DNA of 64,000 nt, taken from NCBI RefSeq assembly GCF_012910805.1, contig NZ_WTVK01000015.1, positions 1 to 64,000 on the forward strand, given 5' to 3'. Below the pieces are notes generated by a model. The model was not told the DNA's origin, searched no databases, and was given only the letters and a program-made list of their open reading frames with translations. The stretch comes from Aromatoleum evansii. Its GTDB lineage: Bacteria; Pseudomonadota; Gammaproteobacteria; Burkholderiales; Rhodocyclaceae. The translations under genes and the position numbers were made by a program. Shown one piece after another: positions 1 through 64,000 of this stretch (the stretch's first letter is position 1; every line of letters starts with the position of its first letter).

Positions 1-570
1 ACGAAGCCGTCTAACGTCCGCCCCTTGCTCATCCACCACCTGATCAGTTCGGCACGCCCAACGGTGGTCGCCAGATCAACGGAAGCCTGAAGCTCGGGTA
101 GCGTGAGCGCGAGCGCATGTAATCCACACGTGATCACCAGCGGCTGATCCTGCTCGATCAACGGCGATGCCTCGGCATACATCCCGGGGGCGACCAGATC
201 CACGAAGCCGTCTAACGTCCGCCCCTTGCCCATCCACCACCTGATCAGTTCGGCACGCCCAAAGGTTGTCATCAGATCAACGGAAGCCTGAAGCTCGGGT
301 AGCGTGAGCGCGAGCGCATGTAATCCACGCGTGATCACCAGCGGCTGATCCTGATCGACCAACGGCGATGCGTCGGCATACATCCCGGGGGCGACCAGAT
401 CCACGAAACCGTCTAACGTCCGCCCCTTGCTCATCCACCACCTGATCAGTTCGGCACGCCCAACGGTGGTCGCCAGATCAACGGAAGCCTGAAGCTCGGG
501 TAGCGTGAGCGCGAGCGCATGTAATCCACGCGTGATCACCAACGGCTGATCCTGCTCGACCGACGGCGAT
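1..570. repeat. 201-bp in-frame tandem repeat
   Basis: Units begin at 1, 202 and 403, a period of exactly 201 bp (67 codons). The first two differ at only about ten positions by eye. The third loses similarity near 570, where it enters the diverged upstream units. The array continues past the left edge, so the copy number is unknown. The period is a multiple of three, so copy-number change keeps the reading frame. Confidence 0.95.
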
Positions 571-1253
571 TCTTCCTGGCACACGTACAACGGCACCAGA
601 TCGGCGCCATGAGCCTGCCTACGACCGTTTAGCAGCCACCATCCGGTCAAGGCCATCCCGCCATCATAAGTCGAGAGATCGATGACTGACTTCAGGGATG
701 GAAGCGCCAGCCGGATTACCTCTAGGCCACGCGTCAATGGTATTGGAAGCCCCTCAAAGCCATGATCAGACAGGGATCCGTAGCAAGTCGGTGGCAACAT
801 TGGTGGCATGGACGCCTCAACCCGTCCCTGCAGAATCCACCAACACAGCAAATCGGAGCGCCCCTCGGAAGTATCTAAATCAATCTGCCCAACCAATTCG
901 GGGCGAGAAAACGCCAGCGCAAGCAATCCGTTAGAAATAGGTAGCGGTTGATCCTGCTCTAACTGGTTACATTCGAATTGTAGCCATTTCAACTGTGTCT
1001 CGGTGAAAGCAGCATCATGAAGCGCCATCAGGGTCGCAACTTCGAGCTCACGGGGAACGCCTCTCGGCAACTGGTCGAACGGGGTGCCAGCCCTGAGCGC
1101 CGATACAAGGAGCGTCTCGGAGAAAGGCTCCGTACCGCCGCTCCCCAGTATCCTCTGAATCGCCACACGCGCTGGATAAGCTTGGCACTGCCCGGTGCCC
1201 GAGGACTGTCGAGGCACGGGATCCACATGACCCGAAACACCCACAGCTATCAC
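1..1253 (-). CDS. Tandem 67-residue repeat protein of the polysaccharide cluster (partial, 3' end outside the window)
   Basis: The frame opens at a GTG (1253-1251) and stays open to the left edge, giving at least 417 residues. A GAAGGAG Shine-Dalgarno lies 8 nt before the GTG and supports this start. The N-terminal ~100 residues have no family I recognise. The rest is a series of ~67-residue units: two diverged copies, then at least three nearly identical ones. Each unit carries a pattern like DLxTxxGRAELIRWWMxxGR, with an invariant WW. The start follows directly after the TGA of the upstream gene in the same frame, so translation is probably coupled. Similar WW-containing units occur, as far as I recall, in proteins of polysaccharide clusters, but I cannot assign a function. 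It may be a scaffold or binding module for the other glycan enzymes; that is a guess. Confidence 0.7.
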   Translation of the reverse strand, partial: MIAVGVSGHVDPVPRQSSGTGQCQAYPARVAIQRILGSGGTEPFSETLLVSALRAGTPFDQLPRGVPRELEVATLMALHDAAFTETQLKWLQFECNQLEQDQPLPISNGLLALAFSRPELVGQIDLDTSEGRSDLLCWWILQGRVEASMPPMLPPTCYGSLSDHGFEGLPIPLTRGLEVIRLALPSLKSVIDLSTYDGGMALTGWWLLNGRRQAHGADLVPLYVCQEESPSVEQDQPLVITRGLHALALTLPELQASVDLATTVGRAELIRWWMSKGRTLDGFVDLVAPGMYADASPLVDQDQPLVITRGLHALALTLPELQASVDLMTTFGRAELIRWWMGKGRTLDGFVDLVAPGMYAEASPLIEQDQPLVITCGLHALALTLPELQASVDLATTVGRAELIRWWMSKGRTLDGF

Positions 1254-2114
1254 TCAACGAGCTCCTTCAACAATGCTCTCGTGGCCAGTGCCTCGCTCCA
1301 CCAACTGTGTATGCCAGCTTGGCACGTCTGAAGGAACAGAACCGCCTGCGATTTTTCTGTGCAGCCATGTCATATCCACCAGCGCACAGCCCTGTGCCTT
1401 AAGGCGATTGCTTAGCGACATTTCGTTGATGATCGCCTTGGCCTTGGCCTTGAAAAAAGGCAGTGAAGCCACATCGAGAACAAACCTGGAATGCCATTCA
1501 ACCCCTTGTCCTGTGCCCTCTCCGGTTAGCCAGGAGGTCAGATTGTGGGCATAAGACGGGCTGACATCGCCCCCCGACACGAAGGGAACTGTCGGATCTC
1601 CGGAGAAAACTCCCTCCCCACCCTTGACGGTCGTGAGATCGCCAAGCATCACAACTTCGGCCGGAGGAATGAACATATAGGAACTGCGCAACCACGACTG
1701 AAAGCGAATGGACCGGAACGCCACCGGTTCGTTGTATACCTCTATATGCCCGAGAGCCACAGCCCGACCGCGATACAGCTCAAGCATCTCCTGCGAGACG
1801 AAACGGTGAAAATCCACATAGCCAAAATAGAAAGCCGACGTTACAAAATGAATGTAATCGAACTCCATCAGACGATGCCTGCAATACTCAACGCCTCGCC
1901 CCCAGGCGCCGAACTCCCAGTGGTCGTTTGAGGCTCCGAGGATCACCACGCCATCGCCGCGCACTTCCATAACATCCGGCCCCATGGCCGTATCTACAAT
2001 AACGAACTCCCGATCTACACCAGCAAGGTCTTCTTGCAGTTGGCGACGAATCCTGGCGTCAACATCCCGATACTTCTCCGTTCCGTTTCGCGCAAACAAC
2101 GTAAGTATTCGCAT
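1254..2114 (-). CDS. Hypothetical polysaccharide-cluster protein, possibly glycosyltransferase-like
   Basis: This encodes 286 residues from the ATG at 2114, chosen because AGAGG lies 7 nt upstream; a TTG five codons earlier is the alternative. No signal peptide or membrane segment is visible. The N-terminus (MRILTLFARNG) followed by alternating hydrophobic strands looks like an alpha/beta enzyme. The segments HFVTSAFYFGYVDFHRF and INEMSLSNRLKAQG resemble proteins of the rhamnan-synthesis type found in O-antigen and capsule clusters, but I cannot name a family with certainty. It lies 21 nt after the large glycosyltransferase gene and is followed without any gap by the repeat-protein gene, so it is almost certainly co-transcribed with both. 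Confidence 0.6.
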   Translation of the reverse strand: MRILTLFARNGTEKYRDVDARIRRQLQEDLAGVDREFVIVDTAMGPDVMEVRGDGVVILGASNDHWEFGAWGRGVEYCRHRLMEFDYIHFVTSAFYFGYVDFHRFVSQEMLELYRGRAVALGHIEVYNEPVAFRSIRFQSWLRSSYMFIPPAEVVMLGDLTTVKGGEGVFSGDPTVPFVSGGDVSPSYAHNLTSWLTGEGTGQGVEWHSRFVLDVASLPFFKAKAKAIINEMSLSNRLKAQGCALVDMTWLHRKIAGGSVPSDVPSWHTQLVERGTGHESIVEGAR

Positions 2115-2135
2115 GCAACAACCTCTCAATTCGAC

Positions 2136-4043
2136 TCAAGCACAAATCATCCGAACCAGTTTCTCGCGCTTCATCCACTGAGTCACATCGGAATTGGCCA
2201 GACGCTGCTCGACAGCATCAAGCATCCGTTGCGCGCAGGCTTTCCAGTCGAGCGGTTCTACGCCAACCAGACGCCCCTGCCGCAAGACCCGCGTAACATC
2301 GCCTCGAATGACGGAAAACAAAATTTCGCCCAGGGACTCTGCGTCGTCAAATGACATTAAAGTGCCGGGCAAATCAACATGGTCGGCAATCTCTTGCCAT
2401 AGCGGCAGATCACGCACTATCACAGGTCGCCCATAGGCCAGAGCTTTCACGACCGGCAAGCCGAAGCCTTCATTCCAAGACGGGAACACCACTGCCCTCG
2501 CCAAAGCCACCAAGGACTCAATCTGCTCCTCGGGCAAACCGCCACTGGGGAGGAAAGTCACCCCGTCGAGACTCCCGCACTCTGGTCCAATAGCGACGAT
2601 CGCCAGATCAGGAAAGCGGGCACGAATCCGTTGTACCGTGGGGAAAACATCCTTGTGGTCGTAGTTGTTTCCAAACACCAGCACGTAATTCTCAACTGCC
2701 CGGCCGTCAAAGCCATCAACCACATTCTCGGACCGCGCAAAGCTAAGGTAGCTGACCGACTCCATCACACCATCTGCCACCGGGAATCGATGATTGAATT
2801 GCATTCGGGAGAACTCGGAAATATAAAAGAGGATATCCAGGTACTCCGCATCAAGACTCCAGATGCGGCCAACATGAGCGGGAGCCCCCAGAACCATGTC
2901 CCACATGATGGTGTCGAGTATGTTGCACCCCCCCACGAAACCATGCCGATGCAGATCGGCAAGGATCCCCGAGAAACACAACTGGTTCATGTGAATCACT
3001 GCCGCATGGTTTCCGTTGGGCTGCTCCGAAATATTCAGCTTTGGGAAGCGTTCTGACAAACGATGCGCCTTGATGGCGAAATCCTGAGCCCACACATGGA
3101 TATCCCAGTCAGTCTCCATAGACTGGAATCCCTCAAGAAACCCCAACTGCGCAACAGTCGTTCCACAAAAATGGGCCAGCATCCCCCGACAATCGATCAC
3201 GATACTGCGCTGCCGACCTACAGGCGGATACGCCGCCACAAGCGATCTCTCCAGGCGATGAACGGGCAATTCGGCATACCATTCAGCCACCGAATCCTTT
3301 GACGGAAAGGATTTCGAAAAATAATCCGCGCCATCTCCCCCTGCTTGAGGAAACGTGAACCGGGAAAACACCGTCTCCACAAATGCTGCGTGATCGACCT
3401 GGGACAATTCGGGGAAAAGCAAATCACCCTCCGCATCCACTGATACGACAACCCGATTGGCAATCACAGGCCGGAAAGTACGACGCCGGATCGCGCAGAG
3501 AAGATGCTTCAAAACGCTCGCCGCTGCTTCGTAGTGCCCCAGCGGCGGCGGGTTGGCCACCACGGAGCTCCGAATCAAGCAGCATGCCACCGGAAATTCG
3601 GAAACGATCCAATATTCGGGCAGCGCCGCCAAAGCACGCCGGGTCAAAAGAGCCTTCGACTCGTCCCCCTCTTTAGGCAACAACCAAACCAGATCGGTAG
3701 CCGAATCCGCAAAGCGCGGGATCGCAGCACCAAACAAGGCGTCCTTGGCAAGGATCTCATGCAACCCAGCAAGCATGGAGTCGGTAAGCACAACCGGAGC
3801 TTGCAAATACAGAAGGTGCGAGCACGAAGCTTCCGCCGCCTCGAAAGCTCGAGTGAAGGCTTCGGCAGCGCTCAAGCCGGTCAGCACCTCCGAGCACGCA
3901 GGACGAGCCTCGACGTCGTCCAGTCCATAAATGAACAATTTTCCCCTTGCGCTCAGGGAGACCGTTAGTGCCCTGAAGTAGCTCCCAAGGCTCCCTGCTG
4001 GACTGCCCGTGACATCCACAAGTACTGTGGTTTCCAGCTTCAT
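2136..4043 (-). CDS. Glycosyltransferase, GT4-type C-terminal domain with long N-terminal region
   Basis: This encodes 635 residues from the ATG at 4043, one base after the stop of the upstream GT2 gene and preceded by AGAGGG. An upstream in-frame ATG at 4061 would overlap that gene. The C-terminal ~250 residues look like a GT4 retaining transferase: a strand-rich segment (NYVLVFGNNYDHKD), then the nucleotide-sugar binding signature SWNEGFGLPVVKALAYGRPV with the E-x7-E-like pattern. The N-terminal ~350 residues show no clear second catalytic motif and may bind the acceptor or be a degenerate transferase domain. It is cytoplasmic, with no transmembrane helix. It probably adds one sugar of the repeat unit; donor and acceptor cannot be told from sequence. 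Confidence 0.85.
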   Translation of the reverse strand: MKLETTVLVDVTGSPAGSLGSYFRALTVSLSARGKLFIYGLDDVEARPACSEVLTGLSAAEAFTRAFEAAEASCSHLLYLQAPVVLTDSMLAGLHEILAKDALFGAAIPRFADSATDLVWLLPKEGDESKALLTRRALAALPEYWIVSEFPVACCLIRSSVVANPPPLGHYEAAASVLKHLLCAIRRRTFRPVIANRVVVSVDAEGDLLFPELSQVDHAAFVETVFSRFTFPQAGGDGADYFSKSFPSKDSVAEWYAELPVHRLERSLVAAYPPVGRQRSIVIDCRGMLAHFCGTTVAQLGFLEGFQSMETDWDIHVWAQDFAIKAHRLSERFPKLNISEQPNGNHAAVIHMNQLCFSGILADLHRHGFVGGCNILDTIMWDMVLGAPAHVGRIWSLDAEYLDILFYISEFSRMQFNHRFPVADGVMESVSYLSFARSENVVDGFDGRAVENYVLVFGNNYDHKDVFPTVQRIRARFPDLAIVAIGPECGSLDGVTFLPSGGLPEEQIESLVALARAVVFPSWNEGFGLPVVKALAYGRPVIVRDLPLWQEIADHVDLPGTLMSFDDAESLGEILFSVIRGDVTRVLRQGRLVGVEPLDWKACAQRMLDAVEQRLANSDVTQWMKREKLVRMICA

Positions 4044-4044
4044 T

Positions 4045-4992
4045 TCAGCCCTCTTGAGCATAGTTCTCGAAAGATCCACAAACAAAATCTGCAATACCGG
4101 TGCCAGCCGGCCCGAGACGTTCGTCGACGACATCGAAAACATCCCTCACGAACACGCTGCGGGGGCGCGTCGCCGCATAGCGTTGCAATTTCGGCAGCAC
4201 TTCCGCAAATCCATAACTACGACTGAGGCGTTGCACCAATCCAGGATCGCCAATACCACGCCTATTCAACTCGCCAAAGTACTCCGCCATACTTATATAT
4301 AGATTGAGATACGAGGCAAGATGCCTGCGAGTTGGGACAGAATTGCAAATCGACGTCTTGCTTTGAAAGTAGTTCATCACAACTTTGCTAATCGAAACAT
4401 AACGCATGCACTCGAGCGCAATTCGTGCGGTAAAGATAATATCCTCATGAAAATACCCTTCCACAAATCGAATTTCGTGCCGATCGAGGAATGACTTTCG
4501 GTATAGTTTGTTCCAGGCAATGGCTCCGATCTTGTATTGGGAGAAATAATCAACGCCTTCGATACCGCCTGAAGACTCGAAGTCCCAGGCATGATAAGGC
4601 TTTACTTCGCCATCCTCGGAAACTGTCTGTACGCCACAGGCGACAACATCCAAACCACGGGCTCTCGCAACCTCAAGGAGCCCAGCAACTCCACCCGGCT
4701 CCAACCAGTCATCCGCATCCACAAAGTAGACGAATTCACCCCTAGACGCATCGATACCAGTATTGCGAGCAGCTCCCAAATTTTTGTTGACTTCATGGGA
4801 GATAACCCTGAGAAATGAAAATTGCCGAGCGAACTCATCCAAGACCTCGAGCGTATCATCGTTGGAGCAATCATTGACAATCACGATCTCGAAAGCACTC
4901 AGCTTCTGGTTCATGATTGATTCGATCGCACGTCCAACAACCTTCGAGCAATTGTAGGCGGGGATCACAAATGAAACGTCGACATTTTCCAT
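4045..4992 (-). CDS. Glycosyltransferase family 2
   Basis: This encodes 315 residues. The GT-A fold signature is clear: the N-terminal SFVIPAYNCSKVVGRAIESI strand-helix, a nucleotide-binding IVNDCSNDDT segment, NLGAARNTGIDASRGEFVYF and the metal-binding DADDW motif near residue 90. No membrane helix is visible, so it is a soluble or peripheral inverting transferase acting on the cytoplasmic side. It is followed one base later by the GT4 gene and lies 36 bp after the sulfotransferase-like gene. The gene and its two upstream neighbours are markedly more AT-rich than the rest of the window, which suggests recent acquisition. The sugar specificity is unknown. Confidence 0.92.
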   Translation of the reverse strand: MENVDVSFVIPAYNCSKVVGRAIESIMNQKLSAFEIVIVNDCSNDDTLEVLDEFARQFSFLRVISHEVNKNLGAARNTGIDASRGEFVYFVDADDWLEPGGVAGLLEVARARGLDVVACGVQTVSEDGEVKPYHAWDFESSGGIEGVDYFSQYKIGAIAWNKLYRKSFLDRHEIRFVEGYFHEDIIFTARIALECMRYVSISKVVMNYFQSKTSICNSVPTRRHLASYLNLYISMAEYFGELNRRGIGDPGLVQRLSRSYGFAEVLPKLQRYAATRPRSVFVRDVFDVVDERLGPAGTGIADFVCGSFENYAQEG

Positions 4993-5028
4993 ACAATATA
5001 ATCCGTTAAACTAATTATTATTACCATC

Positions 5029-6468
5029 TCAACAGTAGAGCCTAGCTTCCTTTACACCGTAGGCCCAATAGTGATGATATGGATCCACGCCAGCCTCATG
5101 CACATCACGATTCAACTTCAAATATGTTTCAGCATCAAAACCATTCGGCACATAACTCACAAATGGAGAGTCTCGAAACAATTCAACCTGCTCTAGCATT
5201 GACAGACCTCTCTTTACTGCATATCCGCCATATCTTCCATAAATCACGTAATGCCGATACGGATCTAGCATTTTTACTTCTTCACACGACATCATGCCCA
5301 GAATCCCGCTCAACTCCACATAATCTTTGGCCGAAAACTTTTCTGGACAAAACTCTCCCCAAGGCGACATATTCCTCCGCAACTCAATTGCACGGCGGAT
5401 AAAATCTTGTTGGGGAAGCGAGTCGACAACACGCCCCCCTGAGTTCGAAAAAGCGCCGCCGACCGGCAACTGGATCAACCCGTTACACTCGATCTCGTTC
5501 ATTGCCTTGAGCAACACATCAATGCTCCGCCCCGAAAAACTGCTCGTGGTGAGCGCATCTTGATCAGTCGATGATGCCAAGCGATGCTCGCCTATAAACT
5601 CCGCTGACCTCACATTCAAATAGCCAGACAAGTAATCAAACAATCCTGAATGATGAGAATACGCGGTAGCAAAGTGGGCCGGATCAGGCTTGGGGACATC
5701 CCCTATCACTCCGGACTCTTCATAAATTAGCGAAAACTTCCGGGCCAAAGCATTAAGGCCGTTGCGATTCAAGCTAATTAGCATGGCATAAAATTCGCCA
5801 CTCAAGGATACATTCCGCCTTAGCGCTCCCGTCGATTCTGGGACCAAATCGCCATCCGCCCTATCACAAACTCGAAAGAGAGCCTCAACAATATTCCCCT
5901 TGACGCGCTTAAAGGAAACCACCCTTATCTCCGGGAACGCTTCGCACCATTCTCTATAGAACCGGAATTGTGGCGAACCAGCAGGCATCGCATATAAAAA
6001 TTCGTGAAACGATCCGCTGTAGTGTGAGAATTTAATTGCTTCGAGATAAGAGGAAAACACAAACTCGAGAGGATCTCTAATTACTACAATAGGCGTGACA
6101 TTGAACCGTCTTTTTAACTCCAAAATAAACGGAGACCCGGGATTAGAAAAAACTGAAAGGCTCTCATCGGAAATGACGACATCTACGTTTTTTTCTCTCG
6201 CGACCTCGTCAATTCTCGCCAGCAAAGAAAAAGGAGCCGAACAGGCTAGAATCCGCTGACCATTATTGTGACGGACTTCATTGATGGAAAAATACTCCTC
6301 ACTACCAGGCACAAATTTAAATCCGGGCAGAAGACTATCTTGTTCACAAAAAGGGTAGTAGAGGCTAAAATCCCTCAGCATAAAAGCGAAATTGTGATTC
6401 AAATAGTGCTGAAATGAAGTCGTCCCCGTCTTAGGACTTCCGATATGTAGATAAAGCCTAGGTTTCAC
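5029..6468 (-). CDS. Sulfotransferase-like protein with C-terminal repeat module
   Basis: This encodes 479 residues from a GTG at 6468. The N-terminus LHIGSPKTGTTSFQ is a textbook 5'-phosphosulfate-binding loop of PAPS-dependent sulfotransferases. A later segment around VVIRDPLEFVFSSYLEAIKF matches the 3'-phosphate-binding strand and helix (R-D-P-x7-S). So sulfation of a glycan is the likely role. The last 40 residues form a separate module (GFDAETYLKLNRDV, then HYWAYGVKEAR) that also ends the neighbouring FkbM protein. A degenerate extra copy (FSAKDYVELSG, then HYVIYGRYGG) precedes it. The module is common at the ends of glycan enzymes and may target or tether them. The gene is AT-rich relative to its surroundings. 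Confidence 0.8.
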   Translation of the reverse strand: MKPRLYLHIGSPKTGTTSFQHYLNHNFAFMLRDFSLYYPFCEQDSLLPGFKFVPGSEEYFSINEVRHNNGQRILACSAPFSLLARIDEVAREKNVDVVISDESLSVFSNPGSPFILELKRRFNVTPIVVIRDPLEFVFSSYLEAIKFSHYSGSFHEFLYAMPAGSPQFRFYREWCEAFPEIRVVSFKRVKGNIVEALFRVCDRADGDLVPESTGALRRNVSLSGEFYAMLISLNRNGLNALARKFSLIYEESGVIGDVPKPDPAHFATAYSHHSGLFDYLSGYLNVRSAEFIGEHRLASSTDQDALTTSSFSGRSIDVLLKAMNEIECNGLIQLPVGGAFSNSGGRVVDSLPQQDFIRRAIELRRNMSPWGEFCPEKFSAKDYVELSGILGMMSCEEVKMLDPYRHYVIYGRYGGYAVKRGLSMLEQVELFRDSPFVSYVPNGFDAETYLKLNRDVHEAGVDPYHHYWAYGVKEARLYC

Positions 6469-6538
6469 GAAATAATCCCAAGCATATTACGTCGCTCACA
6501 TATTGAAGAAGTGGATCATGACGATATTTCACAGCCCC

Positions 6539-7480
6539 CTAGTAGCTTCGGCCTTCAAAAAAACCGTACTCGAGATAATGGTTTTCTGCAGACACCCCTG
6601 CAGCCCTAACATCCGGATTTAGGTTCAGGTATTTTTCTGAATCAAACCCATTGGGAATACGAACCATTTCGTACAATTCGATCGGAACCCCGTTGCGCAA
6701 TACCTTCGCTGCCTTTAGGGGAAAATCGCATGGCCGGACCCTTTCAAGAAATTCATTTTCACGCTCCACAGGAATCATAAAGAAGTCGTAATATATTGAG
6801 TCAACCGCCAACTTCCAGACATCCCGACTTACGAGCGGGTTCAGAAAAATGTCATAAATTCGATACCCTAAAGCCACCGAATAATCGTATAGGGTAAATT
6901 CATCGTTACCGTACGCGCTGTAACTTCCGCGACCATATTCAACCGAGACTATTGGGCGATATCTTTCAAGTACGCCTCCAGCACCTTTCAGCACCTCCAT
7001 CTCTGCGCCCTCGACATCAATCTTTATGAACGACAGGGATGGCAAATCCTCGATAAATGTATCCAACTTTGTTGTTTCAACGAGAATCTGAATCGGGCGA
7101 GCATTCTGCGGATCTTGGAAAATTCGATTACGCAGACCGCTCTCCTGCGGCGAACCTTCCGCATAGGTAAACCATGAGGATCCTATATCATTGCAAAGTG
7201 CAAGATTCTTGATCCACACATTTGATATGCAAAAGTTGTTTTTCAGATAATCGAACTGAAGCGGAAGAGGTTCGAAGCCCATCACCTTACCCGCAACACC
7301 GACGCATTCAACAAATTTACTCAGGTGCCGGCCATGGTGAGCCCCAACATCGACAACCGTATCCCCCGGCCTAACCCACTTTGTATAGCAGTTTTCGAGG
7401 AGCGCCTCGTAGTCAATACTTAAAAGCCCCCTGAGCTTTAGATCGCGAAGCAACCACATAGGAAAATACATAGTGCTCAT
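6539..7480 (-). CDS. FkbM family methyltransferase with C-terminal repeat module
   Basis: This encodes 313 residues. The SAM-binding motif I is VVDVGAHHGRH near residue 40, followed by GFEPLPLQFDYL (motif II acid) and FIKIDVEGAEMEVLKGA, the characteristic FkbM signature. These enzymes O-methylate sugars or other small hydroxyl groups; here a polysaccharide residue is the likely target. The final ~40 residues (GFDSEKYLNLNPDV, then HYLEYGFFEGR) are the same module seen at the end of the adjacent sulfotransferase-like protein. The ATG at 7480 has only a weak upstream GGAG; an in-frame ATG three codons later is possible. The gene is AT-rich. Confidence 0.88.
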   Translation of the reverse strand: MSTMYFPMWLLRDLKLRGLLSIDYEALLENCYTKWVRPGDTVVDVGAHHGRHLSKFVECVGVAGKVMGFEPLPLQFDYLKNNFCISNVWIKNLALCNDIGSSWFTYAEGSPQESGLRNRIFQDPQNARPIQILVETTKLDTFIEDLPSLSFIKIDVEGAEMEVLKGAGGVLERYRPIVSVEYGRGSYSAYGNDEFTLYDYSVALGYRIYDIFLNPLVSRDVWKLAVDSIYYDFFMIPVERENEFLERVRPCDFPLKAAKVLRNGVPIELYEMVRIPNGFDSEKYLNLNPDVRAAGVSAENHYLEYGFFEGRSY

Positions 7481-7515
7481 GTTCTAGTAGACTCCGATTA
7501 ATAATAAATAAAGAA

Positions 7516-8775
7516 CTATTCTTGCCCCAAAGCTGCATCAAGACATTCGGCGCCAGCATCCGACAAGCGCATACCCGTCTTATTTCCACCGAGTTTGCTC
7601 AGCATGACAAGAGTCCGCTCTATCCAAGTGCACCCTGCAACGAGATCAGCAACCTTCTCGGCCGAGTATCTACCGCCGTTCAGTAGGTCGTTAATCACGG
7701 CAGCAAATTCGGAAACATCGAGTCCTGTCCTGAGCCCTGCACAATGGGTGTGCGTAAAGTCCAATGGGGTAGCAGCTATAGGCAATCCGGCCGCCAAGTA
7801 TTCGTAGTACTTCATCGGGAACATGCCGCGGGTGTAGTCGTTGATCAACGAGGGCAACAACCCTACCCGCACCCCGCGCAGGTAGTCCGGCAGCTCGGCA
7901 TAGGGTTTGTAGCCCAAAAAGTGCACGTTGGGCAGCCTTGCCAATTCGGCCATGAGCGGGCTTTTCTGGCCTTCTCGCTCTTCGCCGATGAAGACCCAAC
8001 TCCATTCGGGCTTCATGCGTGCCACATCGATCAGGAGCTGGAAGTCGATCTTGAAATCCGACAGCACGCCGTGGTAGCAGAGCCGCGGCTCGGGAATGCC
8101 GGCGAGGTCTTCCGGAATGGGGCCGGGCTCCAGCGCACGGCCGAAATGTTCCGCATCGACCACATTGGGCAAGAAATGCGTGTTCGCGTTGTGTTGGCGA
8201 CAATGCTCGGCAAGGGATGGCGACGTCGCAAAGACAACGTCGGCACGTTGCAGCAGTATCCGCTCGGCAGCGCGGAAGGCTTCGGCATCCATGCCGGGCA
8301 CAGCGGCCAGATCATCGACACAGTGGTAAAGCAGGGCACCGGTATCCATCCCCTCGATCGCGTCGAGCATGAAAGGATGGTAGGTCCAGACCAAGGGCTT
8401 CCGGAAATGCTGTTGCCCGGCAGTACGGGCAATGGAAGCCCTGAGCAGCCAACGGTTGAGCGAACGGGTGAACGGATGGCGATGGCCGGCCGGGACGAGT
8501 AGCGGTGACAGGACGAAGATGCCTGGCGAACGTTCGACCGCACCGGAGATCAGTGACGACAGCCCTTTGCACAAGCGCTTCCACAGTCGCCCCCAGTCTT
8601 TCGCGCTTCCCGCCTTGGGGCTGCGCAGGCCGACGCTTTCCACATAGAGCACCTGGGCGCCAAGCTCAGCCAGTGATTTCGCACAGTGCTGTTTATTGGT
8701 CCAGTAAGGTTCATCCCAATCTGCCGTAGCGAACAGGATACAGCTCTGCGGAACAATGATTTCGCGTTCAGCCAT
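7516..8775 (-). CDS. Glycosyltransferase (GT4/TuaH-like)
   Basis: This encodes 419 residues from the ATG at 8775, which overlaps the end of wecB by 8 bp. The frame stays open further upstream, but that part overlaps wecB and looks like its shadow. Features typical of GT-B transferases: LLYHCVDDLAAVPG, the linker FATSPSLAEHC, FLPNVVDAEHF, LCYHGVLSDFKIDFQLL at the start of the C-terminal domain, and the donor-binding MKYYEYLAAGLPIAAT. This set is close to TuaH-like proteins of exopolysaccharide clusters. It is cytoplasmic. The tight overlap with wecB suggests translational coupling and perhaps use of a UDP-ManNAc-derived donor, which is inference. Confidence 0.85.
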   Translation of the reverse strand: MAEREIIVPQSCILFATADWDEPYWTNKQHCAKSLAELGAQVLYVESVGLRSPKAGSAKDWGRLWKRLCKGLSSLISGAVERSPGIFVLSPLLVPAGHRHPFTRSLNRWLLRASIARTAGQQHFRKPLVWTYHPFMLDAIEGMDTGALLYHCVDDLAAVPGMDAEAFRAAERILLQRADVVFATSPSLAEHCRQHNANTHFLPNVVDAEHFGRALEPGPIPEDLAGIPEPRLCYHGVLSDFKIDFQLLIDVARMKPEWSWVFIGEEREGQKSPLMAELARLPNVHFLGYKPYAELPDYLRGVRVGLLPSLINDYTRGMFPMKYYEYLAAGLPIAATPLDFTHTHCAGLRTGLDVSEFAAVINDLLNGGRYSAEKVADLVAGCTWIERTLVMLSKLGGNKTGMRLSDAGAECLDAALGQE

Positions 8776-9895
8776 GGAAGGCCTCGCATGGCTCGCCATA
8801 CAAAGCAGAAGCAATGCGCATGGAGGCGCAGCCGTCGCCATAGGGATTGGCAAGCGCGCGCAGGGCCGTGCGTCGGTCCGCATCATTGAGCCAGGCATAC
8901 ACCGCGGTCTCGATGTCAGCCGGATCCTGCCCTGCGAGCGTAGCAAAACCCGCCATTATCCCCTCGATACGTTCGGTGTGCTGGCGCATGACCACCACCG
9001 GCGTGCCGAAACTGGGTGCTTCTTCCTGGATGCCGCCGGAGTCACTCAGCACCAGGATGGCGCGGCTGATTAGATAGAGGCTGCAGTGGTAGTCCACTGG
9101 CTCGGTCAGCAGCAGATTCGGCAGCCTGGCCAGCAGGTGGTGAACCGGTTCGCGCACTGCCGGATTGAGATGTACCGGGAAAATCCACTGAATGTCGGGA
9201 TACTGCACGCACAGGCGCACGAGCATGTGGCAAAAGGCCTCGAGCACGCTGCCGAAGTTCTCCCTGCGATGACAGGTGACCAGCACCGCCGGACCGGCCC
9301 CCAGCCGCTGCCGGATTTCCGCAGGCAAGCCCGCCGGAACACCACTTGGCCAAGCGGATCGCGCCTGCGCTATGGCATCGACAACGGTATTGCCGGTGAC
9401 ACGAATGCTGTCCTCCGGGATCCCTTCGCCGCGCAGGGCCGCAGCCGCCAGTTGCGTCGGCGCGAAATGAAGCGTGGCGATGCGTGCGAGCAGGCTGCGA
9501 TTGGCTTCTTCAGGGAAAGGGCTGGCCAGATCACCGGTGCGCAACCCGGCTTCGACATGGCCGACCCTGATCTGCCTTTGAAAGGCGGCAAGGCCGGCGC
9601 AAAAAGCCGTGGTGGTGTCGCCTTGTACCAGCACCCAGTCCGGCTGCTCCTGTTCCAGCACGCCATCCAGCCCTTCCATCAAGCGGGCGGCAAGAACGTT
9701 CAGCGAGCGCCCCGGGGACATCGTTTCCAGCATGATGTCCGGCTGCAAACCAAGAGCATCGAGCGTCTGTTGCAACATTTCACGGTGTTGGCCGCTCGCG
9801 CAGACTCGCACCTCGGCCCGTCGCTGCAGCGCAACTATGACCGGCGCCAGTTTGATGACTTCGGGACGCGTGCCAAGAGCGACAAGAACCCTCAT
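8768..9895 (-). CDS. wecB: UDP-N-acetylglucosamine 2-epimerase (non-hydrolysing)
   Basis: This encodes 375 residues, the usual family length. It interconverts UDP-GlcNAc and UDP-ManNAc, giving the precursor of ManNAc or ManNAcA residues in surface glycans. Visible signatures are the N-terminal GTRPEVIKLAPVI, VQGDTTTAFC, GHVEAGLRT, PFPEEANR, VTGNTVVDAI and the late LSDSGGIQEEAPSFG loop. No hydrolysing-type features are apparent. The ATG overlaps the TGA of the deacetylase gene by 4 bp. No UDP-ManNAc dehydrogenase (wecC) is present in the window, so the ManNAc may be used directly or oxidised by an enzyme encoded elsewhere. Confidence 0.95.
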   Translation of the reverse strand: MRVLVALGTRPEVIKLAPVIVALQRRAEVRVCASGQHREMLQQTLDALGLQPDIMLETMSPGRSLNVLAARLMEGLDGVLEQEQPDWVLVQGDTTTAFCAGLAAFQRQIRVGHVEAGLRTGDLASPFPEEANRSLLARIATLHFAPTQLAAAALRGEGIPEDSIRVTGNTVVDAIAQARSAWPSGVPAGLPAEIRQRLGAGPAVLVTCHRRENFGSVLEAFCHMLVRLCVQYPDIQWIFPVHLNPAVREPVHHLLARLPNLLLTEPVDYHCSLYLISRAILVLSDSGGIQEEAPSFGTPVVVMRQHTERIEGIMAGFATLAGQDPADIETAVYAWLNDADRRTALRALANPYGDGCASMRIASALYGEPCEAFHG

Positions 9896-11454
9896 GCCAG
9901 CCTAGTCCCACAGGCGAGCGGCTGGACAGCATTCCGGAATTCGACGCCAAAGGCCAAGCCCTTGGGAGCGTCCGCCGCATGGCAAAGCAGGCCCGAGGCG
10001 TCTTCAGCGATCCTGATTGCTGCCCGCGAGCGCAGGAAATCCATGGCCTGAGTTTCATCCATAAATAGTGGACTGGTTGCACGGGAACGGATGTGCTGTA
10101 TCAAACGCATGTGCGCCTCGATACGCTGATCTTCGTCGGACCAGCCATACTGATAGCGTGTGGAGAAGGGATGATCGAGATAGCCGAAGAGCGTGCGCGT
10201 TTCGAAAGCGCGGTCGTAAGCCGCTTTGAAGATGCGCAACGGATCGCCCTCGACGAGCATGCAGTCGCCATGCAACATGGTCTGCTGGCTGTGGCCGATG
10301 AAACCACGTGGCAGACCCGCCAGTTCGCCGCCACGTGCGAGCAGAAACTCGGGGTCATTGCGGATGATGCCGCCGATGCACCCCCGATAATCGGCATCGC
10401 ACAGGCCGGCAAGCGCATAGGGTGGAGACTGGTGGAACGGAGAAACCGCATAGACCACCGACACCCCAGTGGCAGCCATGATCCGCGCACGCGACTCCCG
10501 CCCCTCCGTCAGCGCAGCCTCATAGCTGCCACCCCAATTGGGCGCATGAGTCGCAGTGTGGGAAAGCAAAGCCCCCCCCGCTTCAGCAAACCCGCGCACA
10601 AAGGCGTAATGCGTATCGTCATGCAGATTGCTGCTGTGAATGGCCAGAGACAGCGGCACGTTCATCTGGCGGTAGGCGTCCCACAAGGGCCGGGCAGAGG
10701 TGATGTCCTCGTCGCAATCGAGACGCATCGTGATGGCGCTATCGTACCCCCAGGGGATCTCACTGATCACCGGACAACAGGGTTGCGTGTCACTGCGCCA
10801 GTTGCTCAGGAAGCGTTCCACCAGGCGCCATTCGAAGGAGTCGAGCGGACCTACCGGGCGATTGAACCACAGCACCGAGGACGCTCCCACTTCAAACAAG
10901 GCACAATAGGTCAGCCGGGCCTCGCCATCGATGACCAGATCGGCCAATCCGCAATCATCCGGTGCCTGCAAGGGCTCGGCCAGCGCCCAAAGGCCGCCAT
11001 CCGCACGAATCGCACCATAGGCCAGGTTGTTCCATTCGTCGGCGAAGTCGAAGCGTTCCAGCGCCCGCTCCCAGCCCGCTGCAGCGAAAGCCGAAGCCTT
11101 CGGGCGATAGACGATGCGCCCTGCGCTCTCGGCGCAGCCGCCAACCGGCGCCGGCGCACTGCGCGCCCAGCCTCCGGGCGACGCAGGCCATTCGACGGCT
11201 TTGACGTCTAACGGCACACGCAGGGAGGAAGGAAGGCGGCCGAACACGATCGACTTGCGAGGCTGCTCGCGGAGCCAGCGCCAAAGTTGTTCGCCCCGCG
11301 CTTCATCCGGGTGAATGCAGACAGCGATCGCGGCCTCCGACAAACCGGCAGACACCGCCGGGGTAACTAGGCCATGGCTGACGGAGCGACGGAGCGCGGC
11401 AATGACGAGACCCGACGCTTCTGCACCCGGCCGGGCGGCAACAACGTGGATCAT
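9892..11454 (-). CDS. Polysaccharide deacetylase (NodB-like) family protein
   Basis: This encodes 520 residues. The NodB-like domain is in the central and C-terminal part: MRLDCDEDI carries the metal-binding and catalytic aspartates, and SHTATHAPNWG carries the two histidines of the H-x3-H metal site. The N-terminal ~200 residues have no family I recognise. Homologues in capsule clusters deacetylate N-acetyl sugars or modify lipid-linked intermediates. No signal peptide is visible, so a cytoplasmic intermediate is likely. Both ends overlap neighbours by 4 bp (ATGA), with the CapK-like gene upstream and wecB downstream. That coupling suggests it works on the same hexosamine pathway, though substrate is not shown by sequence. 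Confidence 0.82.
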   Translation of the reverse strand: MIHVVAARPGAEASGLVIAALRRSVSHGLVTPAVSAGLSEAAIAVCIHPDEARGEQLWRWLREQPRKSIVFGRLPSSLRVPLDVKAVEWPASPGGWARSAPAPVGGCAESAGRIVYRPKASAFAAAGWERALERFDFADEWNNLAYGAIRADGGLWALAEPLQAPDDCGLADLVIDGEARLTYCALFEVGASSVLWFNRPVGPLDSFEWRLVERFLSNWRSDTQPCCPVISEIPWGYDSAITMRLDCDEDITSARPLWDAYRQMNVPLSLAIHSSNLHDDTHYAFVRGFAEAGGALLSHTATHAPNWGGSYEAALTEGRESRARIMAATGVSVVYAVSPFHQSPPYALAGLCDADYRGCIGGIIRNDPEFLLARGGELAGLPRGFIGHSQQTMLHGDCMLVEGDPLRIFKAAYDRAFETRTLFGYLDHPFSTRYQYGWSDEDQRIEAHMRLIQHIRSRATSPLFMDETQAMDFLRSRAAIRIAEDASGLLCHAADAPKGLAFGVEFRNAVQPLACGTRLA

Positions 11455-12830
11455 GCCGTCACCACATGCCGGAACTTGGCACGATGGCCGACACGCACGA
11501 AGGCCTCATGACCGACGAACTCCACGATGAGCGCACCAGGCCAGTAGCCCTCGATCTTCGCAGCGATCTGCGCCGGATTGGCATGTGGCTCGGGCACGAT
11601 GCGTAGCACGGGTTTCTCTCCGCGCACGTCGATCTGGAATTCCTGGATGCCCCCCACGCGATGGTCCAGCATGTCCTGGATGGTGTGGGTGGGATACGCG
11701 ACGCCGGAGAGGTAGACGATGTCGTGAATGCGGCCGACGATGTCGGTGAGATAGAAGCCGTCCTCGCGTTGCTCAACACGCGCCAGATCCCCGGTGGCGT
11801 AACGTATGAGCGGCATGAGGCGATTGCGGAAACCGGTGAGCACCAACTCGTGCTCGCGATTGTCCAGCTCACGACTCTCGGGCCAGCCTTCGGAATCCAG
11901 CACCTGCAAGCCTTTCTCGGCACCATCCAGTTCGTAGGCCATCACCCCCAGTTCAGCCAGACCATAACGATCGACGACGCGACAGCGCAGGGCGCGAGCG
12001 ATTTGCTCTCGCTGGTAGGGCTCCAGCAATTCACCGCTGGACTCGAAAACATCGAACGTCTTCGCGCTGCCGTGCTGCCGCTCGATGTAGCAAGCCAGCG
12101 CGTAGATCGTGGAAGGATGCGCATGCACCATGTAGGGCTTGCGGCGCTTCAGCATTTCCCAGATCTCGGCCAGGCCGATGTCGTCCAGACGATCGAAGAA
12201 GATATTGCTGCGGTTCATCGCGAAGCACTTAAGATCTTCACGCGACGGCCAGCCTGGATCACCCGTGTCTGGAAAACGGCAGGCGAAATGCAGCTCGGAG
12301 CGCCACTTATAATTGCCGGCCCGTTCGCGTGCATATAGTGTGACGGCGGACGAATAATCTGCCCCGGGCTGGTCGTAGGCAATATGACAAGCAAGACCGG
12401 TTGATCCACCTGTCTTGCACATATGATACCGAAGGCCTTCCAATGGCTGGGAGTACATGCGCTCGCCCTGCTCGCGCATGATTTCCTTCGTGAGATACGG
12501 CAGGTCGTTGAGATAGCGAATATCTTTCTCGATCGACTCCGGATTGAACCGCGTCTGAGCAAAAAGATCGCGGTAATACGGCACCTCACGCCCTGCAAAG
12601 CTCAAGGTTTCCAAGAGCCGGTTTCTGACTTTCGCCAAGCGTAACTCGAACGGTTGGCGGTAATGTTGGCGTAGTTCGCGGAGCTTAGAGCGCACGTCCC
12701 GCTGCTCGCGACGCTCCGCAATCGGATAGGCGATGACAGCACTGGCGAGACCTTTCATCAAACGGAAAGGCTGCAGGGAAAAGAGCTTCTCGGAGGCCAG
12801 CAAGGCCGGATGATTGGCGGAAATTCTCAT
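11451..12830 (-). CDS. CapK / phenylacetate-CoA-ligase-like adenylate-forming protein
   Basis: This encodes 459 residues from the ATG at 12830, one base after the wzt stop. The AMP-binding core is visible as the phosphate loop YHMCKTGGSTGLACH, then FESSGELLEPYQ, DRYGLAELG and YATGDLARVEQREDGFYLTDIVGR, all characteristic of the PaaK/CapK superfamily. In catabolism these enzymes make acyl-CoA or acyl-AMP. In capsule clusters the CapK branch is of uncertain function and may activate an acid for transfer to a sugar or amino group. Position between the ABC exporter and a deacetylase suggests a role in decorating the polysaccharide. The 4-bp overlap with the deacetylase supports coupled synthesis. 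Confidence 0.85.
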   Translation of the reverse strand: MRISANHPALLASEKLFSLQPFRLMKGLASAVIAYPIAERREQRDVRSKLRELRQHYRQPFELRLAKVRNRLLETLSFAGREVPYYRDLFAQTRFNPESIEKDIRYLNDLPYLTKEIMREQGERMYSQPLEGLRYHMCKTGGSTGLACHIAYDQPGADYSSAVTLYARERAGNYKWRSELHFACRFPDTGDPGWPSREDLKCFAMNRSNIFFDRLDDIGLAEIWEMLKRRKPYMVHAHPSTIYALACYIERQHGSAKTFDVFESSGELLEPYQREQIARALRCRVVDRYGLAELGVMAYELDGAEKGLQVLDSEGWPESRELDNREHELVLTGFRNRLMPLIRYATGDLARVEQREDGFYLTDIVGRIHDIVYLSGVAYPTHTIQDMLDHRVGGIQEFQIDVRGEKPVLRIVPEPHANPAQIAAKIEGYWPGALIVEFVGHEAFVRVGHRAKFRHVVTA

Positions 12831-12831
12831 A

Positions 12832-13581
12832 TCAAGCCGCGGCCGCAACGTCCGATGCAACGGGGGCGAGCTTCTCGTCACTCAGAATCACGCCGTGTTC
12901 GAGATGAATCTTGCGATTACAAACTTTGGAAATCAGTTTCGGATTGTGAGACGCCAAAACAAGAATGGCTGCTCGGCTAACCAGCCTATCGAGCCTGGCC
13001 TGAGCCTTCTCGCTGAACTCGGTATCCCCTACACTGAGCCATTCATCCATGACCAGAATGTCAGCTTCCACGCTGGTGGAAATCGCGAACGCCAACCGCA
13101 GCAACATCCCACTAGAATACGTCCGAACAGGCAGATTGAGGTAATCCCCCAAACCAGTGAAGTCTGCAATCTCGTCAGTCTTGGCGCGAATCGCCGCAGG
13201 GAGCAGCCCATCCATGATGCCGCGGAGATAGATATTCTCGAAGCCGGTGGCATCGGGGTCCATGCCCATCGAGACATCCAGCAGGGAGGCCACACGACCA
13301 GTTATGCCCAGCCGCCCGCGCACTGGGCCATAGACGCCTGAGAGCACGCGCAATAATGTGGTCTTGCCCGAACCATTGTGCCCCACCAACCCGACGCGAT
13401 CTCCTTCCCGGATATCCAGATCGATTTCATTGAGCGCCCGTACCACCGGATGCCGACTTGCGTCCACGCCGATTCGGCCGCCAGTCGACAAATTCATGAC
13501 AACATTCTTCAGGGAACGATGCGAGTTCTCGTAAATGGGGAACTCCACGCACAACTTTTCAGCATTGATATGTGCAGTCAT
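12832..13581 (-). CDS. wzt: Polysaccharide ABC exporter, ATP-binding protein
   Basis: This encodes 249 residues from the ATG at 13581, one base after the stop of the permease gene. The Walker A motif is GHNGSGKTT, the signature motif YSSGMLLRL and the Walker B ILVMDEW. The polypeptide ends soon after the nucleotide-binding domain, so it lacks the C-terminal carbohydrate-binding domain of E. coli O9a-type Wzt. Chain termination is therefore probably not read by a Wzt cap-binding domain. Together with the upstream permease it would flip a finished lipid-linked polysaccharide across the inner membrane. Confidence 0.95.
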   Translation of the reverse strand: MTAHINAEKLCVEFPIYENSHRSLKNVVMNLSTGGRIGVDASRHPVVRALNEIDLDIREGDRVGLVGHNGSGKTTLLRVLSGVYGPVRGRLGITGRVASLLDVSMGMDPDATGFENIYLRGIMDGLLPAAIRAKTDEIADFTGLGDYLNLPVRTYSSGMLLRLAFAISTSVEADILVMDEWLSVGDTEFSEKAQARLDRLVSRAAILVLASHNPKLISKVCNRKIHLEHGVILSDEKLAPVASDVAAAA

Positions 13582-13582
13582 G

Positions 13583-14446
13583 TCACAACCAGTAAGCAAC
13601 GCGCTCGCGGAACCGAGCCATCAGGTAGTGCGCGGCGGAAAAACCAACAATCAACAAAGCCACCGACCACACCCAGGATTCAAGGGCAACCGGGACCCCA
13701 AGAATGGGGCCGCGAACGATCTCAATCAGGTGATTGAAAGGGTTGATGTCAGCAACCCACGCTCTGTCTTTCAAATCTTCGGCACGCCAGAAGACCGGGG
13801 TCAGGAAAAACCCAACCTGAAAGAGGTTACCGATAATCGGAGCGACATCACGGTAACGAGCACACAGGACGCCGAACACGATACCGGACCAAACTGCATT
13901 AAGCGTCAAAACCAACAGACCGGGAATGAGTAGAATCGCCTCCAGCGTGAGCGCGTGCCCAAAGAAAATCATCAGCAGCACTACGACCGGCAAACTGTGC
14001 AAGAGGATGATGAAATTTCGCCAGACCATGCGTAGGACGTGCGTGGTTAATGGCATACGAACTTGCTTAATGATATGTCCCGCTCCAATCATCACGTTGC
14101 AGCCTTCGTTTGCCGCCGTGCTGATGAACTGCCAAATCACCAGTCCAATTCCGACGTACGGCAGATAGTCAGAAATCTCTTGCCCAAGCAATTGAGAATA
14201 GAGAAACCCAAGAACCCCCACCATAATCAGGGTGGTCAGCGTAAACCAGAAAGGACCCAATACCGAGCGACGATAGCGCTGGCGGATATCGTGCCAACCG
14301 AGCGCCAGCCAGACATGCATGGCGCGCATACCAGTGATAATGTCATTGCGCCCAGTATGGTTCCGCCACCTTACAAAAAGTCGGCTCTTGTCGTTGCTGA
14401 TCATGGAACCTAAAGGGGGCACTGTTTGAAAATCGTTTGATGCCAT
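13583..14446 (-). CDS. wzm: Polysaccharide ABC exporter, membrane permease
   Basis: This encodes 287 residues. It is an ABC-2 type permease with about six hydrophobic helices; the soluble RQRYRRSVLGPFW segment before the first helix is typical of Wzm/KpsM. The start at 14446 has no good Shine-Dalgarno. An in-frame ATG at 14404 (MISNDKSR) is an alternative and would still keep the conserved region. It pairs with the adjacent wzt, which follows one base after. Presence of wzm/wzt and absence of wzx or wzy in the window indicate the ABC-transporter-dependent route of polysaccharide assembly. Confidence 0.93.
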   Translation of the reverse strand: MASNDFQTVPPLGSMISNDKSRLFVRWRNHTGRNDIITGMRAMHVWLALGWHDIRQRYRRSVLGPFWFTLTTLIMVGVLGFLYSQLLGQEISDYLPYVGIGLVIWQFISTAANEGCNVMIGAGHIIKQVRMPLTTHVLRMVWRNFIILLHSLPVVVLLMIFFGHALTLEAILLIPGLLVLTLNAVWSGIVFGVLCARYRDVAPIIGNLFQVGFFLTPVFWRAEDLKDRAWVADINPFNHLIEIVRGPILGVPVALESWVWSVALLIVGFSAAHYLMARFRERVAYWL

Positions 14447-14569
14447 TGAGAAGCGAATTCATCCATAGTTATTTTGAAAGAGAACGATACCATCCTCGGC
14501 GCAGCATTAACTGCGCAGCCCCTCGACCATCGCGCGATCGAGACTGCAATAACCCGTGACCAGCGTTCG

Positions 14570-16030
14570 CTACGTTCCGGGTAAGTTTGGGGCACGGCCG
14601 TAGGTATCCTCGAAACGAACGATGTCATCCTCACCAAGATAGCTCCCCGACTGCACCTCGATAATCTCGAGCGGCACCTTGCCGGGGTTCGCGAGGCGGT
14701 GCACATGGCCGAGGGGGATGTAGGTCGATTCGTTTTCCGACAGGAGGAACACCTTTTCGCCGTTAGTGACTTCGGCGGTACCCTTGACGACGATCCAGTG
14801 CTCGGCTCGGTGGTGGTGCATCTGCAGGCTGAGCTTGGCGCCGGGGTTCACAACGATGCGCTTGACTTGGAAGCGGTCGCCGCAGTCGATCGAGTCGTAC
14901 CAACCCCAAGGGCGATAGATCTTACGGTGCGAGTCGGCGAGCGTGCGCCCTTCGGCCTTCAGGCGAGTGACAACTTTCTTAACATCCTGAGTTCGAGACT
15001 TATCGGCAACCAAGACCGCGTCGGCGGTCTCCACCACGATAACGTCCTTCAGGCCGACACCGGCAACAAGACGCCCCCCACCGTACAGCAGGCTGCCCTC
15101 GCACCCTTCGGCGATCGTTTCGCCGAAATGCGCATTTCCGCTTGCATCCTTCTCCATCACATCCCAAAGGGCGTCCCATGCACCGACGTCCGACCAGCCG
15201 GCGGACATGGGGATAACCACGCCCTCGATGCCGAGAGCACTCTGACTCGCAAGTTTTTCCATCACCGCATAGTCGATCGAGTCCGAGGGACATGCCACAA
15301 AAGAGCTCGATTCGATACGCAGGAAGTCGACGTCCTCGGTCGCTGCACCGTAGGCGTCGGCACAAGCATCGTACATCGAAGGATTCAACGCCTTCAGCGC
15401 CCTTAGCCAAATACTTGCGCGCATCATGAACAGGCCGCTATTCCAGAGATACTCACCCGAAGCAACGTACTCCATTGCGCGGTCCAAATTCGGCTTCTCG
15501 ACGAAGGCGACGAGTTTGAGGGCACCGTCGTCACGACGAACACCGATACGGATGTAGCCATACCCCGTTTCGGGGCGAACCGGGACGATTCCGAAGGTGA
15601 CGATCGCACCATTCGTCGCCGCGGGAAGGCCACTTGCGACGGCAGACTGGAAAGCATCGCGATCGGTGACAACGTGATCGGCCGGCATCACGAGCAGGAT
15701 CGGATCCTCAGCTTCGGTTCTGGACGCGGCAAGCGCCGCGAGGGTCAGCGCTGGCGCAGTGTTTCGCCCTACGGGCTCAAGAACAATCCGAGGGTCCGAA
15801 ACCCCCACCGAACGGAGCTGCTCAGCCGCCATGAAGCGATGTTCGCTATTACACACCACGATGACTGGGCCGCCCCCCCGCCCCTGCATGAATCCCTCAA
15901 GACGCAGCGCGGTCTCCTGCAGCATCGTACGTTCGCCATTAAGGGCGAGAAGCTGCTTGGGTTGCATTTCGCGGGACAACGGCCAAAGCCGCGTTCCCGA
16001 ACCACCAGAGAGAATCACAGGAGTTATCAT
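14570..16030 (-). CDS. manC: Mannose-1-phosphate guanylyltransferase / mannose-6-phosphate isomerase
   Basis: This encodes 486 residues from the ATG at 16030; an in-frame TTG two codons earlier is less likely. The N-terminal nucleotidyltransferase domain starts VILSGGSGTRLWPLSRE and contains FVEKPNL and DYAVMEK. The C-terminal type II phosphomannose isomerase cupin has YRPWGWYDSID, KRIVVNPGAKLSLQMHHHR and the metal-binding HHHRAEHW segment. It makes GDP-mannose, the precursor of mannose, fucose or rhamnose residues. About 120 bp separate it from wzm and about 350 bp from rmlC, so it may head its own transcript. No GDP-mannose dehydratase was seen in the window. Confidence 0.95.
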   Translation of the reverse strand: MITPVILSGGSGTRLWPLSREMQPKQLLALNGERTMLQETALRLEGFMQGRGGGPVIVVCNSEHRFMAAEQLRSVGVSDPRIVLEPVGRNTAPALTLAALAASRTEAEDPILLVMPADHVVTDRDAFQSAVASGLPAATNGAIVTFGIVPVRPETGYGYIRIGVRRDDGALKLVAFVEKPNLDRAMEYVASGEYLWNSGLFMMRASIWLRALKALNPSMYDACADAYGAATEDVDFLRIESSSFVACPSDSIDYAVMEKLASQSALGIEGVVIPMSAGWSDVGAWDALWDVMEKDASGNAHFGETIAEGCEGSLLYGGGRLVAGVGLKDVIVVETADAVLVADKSRTQDVKKVVTRLKAEGRTLADSHRKIYRPWGWYDSIDCGDRFQVKRIVVNPGAKLSLQMHHHRAEHWIVVKGTAEVTNGEKVFLLSENESTYIPLGHVHRLANPGKVPLEIIEVQSGSYLGEDDIVRFEDTYGRAPNLPGT

Positions 16031-16376
16031 GTTCAACCGCGCGTGTATTTGAGTTAGACTAGATACGCAATGCCTTTGGCATTAGCATCCCTCAGGGAGC
16101 ACCCCGCAAGGGCAACCCACAATGAGCGAGCACTTGCACGCCCCTATCGGGTAGCAAAAACCAAACATTATCGCACCGCGACAGGTGAGCTACTACTGGA
16201 CCAAAGTAATAGAAAATTACATATGACAGAAAAGTAGCTGTAACACCTGCCTACGAAGCCCCCTTCACGGACGTCGTTGCCGGCACAAACCCTGTCCAGA
16301 CGTTGAGTTCCGCTGTATCGGCATAGATTGCCGGCACTAACAACCATCCCGACAGGACTAGCAAAATAATCACGCA
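16031..16376. other. Non-coding gap between rmlC and manC
   Basis: This 346-bp gap is AT-richer than the flanking genes. It contains the decayed epimerase 3' fragment described separately (16251-16337) and otherwise no credible reading frame. The part next to manC (16031-16170) probably carries the manC promoter, but I could not pick out a convincing -35/-10 pair. Confidence 0.5.
16251..16337 (-). pseudogene. Remnant of the 3' end of a NAD-dependent sugar epimerase gene
   Basis: Read on the minus strand this gives [20 protein letters not shown], then TTSVKGAS and a stop. It matches the C-terminal region [20 protein letters not shown] of the intact epimerase encoded at 19031-20038. A +1 shift continues the match into a VREG-FV-like segment beyond the stop, so the fragment is frameshifted as well as truncated. 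No upstream part of the gene remains. It is most simply the leftover of a second epimerase copy lost by recombination when the rml genes entered or were rearranged. Confidence 0.75.
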
Positions 16377-16922
16377 TCACGGAAACAACTCCGCGACCGA
16401 TAGCGACTGGGCGTCTGCATCTTTTGCTGCCAGTTTGGGCACACCATCGATCGGCCAATCGATCTGCAGGGCCGGGTCGTTCCAAAGCAAGCTGCGCTCG
16501 TGCTCCGGAGCGTAATAGTCCGTTGTCTTGTAGAGGAATTCGGCGGTCTCGCTCAACACCAGAAACCCGTGCGCGAATCCCTCCGGCACCCAGAGCTGAC
16601 GCTTGTTTTCCGCACTTATGCGAACTCCGACCCACTGACCAAAGGTATTCGAGCTTCTGCGCAGATCGACCGCGACATCGAAGACCTCGCCCTGAACCAC
16701 CCTTACGAGCTTTCCTTGCGGCTTCTGGATCTGGTAATGGAGGCCACGCAGGACGTTTCTGGAGGACTTCGAATGGTTGTCCTGCACGAAATCGCGCCTC
16801 AGTCCCGTTGCCAGCTCAAACACTTTGGCATTGAAGCTTTCAAAGAAAAAACCACGATCATCGCCAAATACTTTAGGTTCGATCAAGAGCACGTCTGGGA
16901 TTCTTGTCGGGACGACGTTCAT
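16377..16922 (-). CDS. rmlC: dTDP-4-dehydrorhamnose 3,5-epimerase
   Basis: This encodes 181 residues from the ATG at 16922, which overlaps the rmlA stop (TGATG). It is a cupin enzyme of normal length. Signatures are GDDRGFFFESFN, DNHSKSSRNVLRGLHYQ with the catalytic His, GEVFDVAVDLR and WVPEGFAHGFLVLSETAEF. It converts dTDP-4-keto-6-deoxyglucose to the L-lyxo isomer, the third step to dTDP-L-rhamnose. It is the last gene of the rmlBAC set. The next step enzyme, RmlD, is not in this window. Confidence 0.96.
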   Translation of the reverse strand: MNVVPTRIPDVLLIEPKVFGDDRGFFFESFNAKVFELATGLRRDFVQDNHSKSSRNVLRGLHYQIQKPQGKLVRVVQGEVFDVAVDLRRSSNTFGQWVGVRISAENKRQLWVPEGFAHGFLVLSETAEFLYKTTDYYAPEHERSLLWNDPALQIDWPIDGVPKLAAKDADAQSLSVAELFP

Positions 16923-17803
16923 CAGTACACGGTTTCCTTGAGGATAGACATCAAGTATCGGCCGTAGCCGTTCTTGCATAGAGGTCGCGCAAGCGCCTCG
17001 AGTGCGCCCGCATCGATCCAGCCAAGGCGATAGGCAATTTCTTCCGGACAAGCCACCTTCAGCCCTTGGCGCTTTTCGATGGTCTGTATGAACAGGCTGG
17101 CGTCGAGCAGGGATTCATGCGTACCGGTGTCGAGCCACGCATAGCCGCGCCCCATGATTTCCACGCTGAGACGGCCTTGCTCTAGGTAAAGACGGTTCAG
17201 GTCGGTGATCTCGAGTTCGCCACGCGGCGATGGCTTGAGGCTCTTCGCCAGCTCGACGACCTGTTCGTCGTAGAAGTACAGACCGGTGACGGCGTAGTTC
17301 GACTTGGGCTTTGCGGGCTTTTCCTCGATCGAGAGGACCTTGCCGCCGGAGTCGAATTCGGCCACGCCGTAGCGTTCCGGGTCGTGCACGTGGTAGGCGA
17401 AGACGCTCGCGCCATTGCGCCGCTCCATCGCGTTGGCAAGCAACCCGGCGAAGTCGTGCCCGTAAAAGATGTTATCGCCCAGAACCAATGCGGACGGATC
17501 CTGCCCAATGAAACCCTTCCCGATAATGAAGGCTTGGGCGAGACCATCGGGTGACGGCTGCACCGCATACTGCAGGTTCAGCCCCCAGCGCGAACCGTCG
17601 CCGAGCAGGTGTTCAAAACGGGGGGTGTCCTGGGGTGTCGAGATGATCAGGATGTCACGCATCCCCGCAAGCATCAGGGTGCTGAGCGGATAGTAGATCA
17701 TCGGCTTGTCGAAGACCGGCAGGAGTTGCTTGCTGATCGCCAAGGTGGCGGGATGAAGCCGGGTGCCGGATCCGCCGGCGAGAATGATGCCCTTGCGCGT
17801 CAT
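16922..17803 (-). CDS. rmlA: Glucose-1-phosphate thymidylyltransferase
   Basis: This encodes 293 residues from the ATG at 17803, overlapping the rmlB stop by ATGA. The nucleotidyltransferase loop [49 protein letters not shown], and the late [12 protein letters not shown] are all characteristic of RmlA. It joins dTTP and glucose-1-phosphate to dTDP-glucose, the first step of the rhamnose route. Open frame upstream of this start lies inside rmlB and is rejected. Overlaps on both sides indicate one translationally coupled rmlBAC unit. Confidence 0.97.
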
Positions 17804-18861
17804 TGGCGCTCCTCGTAGTTCTTGCTGATCCATTCCCGGTATGCACCGCTCTGGACATTCGCGACCCACTGGGGATTGGCGAGGTACCACTGGACAGTCT
17901 TGCGGATACCCGTCTCGAAGGTTTCCGCAGGTTTCCAGCCGAGTTCGCGCTCGAGCTTGCGTGCGTCGATGGCGTACCTGCGGTCGTGACCGGGGCGGTC
18001 GGTGACGTGCGTGACCAAGCGGCGATAGCTGCCTGCAAGGTCCGACTTAATCTCATCGAGCAGCGAACAGATGGTGTGGACGATCTCGATATTCGGCTTC
18101 TCGTTCCAGCCACCGACGTTATAGGTCTCCCCGAGGCGCCCCGCCTCCAACACTCGCCGTATAGCGCTACAGTGATCCTTGACATACAGCCAGTCGCGGA
18201 TCTGCATGCCATCGCCGTATACGGGGAGCGGCTTGCCGGCCAGGGCATTGGTGATCATCAGCGGAATGAGCTTTTCCGGGAAGTGATATGGGCCGTAATT
18301 GTTCGAGCAGTTCGTGGTGAGGACCGGCAATCCGTAGGTGTGATACCAGGCACGGACGAGGTGGTCGCTGGCCGCCTTGCTCGCCGAATAGGGGCTGTTC
18401 GGCTCGAATGGATGCGCCTCGGTGAAGGCTGGATCGCCGGGACGAAGGCTTCCGTAGACCTCATCCGTGCTAACGTGCAGAAATCGGAAAGCCGCTTTGT
18501 GTTCCGCTGCCAGGTTGCTCCAGTACAGTCGCGCGGCCTCGAGCAGAGCGAAGGTACCGTCGATGTTCGTACGGATGAAGTCGGCCGGACCATGGATCGA
18601 ACGGTCGACGTGGCTTTCAGCCGCAAAGTGAACGATCGCGCGCGGCCGATGTTCTTCAAGCAGACTTTCGACGAGCCCTCGGTCGCAGATATCACCGCGC
18701 ACGAAGATGTGCCTGGGATCGCCGGACAGCACAGAGAGGGTCTCAAGATTGCCGGCGTAGGTGAGCTTGTCGAGATTAACCACGGGCTCGCCTACCAACG
18801 AAATCCAGTCGAGCACAAAGTTGGCACCGATGAATCCGGCACCCCCCGTTACGAGAATCAT
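17800..18861 (-). CDS. rmlB: dTDP-glucose 4,6-dehydratase
   Basis: This encodes 353 residues. It is an extended short-chain dehydrogenase: the NAD-binding [18 protein letters not shown], then [12 protein letters not shown], the catalytic STDEVYGSL and [15 protein letters not shown] (Y-x3-K), and [18 protein letters not shown]. It forms dTDP-4-keto-6-deoxyglucose. An AGGGATAAAG Shine-Dalgarno precedes the ATG. It is the first gene of rmlBAC and lies 169 bp downstream of the epimerase gene, so a separate promoter is possible. Confidence 0.97.
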
Positions 18862-19030
18862 TCTTTATCCCTGCGAAGACTGAAGCTAGATGGCTTCACG
18901 AACTCCCGCGCCATCGACCACCGTGACCGCCATAAGTGGCAACGCGAGTGCCAAGTGAAAATCTTGGTGAAAAACAGAGAATTATTGCATTGCGGCAAAC
19001 TTGTCGCCATTCACCGAAAGTAATAAGACA

Positions 19031-20038
19031 TTACCTTCCGTAGTAGGCGCGATACCAGTTAACGAAGCGCCGGACCCCTTCGCGCACGCTCGTAGCCGGC
19101 GCAAACCCAGTCCAACCATTGAGTTCCGCCGTGTCGGCATAGGTGGCCGGTACGTCACCGTCCTGCATCGGCAGAAAGTTCTTCTCGGCCCTGGAGCCGA
19201 TCGAGTCCTCGATCGCCTCGATGAAGCTCATCAGCTCGACGGGGTTGTGATTGCCGATATTGAAGACCCGGTAGGGGGCTGAGCTGCGGCCGGGGTCGGG
19301 CTGAAGGGGGTCGAAGGCGGGGTCCGGTTCGGCGACATGGTCGAGCGTGCGGATGACGCCCTGGACGATGTCGTCGATGTAGGTGAAGTCGCGTTTCATC
19401 TTGCCGTGGTTGAAGACGTCGATCGGACGGCCTTCGAGGATGGCATTGGTGAAGAGGAAGAGCGCCATGTCGGGGCGCCCCCAGGGGCCGTACACGGTGA
19501 AGAAGCGCAGGCCGGTGGTGGGCAGGCCGTAGAGGTGGCTGTAGGTGTGGGCCATCAGCTCGTTGGCCTTCTTGGTAGCCGCGTAGAGGCTGACGGGGTG
19601 GTCGACGCTGTCGTGCTCGGAGAACGGCATCTTGGTGTTGCCGCCGTACACGCTGGAGCTGCTGGCGTACACGAGGTGCTGCACCCTGTTGTGGCGGCAG
19701 CCTTCGAGGATGTTGATGAAGCCGACGAGGTTGCTGTCGACGTAGGCGTGCGGGTTCTGCAGCGAGTAGCGCACGCCGGCCTGGGCGGCGAGGTGGATGA
19801 CGCGGTCGAACTTTTCCTCGGCGAAGAGGCGCTCCATGGCGGCGCGGTCGGCGACGTCGAGTTTGACGAAGTGGAAGGCGGGGTGCGGAGTGAGGCGCGC
19901 GAGGCGGTCGAGCTTGAGCTGCGGGTCGTAGTAGTCGTTGAGGTTGTCGAGGCCGACGACTTCGTCGCCGCGGGCGAGGAGCGCCTCGCTGGTGTGCATG
20001 CCGATGAAGCCGGCGGCGCCGGTTACGAGGATCTTCAT
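19031..20038 (-). CDS. UDP-glucuronate 4-epimerase-like NAD-dependent epimerase
   Basis: This encodes 335 residues. The Rossmann motif is [19 protein letters not shown]; the catalytic residues are in [18 protein letters not shown] and [13 protein letters not shown] (Y-x3-K). The segments [18 protein letters not shown] and [18 protein letters not shown] are typical of the UDP-glucuronate 4-epimerase group (CapI, LpsL, Uge). It would provide UDP-galacturonate for the polysaccharide. It appears to be the first gene of the cluster. A truncated relative of its 3' end lies at 16251-16337. Substrate assignment rests on family resemblance; UDP-GlcNAc or UDP-Glc 4-epimerase is less likely. Confidence 0.9.
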
Positions 20039-20323
20039 ACGCGTTACGACCGTTCGTGGGAAATTTGTCCGCGGATTATCTCATGCCCGAGGGGCGCTTT
20101 CGTTACAGGACGTTATCCGGGCAGGGCTATCGGATGATGAGAATCGCTTTAGTGCCGACGGCGGATCATGCTCGTGGGTTATGGGGCTCGATTGCGCCCG
20201 ACATGCGGCGGAAGGCGCTTCGCTTTTCGGCCCGACGGTCCCTACCATGCAGTCCAGGGGGCGGAAGCGGCCCAAGGGCCGCACGGCGGGATACGCCTTT
20301 GGCTCCTCCCGCCCTACGTACCG
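20039..20323. other. Intergenic region between hepT-like gene and epimerase
   Basis: No convincing gene. A 7-bp inverted repeat (20285-20291 with 20307-20313, GGCGGGA/TCCCGCC) sits just downstream of the HEPN gene and might stop its transcript, but there is no T-tract. The epimerase promoter is presumably near 20045-20120; I could not define it. Confidence 0.35.
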
Positions 20324-20755
20324 TTACGCGGCGGCTCCACCTATCGTGCTCCGAACGTGGAGTAGCTCGGTTGCGGCAGGCCCGACAATTGCGCGATAGA
20401 GTTTGGCCTGCTCTTCGGGCAGGTATTCGTGGGCGATGCGATTGCGCGTGTCGCGCATCTCGAGCCACGCCCCGGTCGAGGTGATCGCCCGATACCTTTC
20501 CCTGCGATTCAGCAGGTCGCGAAAAGATTCCGAGGGAGCGACCTCGCGAACACCCTCCAGCGTGCGGAAGTAGCGGATGCTCGACTCGAATGCACGCAGG
20601 AAGCGGTCGCTCAGCGCGTCGTAGGGCTCGAGTTCCTTTGGCGTGTAGGCGCGGGCAGGATCGAAGTCGATGTAGGCATCGATCGAGGCAAAGAAGATGT
20701 CGAGCGAAGCCCGCAGCTTGCGGTCGGCGCCCTGCAGCAGGACGTCGTCGTTCAT
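20324..20755 (-). CDS. HEPN-domain toxin (HepT-like)
   Basis: This encodes 143 residues, helix-rich. Residues 104-111 read RNRIAHEY, an exact R-x4-H-x-Y motif: the arginine and histidine of HEPN RNases plus the tyrosine that the partner AMPylates in the HepT/MntA system. It follows the nucleotidyltransferase gene with a 4-bp ATGA overlap, the normal antitoxin-first arrangement. It would act as an RNA-cleaving toxin when unmodified. The protein is similar in size to known HepT. An alternative is a non-toxic nucleotidyltransferase-substrate-binding subunit, but the intact motif favours the toxin. Confidence 0.85.
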   Translation of the reverse strand: MNDDVLLQGADRKLRASLDIFFASIDAYIDFDPARAYTPKELEPYDALSDRFLRAFESSIRYFRTLEGVREVAPSESFRDLLNRRERYRAITSTGAWLEMRDTRNRIAHEYLPEEQAKLYRAIVGPAATELLHVRSTIGGAAA

Positions 20756-21099
20756 GCCAGATCCACGCGGTTGATTGATGCAAGGAAGGCGCGTTGCTCG
20801 GGGACTCCCCCGTCGGGCGGGAGCACGACGACATCGATCTTTTCCTCGCAGCGCTCGAAGAATCGCGTGGCGACGCGGCGCGATGTCTCGAAGGCCGGCG
20901 CTTCGGTGAGCACCAGGAGATCGATATCGCCGCCGCGACGCTCGGCTTGCGTGCGGGACCCGAAGAGCGCCACGCCTGCAGCGGACACCCCATCGAGGGC
21001 ATAGGCGAGCGCGTCGATCTCCTCGCGGTCGAGCCGCACACGACCGCAGCGCTGCAGGTCGGAAAGGCGCTGCCTGAGATGCGGAATGGGACGCTCCAT
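20752..21099 (-). CDS. MNT-domain nucleotidyltransferase antitoxin (MntA-like)
   Basis: This encodes 115 residues from the ATG at 21099; eight further upstream codons are open. Residues 47-60 (GSRTQAERRGGDID) form the G-S-x9-D-x-D nucleotidyltransferase motif, followed by a third acidic residue in KIDVVVLPP. In the MntA/HepT family such small enzymes transfer AMP to the tyrosine of the HEPN toxin and neutralise it. The gene directly precedes and overlaps the HEPN gene. The pair is a self-contained toxin-antitoxin module between two cell-envelope regions. Confidence 0.85.
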   Translation of the reverse strand: MERPIPHLRQRLSDLQRCGRVRLDREEIDALAYALDGVSAAGVALFGSRTQAERRGGDIDLLVLTEAPAFETSRRVATRFFERCEEKIDVVVLPPDGGVPEQRAFLASINRVDLA

Positions 21100-21231
21100 G
21101 GAAATCACCGTCGATGCGGACACCGGATAGCTTAGCGCATCGCTACCGTTTTCACCCGCCCTGCCCTACTCCCGGCCGGTCGTGGCGGCAGGCGACGATA
21201 TACTTGGCGGCTCGCCAGAACCGGACGCCCG

Positions 21232-22494
21232 ATGCTTGCCAGATTCTCCTATGCCTTATTGTGGTTGTGCGCCCTGCCTTTCGTGCTGCTGCGCCTGGCC
21301 TGGCGCGCGCGGCGGCAACCTGCCTACCTGAAGCATCTGGGCGAGCGCTTCGGACATTACGCGGGCCGCGCGCCGCTGCCGGTGATCTGGGTGCATGCGG
21401 TGTCGGTGGGGGAGACGCGCGCAGCGGAACCGCTGGTGCGGGCGCTGCTGGCGCGCTGGCCGGATCACATGGTGCTGCTGACGCACATGACGCCGACGGG
21501 GCGGGAGACGTCCGAGAGCCTGTTCGGCGGGGAGCCGCGCGTGATGCGCTGCTATCTGCCGTACGACTTGGGCTGGCCGTGCCGGCGCTTCCTCGCTCAC
21601 TTCCGGCCGCGGGTGGGCATTGTGATGGAGACGGAGCTGTGGCCGACGCTGTTGGCGAGCTGTCGCGCGCGCGGGGTGCCGGTGCTGCTCGCGAATGCGC
21701 GGCTTTCGGAGCGTTCGGCGCGGCGCTATGCACGCTGGCCGACCCTGACGCGCATGACCGTGGGTGCGCTTGCCGCGGTTGGCGCGCAAACCGAAGCGGA
21801 CGCGCGGCGACTGGGGGAGTTGGGAGCGAGCGGGGTTGCAGTGACGGGGAACATCAAGTTCGACATCTCACCGCCGGATGCGCTGATCACGCTGGGGGCG
21901 AGTTTCCGCGAACGCTTTGGCCGGCGCCCGGTCCTTCTCGCGGCAAGCACCCGCGAGGGGGAGGAGACGCTGATTCTCGATGCGTTCCGGGCGCAGGCGC
22001 CGGACGACGCGCTGCTCGCGCTTGTGCCGCGGCATCCGCAGCGTTTCGATGAGGTCGCACGGCTGGTCGAAGCCCGCGGGTTCAAGCTGCAGCGGCGTTC
22101 GGACGAGACGGCGGTCGCGGCCGACACGCGCGTGTGGCTGGGCGATTCGATGGGCGAGATGTTTGCGTATTACGCGGCAGCTGACGTGGCGCTGATCGGC
22201 GGCAGTTGGTTGCCTTTCGGCGGGCAGAATCTGATCGAGGCGTGCGCGGTGGGAACGCCGGTGGTGCTGGGACCGCATACCTTCAACTTCGCGCAGGTTG
22301 CGGAGCTGGCAATTGCGGCCGGGGCGGCGCGACGCGCGGCGGACGTCGATCAGGGGATGCGGATCGCTGTCGCGCTAGTGAAGGACGCGGCGGCGCGGCG
22401 GGCGGCGGGCGAAGCGGGAAGGAGTTTTGCCGCGGCTCATCGCGGGGCGACGGCGAGGTCGATGCAGATGGTGGAGCGACTGGTTCGCGGCTGA
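21232..22494 (+). CDS. waaA: 3-deoxy-D-manno-octulosonic acid (Kdo) transferase
   Basis: This encodes 420 residues. An N-terminal hydrophobic anchor (residues ~4-22) is followed by IWVHAVSVGETRAAEPLV, THMTPTGRET, YLPYDLGWPCRRFLAHFRP and METELWPTLL, the typical WaaA signature. The C-terminal GT-B domain has ASTREGEETLIL, LVPRHPQRF and GGQNLIEACAVGTPVVLGP. It transfers Kdo from CMP-Kdo to lipid IVA at the inner face of the inner membrane, in lipid A-core assembly. It is transcribed away from the toxin-antitoxin pair and appears to be a single gene. Confidence 0.97.
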   Translation: MLARFSYALLWLCALPFVLLRLAWRARRQPAYLKHLGERFGHYAGRAPLPVIWVHAVSVGETRAAEPLVRALLARWPDHMVLLTHMTPTGRETSESLFGGEPRVMRCYLPYDLGWPCRRFLAHFRPRVGIVMETELWPTLLASCRARGVPVLLANARLSERSARRYARWPTLTRMTVGALAAVGAQTEADARRLGELGASGVAVTGNIKFDISPPDALITLGASFRERFGRRPVLLAASTREGEETLILDAFRAQAPDDALLALVPRHPQRFDEVARLVEARGFKLQRRSDETAVAADTRVWLGDSMGEMFAYYAAADVALIGGSWLPFGGQNLIEACAVGTPVVLGPHTFNFAQVAELAIAAGAARRAADVDQGMRIAVALVKDAAARRAAGEAGRSFAAAHRGATARSMQMVERLVRG

Positions 22495-22541
22495 CGCAGA
22501 ATCGCTCGGAGGTATCTGCTTCGGACTTGTGACCTGAAGAA

Positions 22542-22739
22542 TCAGAAGTGCTTTGGCAGACCGGCCTGCTTGAGCACCGCATTCGCCGTATGGCGCGATT
22601 TGATCTTGCTGTCGACGGGAAAGTGAATACCCGTGTGCGGGGAATGCCAGATGTCGTGATCACCCTTCCCCGGCCGGACGAAACGGCAACCCGCCTCATG
22701 CAGTAGTCGCTTCAGCTCAGGGGCGAAATTTCCGCCCAC
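22542..22739 (-). CDS. hicA: HicA-like toxin
   Basis: This encodes about 65 residues if it starts at the GTG at 22739. The segment ELKRLLHEAGCRFVRPGKGD, then HDIWHSP and IKSRHTANAVLKQAGL fit the double-stranded-RNA-binding-like HicA fold, with the active-site histidine in the GDHDIW stretch. HicA proteins are mRNA interferases. It lies directly after the DUF1902 gene, whose stop (TAA, then TAG) overlaps this start region, so the two are coupled. An in-frame start further upstream would overlap the partner by about 40 bp and is less likely. Confidence 0.8.
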   Translation of the reverse strand: MGGNFAPELKRLLHEAGCRFVRPGKGDHDIWHSPHTGIHFPVDSKIKSRHTANAVLKQAGLPKHF

Positions 22740-22741
22740 TA

Positions 22742-22975
22742 TTAGACCCCGCGGTGAGCGACGGCGAATTTCCGAGCCCACAGTTCGAAAGGCACTTCCG
22801 GACCGTCAGGGTAGCCGTTGGCATCGAGCAGTTCCGGAACCATTGCTTCGAGCTTGTGCGACAGGGCTTCGATGGTTTCCGCCTCCGTTGCAAGCCCCGG
22901 AACGTCATCGGACGTCGCCACCCAGACACCCGCGTCGTCGTCCCACTCTGCACGAATGAAAAGAATCTTGGGCAT
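22742..22975 (-). CDS. HicB-like antitoxin (DUF1902 domain)
   Basis: This encodes 77 residues, preceded by AAGGAG at a good distance. The pattern RAEWDDDAGVWVATSDDVPG, then LATEAETIEALSHKLEAMVP is the HicB/DUF1902 partial RNase-H-like fold. There is no C-terminal DNA-binding helix-turn-helix, so autoregulation would need the complex or another protein. It is the upstream gene of a two-gene unit with the HicA-like toxin. Confidence 0.82.
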   Translation of the reverse strand: MPKILFIRAEWDDDAGVWVATSDDVPGLATEAETIEALSHKLEAMVPELLDANGYPDGPEVPFELWARKFAVAHRGV

Positions 22976-23021
22976 TGCCGGCTCTCCTTCCGTCAGCGGC
23001 GAGTTCCCATTATCGCCCGAA

Positions 23022-24335
23022 TCACTCCGCCAGCAGCGCGTCGATGAGCTGGATGTCTTCTTCGCCGAGGGTGCCGGCGGCGGCCTTGAGGCGCAGTTGG
23101 GCGAGGATGGTGTCGTAGCGGGCGCGGGCTAGCTGGCGCTGGGTGTCGGCGAGCTGGGACTGGGCGTTCAGGACGTCGATGTTGATGCGCACGCCGACTT
23201 CGTAGCCGAGGCGATTGGCTTCGAGGGCGGAGGTCGACGAGACCTGGGCGGCTTCCAGGGCTTTGACCTGCGCCATGCCGCTGGTGACGCCGAGGTAGGC
23301 CTGGCGCGCGGCGAGGGCGGCGGAGCGGCGGGCATCGTCGAGATCGGCGTCGGCCTTGATCTTGAGGGCCGCGGCTTCGCGTTCGCGCGACGAGACGGCC
23401 CCACCGGCGAAGATCGGGACGTTGAGCTGCAGGCCGACGGTGTTGGCGTCGGTGCGCGTCGAGCCGCCTGCTGCGCTGGAGCTGAAGCCTGCGCTGTTGT
23501 GACTGCGGGCGGCGACGACATCGAGGGTCGGGTAGTGGCCGGCGCGGTTGCGCTCGACTTCGCGCGCGGCGATTTCGCGCGCGATCTGCTGCGCCTGAAC
23601 GGCATAGCTACCCTGCTCTGCCGCGGTGGCCCATTCGGCGATGCTGTCGGGCTGGGGGCGGGCCAGGGAGACGCCCTGTCGCAGGCCGGCGAGCGGCGAC
23701 GGATCCAGACCAACGATCTGGACGAGGGCCTGGCGGCGCACATCCAGGTCGTTCTGCGCAGCGATTTCCTGCGCCGAGGCGAGGTCGAAGCGCGATTGCG
23801 CTTCATGCACGTCGGTGATCGTGACGGTGCCGACCTCGAAGCTGGCCTTGGCGAGTTCGAGCTGCTCGGAGGCGGCCTTCTTCAGCTGCGACTGCGCCGC
23901 GAGGGCGTCCTGGGCGTTGAGGACGTCGAAATAGGCTTGCGACACGCGCAGGATCAGGTCGTGGCGCGCCTGCCCGAGCTGGACTTCGGCGAGCGCGGTC
24001 TGGAGTTCGCCCTGCTTGTACTGGATCCAGTTCTGCCAGCGGAACAACGGTTGCGTGAGTTGCACGCCGTAGCCGTTGCTGTTGTATTCGCGTGTGCCGA
24101 AGACCCGGGTGTGCGTATCGACGTCGTTCCAGGTGGTGTTCGCATTGGCGCCGATCGTCGGCAGAAGCCCGGCGCGCCCCTGCACGACCCGTTCCTGCCC
24201 CGCCTCGTACTGGGCGCGGGCGGCGGCGAAGCGCGCGTCGTTGGCGAGCGCGTCGCGATAGACCTGCAGGAGGTCGGCCGACCAGGCGCTGGCCGAAAAG
24301 AAGGTGACGAGACTCAGGGCGATTGCGCGCTTCAT
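23022..24335 (-). CDS. tolC: TolC-family outer-membrane channel protein
   Basis: This encodes 437 residues from the ATG at 24335 (GGAGAAGTCA upstream). It has a signal peptide (MKRAIALSLVTFFSASAWSA) and then the two structural repeats of long helices typical of TolC: LLQVYRDALANDARFAAARA near the start, LTQPLFRWQNWIQYKQGE, and in the second half LNVPIFAGGAVSSREREAAA with YEVGVRINIDVLNAQSQL. It would form the outer-membrane exit duct for type I secretion or tripartite efflux. It is the last gene of pcm-rhodanese-tolC. The RND pump operon nearby lacks its own outer-membrane gene and could use it. Confidence 0.94.
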   Translation of the reverse strand: MKRAIALSLVTFFSASAWSADLLQVYRDALANDARFAAARAQYEAGQERVVQGRAGLLPTIGANANTTWNDVDTHTRVFGTREYNSNGYGVQLTQPLFRWQNWIQYKQGELQTALAEVQLGQARHDLILRVSQAYFDVLNAQDALAAQSQLKKAASEQLELAKASFEVGTVTITDVHEAQSRFDLASAQEIAAQNDLDVRRQALVQIVGLDPSPLAGLRQGVSLARPQPDSIAEWATAAEQGSYAVQAQQIAREIAAREVERNRAGHYPTLDVVAARSHNSAGFSSSAAGGSTRTDANTVGLQLNVPIFAGGAVSSREREAAALKIKADADLDDARRSAALAARQAYLGVTSGMAQVKALEAAQVSSTSALEANRLGYEVGVRINIDVLNAQSQLADTQRQLARARYDTILAQLRLKAAAGTLGEEDIQLIDALLAE

Positions 24336-24365
24336 TGACTTCTCCGTGCTCAATTCGCGGTAAGG

Positions 24366-24689
24366 TCAGTACTGCGGCATGGTCGGGTCGACCTGGGCAG
24401 CCCAGGCGGCAACCCCGCCGGCAAGATTGATGACTCGGGAGAAGCCCTGACGCTCGAGAAACATGCACACCTGGGCGCTGCGGCCACCGTGGTGGCAGAT
24501 GACGACGATCTCGTCGTCGGGATCGAGTTCGGTCTGGCGCGCCGGAACGGAGGCCATCGGCATCAGCAGGGAGCCTTCGATGCGACAGATCTCGAACTCG
24601 ATCGGCTCGCGCACGTCGAGCAGGAATGGCTTGTCGCCCTGAGGGGACGCGAGCCGTTCGGCGAGTTCGGTGGCGGTGATCTGTCGCAT
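24366..24689 (-). CDS. Rhodanese-like domain protein
   Basis: This encodes 107 residues, a single rhodanese domain. The LLDVREPIEFEICRIEGSLL segment and the active-site loop CHHGGRS with the catalytic cysteine are intact, followed by GFSRVINLAGGVAAW. It may transfer sulfur from thiosulfate or a persulfide donor. No signal peptide, so it is cytoplasmic. It sits between pcm and tolC, a gene order I associate with other betaproteobacteria. Confidence 0.93.
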   Translation of the reverse strand: MRQITATELAERLASPQGDKPFLLDVREPIEFEICRIEGSLLMPMASVPARQTELDPDDEIVVICHHGGRSAQVCMFLERQGFSRVINLAGGVAAWAAQVDPTMPQY

Positions 24690-24700
24690 GCGGGGGTTCC

Positions 24701-25354
24701 TCAGAAGCGGAATTCGTCCTTGCGCTGGGCGTTCTTCAGCATCGGGACGACGGTTTCGAACACGTCTTCGGTCTGGTACTGGTCTTCCGAGACGCGGGTG
24801 ATGAGGCGGGCTTCCATGACGGGCGCCTCGCCGACGAAGGCGAACATGCGGCCGCCGACCTTGAGCTGGTCGAGCAGGCTCTGCGGCATCATCGGCAGGC
24901 CGCCCGTGACGACGATGACGTCGTAGGGCGCGCGGCTGCTCCAGCCACGCGCGGCGTCGCCTTCCTCGACGATGACGTTCTCGACACCCGCGCGATTGAG
25001 GTTGTCGGTCGCGAAGCGGGCGAGTTCGGGCTCGATCTCGATCGAGCGGACCCAGTCGGTGCGCGCGGCAAGCAGCGCTGCGAAGTAGCCGGAGCCGGTG
25101 CCGATCTCGAGCACGGAGTCGGAACGCTTGAGCGGCAGCGCCTGCAGGATGCGGCCCTCGATGACGGGCTTGAGCATGGTCTGGCCGCAGCCGATGGGAA
25201 TCTCGACGTCCGCGAAGGCAAGCGTCTTGTGGGCGGGAGGAACGAATTCCTCGCGCTTGACCGTCATCAGGAGGTCGAGAACGTCCATATCCAGCACATC
25301 CCAGGGGCGGATCTGCTGCTCGACCATGTTGAAGCGGGCGCGTTCGAAGTTCAT
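24701..25354 (-). CDS. pcm: Protein-L-isoaspartate O-methyltransferase family protein
   Basis: This encodes 217 residues from the ATG at 25354 (AGGAAGCCA upstream). The sequence MVEQQIRPWDVLD, IPIGCGQTMLKPVIEGRILQ and the SAM-binding LEIGTGSGYFAALLA are characteristic of the Pcm family. IPIGCGQT differs from the canonical IGxGQTIS, so isoaspartyl repair is likely but not certain. It is the first gene of a three-gene unit with the rhodanese and tolC. A palindrome lies 23 bp upstream of the start. Confidence 0.88.
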   Translation of the reverse strand: MNFERARFNMVEQQIRPWDVLDMDVLDLLMTVKREEFVPPAHKTLAFADVEIPIGCGQTMLKPVIEGRILQALPLKRSDSVLEIGTGSGYFAALLAARTDWVRSIEIEPELARFATDNLNRAGVENVIVEEGDAARGWSSRAPYDVIVVTGGLPMMPQSLLDQLKVGGRMFAFVGEAPVMEARLITRVSEDQYQTEDVFETVVPMLKNAQRKDEFRF

Positions 25355-25377
25355 GGCATTGGCTTCCTGTGCAAATA

Positions 25378-25391
25378 TTAGCACACGCTAA
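25378..25391. promoter_or_regulatory. Palindrome upstream of pcm (candidate operator)
   Basis: TTAGCACACGCTAA is a perfect 5-bp inverted repeat with a 4-bp spacer in an AT-rich stretch, in the promoter position of the pcm-rhodanese-tolC unit. The binding protein is unknown. Confidence 0.45.
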
Positions 25392-25493
25392 TTTAGTGAG
25401 CGATAAGTAAACTTGTGCATTTTAGCGTACTTGCTGCACTGGGGCGCGATGCATTCGCAAGGGAATCGCAAGCGGGGCGGGGGAAGACGGCCT

Positions 25494-25569
25494 TGTGGGA
25501 GCGGCTTCAGCCGCGAATCGGGACTATGCCATGTCGGAAAGCCCATTCGCGGCTGAAGCCGCTCCCACA
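25494..25569. repeat. Long perfect inverted repeat (REP-like)
   Basis: Two 25-bp arms (25494-25518 and 25545-25569) are exact reverse complements, separated by 26 bp. The arm core GGAGCGGCTTCAGCCGCG is itself partly self-complementary. It lies between the convergent-facing end of the RND gene and the pcm promoter. Elements of this sequence type are common intergenic repeats in Pseudomonas and betaproteobacteria (established knowledge of the pattern, not checked here). It could act as a terminator for neither gene in an obvious way, as both neighbours are on the minus strand and it lies downstream of none with a T-tract. Confidence 0.85.
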
Positions 25570-25604
25570 GCGAAGGTTTCCATAAGGAAGGTTTCCACAT
25601 GGCC

Positions 25605-28600
25605 TCACATGGGACGGCGCACGCGGTACCACGCCGCATACAGCGCGGGCAGGAAGATCAGGGTCAGCACGGTGGCGACGGTGAGGCCGCCCATGATGGC
25701 GACGGCCATGGGGCCGAAGAAGGCGCTGCGCGAGAGCGGGATCATCGCGAGGATCGCCGCGGCGGCGGTGAGCATGATGGGGCGGAAGCGGCGCACGGTC
25801 GATTCGACGATGGCGTCCCACGCGCTGCGGCCGTGTTCGCGGTCCTGCCGGATCTGGTCGACGAGGATTACCGAGTTGCGCATGATCATGCCGGAGAGCG
25901 CGATCGTGCCGAGCATCGCGACGAAGCCGAAGGGCTTGCCGAAGGCGAGCAGGAAGGCGGTCACGCCGATCAACCCCAACGGCGCAGTGAGCACCACCAT
26001 CGCGACGAGCGAGAAGCTCTGCAACTGCAGCATGAGCACCGTGAGCACGGCGATGAGGAAGAGCGGCATGCCCGCGGCGACGGACGTGCCGCCCTTGGCG
26101 CTCTCCTCGACGGCTCCGCCGACCTCGACGCGGTAGCCCAGCGGCAGCGCGGCCTCGATGGACGCCATCTGCGGGGCGAGATCGGCGACGACGACTGCGG
26201 GCTGCACGCCGCCGTACAGGTTGGCGCGCACCGTGACGGTAGGCATGCGGTTGCGGCGCCAGACGACGCCCTGCTCGAATCCGTATTCGGCGGTTGCGAC
26301 CTGGGCGAGCGACACGCTGCGGCCGCCGCCGACGGGGATTGCGAGGTCCGGCAGCAGGCCCAGATGCACGCGCTCGGACTCGGCACCGCGCAGCATCACG
26401 TCGATCGTTTCGGTGCCTTCGCGAAACTGGGTGACGGCAAAGCCTTGCACCGAGGTGTTGAGCAGGGTCGCGAGGTCCTGCGTCGTGAGGCCGAGGAGGC
26501 GCGCCTTGTCCTGATCGACCCTGAGACGCACGCGCTTGGACGGCTCTTCCCAGTCGAGATGCACGTTGGAGAGCTGCGGGTGGACGCGCATCTTCGCCGC
26601 GACCTCGTGGGCGATGCGCCGCAGTTCGTCGGGATCCTGGCCGCTGACGCGGTACTGAACGGGGAAGCCGACGGGCGGGCCGTTCTCCAGCCGATTGACG
26701 ACACCGATGAGCTCGGCCGGGGCCTGCTCGAATAGCCCGATCAGTTTCGCGCGCAGGGCCTCGCGCGCCTCAGGGCCTTCGGTGAGGATCACGAATTGGG
26801 CGAAGCTGGTCTGCGGCAGCTGCTGGTCGAGCGGAAGGTAGAAGCGCGGGCTGCCGCCACCGACCCAGGCGACGTAGTTCTCGATGCCGGTTTGCGCATC
26901 GAGGAAGGTTTCCAGGCGCCTGACCGCGCGTTCTGTGGCCTGATGCGAGGCGCCTTCGGGCAGGCGCAGGTCGACGAGCAGTTCCGGTCGGGTGGATTCC
27001 GGGAAGAACTGCTGCGGCACGAAGCGGGCGAACACGAACAGCGAGCCGGCGAAGACGAACAGGGTCACGAGGATCACGAGCCAGCGATGGGCGACGCAGG
27101 TATCGACGAGGGCACGCAGGCGCGTATAGAAGGCGGTGTGGTAGATGGCGTATTCGTCGTGCAGCTCGTGGGCGCGGGCGTCGCGCTCGGCGAGTTTCGC
27201 TCCGAGCCGCGGCGACAGGCGACCGAGGAGACGCGCGAACACCGACTGCTTGCCGCGCTGCGCACGGAAGTCGGGCAGGATGTGGTAGCCGAGCCAGGGT
27301 ACGAACAGCACCGCCGCGATCCAGGACACCAGCAGCGCGATGACCGTGACCTGGAAGATGGAGCGCGTGTATTCGCCCGTTGCCGACGCCGCGGTCGCGA
27401 TCGGCAGGAAGCCCGCCGCGGTCACGAGCGTGCCGGAGAGCATGGGCATCGCGGTGGAGACGTAGGCAGCACTCGCGGCCTTTGCGCGCTCCCAGCCCTG
27501 TTCCATCTTTGTGGCCATCATCTCGACCGCGATGATCGCATCGTCGACGAGCAGGCCCAGCGCGAGGATCAGGGCACCGAGCGAAATCTTGTGCAAGCCG
27601 ATGCCCAGAAGGTTCATGAAGAGGAAGGTGATCGCGAGCACGACCGGAATGATCACGAGCACGACGACGCCGGTGCGCAGGCCGAGCGAGAGCAGGCTCA
27701 CCGCCATGACGATGACGACCGCCTCGGCGAGCACGCGGACGAACTCGCCGACCGAGCGCGCGACCGCGCGCGGCTGGTCGGCGACGCGCTCGAGGCGCAC
27801 GCCGACGGGGAGCTGGGCGTCGATGCGGGCGGTAGCCTCGTCGAGGTGGCGGCCGAGCGCGATGATGTCGCCGCCGGCGCGCATCGACACGCCGATGCCG
27901 AGCGCGTCCTCGCCCCTGAAGCGCATGCGCTCGCGCGGCGGATCTGCGAAGCCGCGGCGCACCTCGGCGACGTCGCCGAGACGGAAGCTGCGCCCCTGGG
28001 CGCGGATGACGGTGTCGCGGATGGCATCGAGATCCTCGAAGGCACCGCTCGGGCGCAGCCACACGCGCTCGTCGGCGGTATCGAAGAAGCCGGCACCGGT
28101 GGTCGCGTTCTGGCCGGCGAGTGCGCCGGCAATGTCGCGCACCGAGAGGCCGAAGGTCGCGAGCTTGGTGTTCGAGAGTTCGATGTATATGCGTTCGGGC
28201 TGATCGCCAAAGAAGCTCACCTTGGCGACGTCCGGCACGCGCAGCAGTTCGCTGCGAATCGCCTCGGCGTAGCGCTTGAGTTCGGCATAGTCGAGCCCCT
28301 CGCCGACCAGCGCGAAGATGTTGCCGTAGGTGTCGCCGAATTCGTCATTGAACGTCGGGCCGACGATGCCCTGCGGCAGGGTGTGGCGGATGTCGCCGAC
28401 CTTCTTGCGCACCTGGTACCAGACTTCGGGCATCTCGCGCGGCGGGGTCGAATCCTTTGCAACGAAGAACACCATCGACTCGCCGGGACGCGAGAAGCTG
28501 CGCAGCACGTCGACCTGGGCGACTTCCTGCAGCTTCTTCTCGATCTTGTCGGTGACTTGGCGCGCGACCTCCTCGGCGGTGGTGCCGGGCCACTCGGTGC

Positions 28601-28775
28601 GGATCACCATCACCTTGAAGGTGAAGGGCGGATCCTCCGACTGCCCCAGGCGCGAGTAGGAATACAGCCCGATCACGGCGAGCACGGCCATGAAGTAGAG
28701 CACCAGCGTCTGGTGGCGCAGGCCCCAGGCGGAGATGTTGAATCGCCCTTCGTGGAAATCGCGCGGGGTCGTCAT
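25605..28775 (-). CDS. RND efflux transporter permease
   Basis: This encodes 1056 residues, the normal size of an AcrB/MexB-like pump. The expected twelve helices in two halves are visible, with large periplasmic loops. The paired aspartates of the proton relay are D411 and D412 in LGLLVDDAIIAVEMMATK. The N-terminus (LGQSEDPPFTFKVMVIRTEWP) is typical of the family branch whose pumps export drugs or small organic compounds. The ATG overlaps the MFP stop by 4 bp, so it is coupled to it and controlled by the TetR gene upstream. No outer-membrane factor is encoded in the operon. Confidence 0.95.
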   Translation of the reverse strand: MTTPRDFHEGRFNISAWGLRHQTLVLYFMAVLAVIGLYSYSRLGQSEDPPFTFKVMVIRTEWPGTTAEEVARQVTDKIEKKLQEVAQVDVLRSFSRPGESMVFFVAKDSTPPREMPEVWYQVRKKVGDIRHTLPQGIVGPTFNDEFGDTYGNIFALVGEGLDYAELKRYAEAIRSELLRVPDVAKVSFFGDQPERIYIELSNTKLATFGLSVRDIAGALAGQNATTGAGFFDTADERVWLRPSGAFEDLDAIRDTVIRAQGRSFRLGDVAEVRRGFADPPRERMRFRGEDALGIGVSMRAGGDIIALGRHLDEATARIDAQLPVGVRLERVADQPRAVARSVGEFVRVLAEAVVIVMAVSLLSLGLRTGVVVLVIIPVVLAITFLFMNLLGIGLHKISLGALILALGLLVDDAIIAVEMMATKMEQGWERAKAASAAYVSTAMPMLSGTLVTAAGFLPIATAASATGEYTRSIFQVTVIALLVSWIAAVLFVPWLGYHILPDFRAQRGKQSVFARLLGRLSPRLGAKLAERDARAHELHDEYAIYHTAFYTRLRALVDTCVAHRWLVILVTLFVFAGSLFVFARFVPQQFFPESTRPELLVDLRLPEGASHQATERAVRRLETFLDAQTGIENYVAWVGGGSPRFYLPLDQQLPQTSFAQFVILTEGPEAREALRAKLIGLFEQAPAELIGVVNRLENGPPVGFPVQYRVSGQDPDELRRIAHEVAAKMRVHPQLSNVHLDWEEPSKRVRLRVDQDKARLLGLTTQDLATLLNTSVQGFAVTQFREGTETIDVMLRGAESERVHLGLLPDLAIPVGGGRSVSLAQVATAEYGFEQGVVWRRNRMPTVTVRANLYGGVQPAVVVADLAPQMASIEAALPLGYRVEVGGAVEESAKGGTSVAAGMPLFLIAVLTVLMLQLQSFSLVAMVVLTAPLGLIGVTAFLLAFGKPFGFVAMLGTIALSGMIMRNSVILVDQIRQDREHGRSAWDAIVESTVRRFRPIMLTAAAAILAMIPLSRSAFFGPMAVAIMGGLTVATVLTLIFLPALYAAWYRVRRPM

Positions 28776-29866
28776 TTGCGAGCATCCAGCGCGACCGGGG
28801 CGGCTTCATCGACCGCGCGCACCACTTCGCCCGCGACGAGGCGATGCACGCCCGTGACCACCACGCGCGCCCCGGCTGGCAGGCCGCTTGCGACCACGAC
28901 GCCGTCTTCGCGGAACGCCCCCGTGTCCACGGCGTGCGGGACTAGTTTCGAAGCCTCGTCGACGACCCAGACGGTTGCGCGTCCATCCATGCGGGTCACC
29001 GCGGTCAATGGCAGGATCGCCTGCGCCGCATCGGGGGACTGCGCAAACGCAACGCTCGCCGTGGCACCGAGCGGCAGCGCATCATCTGCATCGACCACGC
29101 TGACGCGCACGGCGTAGGAGCGGGTCGCCGCGTCGGCCGCGGGAGCGATCTCGCGCACCGCAGCCACATAGGCATGTGCAGGGTTCGCCCAGGCGCGCAC
29201 GGCGGCGGGCAAACCCGGCCGCAGTTCCGCGATGCGGCTTTCCGGAACGTAGATCAACACCTCGCGTTCGCCGGGGCGCGCGATGCGCAGCACGGGCTGG
29301 CCCGCCGCGACCACCTGCCCGGCTTCCGCAATGACCGCTGTGACCACCCCCTCGTCGGCAACCGTCAGGGCGGCGTAACCAGCCTGGTTGCCTGCCGTGG
29401 CGAGTTGCGCGCGGACCTGGCGCAGACGCGCTTCGGCGGCCTGCAGGGCGGTGCGTCGGCTGTCCAGCGCGGAGGCGCTGATGAAGTTGCGTGCGTGGAG
29501 ATTCTGCACCCGCTCGAATTCCGCGCGGGCCAGCGCCACATCTGCCTCCGCCGCCGACACCTGCGCCGCTGCGGCCTGCTCGGCGAGCTTCACGTCCTGC
29601 GGATCGAGGCGGGCGAGCACCTGCCCTGGTCGCACGCGCGCGCCGGCGTCCACACTGCGCTCGATCAGCTTGCCGCCGATGCGAAAGCCGATGTCGGCCT
29701 CATGGCGCGCGCGCACCTCGCCGGTATAGACGCGCAGTTGCGGCTCCGAGGCGGCAGTCCCGATGGTGCGCACCAGGACGGCGCGGGGCGGCTTGTCGAC
29801 CGGTGCGGGGCCGGAGCATCCGGCAAGCAGGGTAAGCAGGACGGTGCTCGTCAGTATTGTCTTCAT
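28772..29866 (-). CDS. RND efflux periplasmic adaptor (membrane fusion lipoprotein)
   Basis: This encodes 364 residues from the ATG at 29866, overlapping the TetR stop (ATGA). The signal LTSTVLLTLLAGCSG has a lipobox (LAGC), so it is a lipoprotein. The order is a first beta-barrel/lipoyl half (RIGGKLIERSVDAGARVRPG, then LARLDPQDV), a helical hairpin (~residues 80-150), the second lipoyl half and a C-terminal barrel. It links the RND pump to an outer-membrane channel. The long open frame upstream of this start is a shadow of the TetR gene. Confidence 0.93.
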   Translation of the reverse strand: MKTILTSTVLLTLLAGCSGPAPVDKPPRAVLVRTIGTAASEPQLRVYTGEVRARHEADIGFRIGGKLIERSVDAGARVRPGQVLARLDPQDVKLAEQAAAAQVSAAEADVALARAEFERVQNLHARNFISASALDSRRTALQAAEARLRQVRAQLATAGNQAGYAALTVADEGVVTAVIAEAGQVVAAGQPVLRIARPGEREVLIYVPESRIAELRPGLPAAVRAWANPAHAYVAAVREIAPAADAATRSYAVRVSVVDADDALPLGATASVAFAQSPDAAQAILPLTAVTRMDGRATVWVVDEASKLVPHAVDTGAFREDGVVVASGLPAGARVVVTGVHRLVAGEVVRAVDEAAPVALDARK

Positions 29867-30513
29867 CGTGCAGCTCCCCCGGGCGCCCCGGTCAGGAGGC
29901 CGTTCAGGATCAGGTCGAAATAGGTGCGCAGGTACTGCGCCGTATCGGTTTCCTGTCCGCAAGCAGGGCCGAAGGACTGTCGCCACATCGCCCGGTAGAC
30001 GAGCGGCGCGATCAGGACGCTGCAGATCGCGTCGGTGTCGACCTGCCGGAACACGCCGCGCTCGATGCCGCGCATGACGGCCTTGCGCAGCAACGCGGTG
30101 CCGCGCTGCAGGACTTCCTGCTGGTAGTAGGCGGCAACGTCGGGGAAATTGCGCGCTTCGGACATCATCAGCTTCGGGATGCCGCCCAGTTCGGTATTGC
30201 CGATGCGTTCCCACCAGCCCTGCAGGATGGTGCGCAGCAGTTCCAGCGGATCGTCGTACTCGTCGAATAGCGCCTCGCCCGCATGCAGCGCGGAGACGAT
30301 GCCTTCCTGGATCACCGCCTTGAACAGCGCGTCCTTGCTTTCGAAGTAGAGGTACAGGGTGCCCTTGGAAACGCCTGCGCGCTCGGCGATGTCATCGAGC
30401 CGCGTCGCGGCGAAACCCTTCTCGACGAAGAGCGACAGCGCGGCAGCGGTGAGTTCCTGCGGACGCGCCTCCTTGCGGCGTTGGCGTGCGGGCGGGCGGA
30501 TGGAGTCGGACAT
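29863..30513 (-). CDS. TetR/AcrR family transcriptional regulator
   Basis: This encodes 216 residues. The N-terminal helix-turn-helix is textbook TetR: LTAAALSLFVEKGFAATRLD, DIAERAGVSKGTLYLYF. The C-terminal ~150 residues are the variable ligand-binding part. It heads the TetR-MFP-RND operon, with 4-bp overlaps, and a perfect 14-bp palindrome lies 35 bp upstream of its start. It most likely represses its own operon and is released by a pump substrate. Confidence 0.94.
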   Translation of the reverse strand: MSDSIRPPARQRRKEARPQELTAAALSLFVEKGFAATRLDDIAERAGVSKGTLYLYFESKDALFKAVIQEGIVSALHAGEALFDEYDDPLELLRTILQGWWERIGNTELGGIPKLMMSEARNFPDVAAYYQQEVLQRGTALLRKAVMRGIERGVFRQVDTDAICSVLIAPLVYRAMWRQSFGPACGQETDTAQYLRTYFDLILNGLLTGAPGGAAR

Positions 30514-30547
30514 GGGGGCGGGAAACCGGCGCGTGTCGCCGAATTAA

Positions 30548-30561
30548 TGACTAACCAGTCA
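30548..30561. promoter_or_regulatory. Candidate TetR-family operator
   Basis: TGACTAACCAGTCA is a perfect inverted repeat (TGACT-AACC-AGTCA) inside an AT-rich tract between the divergent tetR and vgrG genes. TGACTGGTTAGTCA-like sites are a familiar operator type of TetR efflux regulators. It lies 34-48 bp upstream of the tetR ATG. Confidence 0.7.
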
Positions 30562-30686
30562 GTAATTTAGGCTGTCTCGCGAGCAAATACAAGGTGCGCC
30601 GGATTCATCTCATTGCCGCGACGCTGACGGGCACGCGTTCGGTCGCTAGCGTCCATTACCACATCGAACACGCCAGACATGTCAAA

Positions 30687-33600
30687 ATGTTATGCTTTTG
30701 GTCTTTTCAAACCTCCACCGGCTCCACGCTCGACGACATGCACCCGCTCGCCGCCCACTCCCGCCTGTACGACCTGCACTGGCACACGGACGGCCCGCCG
30801 CTCGCGGTCGAAGCCTGGCGGGGACGCGAAAGCCTGTCGGGCGGCTTCGAGTTCCACATCGACACCCTGTCGCAAGATGCCTTCCTCGCCCTCGAGCCCC
30901 TGCTCGGACAGGCGATGACGCTGCGCACCGCGCTCTCCGACGGCAGTCACGGCGAACGCTCGGGCCTCGTGCGGGCCGCCGCGCATATCGGCAGCGACGG
31001 CGGCTGGAGCCGCTACCGGCTCACCGTGGTGCCGTGGACCTGGCTCCTCACGCGCGGCCGCCACAACCGCGTGTTCCAGGACAAGTCCGTGCCCGAGATC
31101 CTCGACGCCGTGTTCGCCGATTACCGCGAACATGCCGCGTGGCACTGGCAAGAGGACGTCGCACCCTTCCTCGCGGACGCCCGCCCGCGCAGCTACTGCG
31201 TCCAATACCGCGAATCCGACTATGCCTTCGTTTCGCGCCTGCTCGCCGAGGAAGGCCTGGGCTGGTGCATCGAGGAGGATGCGGAGGCCCCGGCGCGCCA
31301 CCGCATGCGCCTCTTCGCCGGCAGCACGCGCTTCCCGGAAGACCCTCTCTCGGCGCACGCGCTCGGCGGTCGCGGCATCCGCTTCCACCGCGCCGATTCG
31401 CAGGAAGACCAGGACAGCATCGTCGCCTTCGGCGCGCAGCACCGCCTCGCACCCACCCTCGGCACCGTGCTCGGCTACGACTACCGCGCCAAGCGCTCGA
31501 TCGCGGCGAGCGTGCCGACGGCGCATCGTGTCGGCAGCGCGGACCTGCCACCGCTCGAGCACTACGACTACGCCGGCCAGTACGCCCACGCAAACGTGAC
31601 CGAGGCCGAGCGCTACCAGCGCCTCGCGATGGAGGCCGCGGAGGCACGCGCAAGCACCTGCCTCGGCCGCGGCACCGTGCGCAGCCTGCGCCCCGGCTGC
31701 TTCGTCGCGGTGAACGGCCTGCCGCTCGACCCCGCTGCGCCGCCCGCCCCCGCCGGCGAACGCTTCGCCGTGCTCGACGTCCTGCACGTCGGCATCAACA
31801 ACCTCGACGCCGAGCGCATCGACGCGATCGCGGCGCGGCTGGCACAAGGCGATGCAGACGAGGACGACGCCGCGCTCGCGACCGGCGACACGCTCGAGCC
31901 GGTGAAGGCCCCGTCGGAACTCCCCGCCGCCCTCATTGACCTCGCGCGCAGCCGCGGCTACGGCAACGCCTTCGACGCGCTGCGCGCGGAGCGGCCGTGG
32001 CGCCCGGCGCTCGCCGACGACACTGGCCTGCGCATCAACCCGCGGCCCACCGCGCCCGGCCCGATGTGCGCCATCGTCGTCGGCCCGCAGGGCGAGAACG
32101 TGCCCAACGGCGCCGACGAGCTGTGGTGCGATGCGCTCGGCCGCATCAAGGTGCGCTTTCACTGGCAGGCGGGCGACACCCCGGACGACCGTTCGAGCTG
32201 CTGGGTGCGCGTCGCCAGCCGGCAGGCCGGCGCGGGCATGGGCTGGCAGTGGCTGCCGCGCATCGGCCAGGAAGTGCTGGTGAGCTTCCTCGGCGGCGAC
32301 ATCGACCGCCCCGTCGTGCTCGGCGCGCTCTACAACGGCCGCGGCGAAGGCGGCGTCGCCCCCACGCCGGGCGGCCGCCCCGGGCCGGCCTCCGACACCA
32401 GCGTGTTCGACGGCGCGAGCGACCATCGCGCGGCCGGGCAGGGCAATCTCGTTGGTCACTTTACGGGCGGCAACAGCCCCGCCTGGCACGGTGCGGCAGC
32501 GACAAGCCACCGCCACCCCGGCGCGCTGAGCGGCTTCAAGACCAGGGAATTCGGCGCCCACGGCCCCAATGCGGGTCACAACCAGCTCGTCTTCGACGAC
32601 AGCGACCAGCAACTGCGCGTCCAGCTCAAGAGCACGCAGCATGCCTCGGAGCTCAACCTCGGCCACCTCATCCACCAAGCCGGCAACTACCGCGGATCCT
32701 TCCGTGGCAGCGGCGCCGAGCTGCGCACGGACGCCTGGGGGGCGCTGCGTGCGGGCCGCGGCATCATCATGAGCACCTGGCCCACCCGCCACGCGGGCGA
32801 ACCGGCCGGCGATTTCGCTCCCGGCATGGCGCTACTGAAACAGGCTTGCACGCTTGCGGACACACTGTCGCGCGCGGCCGAGACACACCAGACCGTCAAG
32901 CTCGCGGCCGCGATCGGCAGCACCACGGCCCACGCCAGCGCCGCCGACCCGGACCACCCGCCCCTCGATGCGCTGAGCCGGCTCGCCGCCGGCATGGTCT
33001 CGGCGCGCGATCCGGCCGAGGCCATCGCCGACGCGGACGCCGGCAACACCGCCGTCACCGGCCAACGCGTCCCCCACCTCACCGCCCCCGCGATCCTGCA
33101 GGCCGCCCAGGCCGGCATCGGCCTCGTCGCCGGCCAGAGCGTGCAGATCGCCGCCGGAGACACGGCCACCCTCATGAGCGGCGCCGACACGAACCTCGCA
33201 GTGGCCGGAGCCGCGCGCATCCACGCCGGCGAGGCGATCGGCCTTGTCGTCGGCGCCATCCGGCCCGGCGACGACAACATCGGCATCCGCCTCATCGCCG
33301 CCAAGAACGACATCGCGCTGCAGGCGCAAAGCGACGAGATGAAACTCCTCGCCCGGGACGAGATGAAACTCGTCAGCGCTGGCGCGCACATCGACTTCGC
33401 CGCGGCGAAGAAGATCGTGTTGAGCGTCGAAGGCGGCGCCAGCATCACGATCGACGGCGGCATCACTGTGGCGTGCCCCGGGACGATTACGGTGCATGCG
33501 TCGAAGAAGAGTTTTGGGGGACCGACGAGCCTGAGTTACGACGCCCCGGCCTTCATGCCGCCGGACGCCTTCCACCGCCGTCCGGTCCTGACCTGGAACG

Positions 33601-33767
33601 GCAGCGACGATCCGATCGTCAATCGCCGGTTCCGCATGACTCTGGAGGACGGCCGCGTAATCGAAGGGCGGACCGATGCGCAAGGTTACGCCGACACTGC
33701 CGATGCCGCCCACTTCCAGCATATCGCCATCGAAATCCTGCCTGAAGACACCTCCGCTTCTGCCTGA
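30687..33767 (+). CDS. vgrG: Type VI secretion tip protein VgrG with DUF2345 and transthyretin-like tail
   Basis: This encodes 1026 residues from an ATG at 30687; a GTG at 30594 and an ATG at 30738 (MHPLAAHS) are alternatives. The gp27-like domain starts SRLYDLHWHTDGPPLAVEAW, the gp5 OB-fold includes GPQGENVPNGADELWCDALG, RIKVRFHW and YNGRGEG, then the TssI trimer segment and a DUF2345 beta-helix stretch (DNIGIRLIAAKNDIALQAQS). The last ~60 residues (NRRFRMTLEDGRVIEGRTDA) form a transthyretin-like domain, which in other VgrGs carries a lipase effector. The next gene is a Tle3-like lipase. No other T6SS structural genes are in the window. Confidence 0.93.
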   Translation: MLCFWSFQTSTGSTLDDMHPLAAHSRLYDLHWHTDGPPLAVEAWRGRESLSGGFEFHIDTLSQDAFLALEPLLGQAMTLRTALSDGSHGERSGLVRAAAHIGSDGGWSRYRLTVVPWTWLLTRGRHNRVFQDKSVPEILDAVFADYREHAAWHWQEDVAPFLADARPRSYCVQYRESDYAFVSRLLAEEGLGWCIEEDAEAPARHRMRLFAGSTRFPEDPLSAHALGGRGIRFHRADSQEDQDSIVAFGAQHRLAPTLGTVLGYDYRAKRSIAASVPTAHRVGSADLPPLEHYDYAGQYAHANVTEAERYQRLAMEAAEARASTCLGRGTVRSLRPGCFVAVNGLPLDPAAPPAPAGERFAVLDVLHVGINNLDAERIDAIAARLAQGDADEDDAALATGDTLEPVKAPSELPAALIDLARSRGYGNAFDALRAERPWRPALADDTGLRINPRPTAPGPMCAIVVGPQGENVPNGADELWCDALGRIKVRFHWQAGDTPDDRSSCWVRVASRQAGAGMGWQWLPRIGQEVLVSFLGGDIDRPVVLGALYNGRGEGGVAPTPGGRPGPASDTSVFDGASDHRAAGQGNLVGHFTGGNSPAWHGAAATSHRHPGALSGFKTREFGAHGPNAGHNQLVFDDSDQQLRVQLKSTQHASELNLGHLIHQAGNYRGSFRGSGAELRTDAWGALRAGRGIIMSTWPTRHAGEPAGDFAPGMALLKQACTLADTLSRAAETHQTVKLAAAIGSTTAHASAADPDHPPLDALSRLAAGMVSARDPAEAIADADAGNTAVTGQRVPHLTAPAILQAAQAGIGLVAGQSVQIAAGDTATLMSGADTNLAVAGAARIHAGEAIGLVVGAIRPGDDNIGIRLIAAKNDIALQAQSDEMKLLARDEMKLVSAGAHIDFAAAKKIVLSVEGGASITIDGGITVACPGTITVHASKKSFGGPTSLSYDAPAFMPPDAFHRRPVLTWNGSDDPIVNRRFRMTLEDGRVIEGRTDAQGYADTADAAHFQHIAIEILPEDTSASA

Positions 33768-33779
33768 ACCCGCCCCGCC

Positions 33780-35930
33780 ATGAAGAATTACTCGCCCAAT
33801 CGACGCATCGAAGAAGCTCGCCGCAACGGCGACGTAGTGCGCACAACCACCACGGTCCCGAAGGCCGCCGCGGCCGAGGCGCGCGTCCGGATGCCTCGCC
33901 CCATGCCCGGCGTCGTCATTCTGGTACACGGCGTCAATGACATCGGCGAAGCCTATGCCACTCAGGCACGCGGCTTATGCGCGGGACTCAATATCCGCCT
34001 CGGGCGCAAGGATCTTACCCCGGGAGACTGGGACATCCCCAAAGCCTGCAAGGACAACCGCATCGCAAGTTACCAGCGCCGTGCCGACGCACAGGGCTAC
34101 AACCCCATCATCCCGTTCTACTGGGGTTACCGGCCGGTGGACAACGTGACCTACGACGCCGACCAGGCGCGTTATCGCGAAGAGCTCAATCGCCGCGGTC
34201 CGGCGGGCGCCGAAGCGCCCTACGACGCATACTACATCGACGGCAAGAGCGATCCGAAGCGCGGCTTCGAAAATGTCGATTGCTTCAACAACCGCCTCGA
34301 CGAGCACTTCGCCAAGAACGGCGGAGTCTTCGCCAACGCCACGACCACCCTCATCGATATGTGGGGGCCGGGCGGCGACATTCTCGGCCTCGCCCGCTGG
34401 GCCTCCCGCCATGTTGGCGAGGATCTCAGCCACCCCGTGTATGAGAATCCGCACCGCATCTACTTCGTCCACGCAGCGCAACGACTGGCAAACCTTGTCG
34501 CTAAGATTCGTGGTGAGCAGCGGACAGAGAACGATTCCATCAACATCGTCGCCCACAGTCAGGGCACGCTGGTGGCGCTGCTCGCCAATTTCCTCGTGAC
34601 GCAGGCGACTCCGGCGAGACGCCCCGCCGATTGCCTGATCCTCAATCATTCGCCCTACAGCCTAGAGACGCCCCGCCTCGAGGGGATGCAGTCCTTCGGC
34701 CCGCAGCAGTCGCAGCGCGCACGCACGGCGACCCTCGCCAATCTGTGCCGGCTCATCGACGCGCAGCGCATGCCCGGCCCTGCCGCCACGCAACTCGCCG
34801 CAAGCGGCATCGCCAGCCGCGACGCCGCCTCGATCGTCGCCCACATGCGCGACAACCACGGCAAGGTATTCAACTACTTCTGCCCACACGACATGACCGT
34901 GTCGCTGCGGAACGTTCAGGGCATCGGCTGGCAGGGAGTCCCCCCGGGGGTCGCCGAACGGCTCGGCCCCGCCTTCGCGCAGCGCGCCTTCCTGCATGGC
35001 CGCCCGCTTCACGCCCCGCCGGGACGGATCGATCTGCCGGATCTGCAGCGCAAGGGGGCCAAGCCGGTAGCCACCAACGCCGATATTCCTACCGGCGCCC
35101 CGCGCGACATCAACGCCCCGGCACTTCCGGATCTCGGCTATACGTTCGCCCTGCCGGCCGGCTGCACAACGCTCGGCCCCTCCGACTGGGACGTTTTCGC
35201 GGCTGCGGCCGCCGAAACTGGCAACAATCTGATTACTGACCCCCGCCCGATGCCCGATCCGCGCCCGAACGCCCCCCCGTTGCGACCCGGCCAAATCCTG
35301 GAACTCCCGCCGAGCGACCTCGCGGCCGTCGAGGCGGCTTTCGACGCGCAAGGCAAGCGCTGGCAAATCGTTCGCGCGGTAAAGACGTCGGACGGCAATC
35401 TGCGTATTACGCGCGCCATGACTTCAGACGAGCTGCGCGCCAAGGCGCGCAATACCGAAACCGAAATCTCGAATCACTCCGCCATCGTCCTGGACGACAA
35501 CGCCGCTCGCTGCGCAGCGGCCTTCGATCTGGCCATCGGGCGCTGCCGTAGCTATGACGAGACCAAGGTAGACGGCGGGGCATTCTGGCAGGAGTTGCTG
35601 CGGCAGGCGGACTGGCGGTTCAGCCAGGCAAAGGAAGACCACGAATATTACGCTCGCGGTCTCTTGCCGGATGGCATCAAGAAGCAGATGAACAGGCCTC
35701 CCATAATGTCAGGCATCGTGAATGAGCGTACCGCCACGGAACACTATTTCCTGGAGTTGCAGAAGATTGACGAGCGCATCGCCCGTCTGCAAAGCGAACG
35801 CCACAAATGGCCTCAGCGCGAATGGGAGGAGCGGATGCGCGATCTGCAGCGCGAACGGCAGACCGTAGATCACCTACACAGGGTCTCCCGAAATAAGCCC
35901 GCTGCCTTCCCCGTCGTGCACGGACAATAG
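33780..35930 (+). CDS. Tle3-like type VI lipase effector
   Basis: This encodes 716 residues, starting 12 bp after vgrG. An alpha/beta-hydrolase core is seen near the N-terminus: GVVILVHGVNDIGEAYATQA, then the nucleophile elbow NIVAHSQGTLVALL with Ser260. The overall layout (long C-terminal extension with a coiled, charged end) fits the Tle3 family of antibacterial phospholipases. The HSQGT motif differs slightly from GxSxG, as is usual in Tle3. The lack of a signal peptide fits delivery by the T6SS tip rather than Sec. The next gene looks like its immunity protein. Confidence 0.87.
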   Translation: MKNYSPNRRIEEARRNGDVVRTTTTVPKAAAAEARVRMPRPMPGVVILVHGVNDIGEAYATQARGLCAGLNIRLGRKDLTPGDWDIPKACKDNRIASYQRRADAQGYNPIIPFYWGYRPVDNVTYDADQARYREELNRRGPAGAEAPYDAYYIDGKSDPKRGFENVDCFNNRLDEHFAKNGGVFANATTTLIDMWGPGGDILGLARWASRHVGEDLSHPVYENPHRIYFVHAAQRLANLVAKIRGEQRTENDSINIVAHSQGTLVALLANFLVTQATPARRPADCLILNHSPYSLETPRLEGMQSFGPQQSQRARTATLANLCRLIDAQRMPGPAATQLAASGIASRDAASIVAHMRDNHGKVFNYFCPHDMTVSLRNVQGIGWQGVPPGVAERLGPAFAQRAFLHGRPLHAPPGRIDLPDLQRKGAKPVATNADIPTGAPRDINAPALPDLGYTFALPAGCTTLGPSDWDVFAAAAAETGNNLITDPRPMPDPRPNAPPLRPGQILELPPSDLAAVEAAFDAQGKRWQIVRAVKTSDGNLRITRAMTSDELRAKARNTETEISNHSAIVLDDNAARCAAAFDLAIGRCRSYDETKVDGGAFWQELLRQADWRFSQAKEDHEYYARGLLPDGIKKQMNRPPIMSGIVNERTATEHYFLELQKIDERIARLQSERHKWPQREWEERMRDLQRERQTVDHLHRVSRNKPAAFPVVHGQ

Positions 35931-35940
35931 GGAACTCAAA

Positions 35941-36756
35941 ATGAGTACTCCGCTACTCTGGCTCATTTCTGCCTGGACCCTGTTACTTGCCGCGGGCTGT
36001 GCCCGGCTCGCCCGCGGCAAGCTCAGACGCGCCGCACAGCTATCTGCCGCGGCCCTCGCGCTTGGCGGTCTGGTTCCCATATTGCCATCGAACCACGCGC
36101 AACCGCCCCGAAAGCCAGCCACTCAAGTTATTTATCGCTTCGACGACCATCGCCACCTTGAGATCGTCGGCTACGCCTGCGAAGGGGCGGTTTACTACGT
36201 CGATATAAAGCGCGGCATCCGTAGTTCCTATATGGATCAATTCGCCCGACTGTTCCTTCCGCGTATTGTCCACGCCGACAATGACGGGGATTTCATCTTC
36301 ATGCCGTATTCGGATGTTTCCGGTTTTGCCGTCTCCAAGGACTATGGCAAGACCTTTGAGGAAGGGTCGTGGGTCGGCACACGTTATTTCGGGGCCGAGA
36401 ATATCTCCGCCATCACCGTCGTCAATCAACAGGCCTTCATCGAAACCAAGGACGGCCGCCTGTTCATGACCTCAAAGCCCTTCGGCGAAGGCTGGGGGCG
36501 GAACGTCATCGATCCCGTCAACGAACTCCCCACACACGTTTTCGATCGCCTGCCCGAATTCCAGAACCTCCCCCGGAAAATCCCCGAAGTGAAGAACTAC
36601 ACCGGCTGGACCGAGATGCACTGCGATCCTGATCTCGAAGGCGAGCCGATCGTGACGCCCGGTGTGCGCTGGAATCGCCTGCAAGGCGAAGTGCTCGACC
36701 TTCTGGGCCGCAGCGTCGCGCTGCCGGTCACGTTGATCGCACGAGCGATCGGTTGA
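35941..36756 (+). CDS. Tli3-like immunity lipoprotein
   Basis: This encodes 271 residues, 10 bp after the effector gene. The N-terminus has a lipobox-like LLLAAGC (Cys20), and a second hydrophobic stretch follows (LSAAALALGGLVPILP), so it is membrane-attached and faces the periplasm. The central region (VIYRFDDHRHLEIVGYACEG, then VYYVDIKRGIRSS) fits the Tli3 immunity family. It would block the neighbouring lipase in the periplasm of the producer. Assignment depends on the gene order as well as sequence. Confidence 0.8.
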   Translation: MSTPLLWLISAWTLLLAAGCARLARGKLRRAAQLSAAALALGGLVPILPSNHAQPPRKPATQVIYRFDDHRHLEIVGYACEGAVYYVDIKRGIRSSYMDQFARLFLPRIVHADNDGDFIFMPYSDVSGFAVSKDYGKTFEEGSWVGTRYFGAENISAITVVNQQAFIETKDGRLFMTSKPFGEGWGRNVIDPVNELPTHVFDRLPEFQNLPRKIPEVKNYTGWTEMHCDPDLEGEPIVTPGVRWNRLQGEVLDLLGRSVALPVTLIARAIG

Positions 36757-36850
36757 GCGATCAGCAGGTCCGGGAGCGTCCCCACGACCGCACGCGCTGC
36801 GGGGTGCGCGACGCCACCTACCGGGCTGGCGCGACCGCCGTGCTCGCCCG

Positions 36851-38251
36851 TCAGCGCGACTCGAGAATCAGCCGGCCGTTGTGCGGCTGGATCGGGCGCC
36901 CGTTGCGCGCATAGAGGCGGGCGAAGATCGCGAGTTGCTCGGGCGAGAGGTATAGCGGTTCCTTCATCACCGCCCACAGCACGCCTTCGGTGCAGGGCGG
37001 GGATTCGAGCGAGCCCATGAAGAGGTAATGCGACGCGCTTGCGGGCAGCAATTGGGCGGGGTCTATCGTGACCGTGGGCGTGTAGTCCGTGCCGCGCTCG
37101 AGCGGCAGGTTGTTCCACAGGGTCTGGATCAGCGGATGCGGGCGTTCGCCGCTTTCGAGCAGTACGGCGACGATCGCGATGTCGCCGGCGGCATTGCGGT
37201 GATGGAAATGGACGACCATGTCGGAGGCCTGGCCGCCGATGCGCTCGACGGAGGGGCGGTGGAATTCGAAGGATTCCAGCTCGTAGCGCTGGCCGCGCAG
37301 CACGACACCCATGCCGGCTCCGACGTGCACGCGCAGCGTGCGGCCGGTGTCGGCGATACGGAAGCCGGTTTCGCGGTAGTCGAAGCGCGGCGCTTCTAGG
37401 TCAACCTTGATGCCGTTGCGCAGGTCGATCGGCGACTGGCGCTTGCCCTGCGCGCAGACGGCCCACTCCGGGCGCAGCGCCGACCATTTTTCGGGGCCGG
37501 TGTCGCCTTCGTAGCTCCACTCGGGACGCCGAAATGCGAAGTCGGGGGCAAGCGGCGGCCGCGATGCCGTGGGCGCGAGGGCAGCGACGGCCTCGCTGGC
37601 AGGTGCCGCGTTGCGTCGCGACGACGGCGCTTGCTTCGCAGGTGGCGAGGATTCCGCGGACGCGGTTTTCGTCTCGGTTGCCGGCGTCCGGCTCCGCGCG
37701 TGGCGCGCGATGCGCTCGGTCTCGCGCGCCGGCGTATCGGACGGCACGGCCGCCGAACGGCTGAGCGGCACCAGTGGGGTGATGCCCGCGTCGGCATTCG
37801 CGGCCTCGGCGATCGCCGTCACGTCGCGCGCAATTTTCTTGAGATCGGAGACCGAAGGCGGTTTGCACACTTCCTGCCATAGGCGCTCGTCCACGCTGTT
37901 GCGTGCCGCGAGCACCGGGCTCTCGTCGAGACCGCCCTCCTCGCGGAGGACCACGTGGCGTTCGTCCAGATAGACGCGTTTGAGGGTGAAGAAACTACGG
38001 TTGTAGCAGTCGTAGCGGTTCATCGCCTTCACCGAAGCGTAGCCCTCGATCGCGGCACGCTCGGGCGAGAGCACGATGCGCGCCCACGCGACCTTCTGCC
38101 CACCGTCGGACTGGATCACGCTGGAACGGTCGATCTCGACCGTGCGCTCACGATCGCGCACGACCATGTCCCAGGTCTGCTCGGCCGAGACGAGGCCCGG
38201 CAGCAGCAGGGCCGCGAGCAGTGCGTAGCGGACGGGAAGGCGAACGATCAT
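36851..38251 (-). CDS. Alpha-carbonic-anhydrase-like exported protein with N-terminal extra domain
   Basis: This encodes 466 residues from the ATG at 38251. It has a signal peptide (to about residue 23), then a ~110-residue domain of the type found in proteins that handle protein stress in the periplasm (TWDMVVRDRERTVEIDRSSV), a low-complexity Ala/Pro/Thr/Ser-rich linker (residues ~165-235) and a C-terminal alpha-carbonic anhydrase domain (SPIDL near residue 273). Of the three zinc histidines, only two are at the expected positions: His331 and His348. The first position is Glu329 in SFEFHRPS. It may be inactive or use an altered metal site. Confidence 0.82.
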   Translation of the reverse strand: MIVRLPVRYALLAALLLPGLVSAEQTWDMVVRDRERTVEIDRSSVIQSDGGQKVAWARIVLSPERAAIEGYASVKAMNRYDCYNRSFFTLKRVYLDERHVVLREEGGLDESPVLAARNSVDERLWQEVCKPPSVSDLKKIARDVTAIAEAANADAGITPLVPLSRSAAVPSDTPARETERIARHARSRTPATETKTASAESSPPAKQAPSSRRNAAPASEAVAALAPTASRPPLAPDFAFRRPEWSYEGDTGPEKWSALRPEWAVCAQGKRQSPIDLRNGIKVDLEAPRFDYRETGFRIADTGRTLRVHVGAGMGVVLRGQRYELESFEFHRPSVERIGGQASDMVVHFHHRNAAGDIAIVAVLLESGERPHPLIQTLWNNLPLERGTDYTPTVTIDPAQLLPASASHYLFMGSLESPPCTEGVLWAVMKEPLYLSPEQLAIFARLYARNGRPIQPHNGRLILESR

Positions 38252-38303
38252 GGCGGGCAGGAAGACGGACAACGCAACGCATCGACCTTACGGTCAGGTA
38301 CCC

Positions 38304-38343
38304 CCGTTCGCCCCGAGCCTGTCGAAGGGCTCAGCCCGAACGG
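38304..38343. repeat. REP-like inverted repeat
   Basis: CCGTTCG at 38304-38310 and CGAACGG at 38337-38343 flank a further near-complementary GCCCGAGCC/GGGCTCAGCCC core around TGTCGAA. This resembles a dispersed intergenic repeat frequently seen in proteobacterial genomes. It lies in the 400-bp gap upstream of the manganese exporter. Confidence 0.7.
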
Positions 38344-38487
38344 AAATTCGTCGGGATTCACAAACAGACCCGGCGATGGCCGGATCCTCCATGCAAAGAT
38401 CTTCGGCCGCAATCCGCGAATCTTTAGCACGATCTTCTCCCCACCCTTCCCTTTGCCGCCGGCCAGCGGTTACAATCCGCGCCGTCA

Positions 38488-38630
38488 TTAGGGAGTAGCC
38501 GCCTCCGAACCCATCGGAGGGACCACGTCAACAAACTTGCCCGTCCGGGCATGGCGTGTTCAGTCCTCGGACCTGGCGAGACTTTTGACCGCATGCTCTC
38601 CGATTGTTCGGGCCGGGGAGGCGTGCGGTC
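38488..38630 (+). ncRNA. yybP-ykoY manganese riboswitch
   Basis: The 5' part GGGAGTAGC and the downstream CGTCAACAAAC, GGCGAGAC and GCCGGGGAGGC segments match the conserved core of the yybP-ykoY element. The closing stem GACCGCATGC (38587-38596) pairs with GCGTGCGGTC (38621-38630). It ends 30 bp before the ATG of a GDT1-family exporter, the classic target gene. Mn2+ binding would switch the exporter on. Confidence 0.85.
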
Positions 38631-38659
38631 ATCGGTCATGCGCCGGCCCGGAGAACCTG

Positions 38660-39238
38660 ATGAACCTGCCTCTCGAAGCTTTTTCCGTATCCACCGGCAT
38701 CGTCGCGCTCGCTGAAATCGGCGACAAGACGCAGTTGCTCGCCTTCATGCTTGCTGCGCGCTTCCGCAAGCCGTGGCCGATCATCGCCGGCATCTTCGTC
38801 GCGACGATCGCGAACCACGCCTTCGCCGGTGCAGTCGGCACCTGGGTCACGACGGTGCTCGGACCCGACGTGCTGCGCTGGGTGCTGGGTCTGTCCTTCA
38901 TCGCGATGGCGGTGTGGATGATGATCCCGGACAAACTCGACGAGGACGAGATCACGGTGCCGAAGTTCGGCGTGTTCGCGACCACCGTCGTCGCCTTCTT
39001 CCTCGCCGAGATGGGCGACAAGACACAGATCGCCACCGTCGCGCTGGCGGCGCAGTACGGCGCCTTCGCCGCGGTGGTCACCGGCACGACGCTGGGGATG
39101 ATGATCGCGAACGTGCCGGCCGTGCTCGCGGGCAACGGCATCGCGCAGCGCCTGCCGGTGCGGCTGATCCACGGCGTGGCGGCGTCGATCTTCGCCGTGC
39201 TGGGCATCGCCGCGCTGCTGGGGTTCGGGATGGCGTGA
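38660..39238 (+). CDS. TMEM165/GDT1-family manganese exporter (MneA-like)
   Basis: This encodes 192 residues from the ATG at 38660, with GGAGAACCTG upstream. It has two homologous halves, each with the family signature: ALAEIGDKTQLLAFMLAARF in helix one and FFLAEMGDKTQIATVALAAQ in the second, where the acidic residues bind the cation. Six helices are predicted. Family members export Mn2+ (or Ca2+) from the cytoplasm. The upstream riboswitch strongly supports manganese. The longer open frame upstream lies inside the riboswitch and is rejected. Confidence 0.93.
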   Translation: MNLPLEAFSVSTGIVALAEIGDKTQLLAFMLAARFRKPWPIIAGIFVATIANHAFAGAVGTWVTTVLGPDVLRWVLGLSFIAMAVWMMIPDKLDEDEITVPKFGVFATTVVAFFLAEMGDKTQIATVALAAQYGAFAAVVTGTTLGMMIANVPAVLAGNGIAQRLPVRLIHGVAASIFAVLGIAALLGFGMA

Positions 39239-39246
39239 GGCCGCGC

Positions 39247-39264
39247 CCGGCCGGAGGCGGCCGG
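39247..39264. terminator. Hairpin between convergent genes
   Basis: CCGGCC (39247-39252) and GGCCGG (39259-39264) form a GC-rich stem with a 6-base loop between the ends of the convergent exporter gene and thiG. There is no T-tract, so terminator function is uncertain. Confidence 0.3.
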
Positions 39265-39265
39265 T

Positions 39266-40102
39266 TCAGCCGGCGCCCCCGTCGGCGCGCCCGATGAGGC
39301 CGCTCGTTGGCGAACTGGGCGACGCGCCGTAGAACTTGCGCGGCATGCGGCCGGCGAGGAAGGCCTCGCGGCCCGCGGCGACCGCCTTGCCCATCGCATC
39401 GGCCATCCTGACCGGATCGCCCGCGGCGGCGATCGCGGTGTTCATCAGCACGCCGTCGCAACCCAGTTCCATCGCGATCGCGGCGTCGGACGCGGTGCCG
39501 ACGCCGGCGTCGACGATCACCGGCACTCTCGCGCGGTCGATGATGAGATTCAGGTTCCACGGATTCAGGATGCCCATGCCGGAGCCGATCAGGGACGCCA
39601 GCGGCATGATCGCGACGCAGCCGAGTTCCTCGAGGATGCGAGCCTGCACCGGGTCGTCGGCGCAATAGACCATCACGCGGAAGCCGTCCCGCACGAGACG
39701 CTCGGCCGCGCGCAGCGTCTCGGGCATGTTCGGGTACAGCGTGTCGCGGTCGCCGAGCACTTCGAGCTTGACGAGATCGTGACCGTCGAGGAGTTCGCGC
39801 GCGAGGCGCAGCGTGCGCACGGCGTCCTCGGCGGTATAGCAGCCGGCGGTGTTGGGCAGGATCGTGAAACGGTCCGGCGGCAGCACGTCGAGCAGATTCG
39901 GCTCGCCTGGATGCTGTCCGAGGTTGGTGCGGCGGATTGCGACGGTGACGATCTCGGCACCACTCGCGTCGAGCGCCGCGCGCGTGTGCGCGAAGTCGCG
40001 GTACTTGCCGGTGCCGACGAGCAGGCGCGAGCGATAGGCGCGACCGCCGATCACGAGCGGGTCGTCGCCCGCGGACAAGGCGTGCTGTTCCTTTGCGTGC
40101 AT
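39266..40102 (-). CDS. thiG: Thiazole synthase
   Basis: This encodes 278 residues. Signatures include [13 protein letters not shown], the Schiff-base lysine in [25 protein letters not shown] and [20 protein letters not shown]. It condenses DXP, dehydroglycine and the sulfur carried by ThiS to the thiazole moiety of thiamine. It follows thiS by 3 bp. The 4-residue C-terminal glycine-rich tail is slightly unusual. It is the last gene of lipA-thiS-thiG, and it lies downstream of the acetoin dehydrogenase genes, whose enzyme needs TPP. Confidence 0.97.
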
Positions 40103-40105
40103 CCT

Positions 40106-40309
40106 TCAGCCTCCCCCGACTGCGATGACGATCTCGATGCGGTCGCCGGCGTTGAGCGCGATCTCGTGATGGCGTCCGCGCGGCACGATGTCGCCGTTGA
40201 GCTCGACCGCGATGCGCTTGCCCGCGTGACCGAGCGCGTTGACGAGGTCGACGACGCGCCCGCCCGCCGGGATCGGCATCGGCCGGCCGTTGACGACGAT
40301 GGCGCTCAT
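40106..40309 (-). CDS. thiS: Sulfur-carrier protein ThiS
   Basis: This encodes 67 residues and ends in the required GG, here IVIAVGGG. The beta-grasp sequence ([20 protein letters not shown]) is typical. The C-terminal glycine is activated and thiocarboxylated to give sulfur to ThiG. The ATG overlaps the lipA stop by 4 bp. Confidence 0.96.
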
Positions 40310-41262
40310 GTCGCCGCTCTGTCGGTCGCTGCGCGCGCCACCTCGTCGGCGCGATAGGACGAGCGCACGAGCGGCCCCGCGGCGACTTCGGCAAAACCCA
40401 GCGCGAGCGCCGCATCGCGCAGGCGTTCGAACTCCGCCGGCGACACGTAGCGGTCCACCGGCAAATGCGCGCTCGACGGGCGCAGGTACTGGCCGAGCGT
40501 GACGATGTCGCAGCCGTGCGCGCGCAGGTCGCGCAGCGTCGCGAGCACCTCGGCGTCGGTCTCGCCCAGGCCCAGCATCAGGCCGGACTTCGTCGGCACC
40601 TGCGGCAGCCGGCGCTTCACGGCCTGGATCAGCGCGAGCGAACCGGCATAGTCGCCGCCGGGGCGTGCGGCACGGAAGAGGCGCGGCACGGTCTCGATGT
40701 TGTGGTTGAAGACGTCGGGGGGCGACGCGGCGAGGCGGTCGAGCGCGACGGCCTCGCGGCCGCGGAAGTCCGGCGTCAGGACTTCGATGCGGATGCCGGG
40801 CACCGCGTCCCGGACGGCGGTGATGCAGTCGGCGAAATGGCCGGCGCCGCCGTCGCGCAGGTCATCACGATCGACCGAGGTGATTACGACGTAGCGCAGG
40901 CGCATCGCGGCGACGACCGCCGCGAGCTCGCGCGGCTCGTCCGGATCAGGCGGCAGCGGCCGGCCGTGCGCGACGTCACAGTAGGGGCAGCGCCGCGTGC
41001 ACAGGCTGCCGAGGATCATGAAGGTCGCCGTGCCGCTGCCGAAGCATTCGCCGATGTTCGGGCAGGCGGCCTCTTCGCAGACGGTGTGGAGCTTGTGCTC
41101 GCGCAGCACGGATTGCAGGCGCAGCACTTCGGGCGTGCCGGGATCGCGGGCGCGCAGCCACGGGGGACGCGGCTCGGACGCGACGGCCGGGTCGATGCGG
41201 ACCGGGATGCGCGCGAGCTTTTCCGCGCCGCGCGCGCCGGTGGCGACGAGAGTGGTTTGCAT
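40306..41262 (-). CDS. lipA: Lipoyl synthase
   Basis: This encodes 318 residues from the ATG at 41262. Both iron-sulfur motifs are intact: the auxiliary cluster C-x4-C-x5-C ([12 protein letters not shown]) and the radical-SAM CTRRCPYC. Later segments [18 protein letters not shown] and [10 protein letters not shown] are also conserved. It inserts two sulfurs into octanoyl groups on lipoyl domains. Its position behind acoABC suggests that it serves the AcoC lipoyl domain. A 284-bp repeat-rich gap separates it from acoC, so its expression may be partly independent. Confidence 0.97.
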
Positions 41263-41340
41263 GAGGATTTCTCCTGTGGATGACCGCAAGTTGTCCGCCC
41301 GGTCCGCGCGGGCTTTATTTACCCGTAAAGCAATTAGTTG

Positions 41341-41510
41341 GACCTCCCTCCCCTTCAAGGGGGCGAAGGCGGGGTTTTGCAGAGCACTGCTCTGCGCCGC
41401 CGGAGCGGCGGAGCGAAGCGGAGACTCCCGGGTTGGGGTTGGGATGGGTTCATCAGACGCGGCCGAAACCCATCCCCCTCCTAACCTCCCCCTTGAAGGG
41501 GGAGGAACCA
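41341..41510. repeat. Hairpin-rich repeat element in the acoC-lipA gap
   Basis: CCTCCCCCTTGAAGGGGGAGG (41485-41505) folds back on itself around a central G, and a similar CTCCCCTTCAAGGGGG lies near 41349. Between them, GGGTTGGGG... and ...CCCATCCCC segments can pair. The left and right ends are in inverted orientation, the layout of a small non-coding repeat. The rest of the 41263-41546 gap shows no gene. Confidence 0.65.
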
Positions 41511-41546
41511 TACCCGAACGGGCTGCATAAATTTGATCGCCAGTTG

Positions 41547-42659
41547 CTAGCCGAGGAAGCGCTTGACGAGTCGGTTCACCTCGTTCGCCGCCTCCATCTG
41601 CACCATGTGCCCCTGCCCCGCCAGCACTTCAACGAGCGCATCCTTGCCTGCGGCCCGCGCGTGCGCGACCGGGATGATCCGGTCGTTCTCGCCCCAGATC
41701 ACCAGCACCGGTTTGCCGAGGCCCCCCGCCACCGAGGCGAGCACGGTCGCCTGCCGGCCGTTCCCGAACAGCGTGCCGCTGATCGTGCGCAGCGCGGCAT
41801 CGACGCCTTCGAGGCGCTTGTACTTCAGCATGTCGTCGATGAGCTGGCGCGTGACGAGGCCGGCGTCCGAGAACAGCTCGGTCAGCACGGGCTTGAGCGC
41901 GCGGCGATCGCCCGCGGCGACGAAGCCGTCGAGGTAGGCGCCGTTGATCTCGTCACCGAGCGCGGCGCTCGCGATCAGCGTCAGCGATTTCACGCGCGCG
42001 GGCGCCGCCTGGGCGAGCGCGAGCGACACCGCACCGCCCATGGAGTGGCCGACGAAATGGGCCGAGTCCAGCCCCACCGCGTCCATGAAACCGGTCACGG
42101 CGGAGGCGAGCGTCGCGAGCGAGCCGTCGCCGACGTCCTTCACCGATTCGCCATGGCCCGGCAGGTCGAGCGCATACACCGCGCGATCGGCCGCGAGCGC
42201 CTCGTGGTTGAAAAGCCAGTTGTTGAGGTCGCCGCCGAAGCCGTGAACCAGGATCATCGGCTCGCCGCCCTCCCCACGTTTCAGGTAGCGCAGCTTGCGG
42301 CCGCCAACCTCGATCTTCTCGGGCTTCGGCCCGGCGTCCTCGTCTTCACCCGAATCCGGCGTAAAGTTCGCGAGGAAGTCCGCGACGGCCGCGTCGATCT
42401 CGGCGTCGGGCACTTCGGCATCCGCGACGACGCCGAGGAGCCCGCCGACCGGCAGCACGTCCTCGGCCGCGGCGATCTGGCGACGCAACACGCCCGCGAC
42501 CGAGGCTTCGACCGCGCCGGCGATCTTCTCGCTCTCGACCTCGACGATCTCGTCGCCCACGGCGATGCTCTCACCGATCTCCTTCAACCAGCCATTCACC
42601 TTCCCCTCCTGCATCGAGAGGCCCCACTTGGGCATGGTGAGCTTATGAATCGCAGACAT
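41547..42659 (-). CDS. acoC: Acetoin dehydrogenase E2 component (AcoC-like lipoyl-alpha/beta hydrolase)
   Basis: This encodes 370 residues. The N-terminal ~80 residues are a lipoyl domain with the attachment lysine K45 in EVESEKIAG. After a short acidic linker comes an alpha/beta-hydrolase-fold domain ([17 protein letters not shown], then FVGHSMGGA). This layout is the E2 of acetoin-cleaving complexes, which produce acetyl-CoA and acetaldehyde, rather than the normal E2 with a catalytic trimer domain. The start overlaps the acoB stop (TGATG), so it is coupled to acoAB. Confidence 0.95.
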
Positions 42660-43669
42660 CAGCGGTACTCCTTGACTCGGGTGACGGCCGCTTCGATGCG
42701 GGCCGGACTCGGAACGTAAAGATCTTCCAGCGCGTCGCTGAAGGGCACGGGCACGTGCGGCGCGGTGACCTGCTCGATCGGCGCCTTGAGCGCGCCGAAA
42801 GCCTTCTGCGCGACGATGCCGGCGATGTCGGAGGCCATGCTGCAGCGGGGCGTCGACTCATCGACGATCACGAGCCGCCCGGTCTTCTCGACGCTTTCGA
42901 GAATCGTGTCCTCGTCGAGTGGCGAGGTCGTGCGCGGGTCGATCACTTCGCAGTGGATGCCCTGGTTCTGCAGCGCCGCGGCCGCGGTGAGCGCCTGGTT
43001 CACCATGCGACCGAAGGCGACGATGGTCACGTCGTCGCCCTCGCGCGCGACATTGGCCTCGCCGAATGGGATCGCGTAACTCTCCTCCGGCACCTCGCCT
43101 TCCATCGTGTACAGCACCTTGTGCTCGAGGAAGATCACCGGGTCGTTGTCGCGGATCGACTGGATCAGCAGGCCCTTCGCGTCGTACGGGTTCGACGGCA
43201 CGACGACCTTCAGCCCCGGGATGTGCGTGAACATGTTGTACAGGCACTGCGAGTGCTGCGCGGCCGCACGGAAGCCCGCGCCGTACATCGCGCGGATCAC
43301 GACCGGCGTCTCGGCCTTGCCGCCGAACATGTAGCGGAATTTCGCCGCCTGGTTGTAGATCTGGTCGAAGCACACGCCAATGAAATCGACGAACATCAAC
43401 TCGGCGACCGGACGCAGTCCGTTGCAGGCCGCGCCGACCGCCGCCCCGACGTAGCCGGATTCGGAGATCGGGGTGTCGAGCACGCGGCCCGGGTACTTGT
43501 GGAAGAGGCCCTTCGTGACGCCCAGCACGCCGCCCCAGGCATCCTCCTCGCCCGGAGCACCGGCGCCACCGGCGTTGTCCTCGCCCATGATGATGACGCG
43601 CGGATCGCGCGCCATTTCCTGGTCCAGCGCCTCGTTGATGGCCTGCTGGTAGGTGATCTTTCTTGCCAT
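42659..43669 (-). CDS. acoB: Acetoin dehydrogenase E1 beta subunit
   Basis: This encodes 336 residues from the ATG at 43669. Signatures of the beta subunit are ALDQEMARDPRVIIMGEDNA, DTPISESGYVGAAVGAA, ELMFVDFIG and the C-terminal DPRTTSPLDEDTI. With AcoA it forms the TPP-dependent E1 that cleaves acetoin. The open frame extends further upstream but there lies within acoA and is a shadow. It lies 32 bp after acoA and overlaps acoC. Confidence 0.96.
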   Translation of the reverse strand: MARKITYQQAINEALDQEMARDPRVIIMGEDNAGGAGAPGEEDAWGGVLGVTKGLFHKYPGRVLDTPISESGYVGAAVGAACNGLRPVAELMFVDFIGVCFDQIYNQAAKFRYMFGGKAETPVVIRAMYGAGFRAAAQHSQCLYNMFTHIPGLKVVVPSNPYDAKGLLIQSIRDNDPVIFLEHKVLYTMEGEVPEESYAIPFGEANVAREGDDVTIVAFGRMVNQALTAAAALQNQGIHCEVIDPRTTSPLDEDTILESVEKTGRLVIVDESTPRCSMASDIAGIVAQKAFGALKAPIEQVTAPHVPVPFSDALEDLYVPSPARIEAAVTRVKEYR

Positions 43670-43701
43670 TTGGATGTCTCCTTCGATTTCTTCGAGGTCA
43701 C

Positions 43702-44676
43702 TCAGTACGATACGTAGACGTCGGTCAGCAGGTCGGCCGGCGCGGGCTTGGGATCGGCCTTCGCGCGCACGACCGAGTCGTCGATCAGCGTCTTCACCTC
43801 GCGATCGATCGCATCGAGCTGCTCGTTGGTGATCTCGCCGTCGGCGGTGATGCGGCGGCGGAACTGCAGCAGGCAGTCCTTCGTCTCGCGCAACTTCTGC
43901 ACTTCGCCGGGCGCGCGGTAGGTCTGCTGGTCGCCCTCGAAGTGGCCGTAGTAGCGCGACAGCTTCACCTCCAGCAGGGTCGGACCGCCGCCTTCGCGCG
44001 CGCGCCTGATCGCCTCGCCCGCAGCCTTGTGCACGGCGAAGAAGTCGAAGCCGTCGACGATCACGCCCGGCATGCCGAAGGCGGGCGCACGGTCGGCGAT
44101 GTTCTCGCAGGGCACCGAGTACTTCGACGAGGTCGCCTCGGCGTAGCCGTTGTTCTCCGCGACGAAGATCGCCGGCAGCTTCCACACCGCCGCCAGGTTC
44201 ATCGCCTCGAAGATCGTCCCCTGGTTCGATGCGCCGTCGCCGAAGAAGCACACACCGACGTCCTGCGTGCCGCGGATCTTCGCGGCTAGCGCGGTGCCGC
44301 AGATCAGCGGACCGCCGCCGCCGACGATGCCGTTCGCGCCGAGCATGCCGACCGACAGGTCCGCGATGTGCATCGAGCCGCCCTTGCCCTTGCAGGTGCC
44401 GGTCGCCTTGCCCCAGATCTCGGCCATCATCCCGACCGGATCCACGCCCTTCGCGATGCAGTGGCCGTGGCCGCGGTGGGTGCTGGCGATGTAGTCATCG
44501 CCCGTCAGGTGCATGCACACGCCCGTCGCGGAGGCTTCCTCGCCGGCGTACAGATGCACGAAGCCGGGAATCTCGCCGGTCGCAAAATCGGTATGCACGC
44601 GTTCCTCGAACTCGCGGATCGTGCGCATGATCCGGTAAGCCTTGAGCAGGCTCTCGCGGTTCAGTGTCTCGCTCAT
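43702..44676 (-). CDS. acoA: Acetoin dehydrogenase E1 alpha subunit (TPP-dependent)
   Basis: This encodes 324 residues from the second of two adjacent ATGs (44676), placed 5 nt after GGAG. The TPP-binding motif GDGASNQGTIFEAMNLAAVW plus NNGYAEATSSKY is intact. Histidines of the E1 phosphorylation-type loop (STHRGHGHCIAKG) and GKGGSMHIADLSVG are also conserved. It is the first gene of acoABC. A -24/-12 promoter lies 77 bp upstream and an inverted-repeat site ~270 bp upstream, both pointing to AcoR and sigma-54. Confidence 0.96.
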   Translation of the reverse strand: MSETLNRESLLKAYRIMRTIREFEERVHTDFATGEIPGFVHLYAGEEASATGVCMHLTGDDYIASTHRGHGHCIAKGVDPVGMMAEIWGKATGTCKGKGGSMHIADLSVGMLGANGIVGGGGPLICGTALAAKIRGTQDVGVCFFGDGASNQGTIFEAMNLAAVWKLPAIFVAENNGYAEATSSKYSVPCENIADRAPAFGMPGVIVDGFDFFAVHKAAGEAIRRAREGGGPTLLEVKLSRYYGHFEGDQQTYRAPGEVQKLRETKDCLLQFRRRITADGEITNEQLDAIDREVKTLIDDSVVRAKADPKPAPADLLTDVYVSY

Positions 44677-44752
44677 CATTGCTCCTCGCTTGGTTGAAGG
44701 TGTCGAGTGCCGCGGCGCCTGCACCGATTGCCGCGGACCTGGACTTCCTTCC

Positions 44753-44767
44753 GCACGGGGCGTGCCA
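44753..44767 (-). promoter_or_regulatory. Sigma-54 promoter of acoA
   Basis: On the minus strand the sequence TGGCACGCCCCGTGC matches the consensus TGGCACG-N4-TTGC with correct spacing and one mismatch. It lies 77 bp upstream of acoA. Confidence 0.8.
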
Positions 44768-44937
44768 CCTCCCCGCCCACACGCCTCGCCGACTGCCTGC
44801 ACCACTACGCAAGCACATGAAAAGACAGATGAAACCGCAGACATGCTGTCGCACCGGATCCCCGCGATCGACTTCGGAGGGGCCCCAAATCCACGTCGTC
44901 CGCCACATCCGCTGAGACACCCGGCCCGGGAATCGCG

Positions 44938-44971
44938 GGACAGCCGTCTCAGGCGAGTGAGACACCTGTCC
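44938..44971. promoter_or_regulatory. Activator site (UAS) for AcoR
   Basis: A 34-bp dyad: GGACAG, 2 bp, GTCTCA, 6 bp, TGAGAC, 2 bp, CTGTCC, symmetric about 44954/44955. A further TGAGACAC half-site is at 44913. It lies ~190 bp upstream of the acoA sigma-54 promoter, where AcoR should bind. Confidence 0.75.
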
Positions 44972-45071
44972 GCATTGATTTCACGCCGGTCCGGGAATAG
45001 GCTGAAAGCAAAGGAAAAAGCACTTCTATCCAATACATCCGGCGCGGGACGCCGGAGACGAGAGGAAGGCA

Positions 45072-47114
45072 ATGAGGAGACCTCAGGAGATCGTCCAGCA
45101 CGTCGGACGCGTGATCGACGTCGTCGAACGCGGCCTGCCGCTCGGACGCGACAGCACTTTCGAGCGCCTCGCGCGCTCGTGGCGGCGGTCGCTCAGTACC
45201 CATCAGGTCGACCCGGCGCTCGCGACCACGCCGCGCGTCGTCACTGCGCAGGAGCTGCGCGAGCATCGCGACCGCATCGACGCCTTCATGCGCATCGCGC
45301 GCGAAGGCATGGACCGCCTGCACGCGCAGCTGCGGCCGGTGAACTACTGCGTGCTGCTCACCGACGCCGACGGCGTGACGGTGGATTTCCGCACCGTCCC
45401 CGAACTCGACAAGGAATTCAAGGCGGAAGGCTTCCGCGTCGGCACCTGCTGGTCGGAGGCGCTCGAAGGGACCTGCGGCGTCGGCACGGCACTGATGGAC
45501 GGCCAGCCGATGCTCGTGCACCGCGACGAACACTTCCGTTCGCACAACATCGCTTTCAGCTGCAGTTCGGTGCCGATCTTCGGCCCCGACGACCGCCCGG
45601 TCGCCGTGCTCGACGCCACCGCCCTGCACGCCCCCACTCAGCGCGAAAGCCAGCTCCTCGTCTATCGCCTCGTGCTCGACCGCGCGCAGCAGATCGAGAA
45701 CGCCTTCGCCTGGTACAACCTGCGCCCCTACTGGGTGCTGCAGCTCGGGCGGCTGGCCGAATACCTCAGCGTTCAGACCGACTACCTCGTCGCCTTCGAC
45801 GACAGTGGCCACATCGTCGGCGGCAACCGTCGCGCACGGCTGGAACTCCTCGACGGCGACGGCGGGCCTGCGCCGGCCTTCATCGACGACCTCTTCGAAT
45901 GCACGACGAACGAGATCCTCGCCGCCGCGCACGCGCACCCCGGACAGGCCTTCCCGTTGCGCGTCACCGCGAACGGCGAACGCCTCTTCGCGATCCTGCG
46001 CGCCCCGGCGACGCGCACCCGCAGCGGACTCGCGCGGTCGCAGAGCGAGGACGAATCGGCCGACGACGGCGTGCGCGCGCAGATCCCCGGCTTCTCGCAC
46101 CTCGCGCTCGACGACGCGCGCCTGCGCGGCAACGTCGAACGCGCGCTGAAGGTCGCCAACCGCGACATCCCGGTCATGCTGCTGGGCGAGACCGGCACCG
46201 GCAAGGAAGCCTTCGCGCGCGCGATCCACGACTACAGCGAGCGGCGCGACAAGCCTTTCGTCGCGCTCAACTGCGCCGCGATCCCGGAGACGCTGATCGA
46301 GAGCGAGCTTTTCGGCTATCGTGACGGCGCCTTCACCGGCGCACGCAGCAAGGGCGTGCGCGGCAAGATCCTGCAGTCCGACGGAGGTACGCTCTTCCTC
46401 GACGAGATCGGCGACATGCCGCTGCAACTGCAGAGCCGGCTGCTGCGCGTGCTCGCCGAAGGCGAAGTGCTGCCGCTGGGCGCCGAATCGCCGACGCCGG
46501 TGCGCCTGCACGTGATCTGTGCGACGCACCAGGACCTGCCCGAGCTCGTGCAGCAGGGGCGCTTCCGCGAAGACCTCTACTACCGCCTCAACGGTGCGGT
46601 CTTCCTGCTGCCCCCGCTGCGCGAGCGCGACGACATCCGCGGCGTGATCGACAAGGTCACGCGCGAGGAAGCCGCGGCGATGGAGCGTTCCGACCTGCGT
46701 CTCGCCGCGACGACGCTCGACGCGCTGGCCCGCCACGACTGGCCGGGCAACATCCGCCAGTTGCGCCACGCGATGCGCTACGCCTGCGCGATCGCCGACG
46801 GCGACGCCGTCGAACTCGAGCATCTGCCGCCCGATCTGTTCCGCGCTCGCCCCGGCGGTCACGCCGCGGCGCCACGCACCGATGCCTTTGACGACGCCCC
46901 GCCGCTGCGCCTGCCCGCGCCCGCCGACGCCCCGCGCCGGCCGCTATCGAACGCCGAAGCGGAACTCCGCGCCCTGATGCTCACGGCATTGCGCCGCCAT
47001 CAGTGGCAGGTCACGGTGACCGCCCGCGAATTGGGCATGTCGCGCGCCACTTTCTACCGCAAGATGGCGCGGCTGCAGATCGTCAGCCCGAACCGGCGGG
47101 AGTTCGATGCGTGA
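45072..47114 (+). CDS. acoR: Sigma-54-dependent acetoin catabolism activator
   Basis: This encodes 680 residues. The N-terminal third is a GAF-like sensor ([14 protein letters not shown], then [13 protein letters not shown]). The central AAA+ domain has Walker A GETGTGKE, an intact GAFTGA loop ([13 protein letters not shown]), Walker [21 protein letters not shown], and the sensor segments. The C-terminus is a Fis-type helix-turn-helix ([17 protein letters not shown]). It is divergent from acoABC with a 395-bp shared regulatory region. A strong Shine-Dalgarno (GAGGAAGGCA) precedes the ATG. Confidence 0.95.
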
Positions 47115-47136
47115 TGATGCGCCTCGGAGACTGACC

Positions 47137-47613
47137 ATGACCGAGAATTCCCCCGGCACCGGTTCCACCGCCGACCGCCAGTTCGTCCATTCGCGCCTGA
47201 TCGATGCCCCGCGGGAGCGCGTCTTCAAGGCGTTCAGCGATCCGTCGCACCTTGCCCGTTGGTGGGGCCCCAAGGGCTTCAGCAACACCTTCGACGAATT
47301 CGACTTCCGCCCCGGCGGCGCCTGGCGATTCGTGATGCACGGTCCGGATGGCACGAACTACCCGAACGAGAGCGTCTTCACCGAAATCGTCGCGCTCGAG
47401 CGGATCGTCCTGGAGCATCTCTCCGGGCATCACTTCGAATTGACCGTCACGCTCACGGCACAGGGCGAGCAGACGCTGCTCGGCTGGCGGCAGGTCTTCG
47501 ATACGGCAGAAGAACGGCAACGCATCGCCGCGTTCGTGACCGAAGCCAACGAGCAGAATCTGGATCGCCTCACGGCGGAGTTGCGGCACGTGAGCCGACA
47601 CCGCGGCGGCTGA
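47137..47613 (+). CDS. SRPBCC (AHSA1-like) domain protein
   Basis: This encodes 158 residues from the ATG at 47137. The START/Bet v1-like fold is recognised from HSRLIDAPRERVFKAFSDPS, LARWWGPKGFSNTFDEFDFR and PGGAWRFVMHGPDG. These proteins bind hydrophobic ligands or act in stress; the exact role is unknown. It starts 22 bp after acoR, so it may be read through from it. It converges on the cytochrome gene. Confidence 0.9.
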   Translation: MTENSPGTGSTADRQFVHSRLIDAPRERVFKAFSDPSHLARWWGPKGFSNTFDEFDFRPGGAWRFVMHGPDGTNYPNESVFTEIVALERIVLEHLSGHHFELTVTLTAQGEQTLLGWRQVFDTAEERQRIAAFVTEANEQNLDRLTAELRHVSRHRGG

Positions 47614-47661
47614 CGTCGACATTGTCGGCTGCCATCCGGACCCGTCTTCCACGCCAGCGAC

Positions 47662-48057
47662 CTAGGACTGCGTCCCGAGAAAACGCAGGTAGGCCACCAG
47701 CTCCCAGATCTGCTCCGCGCTGAACGCCGCGCCCCACGGCGGCATCACGTCCGCACCGACGCGCCCGTGCGTGATCGTCTCGAACATCACCGCCACCGGC
47801 AGATCCTTGCGTCCCTTGAAATCCGGCGCGCGACCGCCGACGCCCTCGAAGCCGTGGCAATAGCCCGCGCAGGTCTTGTTGAAGCGCTTGCGGCCGGCCT
47901 CGATGCGCGCCGGATCGGCGAGGTCGAAAGGCGCGGCGAACTGGCCGCCGGCGGGGGCGGCCTCGCGCGCCGGCTCGACGGCCGCGGGGCCGACCGCGAC
48001 GCTGTTGAAGGACAAGCCCGCGAGAAGGCTCAACAGGGAGAGGGCGCGCACAAACAT
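47662..48057 (-). CDS. c-type cytochrome with a CX3CH heme motif
   Basis: This encodes 131 residues from the ATG at 48057 (an ATG five codons upstream is possible). It has a signal peptide (residues 1-~24). The heme site is C63-A-G-Y-C67-H68, i.e. CX3CH rather than CX2CH. A methionine in ADVMPPWG is a candidate axial ligand. It is the third gene of the operon with a PQQ-alcohol dehydrogenase, and so is probably its electron acceptor. The extra residue in the heme motif is discussed as a finding. Confidence 0.88.
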   Translation of the reverse strand: MFVRALSLLSLLAGLSFNSVAVGPAAVEPAREAAPAGGQFAAPFDLADPARIEAGRKRFNKTCAGYCHGFEGVGGRAPDFKGRKDLPVAVMFETITHGRVGADVMPPWGAAFSAEQIWELVAYLRFLGTQS

Positions 48058-48173
48058 GATTGTTCCATCCATGGCAAGGCGAGTGCAGAAAGGACGGGGC
48101 GGCGATCCGCAGCCGCCCCGTGAAGAAGGGCGGGAAGCAGACCCGCCCAAGGAGGAAGAAGGAACGGAAGCGC

Positions 48174-49835
48174 TCAATCCACCGTGAAGGCGATCAGCGC
48201 CGCCCCGCCCGGCAGATCCTTGATCTGCGGATAGGCCCCGGCGAGGAAGCCCGGCGCATGCGAGCCCAGCCCCGTTGGCACGACGACGTACTGGCGCCCG
48301 CCCGTGGCATAGCTCACCGGCCCGCCACGCAGCCCCGAGCCGGCGTTGAAGCGCCACAACTCCTTGCCGTCGTCGGCGTCATAGGCGTAGATGCGCCCTT
48401 CCATGTCGCCCGTGAACACCAGCCCGCCGGCCGTGGTCAGGACGCTTGAGAGCGGCGGCAGCTCGTAGCGGATGCTCCACTTCACCTTGCCCGTCAGCGG
48501 ATCGCGCGCATCGAGCCGGCCGTGCGGCTTGTCGGCGGGCGGCGGCACGAGCTTGATCTCGTCGATGCCGAGCGACAGCGAGGAGATCGCCGTGAGGTTC
48601 GCCGGATCGTCGCGCCCGGCGACGACCTCGTTGCACACTTCCATCGCGTGCGAGTACCACAGCCCCGTCTGCGGGTTGAACGCACCGTGGTTCCAGCTGC
48701 GCGCGCCGAGGAGGTTCGGGCAGAACAGCTTGCGCTTGCCCTCCTCCGGATACACCGGGTCGATCAGCCGCCCGGTCTTCGGGTCGATGCCCTTCACCCA
48801 GTTCACGTGCTGCGCGAACTGCCACACGTTCTCGAGCTTGCCGTCGTCCTTGTCCATCACGAACACGAAGCCGCTCTTGTTCAGATGCACGATCACGTCC
48901 TTGCCGTCCGCGCCCTTCACCATCAGCGCCTCGTACGCGGAATCGAAGTCCCAGGAGTCGTGCGGGATCTCCTGCCGCGCCCACTTCAGCTTGCCGGTCT
49001 TCGGATCGAGCGCGAGCAGGCTCGCGGTCCACTTGTTGTCGCCCTTGCGGTCGGCGTTGAAGTAGTCCGGCGCGGCGTTCGAGGTGCCGATGTAGATCGT
49101 GTCCGTGCGCGGGTCGTAGGTCCCCGGCATCCACGCGCTGCCGCCGCCGCGCTGGCGCGAGTCGCCCGGCCAGCTCTCGGGGTCGTCGCGCAGGATCTCG
49201 AAGGTCCACGCGGGCTTGCCGGTGTCGGCATTCACCGCATGGATCTTCCCGCTGATCGGCTGGTCGCCGCCCGTCGTGCCGCCGAAGAGCACGTCGCCGG
49301 CGAGCTGCGGCGGCGCCGAGAAGAGCGCCCCGTACTGCGACTTGAGGTCCGTGAGCTGCGTCGACCAGACCTCCTTGCCGGTCTTCTGGTCGAGCGCGAC
49401 GAAGCGCCCGTCGAGCGTGCCGAGGAATACCTTGCCGCGCCCCACCGTCACGCCGCGGCTCGCAGCCGCATAGAAAGTCTGCTTCGACAGCGGATCGAGC
49501 TTCGGCTCGTAGCGCCACAGCGTGCGCCCGCTCGCCGCATCGACGGCCCACACGTTGTTGTTCGCCGACACGTAGTACAGCACGCCATCGACCACGATAG
49601 GCGTGGCCTGGATGCCGTGGGTGATGTTGCCTGGCTGGTGGATCCACGCGACCTTCAGCCGCGCCACGTTGTCGCGGTTGATCTGCGCCAGCGGGCTGAA
49701 GCGCCACGCGTTGAAGCTGCGGTGGTACTGCGGCCAGTTGTCCGGGTCGTCGTAACCCGGGCCGCTCGCGGCTCCGACGCTTCCCGACAGCGCCCCCGCA
49801 CAGGCGAGCGCGACGACCAGTTTCTTCATCTTCAT
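48174..49835 (-). CDS. PQQ-dependent alcohol dehydrogenase (quinoprotein)
   Basis: This encodes 553 residues with a signal peptide (cleavage near residue 22). The eight-bladed propeller is clear from repeated W-motifs such as GKVFLGTLDGRFVALDQKTG and DPKTGKLKWARQ. PHDSWDFD (residues 291-298) contains the catalytic Asp296 and a second Asp298 two residues on, as in lanthanide-dependent enzymes. The vicinal Cys-Cys disulfide is not at its normal place: residues near 122 read FYAAASRG. The expected metal-binding Glu is replaced in a GGDQPISG segment. It oxidises a primary alcohol or diol in the periplasm. A strong GGAGG precedes the start. Confidence 0.9.
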   Translation of the reverse strand: MKMKKLVVALACAGALSGSVGAASGPGYDDPDNWPQYHRSFNAWRFSPLAQINRDNVARLKVAWIHQPGNITHGIQATPIVVDGVLYYVSANNNVWAVDAASGRTLWRYEPKLDPLSKQTFYAAASRGVTVGRGKVFLGTLDGRFVALDQKTGKEVWSTQLTDLKSQYGALFSAPPQLAGDVLFGGTTGGDQPISGKIHAVNADTGKPAWTFEILRDDPESWPGDSRQRGGGSAWMPGTYDPRTDTIYIGTSNAAPDYFNADRKGDNKWTASLLALDPKTGKLKWARQEIPHDSWDFDSAYEALMVKGADGKDVIVHLNKSGFVFVMDKDDGKLENVWQFAQHVNWVKGIDPKTGRLIDPVYPEEGKRKLFCPNLLGARSWNHGAFNPQTGLWYSHAMEVCNEVVAGRDDPANLTAISSLSLGIDEIKLVPPPADKPHGRLDARDPLTGKVKWSIRYELPPLSSVLTTAGGLVFTGDMEGRIYAYDADDGKELWRFNAGSGLRGGPVSYATGGRQYVVVPTGLGSHAPGFLAGAYPQIKDLPGGAALIAFTVD

Positions 49836-49862
49836 GGTGTGTTCCTCCGCAATCGATCGCGC

Positions 49863-50759
49863 TTACCAGGCGTAGGCGTACTTGAGATTGAGGCTGTCGG
49901 TCGCCCCGTGGCTTTCGCCCGCGATGCCGCGCGAGTAGCGCAGGGTGATCGACTGGTTGCCGTAGTACTTGAACATCACGCCGATACCGGCGGTCGTCTC
50001 GTGGCTTGCGGGCCGCTTCACGCCGGCGGCGCGGTCCCGCCAGCCTTCCTGACGCTCGTAGTCGAGCGCGAGGAAGGGCTCGATCGCGTCGTTGATCTGG
50101 TAACCGAGGCGGTGATTGGTGTGGAACAGCGTTCCCGGCGTTGCATCCGCCGCGGTCGATTCGCCGAAGAACACGAAGCCCGCATCCGCCGTATAGGTCA
50201 GCCTGCCCAACTGCACGTCCCAGAACAGGCTCGACAGGTTCTTCCACACGTCGCCGCCGCCGATATCCTGATCACCGACCGGCACCTGCATGAAGGTCTG
50301 GAAGCCCAGCGTCGAGTTCGCGCTCGGCTTGTACCAGGCCGCGAAGCCGGTGATCGGGTCGCCGATGCCGCTCGCCGAGCTGCGCGTGTCCGAGTTCCGC
50401 ACCCCGACTTCAGGGACGATGATCTCGTACGCGAGCCCGACCTTCGGATTCGACTCCGGCGTCCAGAAGCGCACGTATTTCGACAGGCCGACGATCGTGC
50501 GCGTCCTCGCCGCGCGCCGGCGGTCGCCGTCGGCGTCCCACTGGCGATCACCGTCCTGGAAGGTCGCGTACTGCACGAACACGTTGAAGGGCTTGAAATC
50601 GACCGGCAGGTCATACTCGTGCGGGCCGATCACGTCGAGCGTGACCTGCGCCTGGGCCGGCACGACCGCGCCGAGGGCAGCGGCGACGAGTGCCGCCCGC
50701 CAGGGCCGCGACGCGGCGACGGCGCGGCCGCGGCGGCGGCCGGATTGTTTCTTGTGCAT
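49863..50759 (-). CDS. Outer-membrane protein of the phenol MetA-deg type
   Basis: This encodes 298 residues from the ATG at 50759, 7-8 nt after GAGGAG. A twin-basic N-terminus (KKQSGRRRGR) and hydrophobic AALVAAALGAVVPAQAQ make up the signal peptide. The mature part is strand-rich, ends in an aromatic residue (YAYAW) and looks like a 10-12 strand beta-barrel of the MetA-pathway phenol degradation/transporter family. It is the first gene of the PQQ-dehydrogenase operon, so it probably imports the alcohol substrate. Confidence 0.82.
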   Translation of the reverse strand: MHKKQSGRRRGRAVAASRPWRAALVAAALGAVVPAQAQVTLDVIGPHEYDLPVDFKPFNVFVQYATFQDGDRQWDADGDRRRAARTRTIVGLSKYVRFWTPESNPKVGLAYEIIVPEVGVRNSDTRSSASGIGDPITGFAAWYKPSANSTLGFQTFMQVPVGDQDIGGGDVWKNLSSLFWDVQLGRLTYTADAGFVFFGESTAADATPGTLFHTNHRLGYQINDAIEPFLALDYERQEGWRDRAAGVKRPASHETTAGIGVMFKYYGNQSITLRYSRGIAGESHGATDSLNLKYAYAW

Positions 50760-50834
50760 TGAATGTCTCCTCGTTGTGTAGTGCTTGCACAGGAGACGAG
50801 CGCACCGATCGCTGCCCGCCCCCCTGCAGCTCAC

Positions 50835-50849
50835 GCGAATCCCGTGCCA
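50835..50849 (-). promoter_or_regulatory. Sigma-54 promoter of the PQQ-dehydrogenase operon
   Basis: On the minus strand the sequence TGGCACGGGATTCGC matches TGGCACG-N4-TTGC with correct spacing and one mismatch in the -12 box. It lies 76 bp upstream of the first gene of the operon. Confidence 0.8.
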
Positions 50850-50900
50850 CGACCGGTTTTCTTTTTCTTCAATGACTTGCGGGACACCGATGGCCCGCCG

Positions 50901-50948
50901 CGAGACAGCCGTCTCGATACGCGGGTGAGACGAACGAAACATCTGTCG
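50901..50948. promoter_or_regulatory. Upstream activator site shared with the aco promoter
   Basis: The 12-mer GACAGCCGTCTC and the GTGAGAC downstream of it also occur in the acoA upstream site, as does CTGTC near the end. CGAGACAGCCGTCTCG is a 16-bp palindrome here. The sites are in the same order but the inner spacing is 9 bp instead of 6. It lies ~55-110 bp upstream of the -24/-12 promoter. Confidence 0.7.
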
Positions 50949-51056
50949 CAGAAGCAGGCGGTCGGCTACATGAGTTCGCGATTAGCCTGGCGACTTGTCA
51001 GCTCGGGGAGGTTTCGGTAGCGTCGCCCGCCTGCTCTCCCATTTCGAGGTAAGACC

Positions 51057-51896
51057 GTGCAGCGCCAGATTCCCAACGTCGTCAGCATCGCCGGGGTCGA
51101 CCCCAGCGGCGGGGCCGGCGTGTTCGCCGACATCAAGACCTTTTCCGCACTCGGCGCCTACGGCTGCGGCGTCGTCGCCGCGCTCACCGCGCAGAACACG
51201 CAGGCGGTCACCGGCGTGCACACGCCGCCGACCGACTTCCTGCGCCTGCAGATCGACACCCTGTTCGCGGATGTCGCGATCCACGCGGTCAAGCTCGGCA
51301 TGTTGGGCAGTGCCGAGATCGTCGCGACGGTCGCGGACCGCCTCGCACACTTCGACGCGCCCTTCGTCGTGTGCGACCCGGTGATGGTCGCGAAGAGCGG
51401 CGACCATCTGCTCGCACGCAACGCGGTGGCGATGCTGATCGAAGCCCTGCTGCCGCGCAGCTTCATGATCACGCCGAACCTTCCGGAAGCCGGCGTGCTG
51501 CTGGAGCAGCGCCCGCCCGAGACGGTGAAGGAGATGTACCGCGCCGCCGAGCGCCTGCGCGAGATGCTGCCGCTCTCGTCCGAGCGCTGGGTGCTGCTCA
51601 AGGGCGGTCACCTCCCCGGCAGCGATGTCGTGGACCTCTTGTTCGACGGCGACCGCATGATCGAACTGCCCGCGCCGCGCATAGAGACGAAGAACACGCA
51701 CGGCACCGGCTGCACGCTGTCGTCGGCGATCGCCGCCCTGCTGCCGCAGCGCGCCGGCGGCTTCCGTCCGGTCGAAGCGGCTGTGCGGGATGCGCGCGAT
51801 TACCTGCTGCGCGCGATCGCCGCTTCCGGCGCGCTGTCAGTCGGCAAGGGGCACGGTCCCGTGCACCACTTCCACCGCTGGTGGCCGTCCGCCTGA
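51057..51896 (+). CDS. thiD: Hydroxymethylpyrimidine/phosphomethylpyrimidine kinase
   Basis: This encodes 279 residues from a GTG at 51057 with GAGG upstream. The ribokinase-like fold is recognised from SIAGVDPSGGAGVFADIKTF, ALTAQNTQAVTGV, DPVMVAKSGDHLL and the catalytic KNTHGTGCTLSSAIAA with the general-base Asp equivalent in GTGC. It phosphorylates HMP to HMP-PP for thiamine synthesis. It is divergent from the dehydrogenase operon and no thiE is fused to it. Confidence 0.95.
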   Translation: MQRQIPNVVSIAGVDPSGGAGVFADIKTFSALGAYGCGVVAALTAQNTQAVTGVHTPPTDFLRLQIDTLFADVAIHAVKLGMLGSAEIVATVADRLAHFDAPFVVCDPVMVAKSGDHLLARNAVAMLIEALLPRSFMITPNLPEAGVLLEQRPPETVKEMYRAAERLREMLPLSSERWVLLKGGHLPGSDVVDLLFDGDRMIELPAPRIETKNTHGTGCTLSSAIAALLPQRAGGFRPVEAAVRDARDYLLRAIAASGALSVGKGHGPVHHFHRWWPSA

Positions 51897-51965
51897 AGCG
51901 ACGGGCACACCACGGCGCGCCGGTCGGCGCCGATGCGCCAAGGCGTCAAGCCGCGGCAATCTCCC

Positions 51966-53306
<1,341 letters not shown>

Positions 53307-53320
53307 GGAGATCGCCCTTC

Positions 53321-53379
53321 CGTTCAGATTGAACGTTCGCAATGAACGTCCAGTGTGGATCGATGAACGCATTTGAACA
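53321..53379. promoter_or_regulatory. GAACG repeats, candidate activator sites for norS
   Basis: CGTTCA-GAT-TGAACG (53321-53335) is a perfect inverted repeat. TGAAC repeats follow at 53343, 53364 and 53374. They lie 50-105 bp upstream of the norS sigma-54 promoter and just upstream of the divergent activator gene, a usual place for activator sites. Confidence 0.6.
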
Positions 53380-53426
53380 TCCACGCCGCGACGGAAAAAT
53401 GATTGGCATCAAGCGGTTGGCGAACG

Positions 53427-53441
53427 TGGCACGGCACTGGC
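53427..53441 (+). promoter_or_regulatory. Sigma-54 promoter of norSY-senC-orf1
   Basis: TGGCACGGCACTGGC matches TGGCACG-N4-TTGC with correct GG/GC spacing and one mismatch. It lies 62 bp upstream of the norS GTG. Confidence 0.8.
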
Positions 53442-53503
53442 TATGTGCAGTTCAGGGGGACACCCATGTCCCGACCACGAACACATGGACAGGAGAACCC
53501 ATC

Positions 53504-54034
53504 GTGCAACCCATTGCCTGGCAACTATCACTCGTCTTGATGACGCTCGTGGCGTTCGGCTTCGCCTTTGTCGCCATCAATTCCGGCCGGCGACAGGACG
53601 ACTATGCGCCGCTGCAGAAACGCGCCTACCGCCTGCGCACCCGTCTCTTCTGGGGGCTCGTGCTGGTGTTCGGACCGGCCATGATCTACACGCTCACGGA
53701 TCTGCCCTATGGCGCCGCGCGTGCCCGGACCGGCTCGGGCCCCTTGCAGGTCATCGACGCCACCGGCTACCAGTGGCGCTGGGAACTGAGCCAGGACCAC
53801 GTCACCGCCGGCCGGCCGGTCGAATTCCGCGTCACCAGCGCGGACGTCAACCACGGCTTCGGCATCTACGACGCGAACCTGCATCTGGTCGCGCAGACAC
53901 AGGGGATGCCCGGCTACACCAACACGCTGCGCCACACCTTCGAGGAACCGGGGACGTACCGGATCCTGTGCATGGAGTACTGCGGCGTCGCACACCACAA
54001 CATGATGACCGAAATCCGCGTCGACGCTCGGTAA
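53504..54034 (+). CDS. norS: Alternative nitric oxide reductase, CuA subunit (cytochrome oxidase subunit II-like)
   Basis: This encodes 176 residues from a GTG at 53504 (AGGAG 8 nt upstream). Two membrane helices (LSLVLMTLVAFGFAFVAI and LFWGLVLVFGPAMIYTL) are followed by a cupredoxin domain with a complete CuA site: His117, Cys156, Glu158, Cys160, His164 and Met167 (CMEYCGVAHHNM). It takes electrons from cytochrome c for the catalytic subunit encoded next. The gene order norS-norY-senC-orf1 matches the sNOR cluster known in ammonia oxidisers. A B-type oxidase subunit II is the alternative reading. Confidence 0.82.
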   Translation: MQPIAWQLSLVLMTLVAFGFAFVAINSGRRQDDYAPLQKRAYRLRTRLFWGLVLVFGPAMIYTLTDLPYGAARARTGSGPLQVIDATGYQWRWELSQDHVTAGRPVEFRVTSADVNHGFGIYDANLHLVAQTQGMPGYTNTLRHTFEEPGTYRILCMEYCGVAHHNMMTEIRVDAR

Positions 54035-54048
54035 GGGAGGACTCGAAC

Positions 54049-55536
54049 ATGGCGACCTACGCATACGAACACCGCCCCGACCACGGGGCGAAGGCCGGCG
54101 TGCTGGCCTATCTGGCGACCTCGGCGGCGGTGTTGCTGCTGATGATGGTCTTCGGCCTGCTGATGCGCCTCGAGCAGGCGCAATGGATCTCGATCGGCGC
54201 CGACCGCTTCTACCAGCTGATGACGCTGCACGGCGCCGGCATGGTCGGCATCGCGGCGATCGCGGGCGCGTCGGTGATGTGGCACTTCCTGCGCCAGTAC
54301 GTCGACCTGTCGTCGCGCATCTTCATCGCGAACCTCGTACTGTTTCTCGCCGGCGTCGTGATGATTCTCGCGAGCGTGCTGCTCGGCCGCTTCCACGGCG
54401 CATGGACCTTCCTGTTCCCGCTTCCCGGCAAGTCGATGGGCATGTGGAGCGCGGACGCGGCGGCGCTCTTCATGGGCGGGCTGCTCGTGATCGGCGTCGG
54501 CTTCCTGCTGCTGCACCTCGACGTCGCCCGCGCGATCGTCGCGCGCTACGGCAACTTCGCGCGCGCGCTCGGCTGGCCGCAGCTCTTCGGCCACGACGAC
54601 GGCAAGGCACCGCCGCCGACGGTGGTCGCGAGCGCGATGGTCACCATCGTCAACGTCATCGGCCTGGTCGTCGGCGCGAGCATCCTGACGATGATGCTGG
54701 TGAATCTCTACGTGCCCGGCTTCGACATCGACCCGCTGCTCGCCAAGGGGATGATCTACTTCTTCGGCCACGTCTTCATCAACGCGACGATCTACATGGC
54801 GGTGATCGCGGTGTACGAGATCCTGCCGCGCTACACGCAGCGGCCGTGGAAGTCGAACAAGGTGTTCCTCGCCTCGTGGACCGCGTCGACGCTGATGGTG
54901 CTGTTCATCTTCCCGCATCACCTGCTGATGGACTTCGCGTTCCCGAAGTGGATGCTGATCATGGGCCACATCATCGGCTACCTGAACACCGTGCCCATTC
55001 TCGTCGTCACCGGCTATGGCGCGCTGATGATCGTCTATCGCTCCGGCATCCGCTGGGACATGGCGTCGAAGCTGCTGTTCCTGTCGTTGTTCGGCTGGGC
55101 GGCGGGCGCGATGCCGGCCTTCATCGACGGCACGATCACCGTCAATTACGTGATGCACAACACGCTGTGGGTGCCCGGGCACTTCCACACCTACCTGCTG
55201 CTGGGCATGGTGACGATGGTGTTCGGCTTCATGTACTACCTCGGCAAGCCGGACCACGAGACCGACGACCGCCCGATCGACCGCATCGCGTTCTGGCTGT
55301 TCACGTCGTCGGTGCTCGGCTTCACGCTGAGCTTCCTGTATTCCGGCAAGGAAAGCGTCGCGCGTCGCTACGCCGCCCACCTGCCCGAATGGGTGCCGTA
55401 CGACCGCATCGCGTCGGTGTTCGCGGTGCTGGTGATCGCCTCGGCGCTGCTGTTCGTCGGTCGCTTCTTCGCCCGCATCGGCCTGGCGCGTCACGACTAC
55501 CAGCGTGCGCCGCTCGCGCGCGCCGCGACCGCGTGA
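54049..55536 (+). CDS. norY: Alternative nitric oxide reductase, heme-copper catalytic subunit
   Basis: This encodes 495 residues and about twelve helices, starting 8 nt after AAGGGAGG. All six metal-ligand histidines are present: His61, His241, His290, His291, His378 and His380 (GHVFINATIY; FPHHLLMDF; VPGHFHTYLLLG). The residue four after His241 is Asn245, whereas aa3 and ba3 oxidases carry the Tyr that is cross-linked to CuB. So O2 reduction by the normal route is unlikely and NO reduction is a good alternative. This fits the sNOR group. No Glu of cNOR type is at that site either. Substrate remains to be proven. Confidence 0.82.
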   Translation: MATYAYEHRPDHGAKAGVLAYLATSAAVLLLMMVFGLLMRLEQAQWISIGADRFYQLMTLHGAGMVGIAAIAGASVMWHFLRQYVDLSSRIFIANLVLFLAGVVMILASVLLGRFHGAWTFLFPLPGKSMGMWSADAAALFMGGLLVIGVGFLLLHLDVARAIVARYGNFARALGWPQLFGHDDGKAPPPTVVASAMVTIVNVIGLVVGASILTMMLVNLYVPGFDIDPLLAKGMIYFFGHVFINATIYMAVIAVYEILPRYTQRPWKSNKVFLASWTASTLMVLFIFPHHLLMDFAFPKWMLIMGHIIGYLNTVPILVVTGYGALMIVYRSGIRWDMASKLLFLSLFGWAAGAMPAFIDGTITVNYVMHNTLWVPGHFHTYLLLGMVTMVFGFMYYLGKPDHETDDRPIDRIAFWLFTSSVLGFTLSFLYSGKESVARRYAAHLPEWVPYDRIASVFAVLVIASALLFVGRFFARIGLARHDYQRAPLARAATA

Positions 55537-55546
55537 GCTGCAAACA

Positions 55547-56161
55547 ATGAAAGCGGTCGCGCGCAGCGTCACCGTCACGGCCCTGGTGACCGTCCTCGGC
55601 ACCGGCGCCTTCTGGTGCGGCACCGACGGTTTCAAGGCCTTCACCGCCGAGACCGCACGCCGGGCCGACATCCTGCGCACGCCGCGCCCCTTGCCCGCGG
55701 CCATCCTCGAAGACCAGGACGGCCGCGTCTTCCGCCTCGACGACTACCGCGGACGGCTGCTCGCGGTGGAATTCATCTATACCCGCTGCACGACAATCTG
55801 CAATAGCCTTGGCGCGGCGTTCAAGCAGATCCGCGACCGCGTGCCGGCCGACGCGCTCGGGCGCGACGTCGCGCTGCTGAGCATCAGTTTCGATCCCGGG
55901 CACGACGATCCTGCGAACCTGAAGGCCTACGGGACCCGCCACGGCGCCGACGGCGAGCACTGGCGGATCGTGCGCGTGCGCGACGCAGATCAGCTGCAGG
56001 CGCTGCTCGGCGCCTTCGGCATCGTCGTGATTGCCGACCGCTTCGGCGGATTCGAACACAACGCCGCGATCCACCTCGTCGGCCGCGACGGCCGGCTCGC
56101 GGAGATCGCCGACCTCGATGCCCCGCTGCGCTTCGCCGACAGACTCAGGGAGGCGCTGTGA
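55547..56161 (+). CDS. senC: SCO1/SenC family copper-delivery protein
   Basis: This encodes 204 residues from the ATG at 55547, 10 bp after norY. One N-terminal membrane anchor (TVTALVTVLGTGAFW) is followed by the thioredoxin-like fold with the copper-binding C-x3-C (YTRCTTICNSLG) and a later His (HNAAIHLVG). It would supply copper to the CuA site of NorS. Its place in the operon is as expected for the norSY-senC arrangement. Confidence 0.92.
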   Translation: MKAVARSVTVTALVTVLGTGAFWCGTDGFKAFTAETARRADILRTPRPLPAAILEDQDGRVFRLDDYRGRLLAVEFIYTRCTTICNSLGAAFKQIRDRVPADALGRDVALLSISFDPGHDDPANLKAYGTRHGADGEHWRIVRVRDADQLQALLGAFGIVVIADRFGGFEHNAAIHLVGRDGRLAEIADLDAPLRFADRLREAL

Positions 56162-56808
56162 TCAACGCCGCCACGCGCGCCGGCATCGGCCTGCGCATCC
56201 TCGTCGCGCTGTACCTGCTGCTGGCGACGCCGGCAGCGCGCACATGGCTCGAAGCGACGATGAGCGGCCACATGCTCGTGCAGATCCCGCTGCTCGCGGC
56301 CCTCGGCTTTATCGCCTGCCGCCTGTTGCCGGAGGCCTGGCAGGAAACGCTGCTCGCCGCCGCGGGCGGCCCGGTCCCGCACGTCGTCGTCGCGCTGTTC
56401 GCATCGACCTGGTGGATGCTGCCGCGGGCGCTCGACGAGGCGCTCACGCACTTGCCGGCCGAAGCGGCCAAATTCGTCAGCCTGCCCCTGCTCGTCGGGC
56501 TGCCGCTCGCGCTCGCATGGCGCCGGCTCGGTTCGATCGGCCGCGGCTTCCTCTGGACCAACTTCATCAGCATGCTCGCCGTGCTCGGCTGGCTCTATAT
56601 CGCCGCGCCGGTACGGGTGTGCAACAGCTATCTGGTCGACCAGCAGGAGAGCGCCGGCTGGCTGATGGTGAAGCTCGCCGTGCTGCTGTTCGCAGGATGG
56701 CTCGCCTCGCTGTTCGTCGGCGGCCACGCGGAGTGCGGCGCCTCCGACATTACCGGCGCGAAAGCCGCAGGCACGCTAGGGCGCGCCTCTCCGCAGAATT
56801 CCACGTAA
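56158..56808 (+). CDS. norSY-senC-associated membrane protein (orf1)
   Basis: This encodes 216 residues from a GTG at 56158 that overlaps the senC stop (GTGA). Five to six hydrophobic helices are visible (LRILVALYLLLA; LVQIPLLAALGFIACRLL; ISMLAVLGWLYIA; VKLAVLLFAGWLASLFV). No catalytic motif is recognised. It corresponds in position and type to orf1 of the norSY-senC-orf1 clusters, where it is thought to help assembly or activity. It may be a small cytochrome-oxidase-associated membrane protein; function is unknown. Confidence 0.85.
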   Translation: MINAATRAGIGLRILVALYLLLATPAARTWLEATMSGHMLVQIPLLAALGFIACRLLPEAWQETLLAAAGGPVPHVVVALFASTWWMLPRALDEALTHLPAEAAKFVSLPLLVGLPLALAWRRLGSIGRGFLWTNFISMLAVLGWLYIAAPVRVCNSYLVDQQESAGWLMVKLAVLLFAGWLASLFVGGHAECGASDITGAKAAGTLGRASPQNST

Positions 56809-56879
56809 TAGAATGTTTCGTTCCGATTTTTGGTGATTTACATGCGCCAAAGTTTGGCGTAACGTGTCGCAACTTACCT

Positions 56880-58948
<2,069 letters not shown>

Positions 58949-58976
58949 TGCCGCGTCGCAACGCAGGCAGGTGACA

Positions 58977-59007
58977 ACGGGCCGCCCAGTGCGGCCCGTT
59001 TCTTTTG
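58977..59007 (+). terminator. Rho-independent terminator after thiC
   Basis: ACGGGCCGC (58977-58985), 5-base loop, GCGGCCCGT (58991-58999), then TTCTTTTG. A strong stem with a T-rich tail 29 bp after the thiC stop. Confidence 0.85.
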
Positions 59008-59151
59008 TACGTCGTTCCGCGGGATCAAGGTAAACCCCGAGCCCAATCCGGGCAGCCGCGGCGTCTGAGCTGTTGCACAGGCCCGCCGGACTGGGTAAAG
59101 TTTTTCTATAAGCACTTAATAATTTACTTACATCAATAGAGAGAGAAATTC

Positions 59152-60153
59152 ATGGATGCACGTATTGTGGCAGGGAGCCTTGCGCTCCTGCTCGCGGCGG
59201 CGCCTGCGCTCGCCCAGGACGCCTCCAGGGTCAGCCTGATCGACCGTCCCGCCCCCGCCCTCGACAAGCTGCCGAAAGACGCCTACGGCGAGCTCGTGCG
59301 CTACGGCTACGAGCTGTCGACGCGCACCTTCGCGTTCATCGGACCGGAGGTGCAGAATCGCAAGATGCGCTTCGCAGGCAACAACCTCGCCTGCACGTCC
59401 TGCCACCAGAACGACGCCACCAAGCCCTTCGCAATGCCGTGGGTCGGCGTCTCCGCGACCTTCCCGCAGTACCGCGCACGCGAAGACGCGATCAGCACGG
59501 TCGAGGAGCGCGTGAACGGCTGCATGGAGCGCAGCATGAACGGCAAGCCGCTGCCGCTGGATTCGCATGAGATGAAAGCCTTCGCGGCCTACATCCACTA
59601 CGTGTCGCGCGGGGTCCCGATCGGCGCGCGCGTCGAGGGCGCCGGCACGAAGCCGATCACTGTGCCCAACCGCCGCGCCGACCTCGCCGCCGGCGAGGCC
59701 GTGTACGGGGCCAAGTGCGCGGCCTGCCACGGCGCCGACGGACAGGGACAGCGCCGCGGCAAGGCCGGCGACGCCGAGGGCTACGTATTCCCGCCGCTGT
59801 GGGGCAAGGACACCTTCAACAACGGCGCCGGCATGAACCGCATGCTCACCGCAGCCGCCTTCATCAAGCACAACATGCCGCAGGGCACGACGCACGCGGC
59901 CCCGGTCCTGAGCGACGATGAAGCCTTCGACGTCGCCGGCTACGTGCTGTCGCAGCCGCGCCCGATCAAGGCCGGTCTCGACAAGGACTTCCCTGCGCGC
60001 TGGAACAAGCCGGTCGACGCCGCCTTCCCGCCCTACGTCGACGGTGCCTCGGCCGAGCAGCATCGCTACGGCCCCTATCCGCCCCTGACGGAGCTTGCAA
60101 AACAGCGCGCCGAAGCGTTGAAGGCCGCGCGCGAGGCAGCGGCAAGCCGCTGA
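59152..60153 (+). CDS. tsdA: Diheme cytochrome c, thiosulfate dehydrogenase TsdA-like
   Basis: This encodes 333 residues with a signal peptide (residues 1-~22). Two heme sites: C81-x2-C84-H85 (CTSCH) and C189-x2-C192-H193 (CAACH). Between them FPQYRAREDAISTVEERVNG is followed by Cys124, in CMERSMNG, at the place where TsdA enzymes have the Cys ligand of the active-site heme. It may oxidise thiosulfate to tetrathionate or run the reverse. A promoter is probably in the AT-rich 59105-59135. It is followed by a small lipoprotein gene. Confidence 0.85.
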   Translation: MDARIVAGSLALLLAAAPALAQDASRVSLIDRPAPALDKLPKDAYGELVRYGYELSTRTFAFIGPEVQNRKMRFAGNNLACTSCHQNDATKPFAMPWVGVSATFPQYRAREDAISTVEERVNGCMERSMNGKPLPLDSHEMKAFAAYIHYVSRGVPIGARVEGAGTKPITVPNRRADLAAGEAVYGAKCAACHGADGQGQRRGKAGDAEGYVFPPLWGKDTFNNGAGMNRMLTAAAFIKHNMPQGTTHAAPVLSDDEAFDVAGYVLSQPRPIKAGLDKDFPARWNKPVDAAFPPYVDGASAEQHRYGPYPPLTELAKQRAEALKAAREAAASR

Positions 60154-60257
60154 GTTCGGGCCGCGGGGGCGAACTTCGCCCCCATCACCCCCTCCAATGT
60201 GAGTGCGCCGCTGCAGCCGTGCGCAGCCGCGGCGCACCCGCAATGGAGGATTCCACC

Positions 60258-60404
60258 ATGCGCAAATTGCTTGCAGCGGTATTCACGGCGCTCGTTGCAG
60301 CCGTTCTCGTGCCGGCCACAGGATGCGCGACGGCCGCAAAGGACGGCACGCAGTCGCCCGCGCCATCGCGCGACAGCATGCGCGGCGGCGGCGGGGGCTA
60401 CTGA
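60258..60404 (+). CDS. Small lipoprotein
   Basis: This encodes 48 residues from the ATG at 60258, with GGAGG upstream. A signal (MRKLLAAVFTALVAAVLVP) ends in a lipobox-like ATGC. The mature peptide is only ~25 residues, ending in RGGGGGY. No known function; it may be a small outer-membrane lipoprotein. Confidence 0.65.
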   Translation: MRKLLAAVFTALVAAVLVPATGCATAAKDGTQSPAPSRDSMRGGGGGY

Positions 60405-60476
60405 CCGGGCCGCCGACAGTTTCGTCCGGGCGCCTCGCGGTGCGACAATGGCGGATCACCCACGCGTGCCGCCGCC

Positions 60477-61004
60477 ATGACCACCGACCAGTCCCTGCCG
60501 ATCGCTGCCATCGTCTATCGCCCCACCGACCATATCGAGCCGGTGCTCCTGGAGGCTGCACGCGCACTGGCCGAACTGGGGGTGCGGCTCGGCGGCATCC
60601 TGCAACACGACATCGCGACGACCATCAACGATCCCTGCGGCATGGAGCTCGAGGACCTCGCGACCGGCGAGCGCTTCCCCCTGTCGCAGGATCTCGGCAG
60701 CGGTTCGGAAGCGTGCCGTCTCGACCCGAACGCGCTCGCGCACGCCGCGGTCGCGGTGCGCGGCGCGCTGGAGCGCGGGACGCAGGTGGTGTTCATCAAC
60801 AAGTTCGGCGCACAGGAAGCGAGCGGATCGGGCCTGCGCTCCGAGATGGCGATGGCAGTGACGAGCGGCGTGCCGGTCATCACGGCGGTCGGGGAGCGCT
60901 TCCTCGCCGAATGGCAGCACTTTACCGGCGGCCACTCCACGCTGCTCGAACCGAAGGTCGCCGACATCCTCGCATGGTGGCGCGCACTGCCCGCGCGCAC
61001 CTGA
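60477..61004 (+). CDS. DUF2478 family protein
   Basis: This encodes 175 residues. The N-terminus (IAAIVYRPTDHIEPVLLEAA), then LGGILQHDI, FINKFGAQEASGSGLRSEMA and LEPKVADILAWW fit the DUF2478 family of putative nucleotide-binding proteins, which are often found near molybdenum or cytochrome genes. No typical P-loop is seen. Function unknown. Confidence 0.78.
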   Translation: MTTDQSLPIAAIVYRPTDHIEPVLLEAARALAELGVRLGGILQHDIATTINDPCGMELEDLATGERFPLSQDLGSGSEACRLDPNALAHAAVAVRGALERGTQVVFINKFGAQEASGSGLRSEMAMAVTSGVPVITAVGERFLAEWQHFTGGHSTLLEPKVADILAWWRALPART

Positions 61005-61007
61005 ACG

Positions 61008-61265
61008 ATGGAGTGCCGCCCGGCCTGCGCGGCCTGCTGCATTGCGCCGTCCATCTCCAGCCCCATCCCCGGCATGGAAGGCGGCAAGCCTGCCGGCGTG
61101 CGCTGCGTGCAGCTCGACGAGGCCGACCGTTGCCGCCTGTTCGGCGACCCGCGCCGTCCGGCCGTGTGCGGCAGCCTCGCGCCCAGCCCGCAGATGTGCG
61201 GCACGCATCGCGAGGCCGCGATGCGGTGGCTCGCCGATCTCGAGCGGCTCACCGCCCCGGCCTGA
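61008..61265 (+). CDS. YkgJ family cysteine cluster protein
   Basis: This encodes 85 residues, only 3 bp after the DUF2478 gene. Many cysteines occur in the order CRPACAACC, then VRC, CRLF, VCG and MCG, the zinc or iron-sulfur site of the YkgJ family. Probably co-transcribed with the DUF2478 gene. Confidence 0.85.
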
Positions 61266-61375
61266 CGCTTACTTCCCGTTGCAACTGAGGGACGATTTGT
61301 GCGGCCCTGCAACATGACGAGGGGTATCATCGCGCCTTTCGTTCATCATTGCCCCGGCACACGCCGTCACGCCTC

Positions 61376-62200
61376 ATGGATCTCGCCCAGCTGTTCGTCG
61401 CCCTGATTCTCGGCATCATCGAAGGCCTCACCGAATTCCTGCCGGTCTCCTCGACCGGCCACCTGATCATCTTCGGCGACCTGCTCGGCTACAACGACGA
61501 GGCGAGCAAGGTGTTCAAGATCGTGATCCAGCTCGCGGCGATCCTCGCCGTGTGCTGGGACTACCGCGAACGCCTCGCGCGCGTCGCAGCCGGCGTCGCC
61601 AGCGATCGCGCCGCACAACGCTTCGTGGGCCTGCTGATCGTCGGCTTCCTGCCCGCGGCGGTGCTGGGAGTGATGTTCCACTCGAAGATCAAGGCCCTGC
61701 TCTTCAACCCACTCACGGTCGCCACCGCGCTGATCGTGGGCGGCCTCGTGATCCTGTGGCTGGAAAAGCGCAGCTACCATCCGCGCATCAATGCCGTCGA
61801 CGAGATGCGCTGGCCCGACGCACTCAAGGTCGGCTTCGCGCAGGCGCTGGCGATGATTCCCGGCACCTCGCGCTCGGGCGCAACCATCATGGGCGGGCTG
61901 GTGTTCGGCCTGTCGCGCAAGACGGCGGCGGAGTTCTCCTTCTTCCTCGCGATCCCGACGATGTTCGCCGCCACCGCGTACGACCTCTACAAGGCGCGCG
62001 ACATGCTTCACGCCGGCGACCTACCGGTGTTCGCCGTAGGCTTCGTCGCCTCCTTCGTCGCCGCGATGTGGGCGGTGAAGACCTTCATCCGCTTCGTCTC
62101 CAACCACACCTTCATCGTCTTCGCGTGGTACCGCATCGTCTTCGGCCTCATCGTGCTGGCGACATGGAAGTTCGGGCTGGTCGCGTGGAGCGAGATCTGA
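61376..62200 (+). CDS. uppP: Undecaprenyl-diphosphatase
   Basis: This encodes 274 residues and about eight helices from the ATG at 61376. The signatures [17 protein letters not shown] and [14 protein letters not shown] are diagnostic of the BacA/UppP family. It dephosphorylates undecaprenyl diphosphate for peptidoglycan and O-antigen carrier recycling, and so also supports the polysaccharide cluster. The open frame begins nine codons upstream, but the ATG at 61376 is the conserved start. Confidence 0.97.
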
Positions 62201-62262
62201 GCGACCGGGAAGCCGCCGGACGTGGTTAAACTAGGGGTTCCGCCCCAGCCCCTGCATACGCG

Positions 62263-62847
62263 ATGATCATCTACCTGCACGGTTTCCGCTCCGCTCCCGC
62301 GTCGATCAAGGCACAGGCGCTGCAACGCCACATGGCCGAAAAGGGGCTCGCCGACGAATTCTGGTGCGAGCAGCTGCCGCACGAGCCGGACGCCGCGATT
62401 GCGCTGATCGAGCGCCGCATCGCGCGCTGCCGTGCAGAGCGCCCCGAGCTCCCGCCCACACTGGTCGGCAGCTCGCTGGGCGGCTACTACGCGACGCACC
62501 TCGCCGAAAAGCACGGCCTCAGGGCCGCGCTCGTCAACCCGGCGGTCGTCGCGCCGCTGTCGCTGGAGGCCTACGTCGGCATGCAGACCAACCTGTACAC
62601 CGGCGAATCCTTCGACTTCAAGCACGAGTACATCGCGCAACTGCGTGCCATGGATGTCGCGACGATCACCCGCCCGCAGGACTTCTGGCTGCTGGTCGAG
62701 ACCGGCGACGAGGTACTGGACTACCGCGATGCCGTCGCGAAATACGCCGGTGCGCGCCAGACCGTGCTCGAAGGCGGCGACCACGGCTTCTCGCGCTGGA
62801 CCGACTACCTCGACGAGGTGATCGCCTTCGCCGGAATCACCCGATGA
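62263..62847 (+). CDS. YqiA-like esterase
   Basis: This encodes 194 residues. Alpha/beta-hydrolase: IIYLHGFRSAPASIKAQAL, nucleophile elbow GSSLGGYYA and a C-terminal GGDHGFSRW histidine segment. The family hydrolyses short-chain esters. The stop overlaps the next ATG by 4 bp. Confidence 0.93.
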   Translation: MIIYLHGFRSAPASIKAQALQRHMAEKGLADEFWCEQLPHEPDAAIALIERRIARCRAERPELPPTLVGSSLGGYYATHLAEKHGLRAALVNPAVVAPLSLEAYVGMQTNLYTGESFDFKHEYIAQLRAMDVATITRPQDFWLLVETGDEVLDYRDAVAKYAGARQTVLEGGDHGFSRWTDYLDEVIAFAGITR

Positions 62848-63692
62848 GCACGCACCCAGGCTTCGACGTGCGCCGCTTCAAGGCGCAGGAGCGCGCCGGT
62901 TTCAACCGCATCGCCGCGCGCTACGCGGAAGGCGCTCACCTGCGCGCCGACCTCGCACAAGCCCTGCTCGACGCGGCCGACCTCGCGCCCGGCCAGCGGG
63001 TGCTCGATCTCGCGAGCGGGCCGGGCCTCCTCGCCCGCGACGCTGCCGCCCGCATCGCACCGGGCGGCTGGGTGCTCGCGAGCGACATCGCCGAGGGCAT
63101 GCTCGCCGAGGGCGCCCGCCGCACCGCCGCCGAGGGCAAGGCCGACGCCCTCGCCTTCGCCGCCGCCGACGCCGAACACCTGTGCCTGCCGGACGCGAGC
63201 TTCGACCGCGTGCTCGCGGGCCTCGCGCTCTTCATGTTCCCGCACCCGCAGCAGGCGCTCGCGGAGATGCGCCGCGTGCTGCGCCCCGGCGGGCGCATCG
63301 CGCTGTCGGTGTGGGGGCTGCGCGAGTACGTGCCGCTGATCGCGCGTGCGCAGGACTGCATCGCGCGGCTGCTGCCGCCGCCCAAGGTCGCACGTCCCTC
63401 GGTGTTCCGCTTCGGCGATGCCGCGGCCCTGACGGCCATCCTCGAAGACGCGGGCTTCGCGGACGTGCGCATCGCCCCCTGCCCCTTCCGCTGCCACTTT
63501 GCCGACGCCGAAGGCTACTGGCAGGCCTTCCTCGATCTCGCCGGCGGAGCGGCCGAGGCCCTGTCGCGCCTGCCCGAGGCCACCCAGGCGACCCTGCGCG
63601 CGGCGGTCGCGGCCGACCTCGAAGGCCACCGCGGCGCGGACGGCGGCTACACCGTCGAAGCCCTCGCGCTCGTCGCCACCGCCGCCGCATGA
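62844..63692 (+). CDS. Class I SAM-dependent methyltransferase
   Basis: This encodes 282 residues from the ATG at 62844. Methyltransferase motif I is LDLASGPGLLARDAA, followed by LASDIAEGML (motif II) and AAADAEHLCLPDASFDRV (motif III) and EMRRVLRPGGRIALSVWG. This is the UbiE/ArsM-like group of small-molecule methyltransferases; the substrate is unknown. The ATG overlaps the esterase stop and its own stop overlaps the next ATG. Confidence 0.9.
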   Translation: MSTHPGFDVRRFKAQERAGFNRIAARYAEGAHLRADLAQALLDAADLAPGQRVLDLASGPGLLARDAAARIAPGGWVLASDIAEGMLAEGARRTAAEGKADALAFAAADAEHLCLPDASFDRVLAGLALFMFPHPQQALAEMRRVLRPGGRIALSVWGLREYVPLIARAQDCIARLLPPPKVARPSVFRFGDAAALTAILEDAGFADVRIAPCPFRCHFADAEGYWQAFLDLAGGAAEALSRLPEATQATLRAAVAADLEGHRGADGGYTVEALALVATAAA

Positions 63693-64000
63693 CGGGCGCC
63701 GCGGCCGAATCGCACCGGCGCCGCCAGGGTGTCATCGCGACGCTGATCGCCTTCACGATGTGGGGGCTGATGCCGCTCTACTTCAAGGCGGTCGGCAGCG
63801 TGCCGCCGGGCGAGATCGTCGCGCATCGCGTGCTGTGGTCGGTCGTCTTCCTCCTCGCGCTGCTCGCGCTGTGGCGCGGCTTCGACGGCCTGCGCCGCGT
63901 CGCGGCCCAGCCGCGCCTGATCGGCCTGCTCGCGCTGTCGGCCTCGCTCACCGGCAGCAACTGGCTGGTCTTCGTGTGGGCGATCTCCGCCGACAAGCTG
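63689..64000 (+). CDS. rarD: EamA-family permease RarD (5' part)
   Basis: The reading frame starts at an ATG overlapping the previous stop (ATGA) and runs off the right edge after 104 codons. The sequence LIAFTMWGLMPLYFKAVGS, then EIVAHRVLWSVVFLLALLAL and SLTGSNWLVFVWAI is typical of the RarD subfamily of drug/metabolite transporters. The rest lies outside the window. Confidence 0.92.
   Translation, partial: MTGAAAESHRRRQGVIATLIAFTMWGLMPLYFKAVGSVPPGEIVAHRVLWSVVFLLALLALWRGFDGLRRVAAQPRLIGLLALSASLTGSNWLVFVWAISADKL

Follow-up and report, generated by a model that had tools for sequence, protein, structure and literature searches.

The norS-norY-senC-orf1 cluster of Aromatoleum evansii and the sigma-54 activator transcribed divergently from it most likely (probability roughly 0.68) constitute an sNOR module that responds to NO or another N-oxide, in which the regulator resembles NorR in role but carries a different sensor domain. 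The cluster, picked out by the first-pass annotation of the window (the whole 64-kb stretch of DNA analyzed), is confirmed as an observation, and the regulator is a new part of an otherwise known sNOR cluster. The substrate of sNOR, NO or O2, is disputed in print (PMC6967387); an activator shared by sNOR and canonical NOR genes, together with a defined promoter, offers a direct test of sNOR in cultivable Aromatoleum. Alongside NorR, the regulator would be a second type of sigma-54 activator linked to NO, with a bearing on N2O formation by denitrifiers.

Gene content and the NorY active site

NorS, NorY, SenC, and Orf1 are encoded in this order at 53504-56808 of the window, with the regulator and the predicted control elements on their upstream side:

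51966..53306, minus strand: regulator, sigma-54 enhancer-binding protein, 446 aa (Pfam), divergent from norS
53321-53335, no strand assigned: putative activator site 1, CGTTCAGATTGAACG, exact CGTTC-N5-GAACG, 106 bp upstream of the -24 box
53334-53348, no strand assigned: putative activator site 2, CGTTCGCAATGAACG, exact CGTTC-N5-GAACG, 93 bp upstream of the -24 box
53427-53442, plus strand: sigma-54 -24/-12 box TGGCACGGCACTGGCT, predicted for norSY from sequence
53504..54034, plus strand: norS, CuA-type subunit II, GTG start, Pfam COX2
54049..55536, plus strand: norY, heme-copper catalytic subunit, 495 aa, Pfam COX1, Asn245 in place of the cross-link Tyr
55547..56161, plus strand: senC, SCO1/SenC family, Pfam SCO1-SenC, CxxxC read from sequence
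56158..56808, plus strand: orf1 of the sNOR cluster, membrane protein by inspection

The cluster stands as first annotated, except for its start at 53307, which is the first base past the regulator ATG; norS begins near 53504. NorS carries CxExCGxxHxxM, the CuA ligand motif, by sequence reading, and Orf1 matched no family in Pfam or NCBIfam. The gene order is the one tabulated for sNOR in PMC4940428, and the proposed identity with the sNOR cluster of ammonia oxidizers agrees with the genes, their order, and the identities to three Nitrosospira multiformis loci (L045-L047; NorS, 63-64%; NorY, 80%; SenC, 65.5-66.5%; Orf1, 69-70%). By description, the cluster is also like bNOR (qCuANOR) of Bacillus azotoformans, which combines CuA and heme-copper subunits, Asn for Tyr, and a senC-type neighbor (PMC3475470). 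PMC11388526 counts bNOR as biochemically characterized and places sNOR outside that group, as a separate enzyme that is only proposed.

NorY has all six metal histidines (H61, H241, H290, H291, H378, and H380), and an alignment of NorY with aa3, cbb3, and cNOR sequences bears out the earlier reading that Asn245 replaces the oxidase Tyr: in the same column, aa3 oxidases have Tyr, cbb3 oxidases Gly, and cNOR Glu. All 34 readable NorY rows keep this Asn (35 aligned; L033 was masked at the Asn), and the ammonia-oxidizer rows examined share the active-site residues. V284 occupies the helix VII Tyr column of cbb3, so that the cbb3-type Tyr is missing too. In NORs, the cross-link Tyr is replaced by Glu, Gln, Asp, or Asn (PMC3475470). 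The alignment and tree hold 35 of 58 extracted rows, omitting near-duplicates, partial rows, L052, and L059; L067, in which norY is split between frames, had been excluded earlier. The NorY rows and Ruegeria fall on one side of a branch with support of 86/95, and the ammonia-oxidizer rows share the marked set of the window NorY. The annotation had named placement within an O2-reducing branch, with a Tyr from another helix, as one finding that would speak against an NO reductase; helix VII supplies no Tyr, and NorY stands apart from the aa3, cbb3, and cNOR rows of a tree built without a ba3 oxidase or bNOR row.

The published oxidase suggestion has to be weighed at this point. NorSY could be a B-family high-affinity oxygen reductase, induced at low O2 by the regulator acting as an oxygen or redox sensor. 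PMC6967387 makes the case that N. europaea sNOR may be such an oxidase, on the grounds of kinship to B-type oxidases, increased transcription under O2 limitation, and absence of the NorB glutamates, and ba3 oxidases are the closest solved structures to the NorY profile. A weak match of the PAS profile to the sensor kinase 9wex (E = 1.8e-4) leans the same way; it covers residues 6-46 only, N-terminal to the cysteines described below, and the single-sequence alignment that extends across the cysteines reached E = 0.025. Asn245 and the lack of a helix VII Tyr argue for NO reduction instead, as do the cbb3 and aa3 oxidases that the genome already encodes and Rrf2-family genes near some regulator-free sNOR loci (annotated in L124; by BLAST in L064 and L121). 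We consider the oxidase reading unlikely, also in view of the regulator's other partners.

Linkage of the regulator and its promoter sites to NO reductase genes

Of 17 Aromatoleum genomes, 13 have both norY and the regulator and 4 have neither; in each of the 13, a distance of 738-743 bp separates the nearest ends of the two genes. Among cultivable strains, A. tolulyticum ATCC 51758 (locus L029) and A. toluclasticum ATCC 700605 (locus L032) have the module. Among 150 genomes sampled from the family, norY was detected in 11, and 9 of these 11, but no others, also gave the regulator, each time in the norSY neighborhood. A class sample of 369 genomes gave a single match besides the own genome, again adjoining norSY. 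An order sample of 399 genomes, some searches scoring only the top candidates per genome (here the top 3 for norY and the top 4 for the regulator), added three genomes with the regulator, in which norY had no match at E ≤ 1e-100. In these three, the regulator adjoins norC, norB, and norD matches, i.e., a canonical cNOR cluster, which counts against the oxidase reading since cNOR is an NO reductase; NorB of one of them (L117) matches the solved cNOR 3o0r at E = 1.3e-228. A NOR operon adjoins the regulator in 22/22 genomes in which genome searches found it. These per-genome counts come from genome searches alone, as orthologues fetched via NorY cannot give the frequency of the regulator without norY. 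No plasmid match to the regulator was obtained at E ≤ 1e-100. On the regulator tree, the cNOR-linked L116 and L117 join the sNOR-linked Thiobacillus L060 with support of 98/98. The membrane protein adjoining the regulator in L116/L117 was considered as NnrS, a name dropped for lack of a Pfam or NCBIfam match. The guess that the link to this regulator may be new has been strengthened, as the link is repeated in several families, comes with an enhancer motif of its own, and reaches canonical cNOR clusters.

The predicted sigma-54 promoter with GAACG-type sites upstream was recovered as the box TGGCACGGCACTGGCT and two exact palindromes, which overlap by two bases; the derived enhancer consensus is CGTTCAnnnTGAACG. 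Among 11 sigma-54 boxes in the window, the norS box alone has a CGTTC-N5-GAACG site, and a Markov-1 control yielded 3 box-with-site arrangements per 6.4 Mb, both strands. A genome-wide excess of the palindrome alone was rejected (10 places versus 10 for the reversed pattern). The box plus site lies upstream of norS in 28/28 examined loci with regulator and sNOR (17 outside Aromatoleum and 11 within) and is present in 2/3 loci with regulator and cNOR, the third having it only at 2 mismatches. In 25 sNOR loci, the fetched stretch lacks the regulator, which shows that the enzyme can do without it; one of the 25 has the arrangement, there not at norS. For box plus site at norS, Fisher tests gave 1e-15 (28/28 versus 0/25) and 4e-12 (17/17 versus 0/25), values that come from related loci that are not independent. 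The census omitted near-duplicates (L018, L020, L021, L023, L068, L069, L071-L075, and L120, which repeats L058), L061, whose contig starts inside norY, and short loci repeating fetched places; L132 (G881) was added later and stands outside the 28.

Linkage could reflect mere vertical inheritance of neighbors, with the regulator controlling something else. Regulator and NorY distances are indeed congruent (r = 0.90, 16 loci), as expected of any linked pair. However, the box and site remain at norS in L022, L043, and L062 even with the regulator 3.4-5.7 kb downstream, none of the 25 regulator-free loci showed them at norS, and the regulator also adjoins cNOR; simple co-inheritance is therefore highly improbable. 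Together, the regulator linkage, the promoter pattern, and the cNOR partners tie sNOR to nitric oxide, against the published oxidase suggestion. The sites sit just before the regulator start codon, and thus the regulator probably also controls its own expression.

A cysteine-rich PAS domain and the likely signal

The regulator comprises a PAS domain (about residues 1-120; PAS_4/PAS_8), a Sigma54_activat AAA+ domain with a GSFSGA loop, and a Fis-type HTH (Pfam); no GAF was among the 19 Pfam families listed. The PAS domain carries Cys50-x8-Cys59-x3-Cys63-x5-Cys69, and all four cysteines are invariant in 25/25 aligned orthologues. The Pfam scan and these residues uphold the earlier description of a cysteine-rich PAS in place of the NorR GAF. 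The pattern was found in none of the other sigma-54 activators of the genome for which it was read (10 of 11 filtered loci, from 23 places; L096 gave no row, and L097 and L128 are one place), and the other sigma-54 activator in the window lacks it.

NorR enhancers have the consensus GT-N7-AC; the sites of CGTTCAnnnTGAACG are unlike it, reading GT-N9-AC or GT-N8-AC. The regulator scores 336 bits against the NCBIfam NorR model, below the cutoff of 476, and has GSFSGA where NorR has GAFTGA. NorR is likewise a sigma-54 enhancer-binding protein with AAA+ and HTH domains that adjoins an NO reductase operon with several enhancer sites, but it senses through a GAF with mononuclear iron (PMC4601167), whereas the regulator has a four-Cys PAS, and the Pfam scan gave no GAF. 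The oxygen sensor kinase NreB shares an N-terminal PAS with four cysteines, which hold [4Fe-4S] (PMC4601167). NreB is a histidine kinase, while the regulator is a sigma-54 activator whose Fe-S site is putative. The Cys spacing of NreB differs from that of the regulator. VnfA/AnfA are sigma-54 activators with conserved N-terminal cysteines and a possible Fe-S cluster (PMC9542535), but they have a GAF domain and serve nitrogenase genes. No PDB match was good enough to name the PAS cofactor: the profile has a weak match to the heme PAS DosP (E = 5e-5 over the full chain, with no individual stretch passing), so that another cofactor is possible.

From these patterns we infer the following course. 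The operon would encode a heme-copper NO reductase in which electrons enter through the CuA subunit, along with a protein for copper insertion and an accessory membrane protein, and would be transcribed from the sigma-54 promoter. The PAS-AAA+-Fis regulator would bind the palindromes, which lie about 90-106 bp upstream, and would drive open-complex formation once its PAS receives a signal. The likeliest signal would be NO, or the accompanying nitrosative or anoxic state, and NO may be sensed at a metal or iron-sulfur site on the four invariant cysteines.

The cysteines could alternatively hold zinc, which their 8/3/5 spacing suits as well as Fe-S, or a redox disulfide, and the regulator of a genuine NO reductase might then sense nitrite, nitrate, or general redox rather than NO itself. 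A formate/nitrite transporter match lies 3' of orf1 in many loci, including 9/9 named Nitrosospira/Nitrosovibrio loci, which, unlike the window, have neither the regulator beside norSY nor the box plus site; in L022, the transporter match is on the strand read from a second box-plus-site arrangement. On the other hand, NO reductase is the common element of the examined contexts, and the window, in which orf1 is followed by a TPP riboswitch and thiC, showed no transporter match. We regard this alternative as rather improbable, if a serious one, and keep NO or an N-oxide as the preferred signal. More tentatively, and at slightly less than even odds, the regulator may found a new class of NO-responsive sigma-54 activators, with an Fe-S or other metal PAS on Cys-x8-Cys-x3-Cys-x5-Cys, acting at CGTTCAnnnTGAACG and serving sNOR in some bacteria and cNOR in others, while the sampled Nitrosospira/Nitrosovibrio sNOR loci go without it.

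The A. evansii genome encodes no NorR above the NCBIfam cutoff. Control of its own cNOR cluster by the regulator was considered and rejected, as no box with site was found in L003 or L127. Separately, a CRP/FNR-type gene (Pfam) lies 3' of norD in that cluster.

The cluster and its proposed NO reductase

Judged from the sequences compared here, the arrangement of an sNOR cluster (norS-norY-senC-orf1), a divergent sigma-54 activator and palindromic activator sites is real and conserved. Its parts in the window are as follows.

51057 to 51896: phosphomethylpyrimidine kinase gene, thiD-like, flank of the cluster (Pfam)
51966 to 53306, minus strand: regulator gene, divergent from norS (gene call and Pfam)
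53504 to 54034, plus strand: norS (gene call)
54049 to 55536, plus strand: norY (gene call)
55547 to 56161, plus strand: senC (gene call)
56158 to 56808, plus strand: orf1 (gene call)
56870 to 56979, plus strand: TPP riboswitch RF00059 (Rfam, 59.4 bits), with thiC (Pfam) next

The first-pass annotation had equated the four-gene order with that of ammonia oxidisers. The same order is tabulated for them in the available part of PMC4940428 and is kept in named Nitrosospira multiformis strains, where the catalytic subunit NorY is 80% identical; the nearest named loci, in Aromatoleum toluvorans and A. toluclasticum, have NorY proteins 98% identical, and the window is accordingly assigned to Aromatoleum. 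The thiD-like gene and the TPP riboswitch with thiC bracket the cluster. A match to the formate/nitrite transporter family, Pfam-checked in L040 alone, lies 3' of orf1 at many other loci (L035-L038, L042-L050, L054, L055, L119, L124 and others); a search of the window found none.

By sequence, the enzyme belongs to a known family that is still disputed. As excerpted, PMC6967387 proposes that the Nitrosomonas europaea sNOR may be a high-affinity oxidase, given its B-type kinship, transcription that rises under O2 limitation and the missing NorB glutamates, and it points as well to indirect evidence that Nitrococcus reduces NO. According to the accessible text of PMC3475470, NO reductases replace the cross-link Tyr with Glu, Gln, Asp or Asn, and Asn stands there in the purified Bacillus azotoformans qCuANOR. 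Our alignment agrees with the earlier observation that NorY keeps all six metal histidines and has Asn245 in place of the oxidase Tyr: Asn is found in all 34 NorY rows that can be read at this column (35 aligned; L033 is masked), as well as in the Ruegeria and Thermomicrobium rows, and this column holds Tyr in the aa3 oxidase of the same genome and Glu in canonical NO reductase (cNOR). A Tyr supplied from another helix, which the first-pass annotation had named, together with a place inside an O2-reducing branch, as grounds for refutation, was sought at helix VII and not found; the column is Tyr in the genome's own cbb3, Val in NorY and Thr in L066.

The NorY phylogeny that the annotation had called for gave a partial answer. 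A 45-row tree has a branch (86/95) that sets NorY and Ruegeria apart from aa3, cbb3 and cNOR; the deep placement is unsure, as some branches are very long and the tree is without ba3 oxidase or bNOR. The best solved relatives of NorY by profile are ba3-type (B-family) oxidases, which fits the B-family kinship described for sNOR in the portion of PMC11388526 at hand. The genome additionally encodes aa3, cbb3 and canonical cNOR. Near the sNOR clusters of L040 (2347-3678, minus strand) and L058 (1791-3245, minus strand), heme-copper subunits carry Gln at the cross-link Tyr position and are perhaps further NOR types.

A predicted sigma-54 activator and its sites

The regulator consists of PAS, sigma-54 AAA+ and Fis helix-turn-helix domains (Pfam). 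It scores 336 bits against the NorR model, whose cut-off is 476; no place in its own genome exceeds that cut-off, and 1 of 14 control genomes has one that does. As the first-pass annotation had proposed, the PAS domain is cysteine-rich, and C50, C59, C63 and C69 are invariant in all 25 aligned orthologues. The AAA+ loop reads GSFSGA in Aromatoleum and GAFSGA or GAFTGA in other rows. PDB profile matches of the PAS domain to the DosP heme PAS (5e-5; no individual stretch passes) and to sensor kinase 9wex (1.8e-4, residues 6-46 only) are too weak to name a cofactor.

A -24/-12 box scoring at least 9 of 10.5, with a site of at most one mismatch 70-115 bp upstream, was present in 28/28 sNOR loci with the regulator and in 2/3 cNOR loci with it, bearing out the predicted sigma-54 promoter and GAACG-type sites. 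Of 25 sNOR loci whose fetched stretch contains no regulator, a count that includes five with a distant activator (39-41% identical) at the locus end and L024, whose genome has the regulator elsewhere (L022), only one has box plus site, and not at norS. Thirty sites together give the consensus CGTTCAnnnTGAACG. In 18 of the 28 loci the sites come as a pair, 89-94 and 103-107 bp upstream; in the other 10 they fall at 76-78 and 101-102 or at 81 and 93, or there is just one. In G881, a class-sample genome, a site lies at 103 bp, and in the cNOR locus L117 sites of 2 mismatches stand at 104 and 79 bp. At 21 of the 24 loci checked, the sites end 9-66 bp ahead of the start of the regulator gene; L043, L062 and L117 have none there at one mismatch.

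Where the gap between regulator and norS is about 0.5 to 1.2 kb, the promoter remains close to the regulator, and several such loci hold a small ORF in between. In L022, L043 and L062, the regulator lies downstream of orf1 and box and site are still upstream of norS; L022 has another box plus site next to the regulator, on the same strand as a match to a formate/nitrite transporter. Small ORFs between regulator and norS in L034-L038, L040, L025 and L053-L055 have apparent signal peptides by inspection, and one in L040 bears a CxxCH heme motif.

In the most likely scheme, the PAS domain would hold the AAA+ domain in check; NO, or a linked signal, would release it by changing a metal site on the four cysteines, and the site-bound oligomer would then open sigma-54 polymerase at norS. 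NreB (PMC4601167) and VnfA (PMC9542535) offer precedents for a cysteine-held cluster, and NorR (PMC4601167) for a NO reductase under a sigma-54 activator, as far as the excerpts of these sources go. Neither the regulator nor its sites seem to have been described, and the first-pass annotation had guessed that the link of the enzyme to this type of regulator may not be known: among the matches listed in the open-licence literature, there was no count for norSY or sNOR beside sigma-54 terms and no title or abstract start describing such a regulator.

Distribution and evolution of the regulator

The regulator was searched for at E <= 1e-135 in the genus, family and order samples and at 1e-115 in the class sample. 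Within the GTDB genus, 13 of 17 genomes have norY and the same 13 have the regulator, with nearest ends 738-743 bp apart. The family sample yielded norY in 11/150 genomes and the regulator in 9/150, all among the 11 and near norSY; NorY of the other two (G055, G022) is merely 50-53% identical. In the order sample, the regulator occurs in 4/399 genomes (our own and three more) and norY, at E <= 1e-100, in 9/399, with our own genome as the sole overlap. Two of the eight other norY genomes have NorY 72-77% identical and no regulator match, which shows that the regulator is dispensable for a close sNOR. In the three non-own regulator genomes, it adjoins norC, norB and norD matches, with norQ and norE nearby (Pfam-confirmed in L116; by inspection in L117 and L118). 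The class sample has it in 2/369 genomes, our own and G881, where it lies beside norSY. Across all searches, 22 genomes carry the regulator, 19 beside sNOR and 3 beside cNOR.

Mapped on a 36-row NorY tree, with no row named N. europaea, regulator presence (18/36) takes 4 changes; shuffles average about 12. All 18 carriers fall in a starred set of 28 rows, along with 10 that lack the regulator, and five regulator-less rows (Nitrosospira, Nitrosovibrio and L119) nest within it. With the root chosen rather than inferred, a fair reading is that this lineage lost the regulator. Across 16 shared loci, distances between NorY proteins track those between regulators (correlation 0.90; 0/5000 permutations as high), which is weak evidence by itself because any co-inherited pair would show likewise. 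On the regulator tree, Thiobacillus L060 (sNOR) joins L116 and L117 (cNOR) at 98/98.

One genome, G048, has two sNOR clusters (L022 and L024), with regulator, promoter and sites at one only. Rrf2-family genes lie near sNOR clusters without the regulator in L124 (2891-3373, annotated), L064 (10641-11039, BLAST) and L121 (4559-4948, BLAST), and a gene reading as CRP/FNR type sits 5' of norS in L033.
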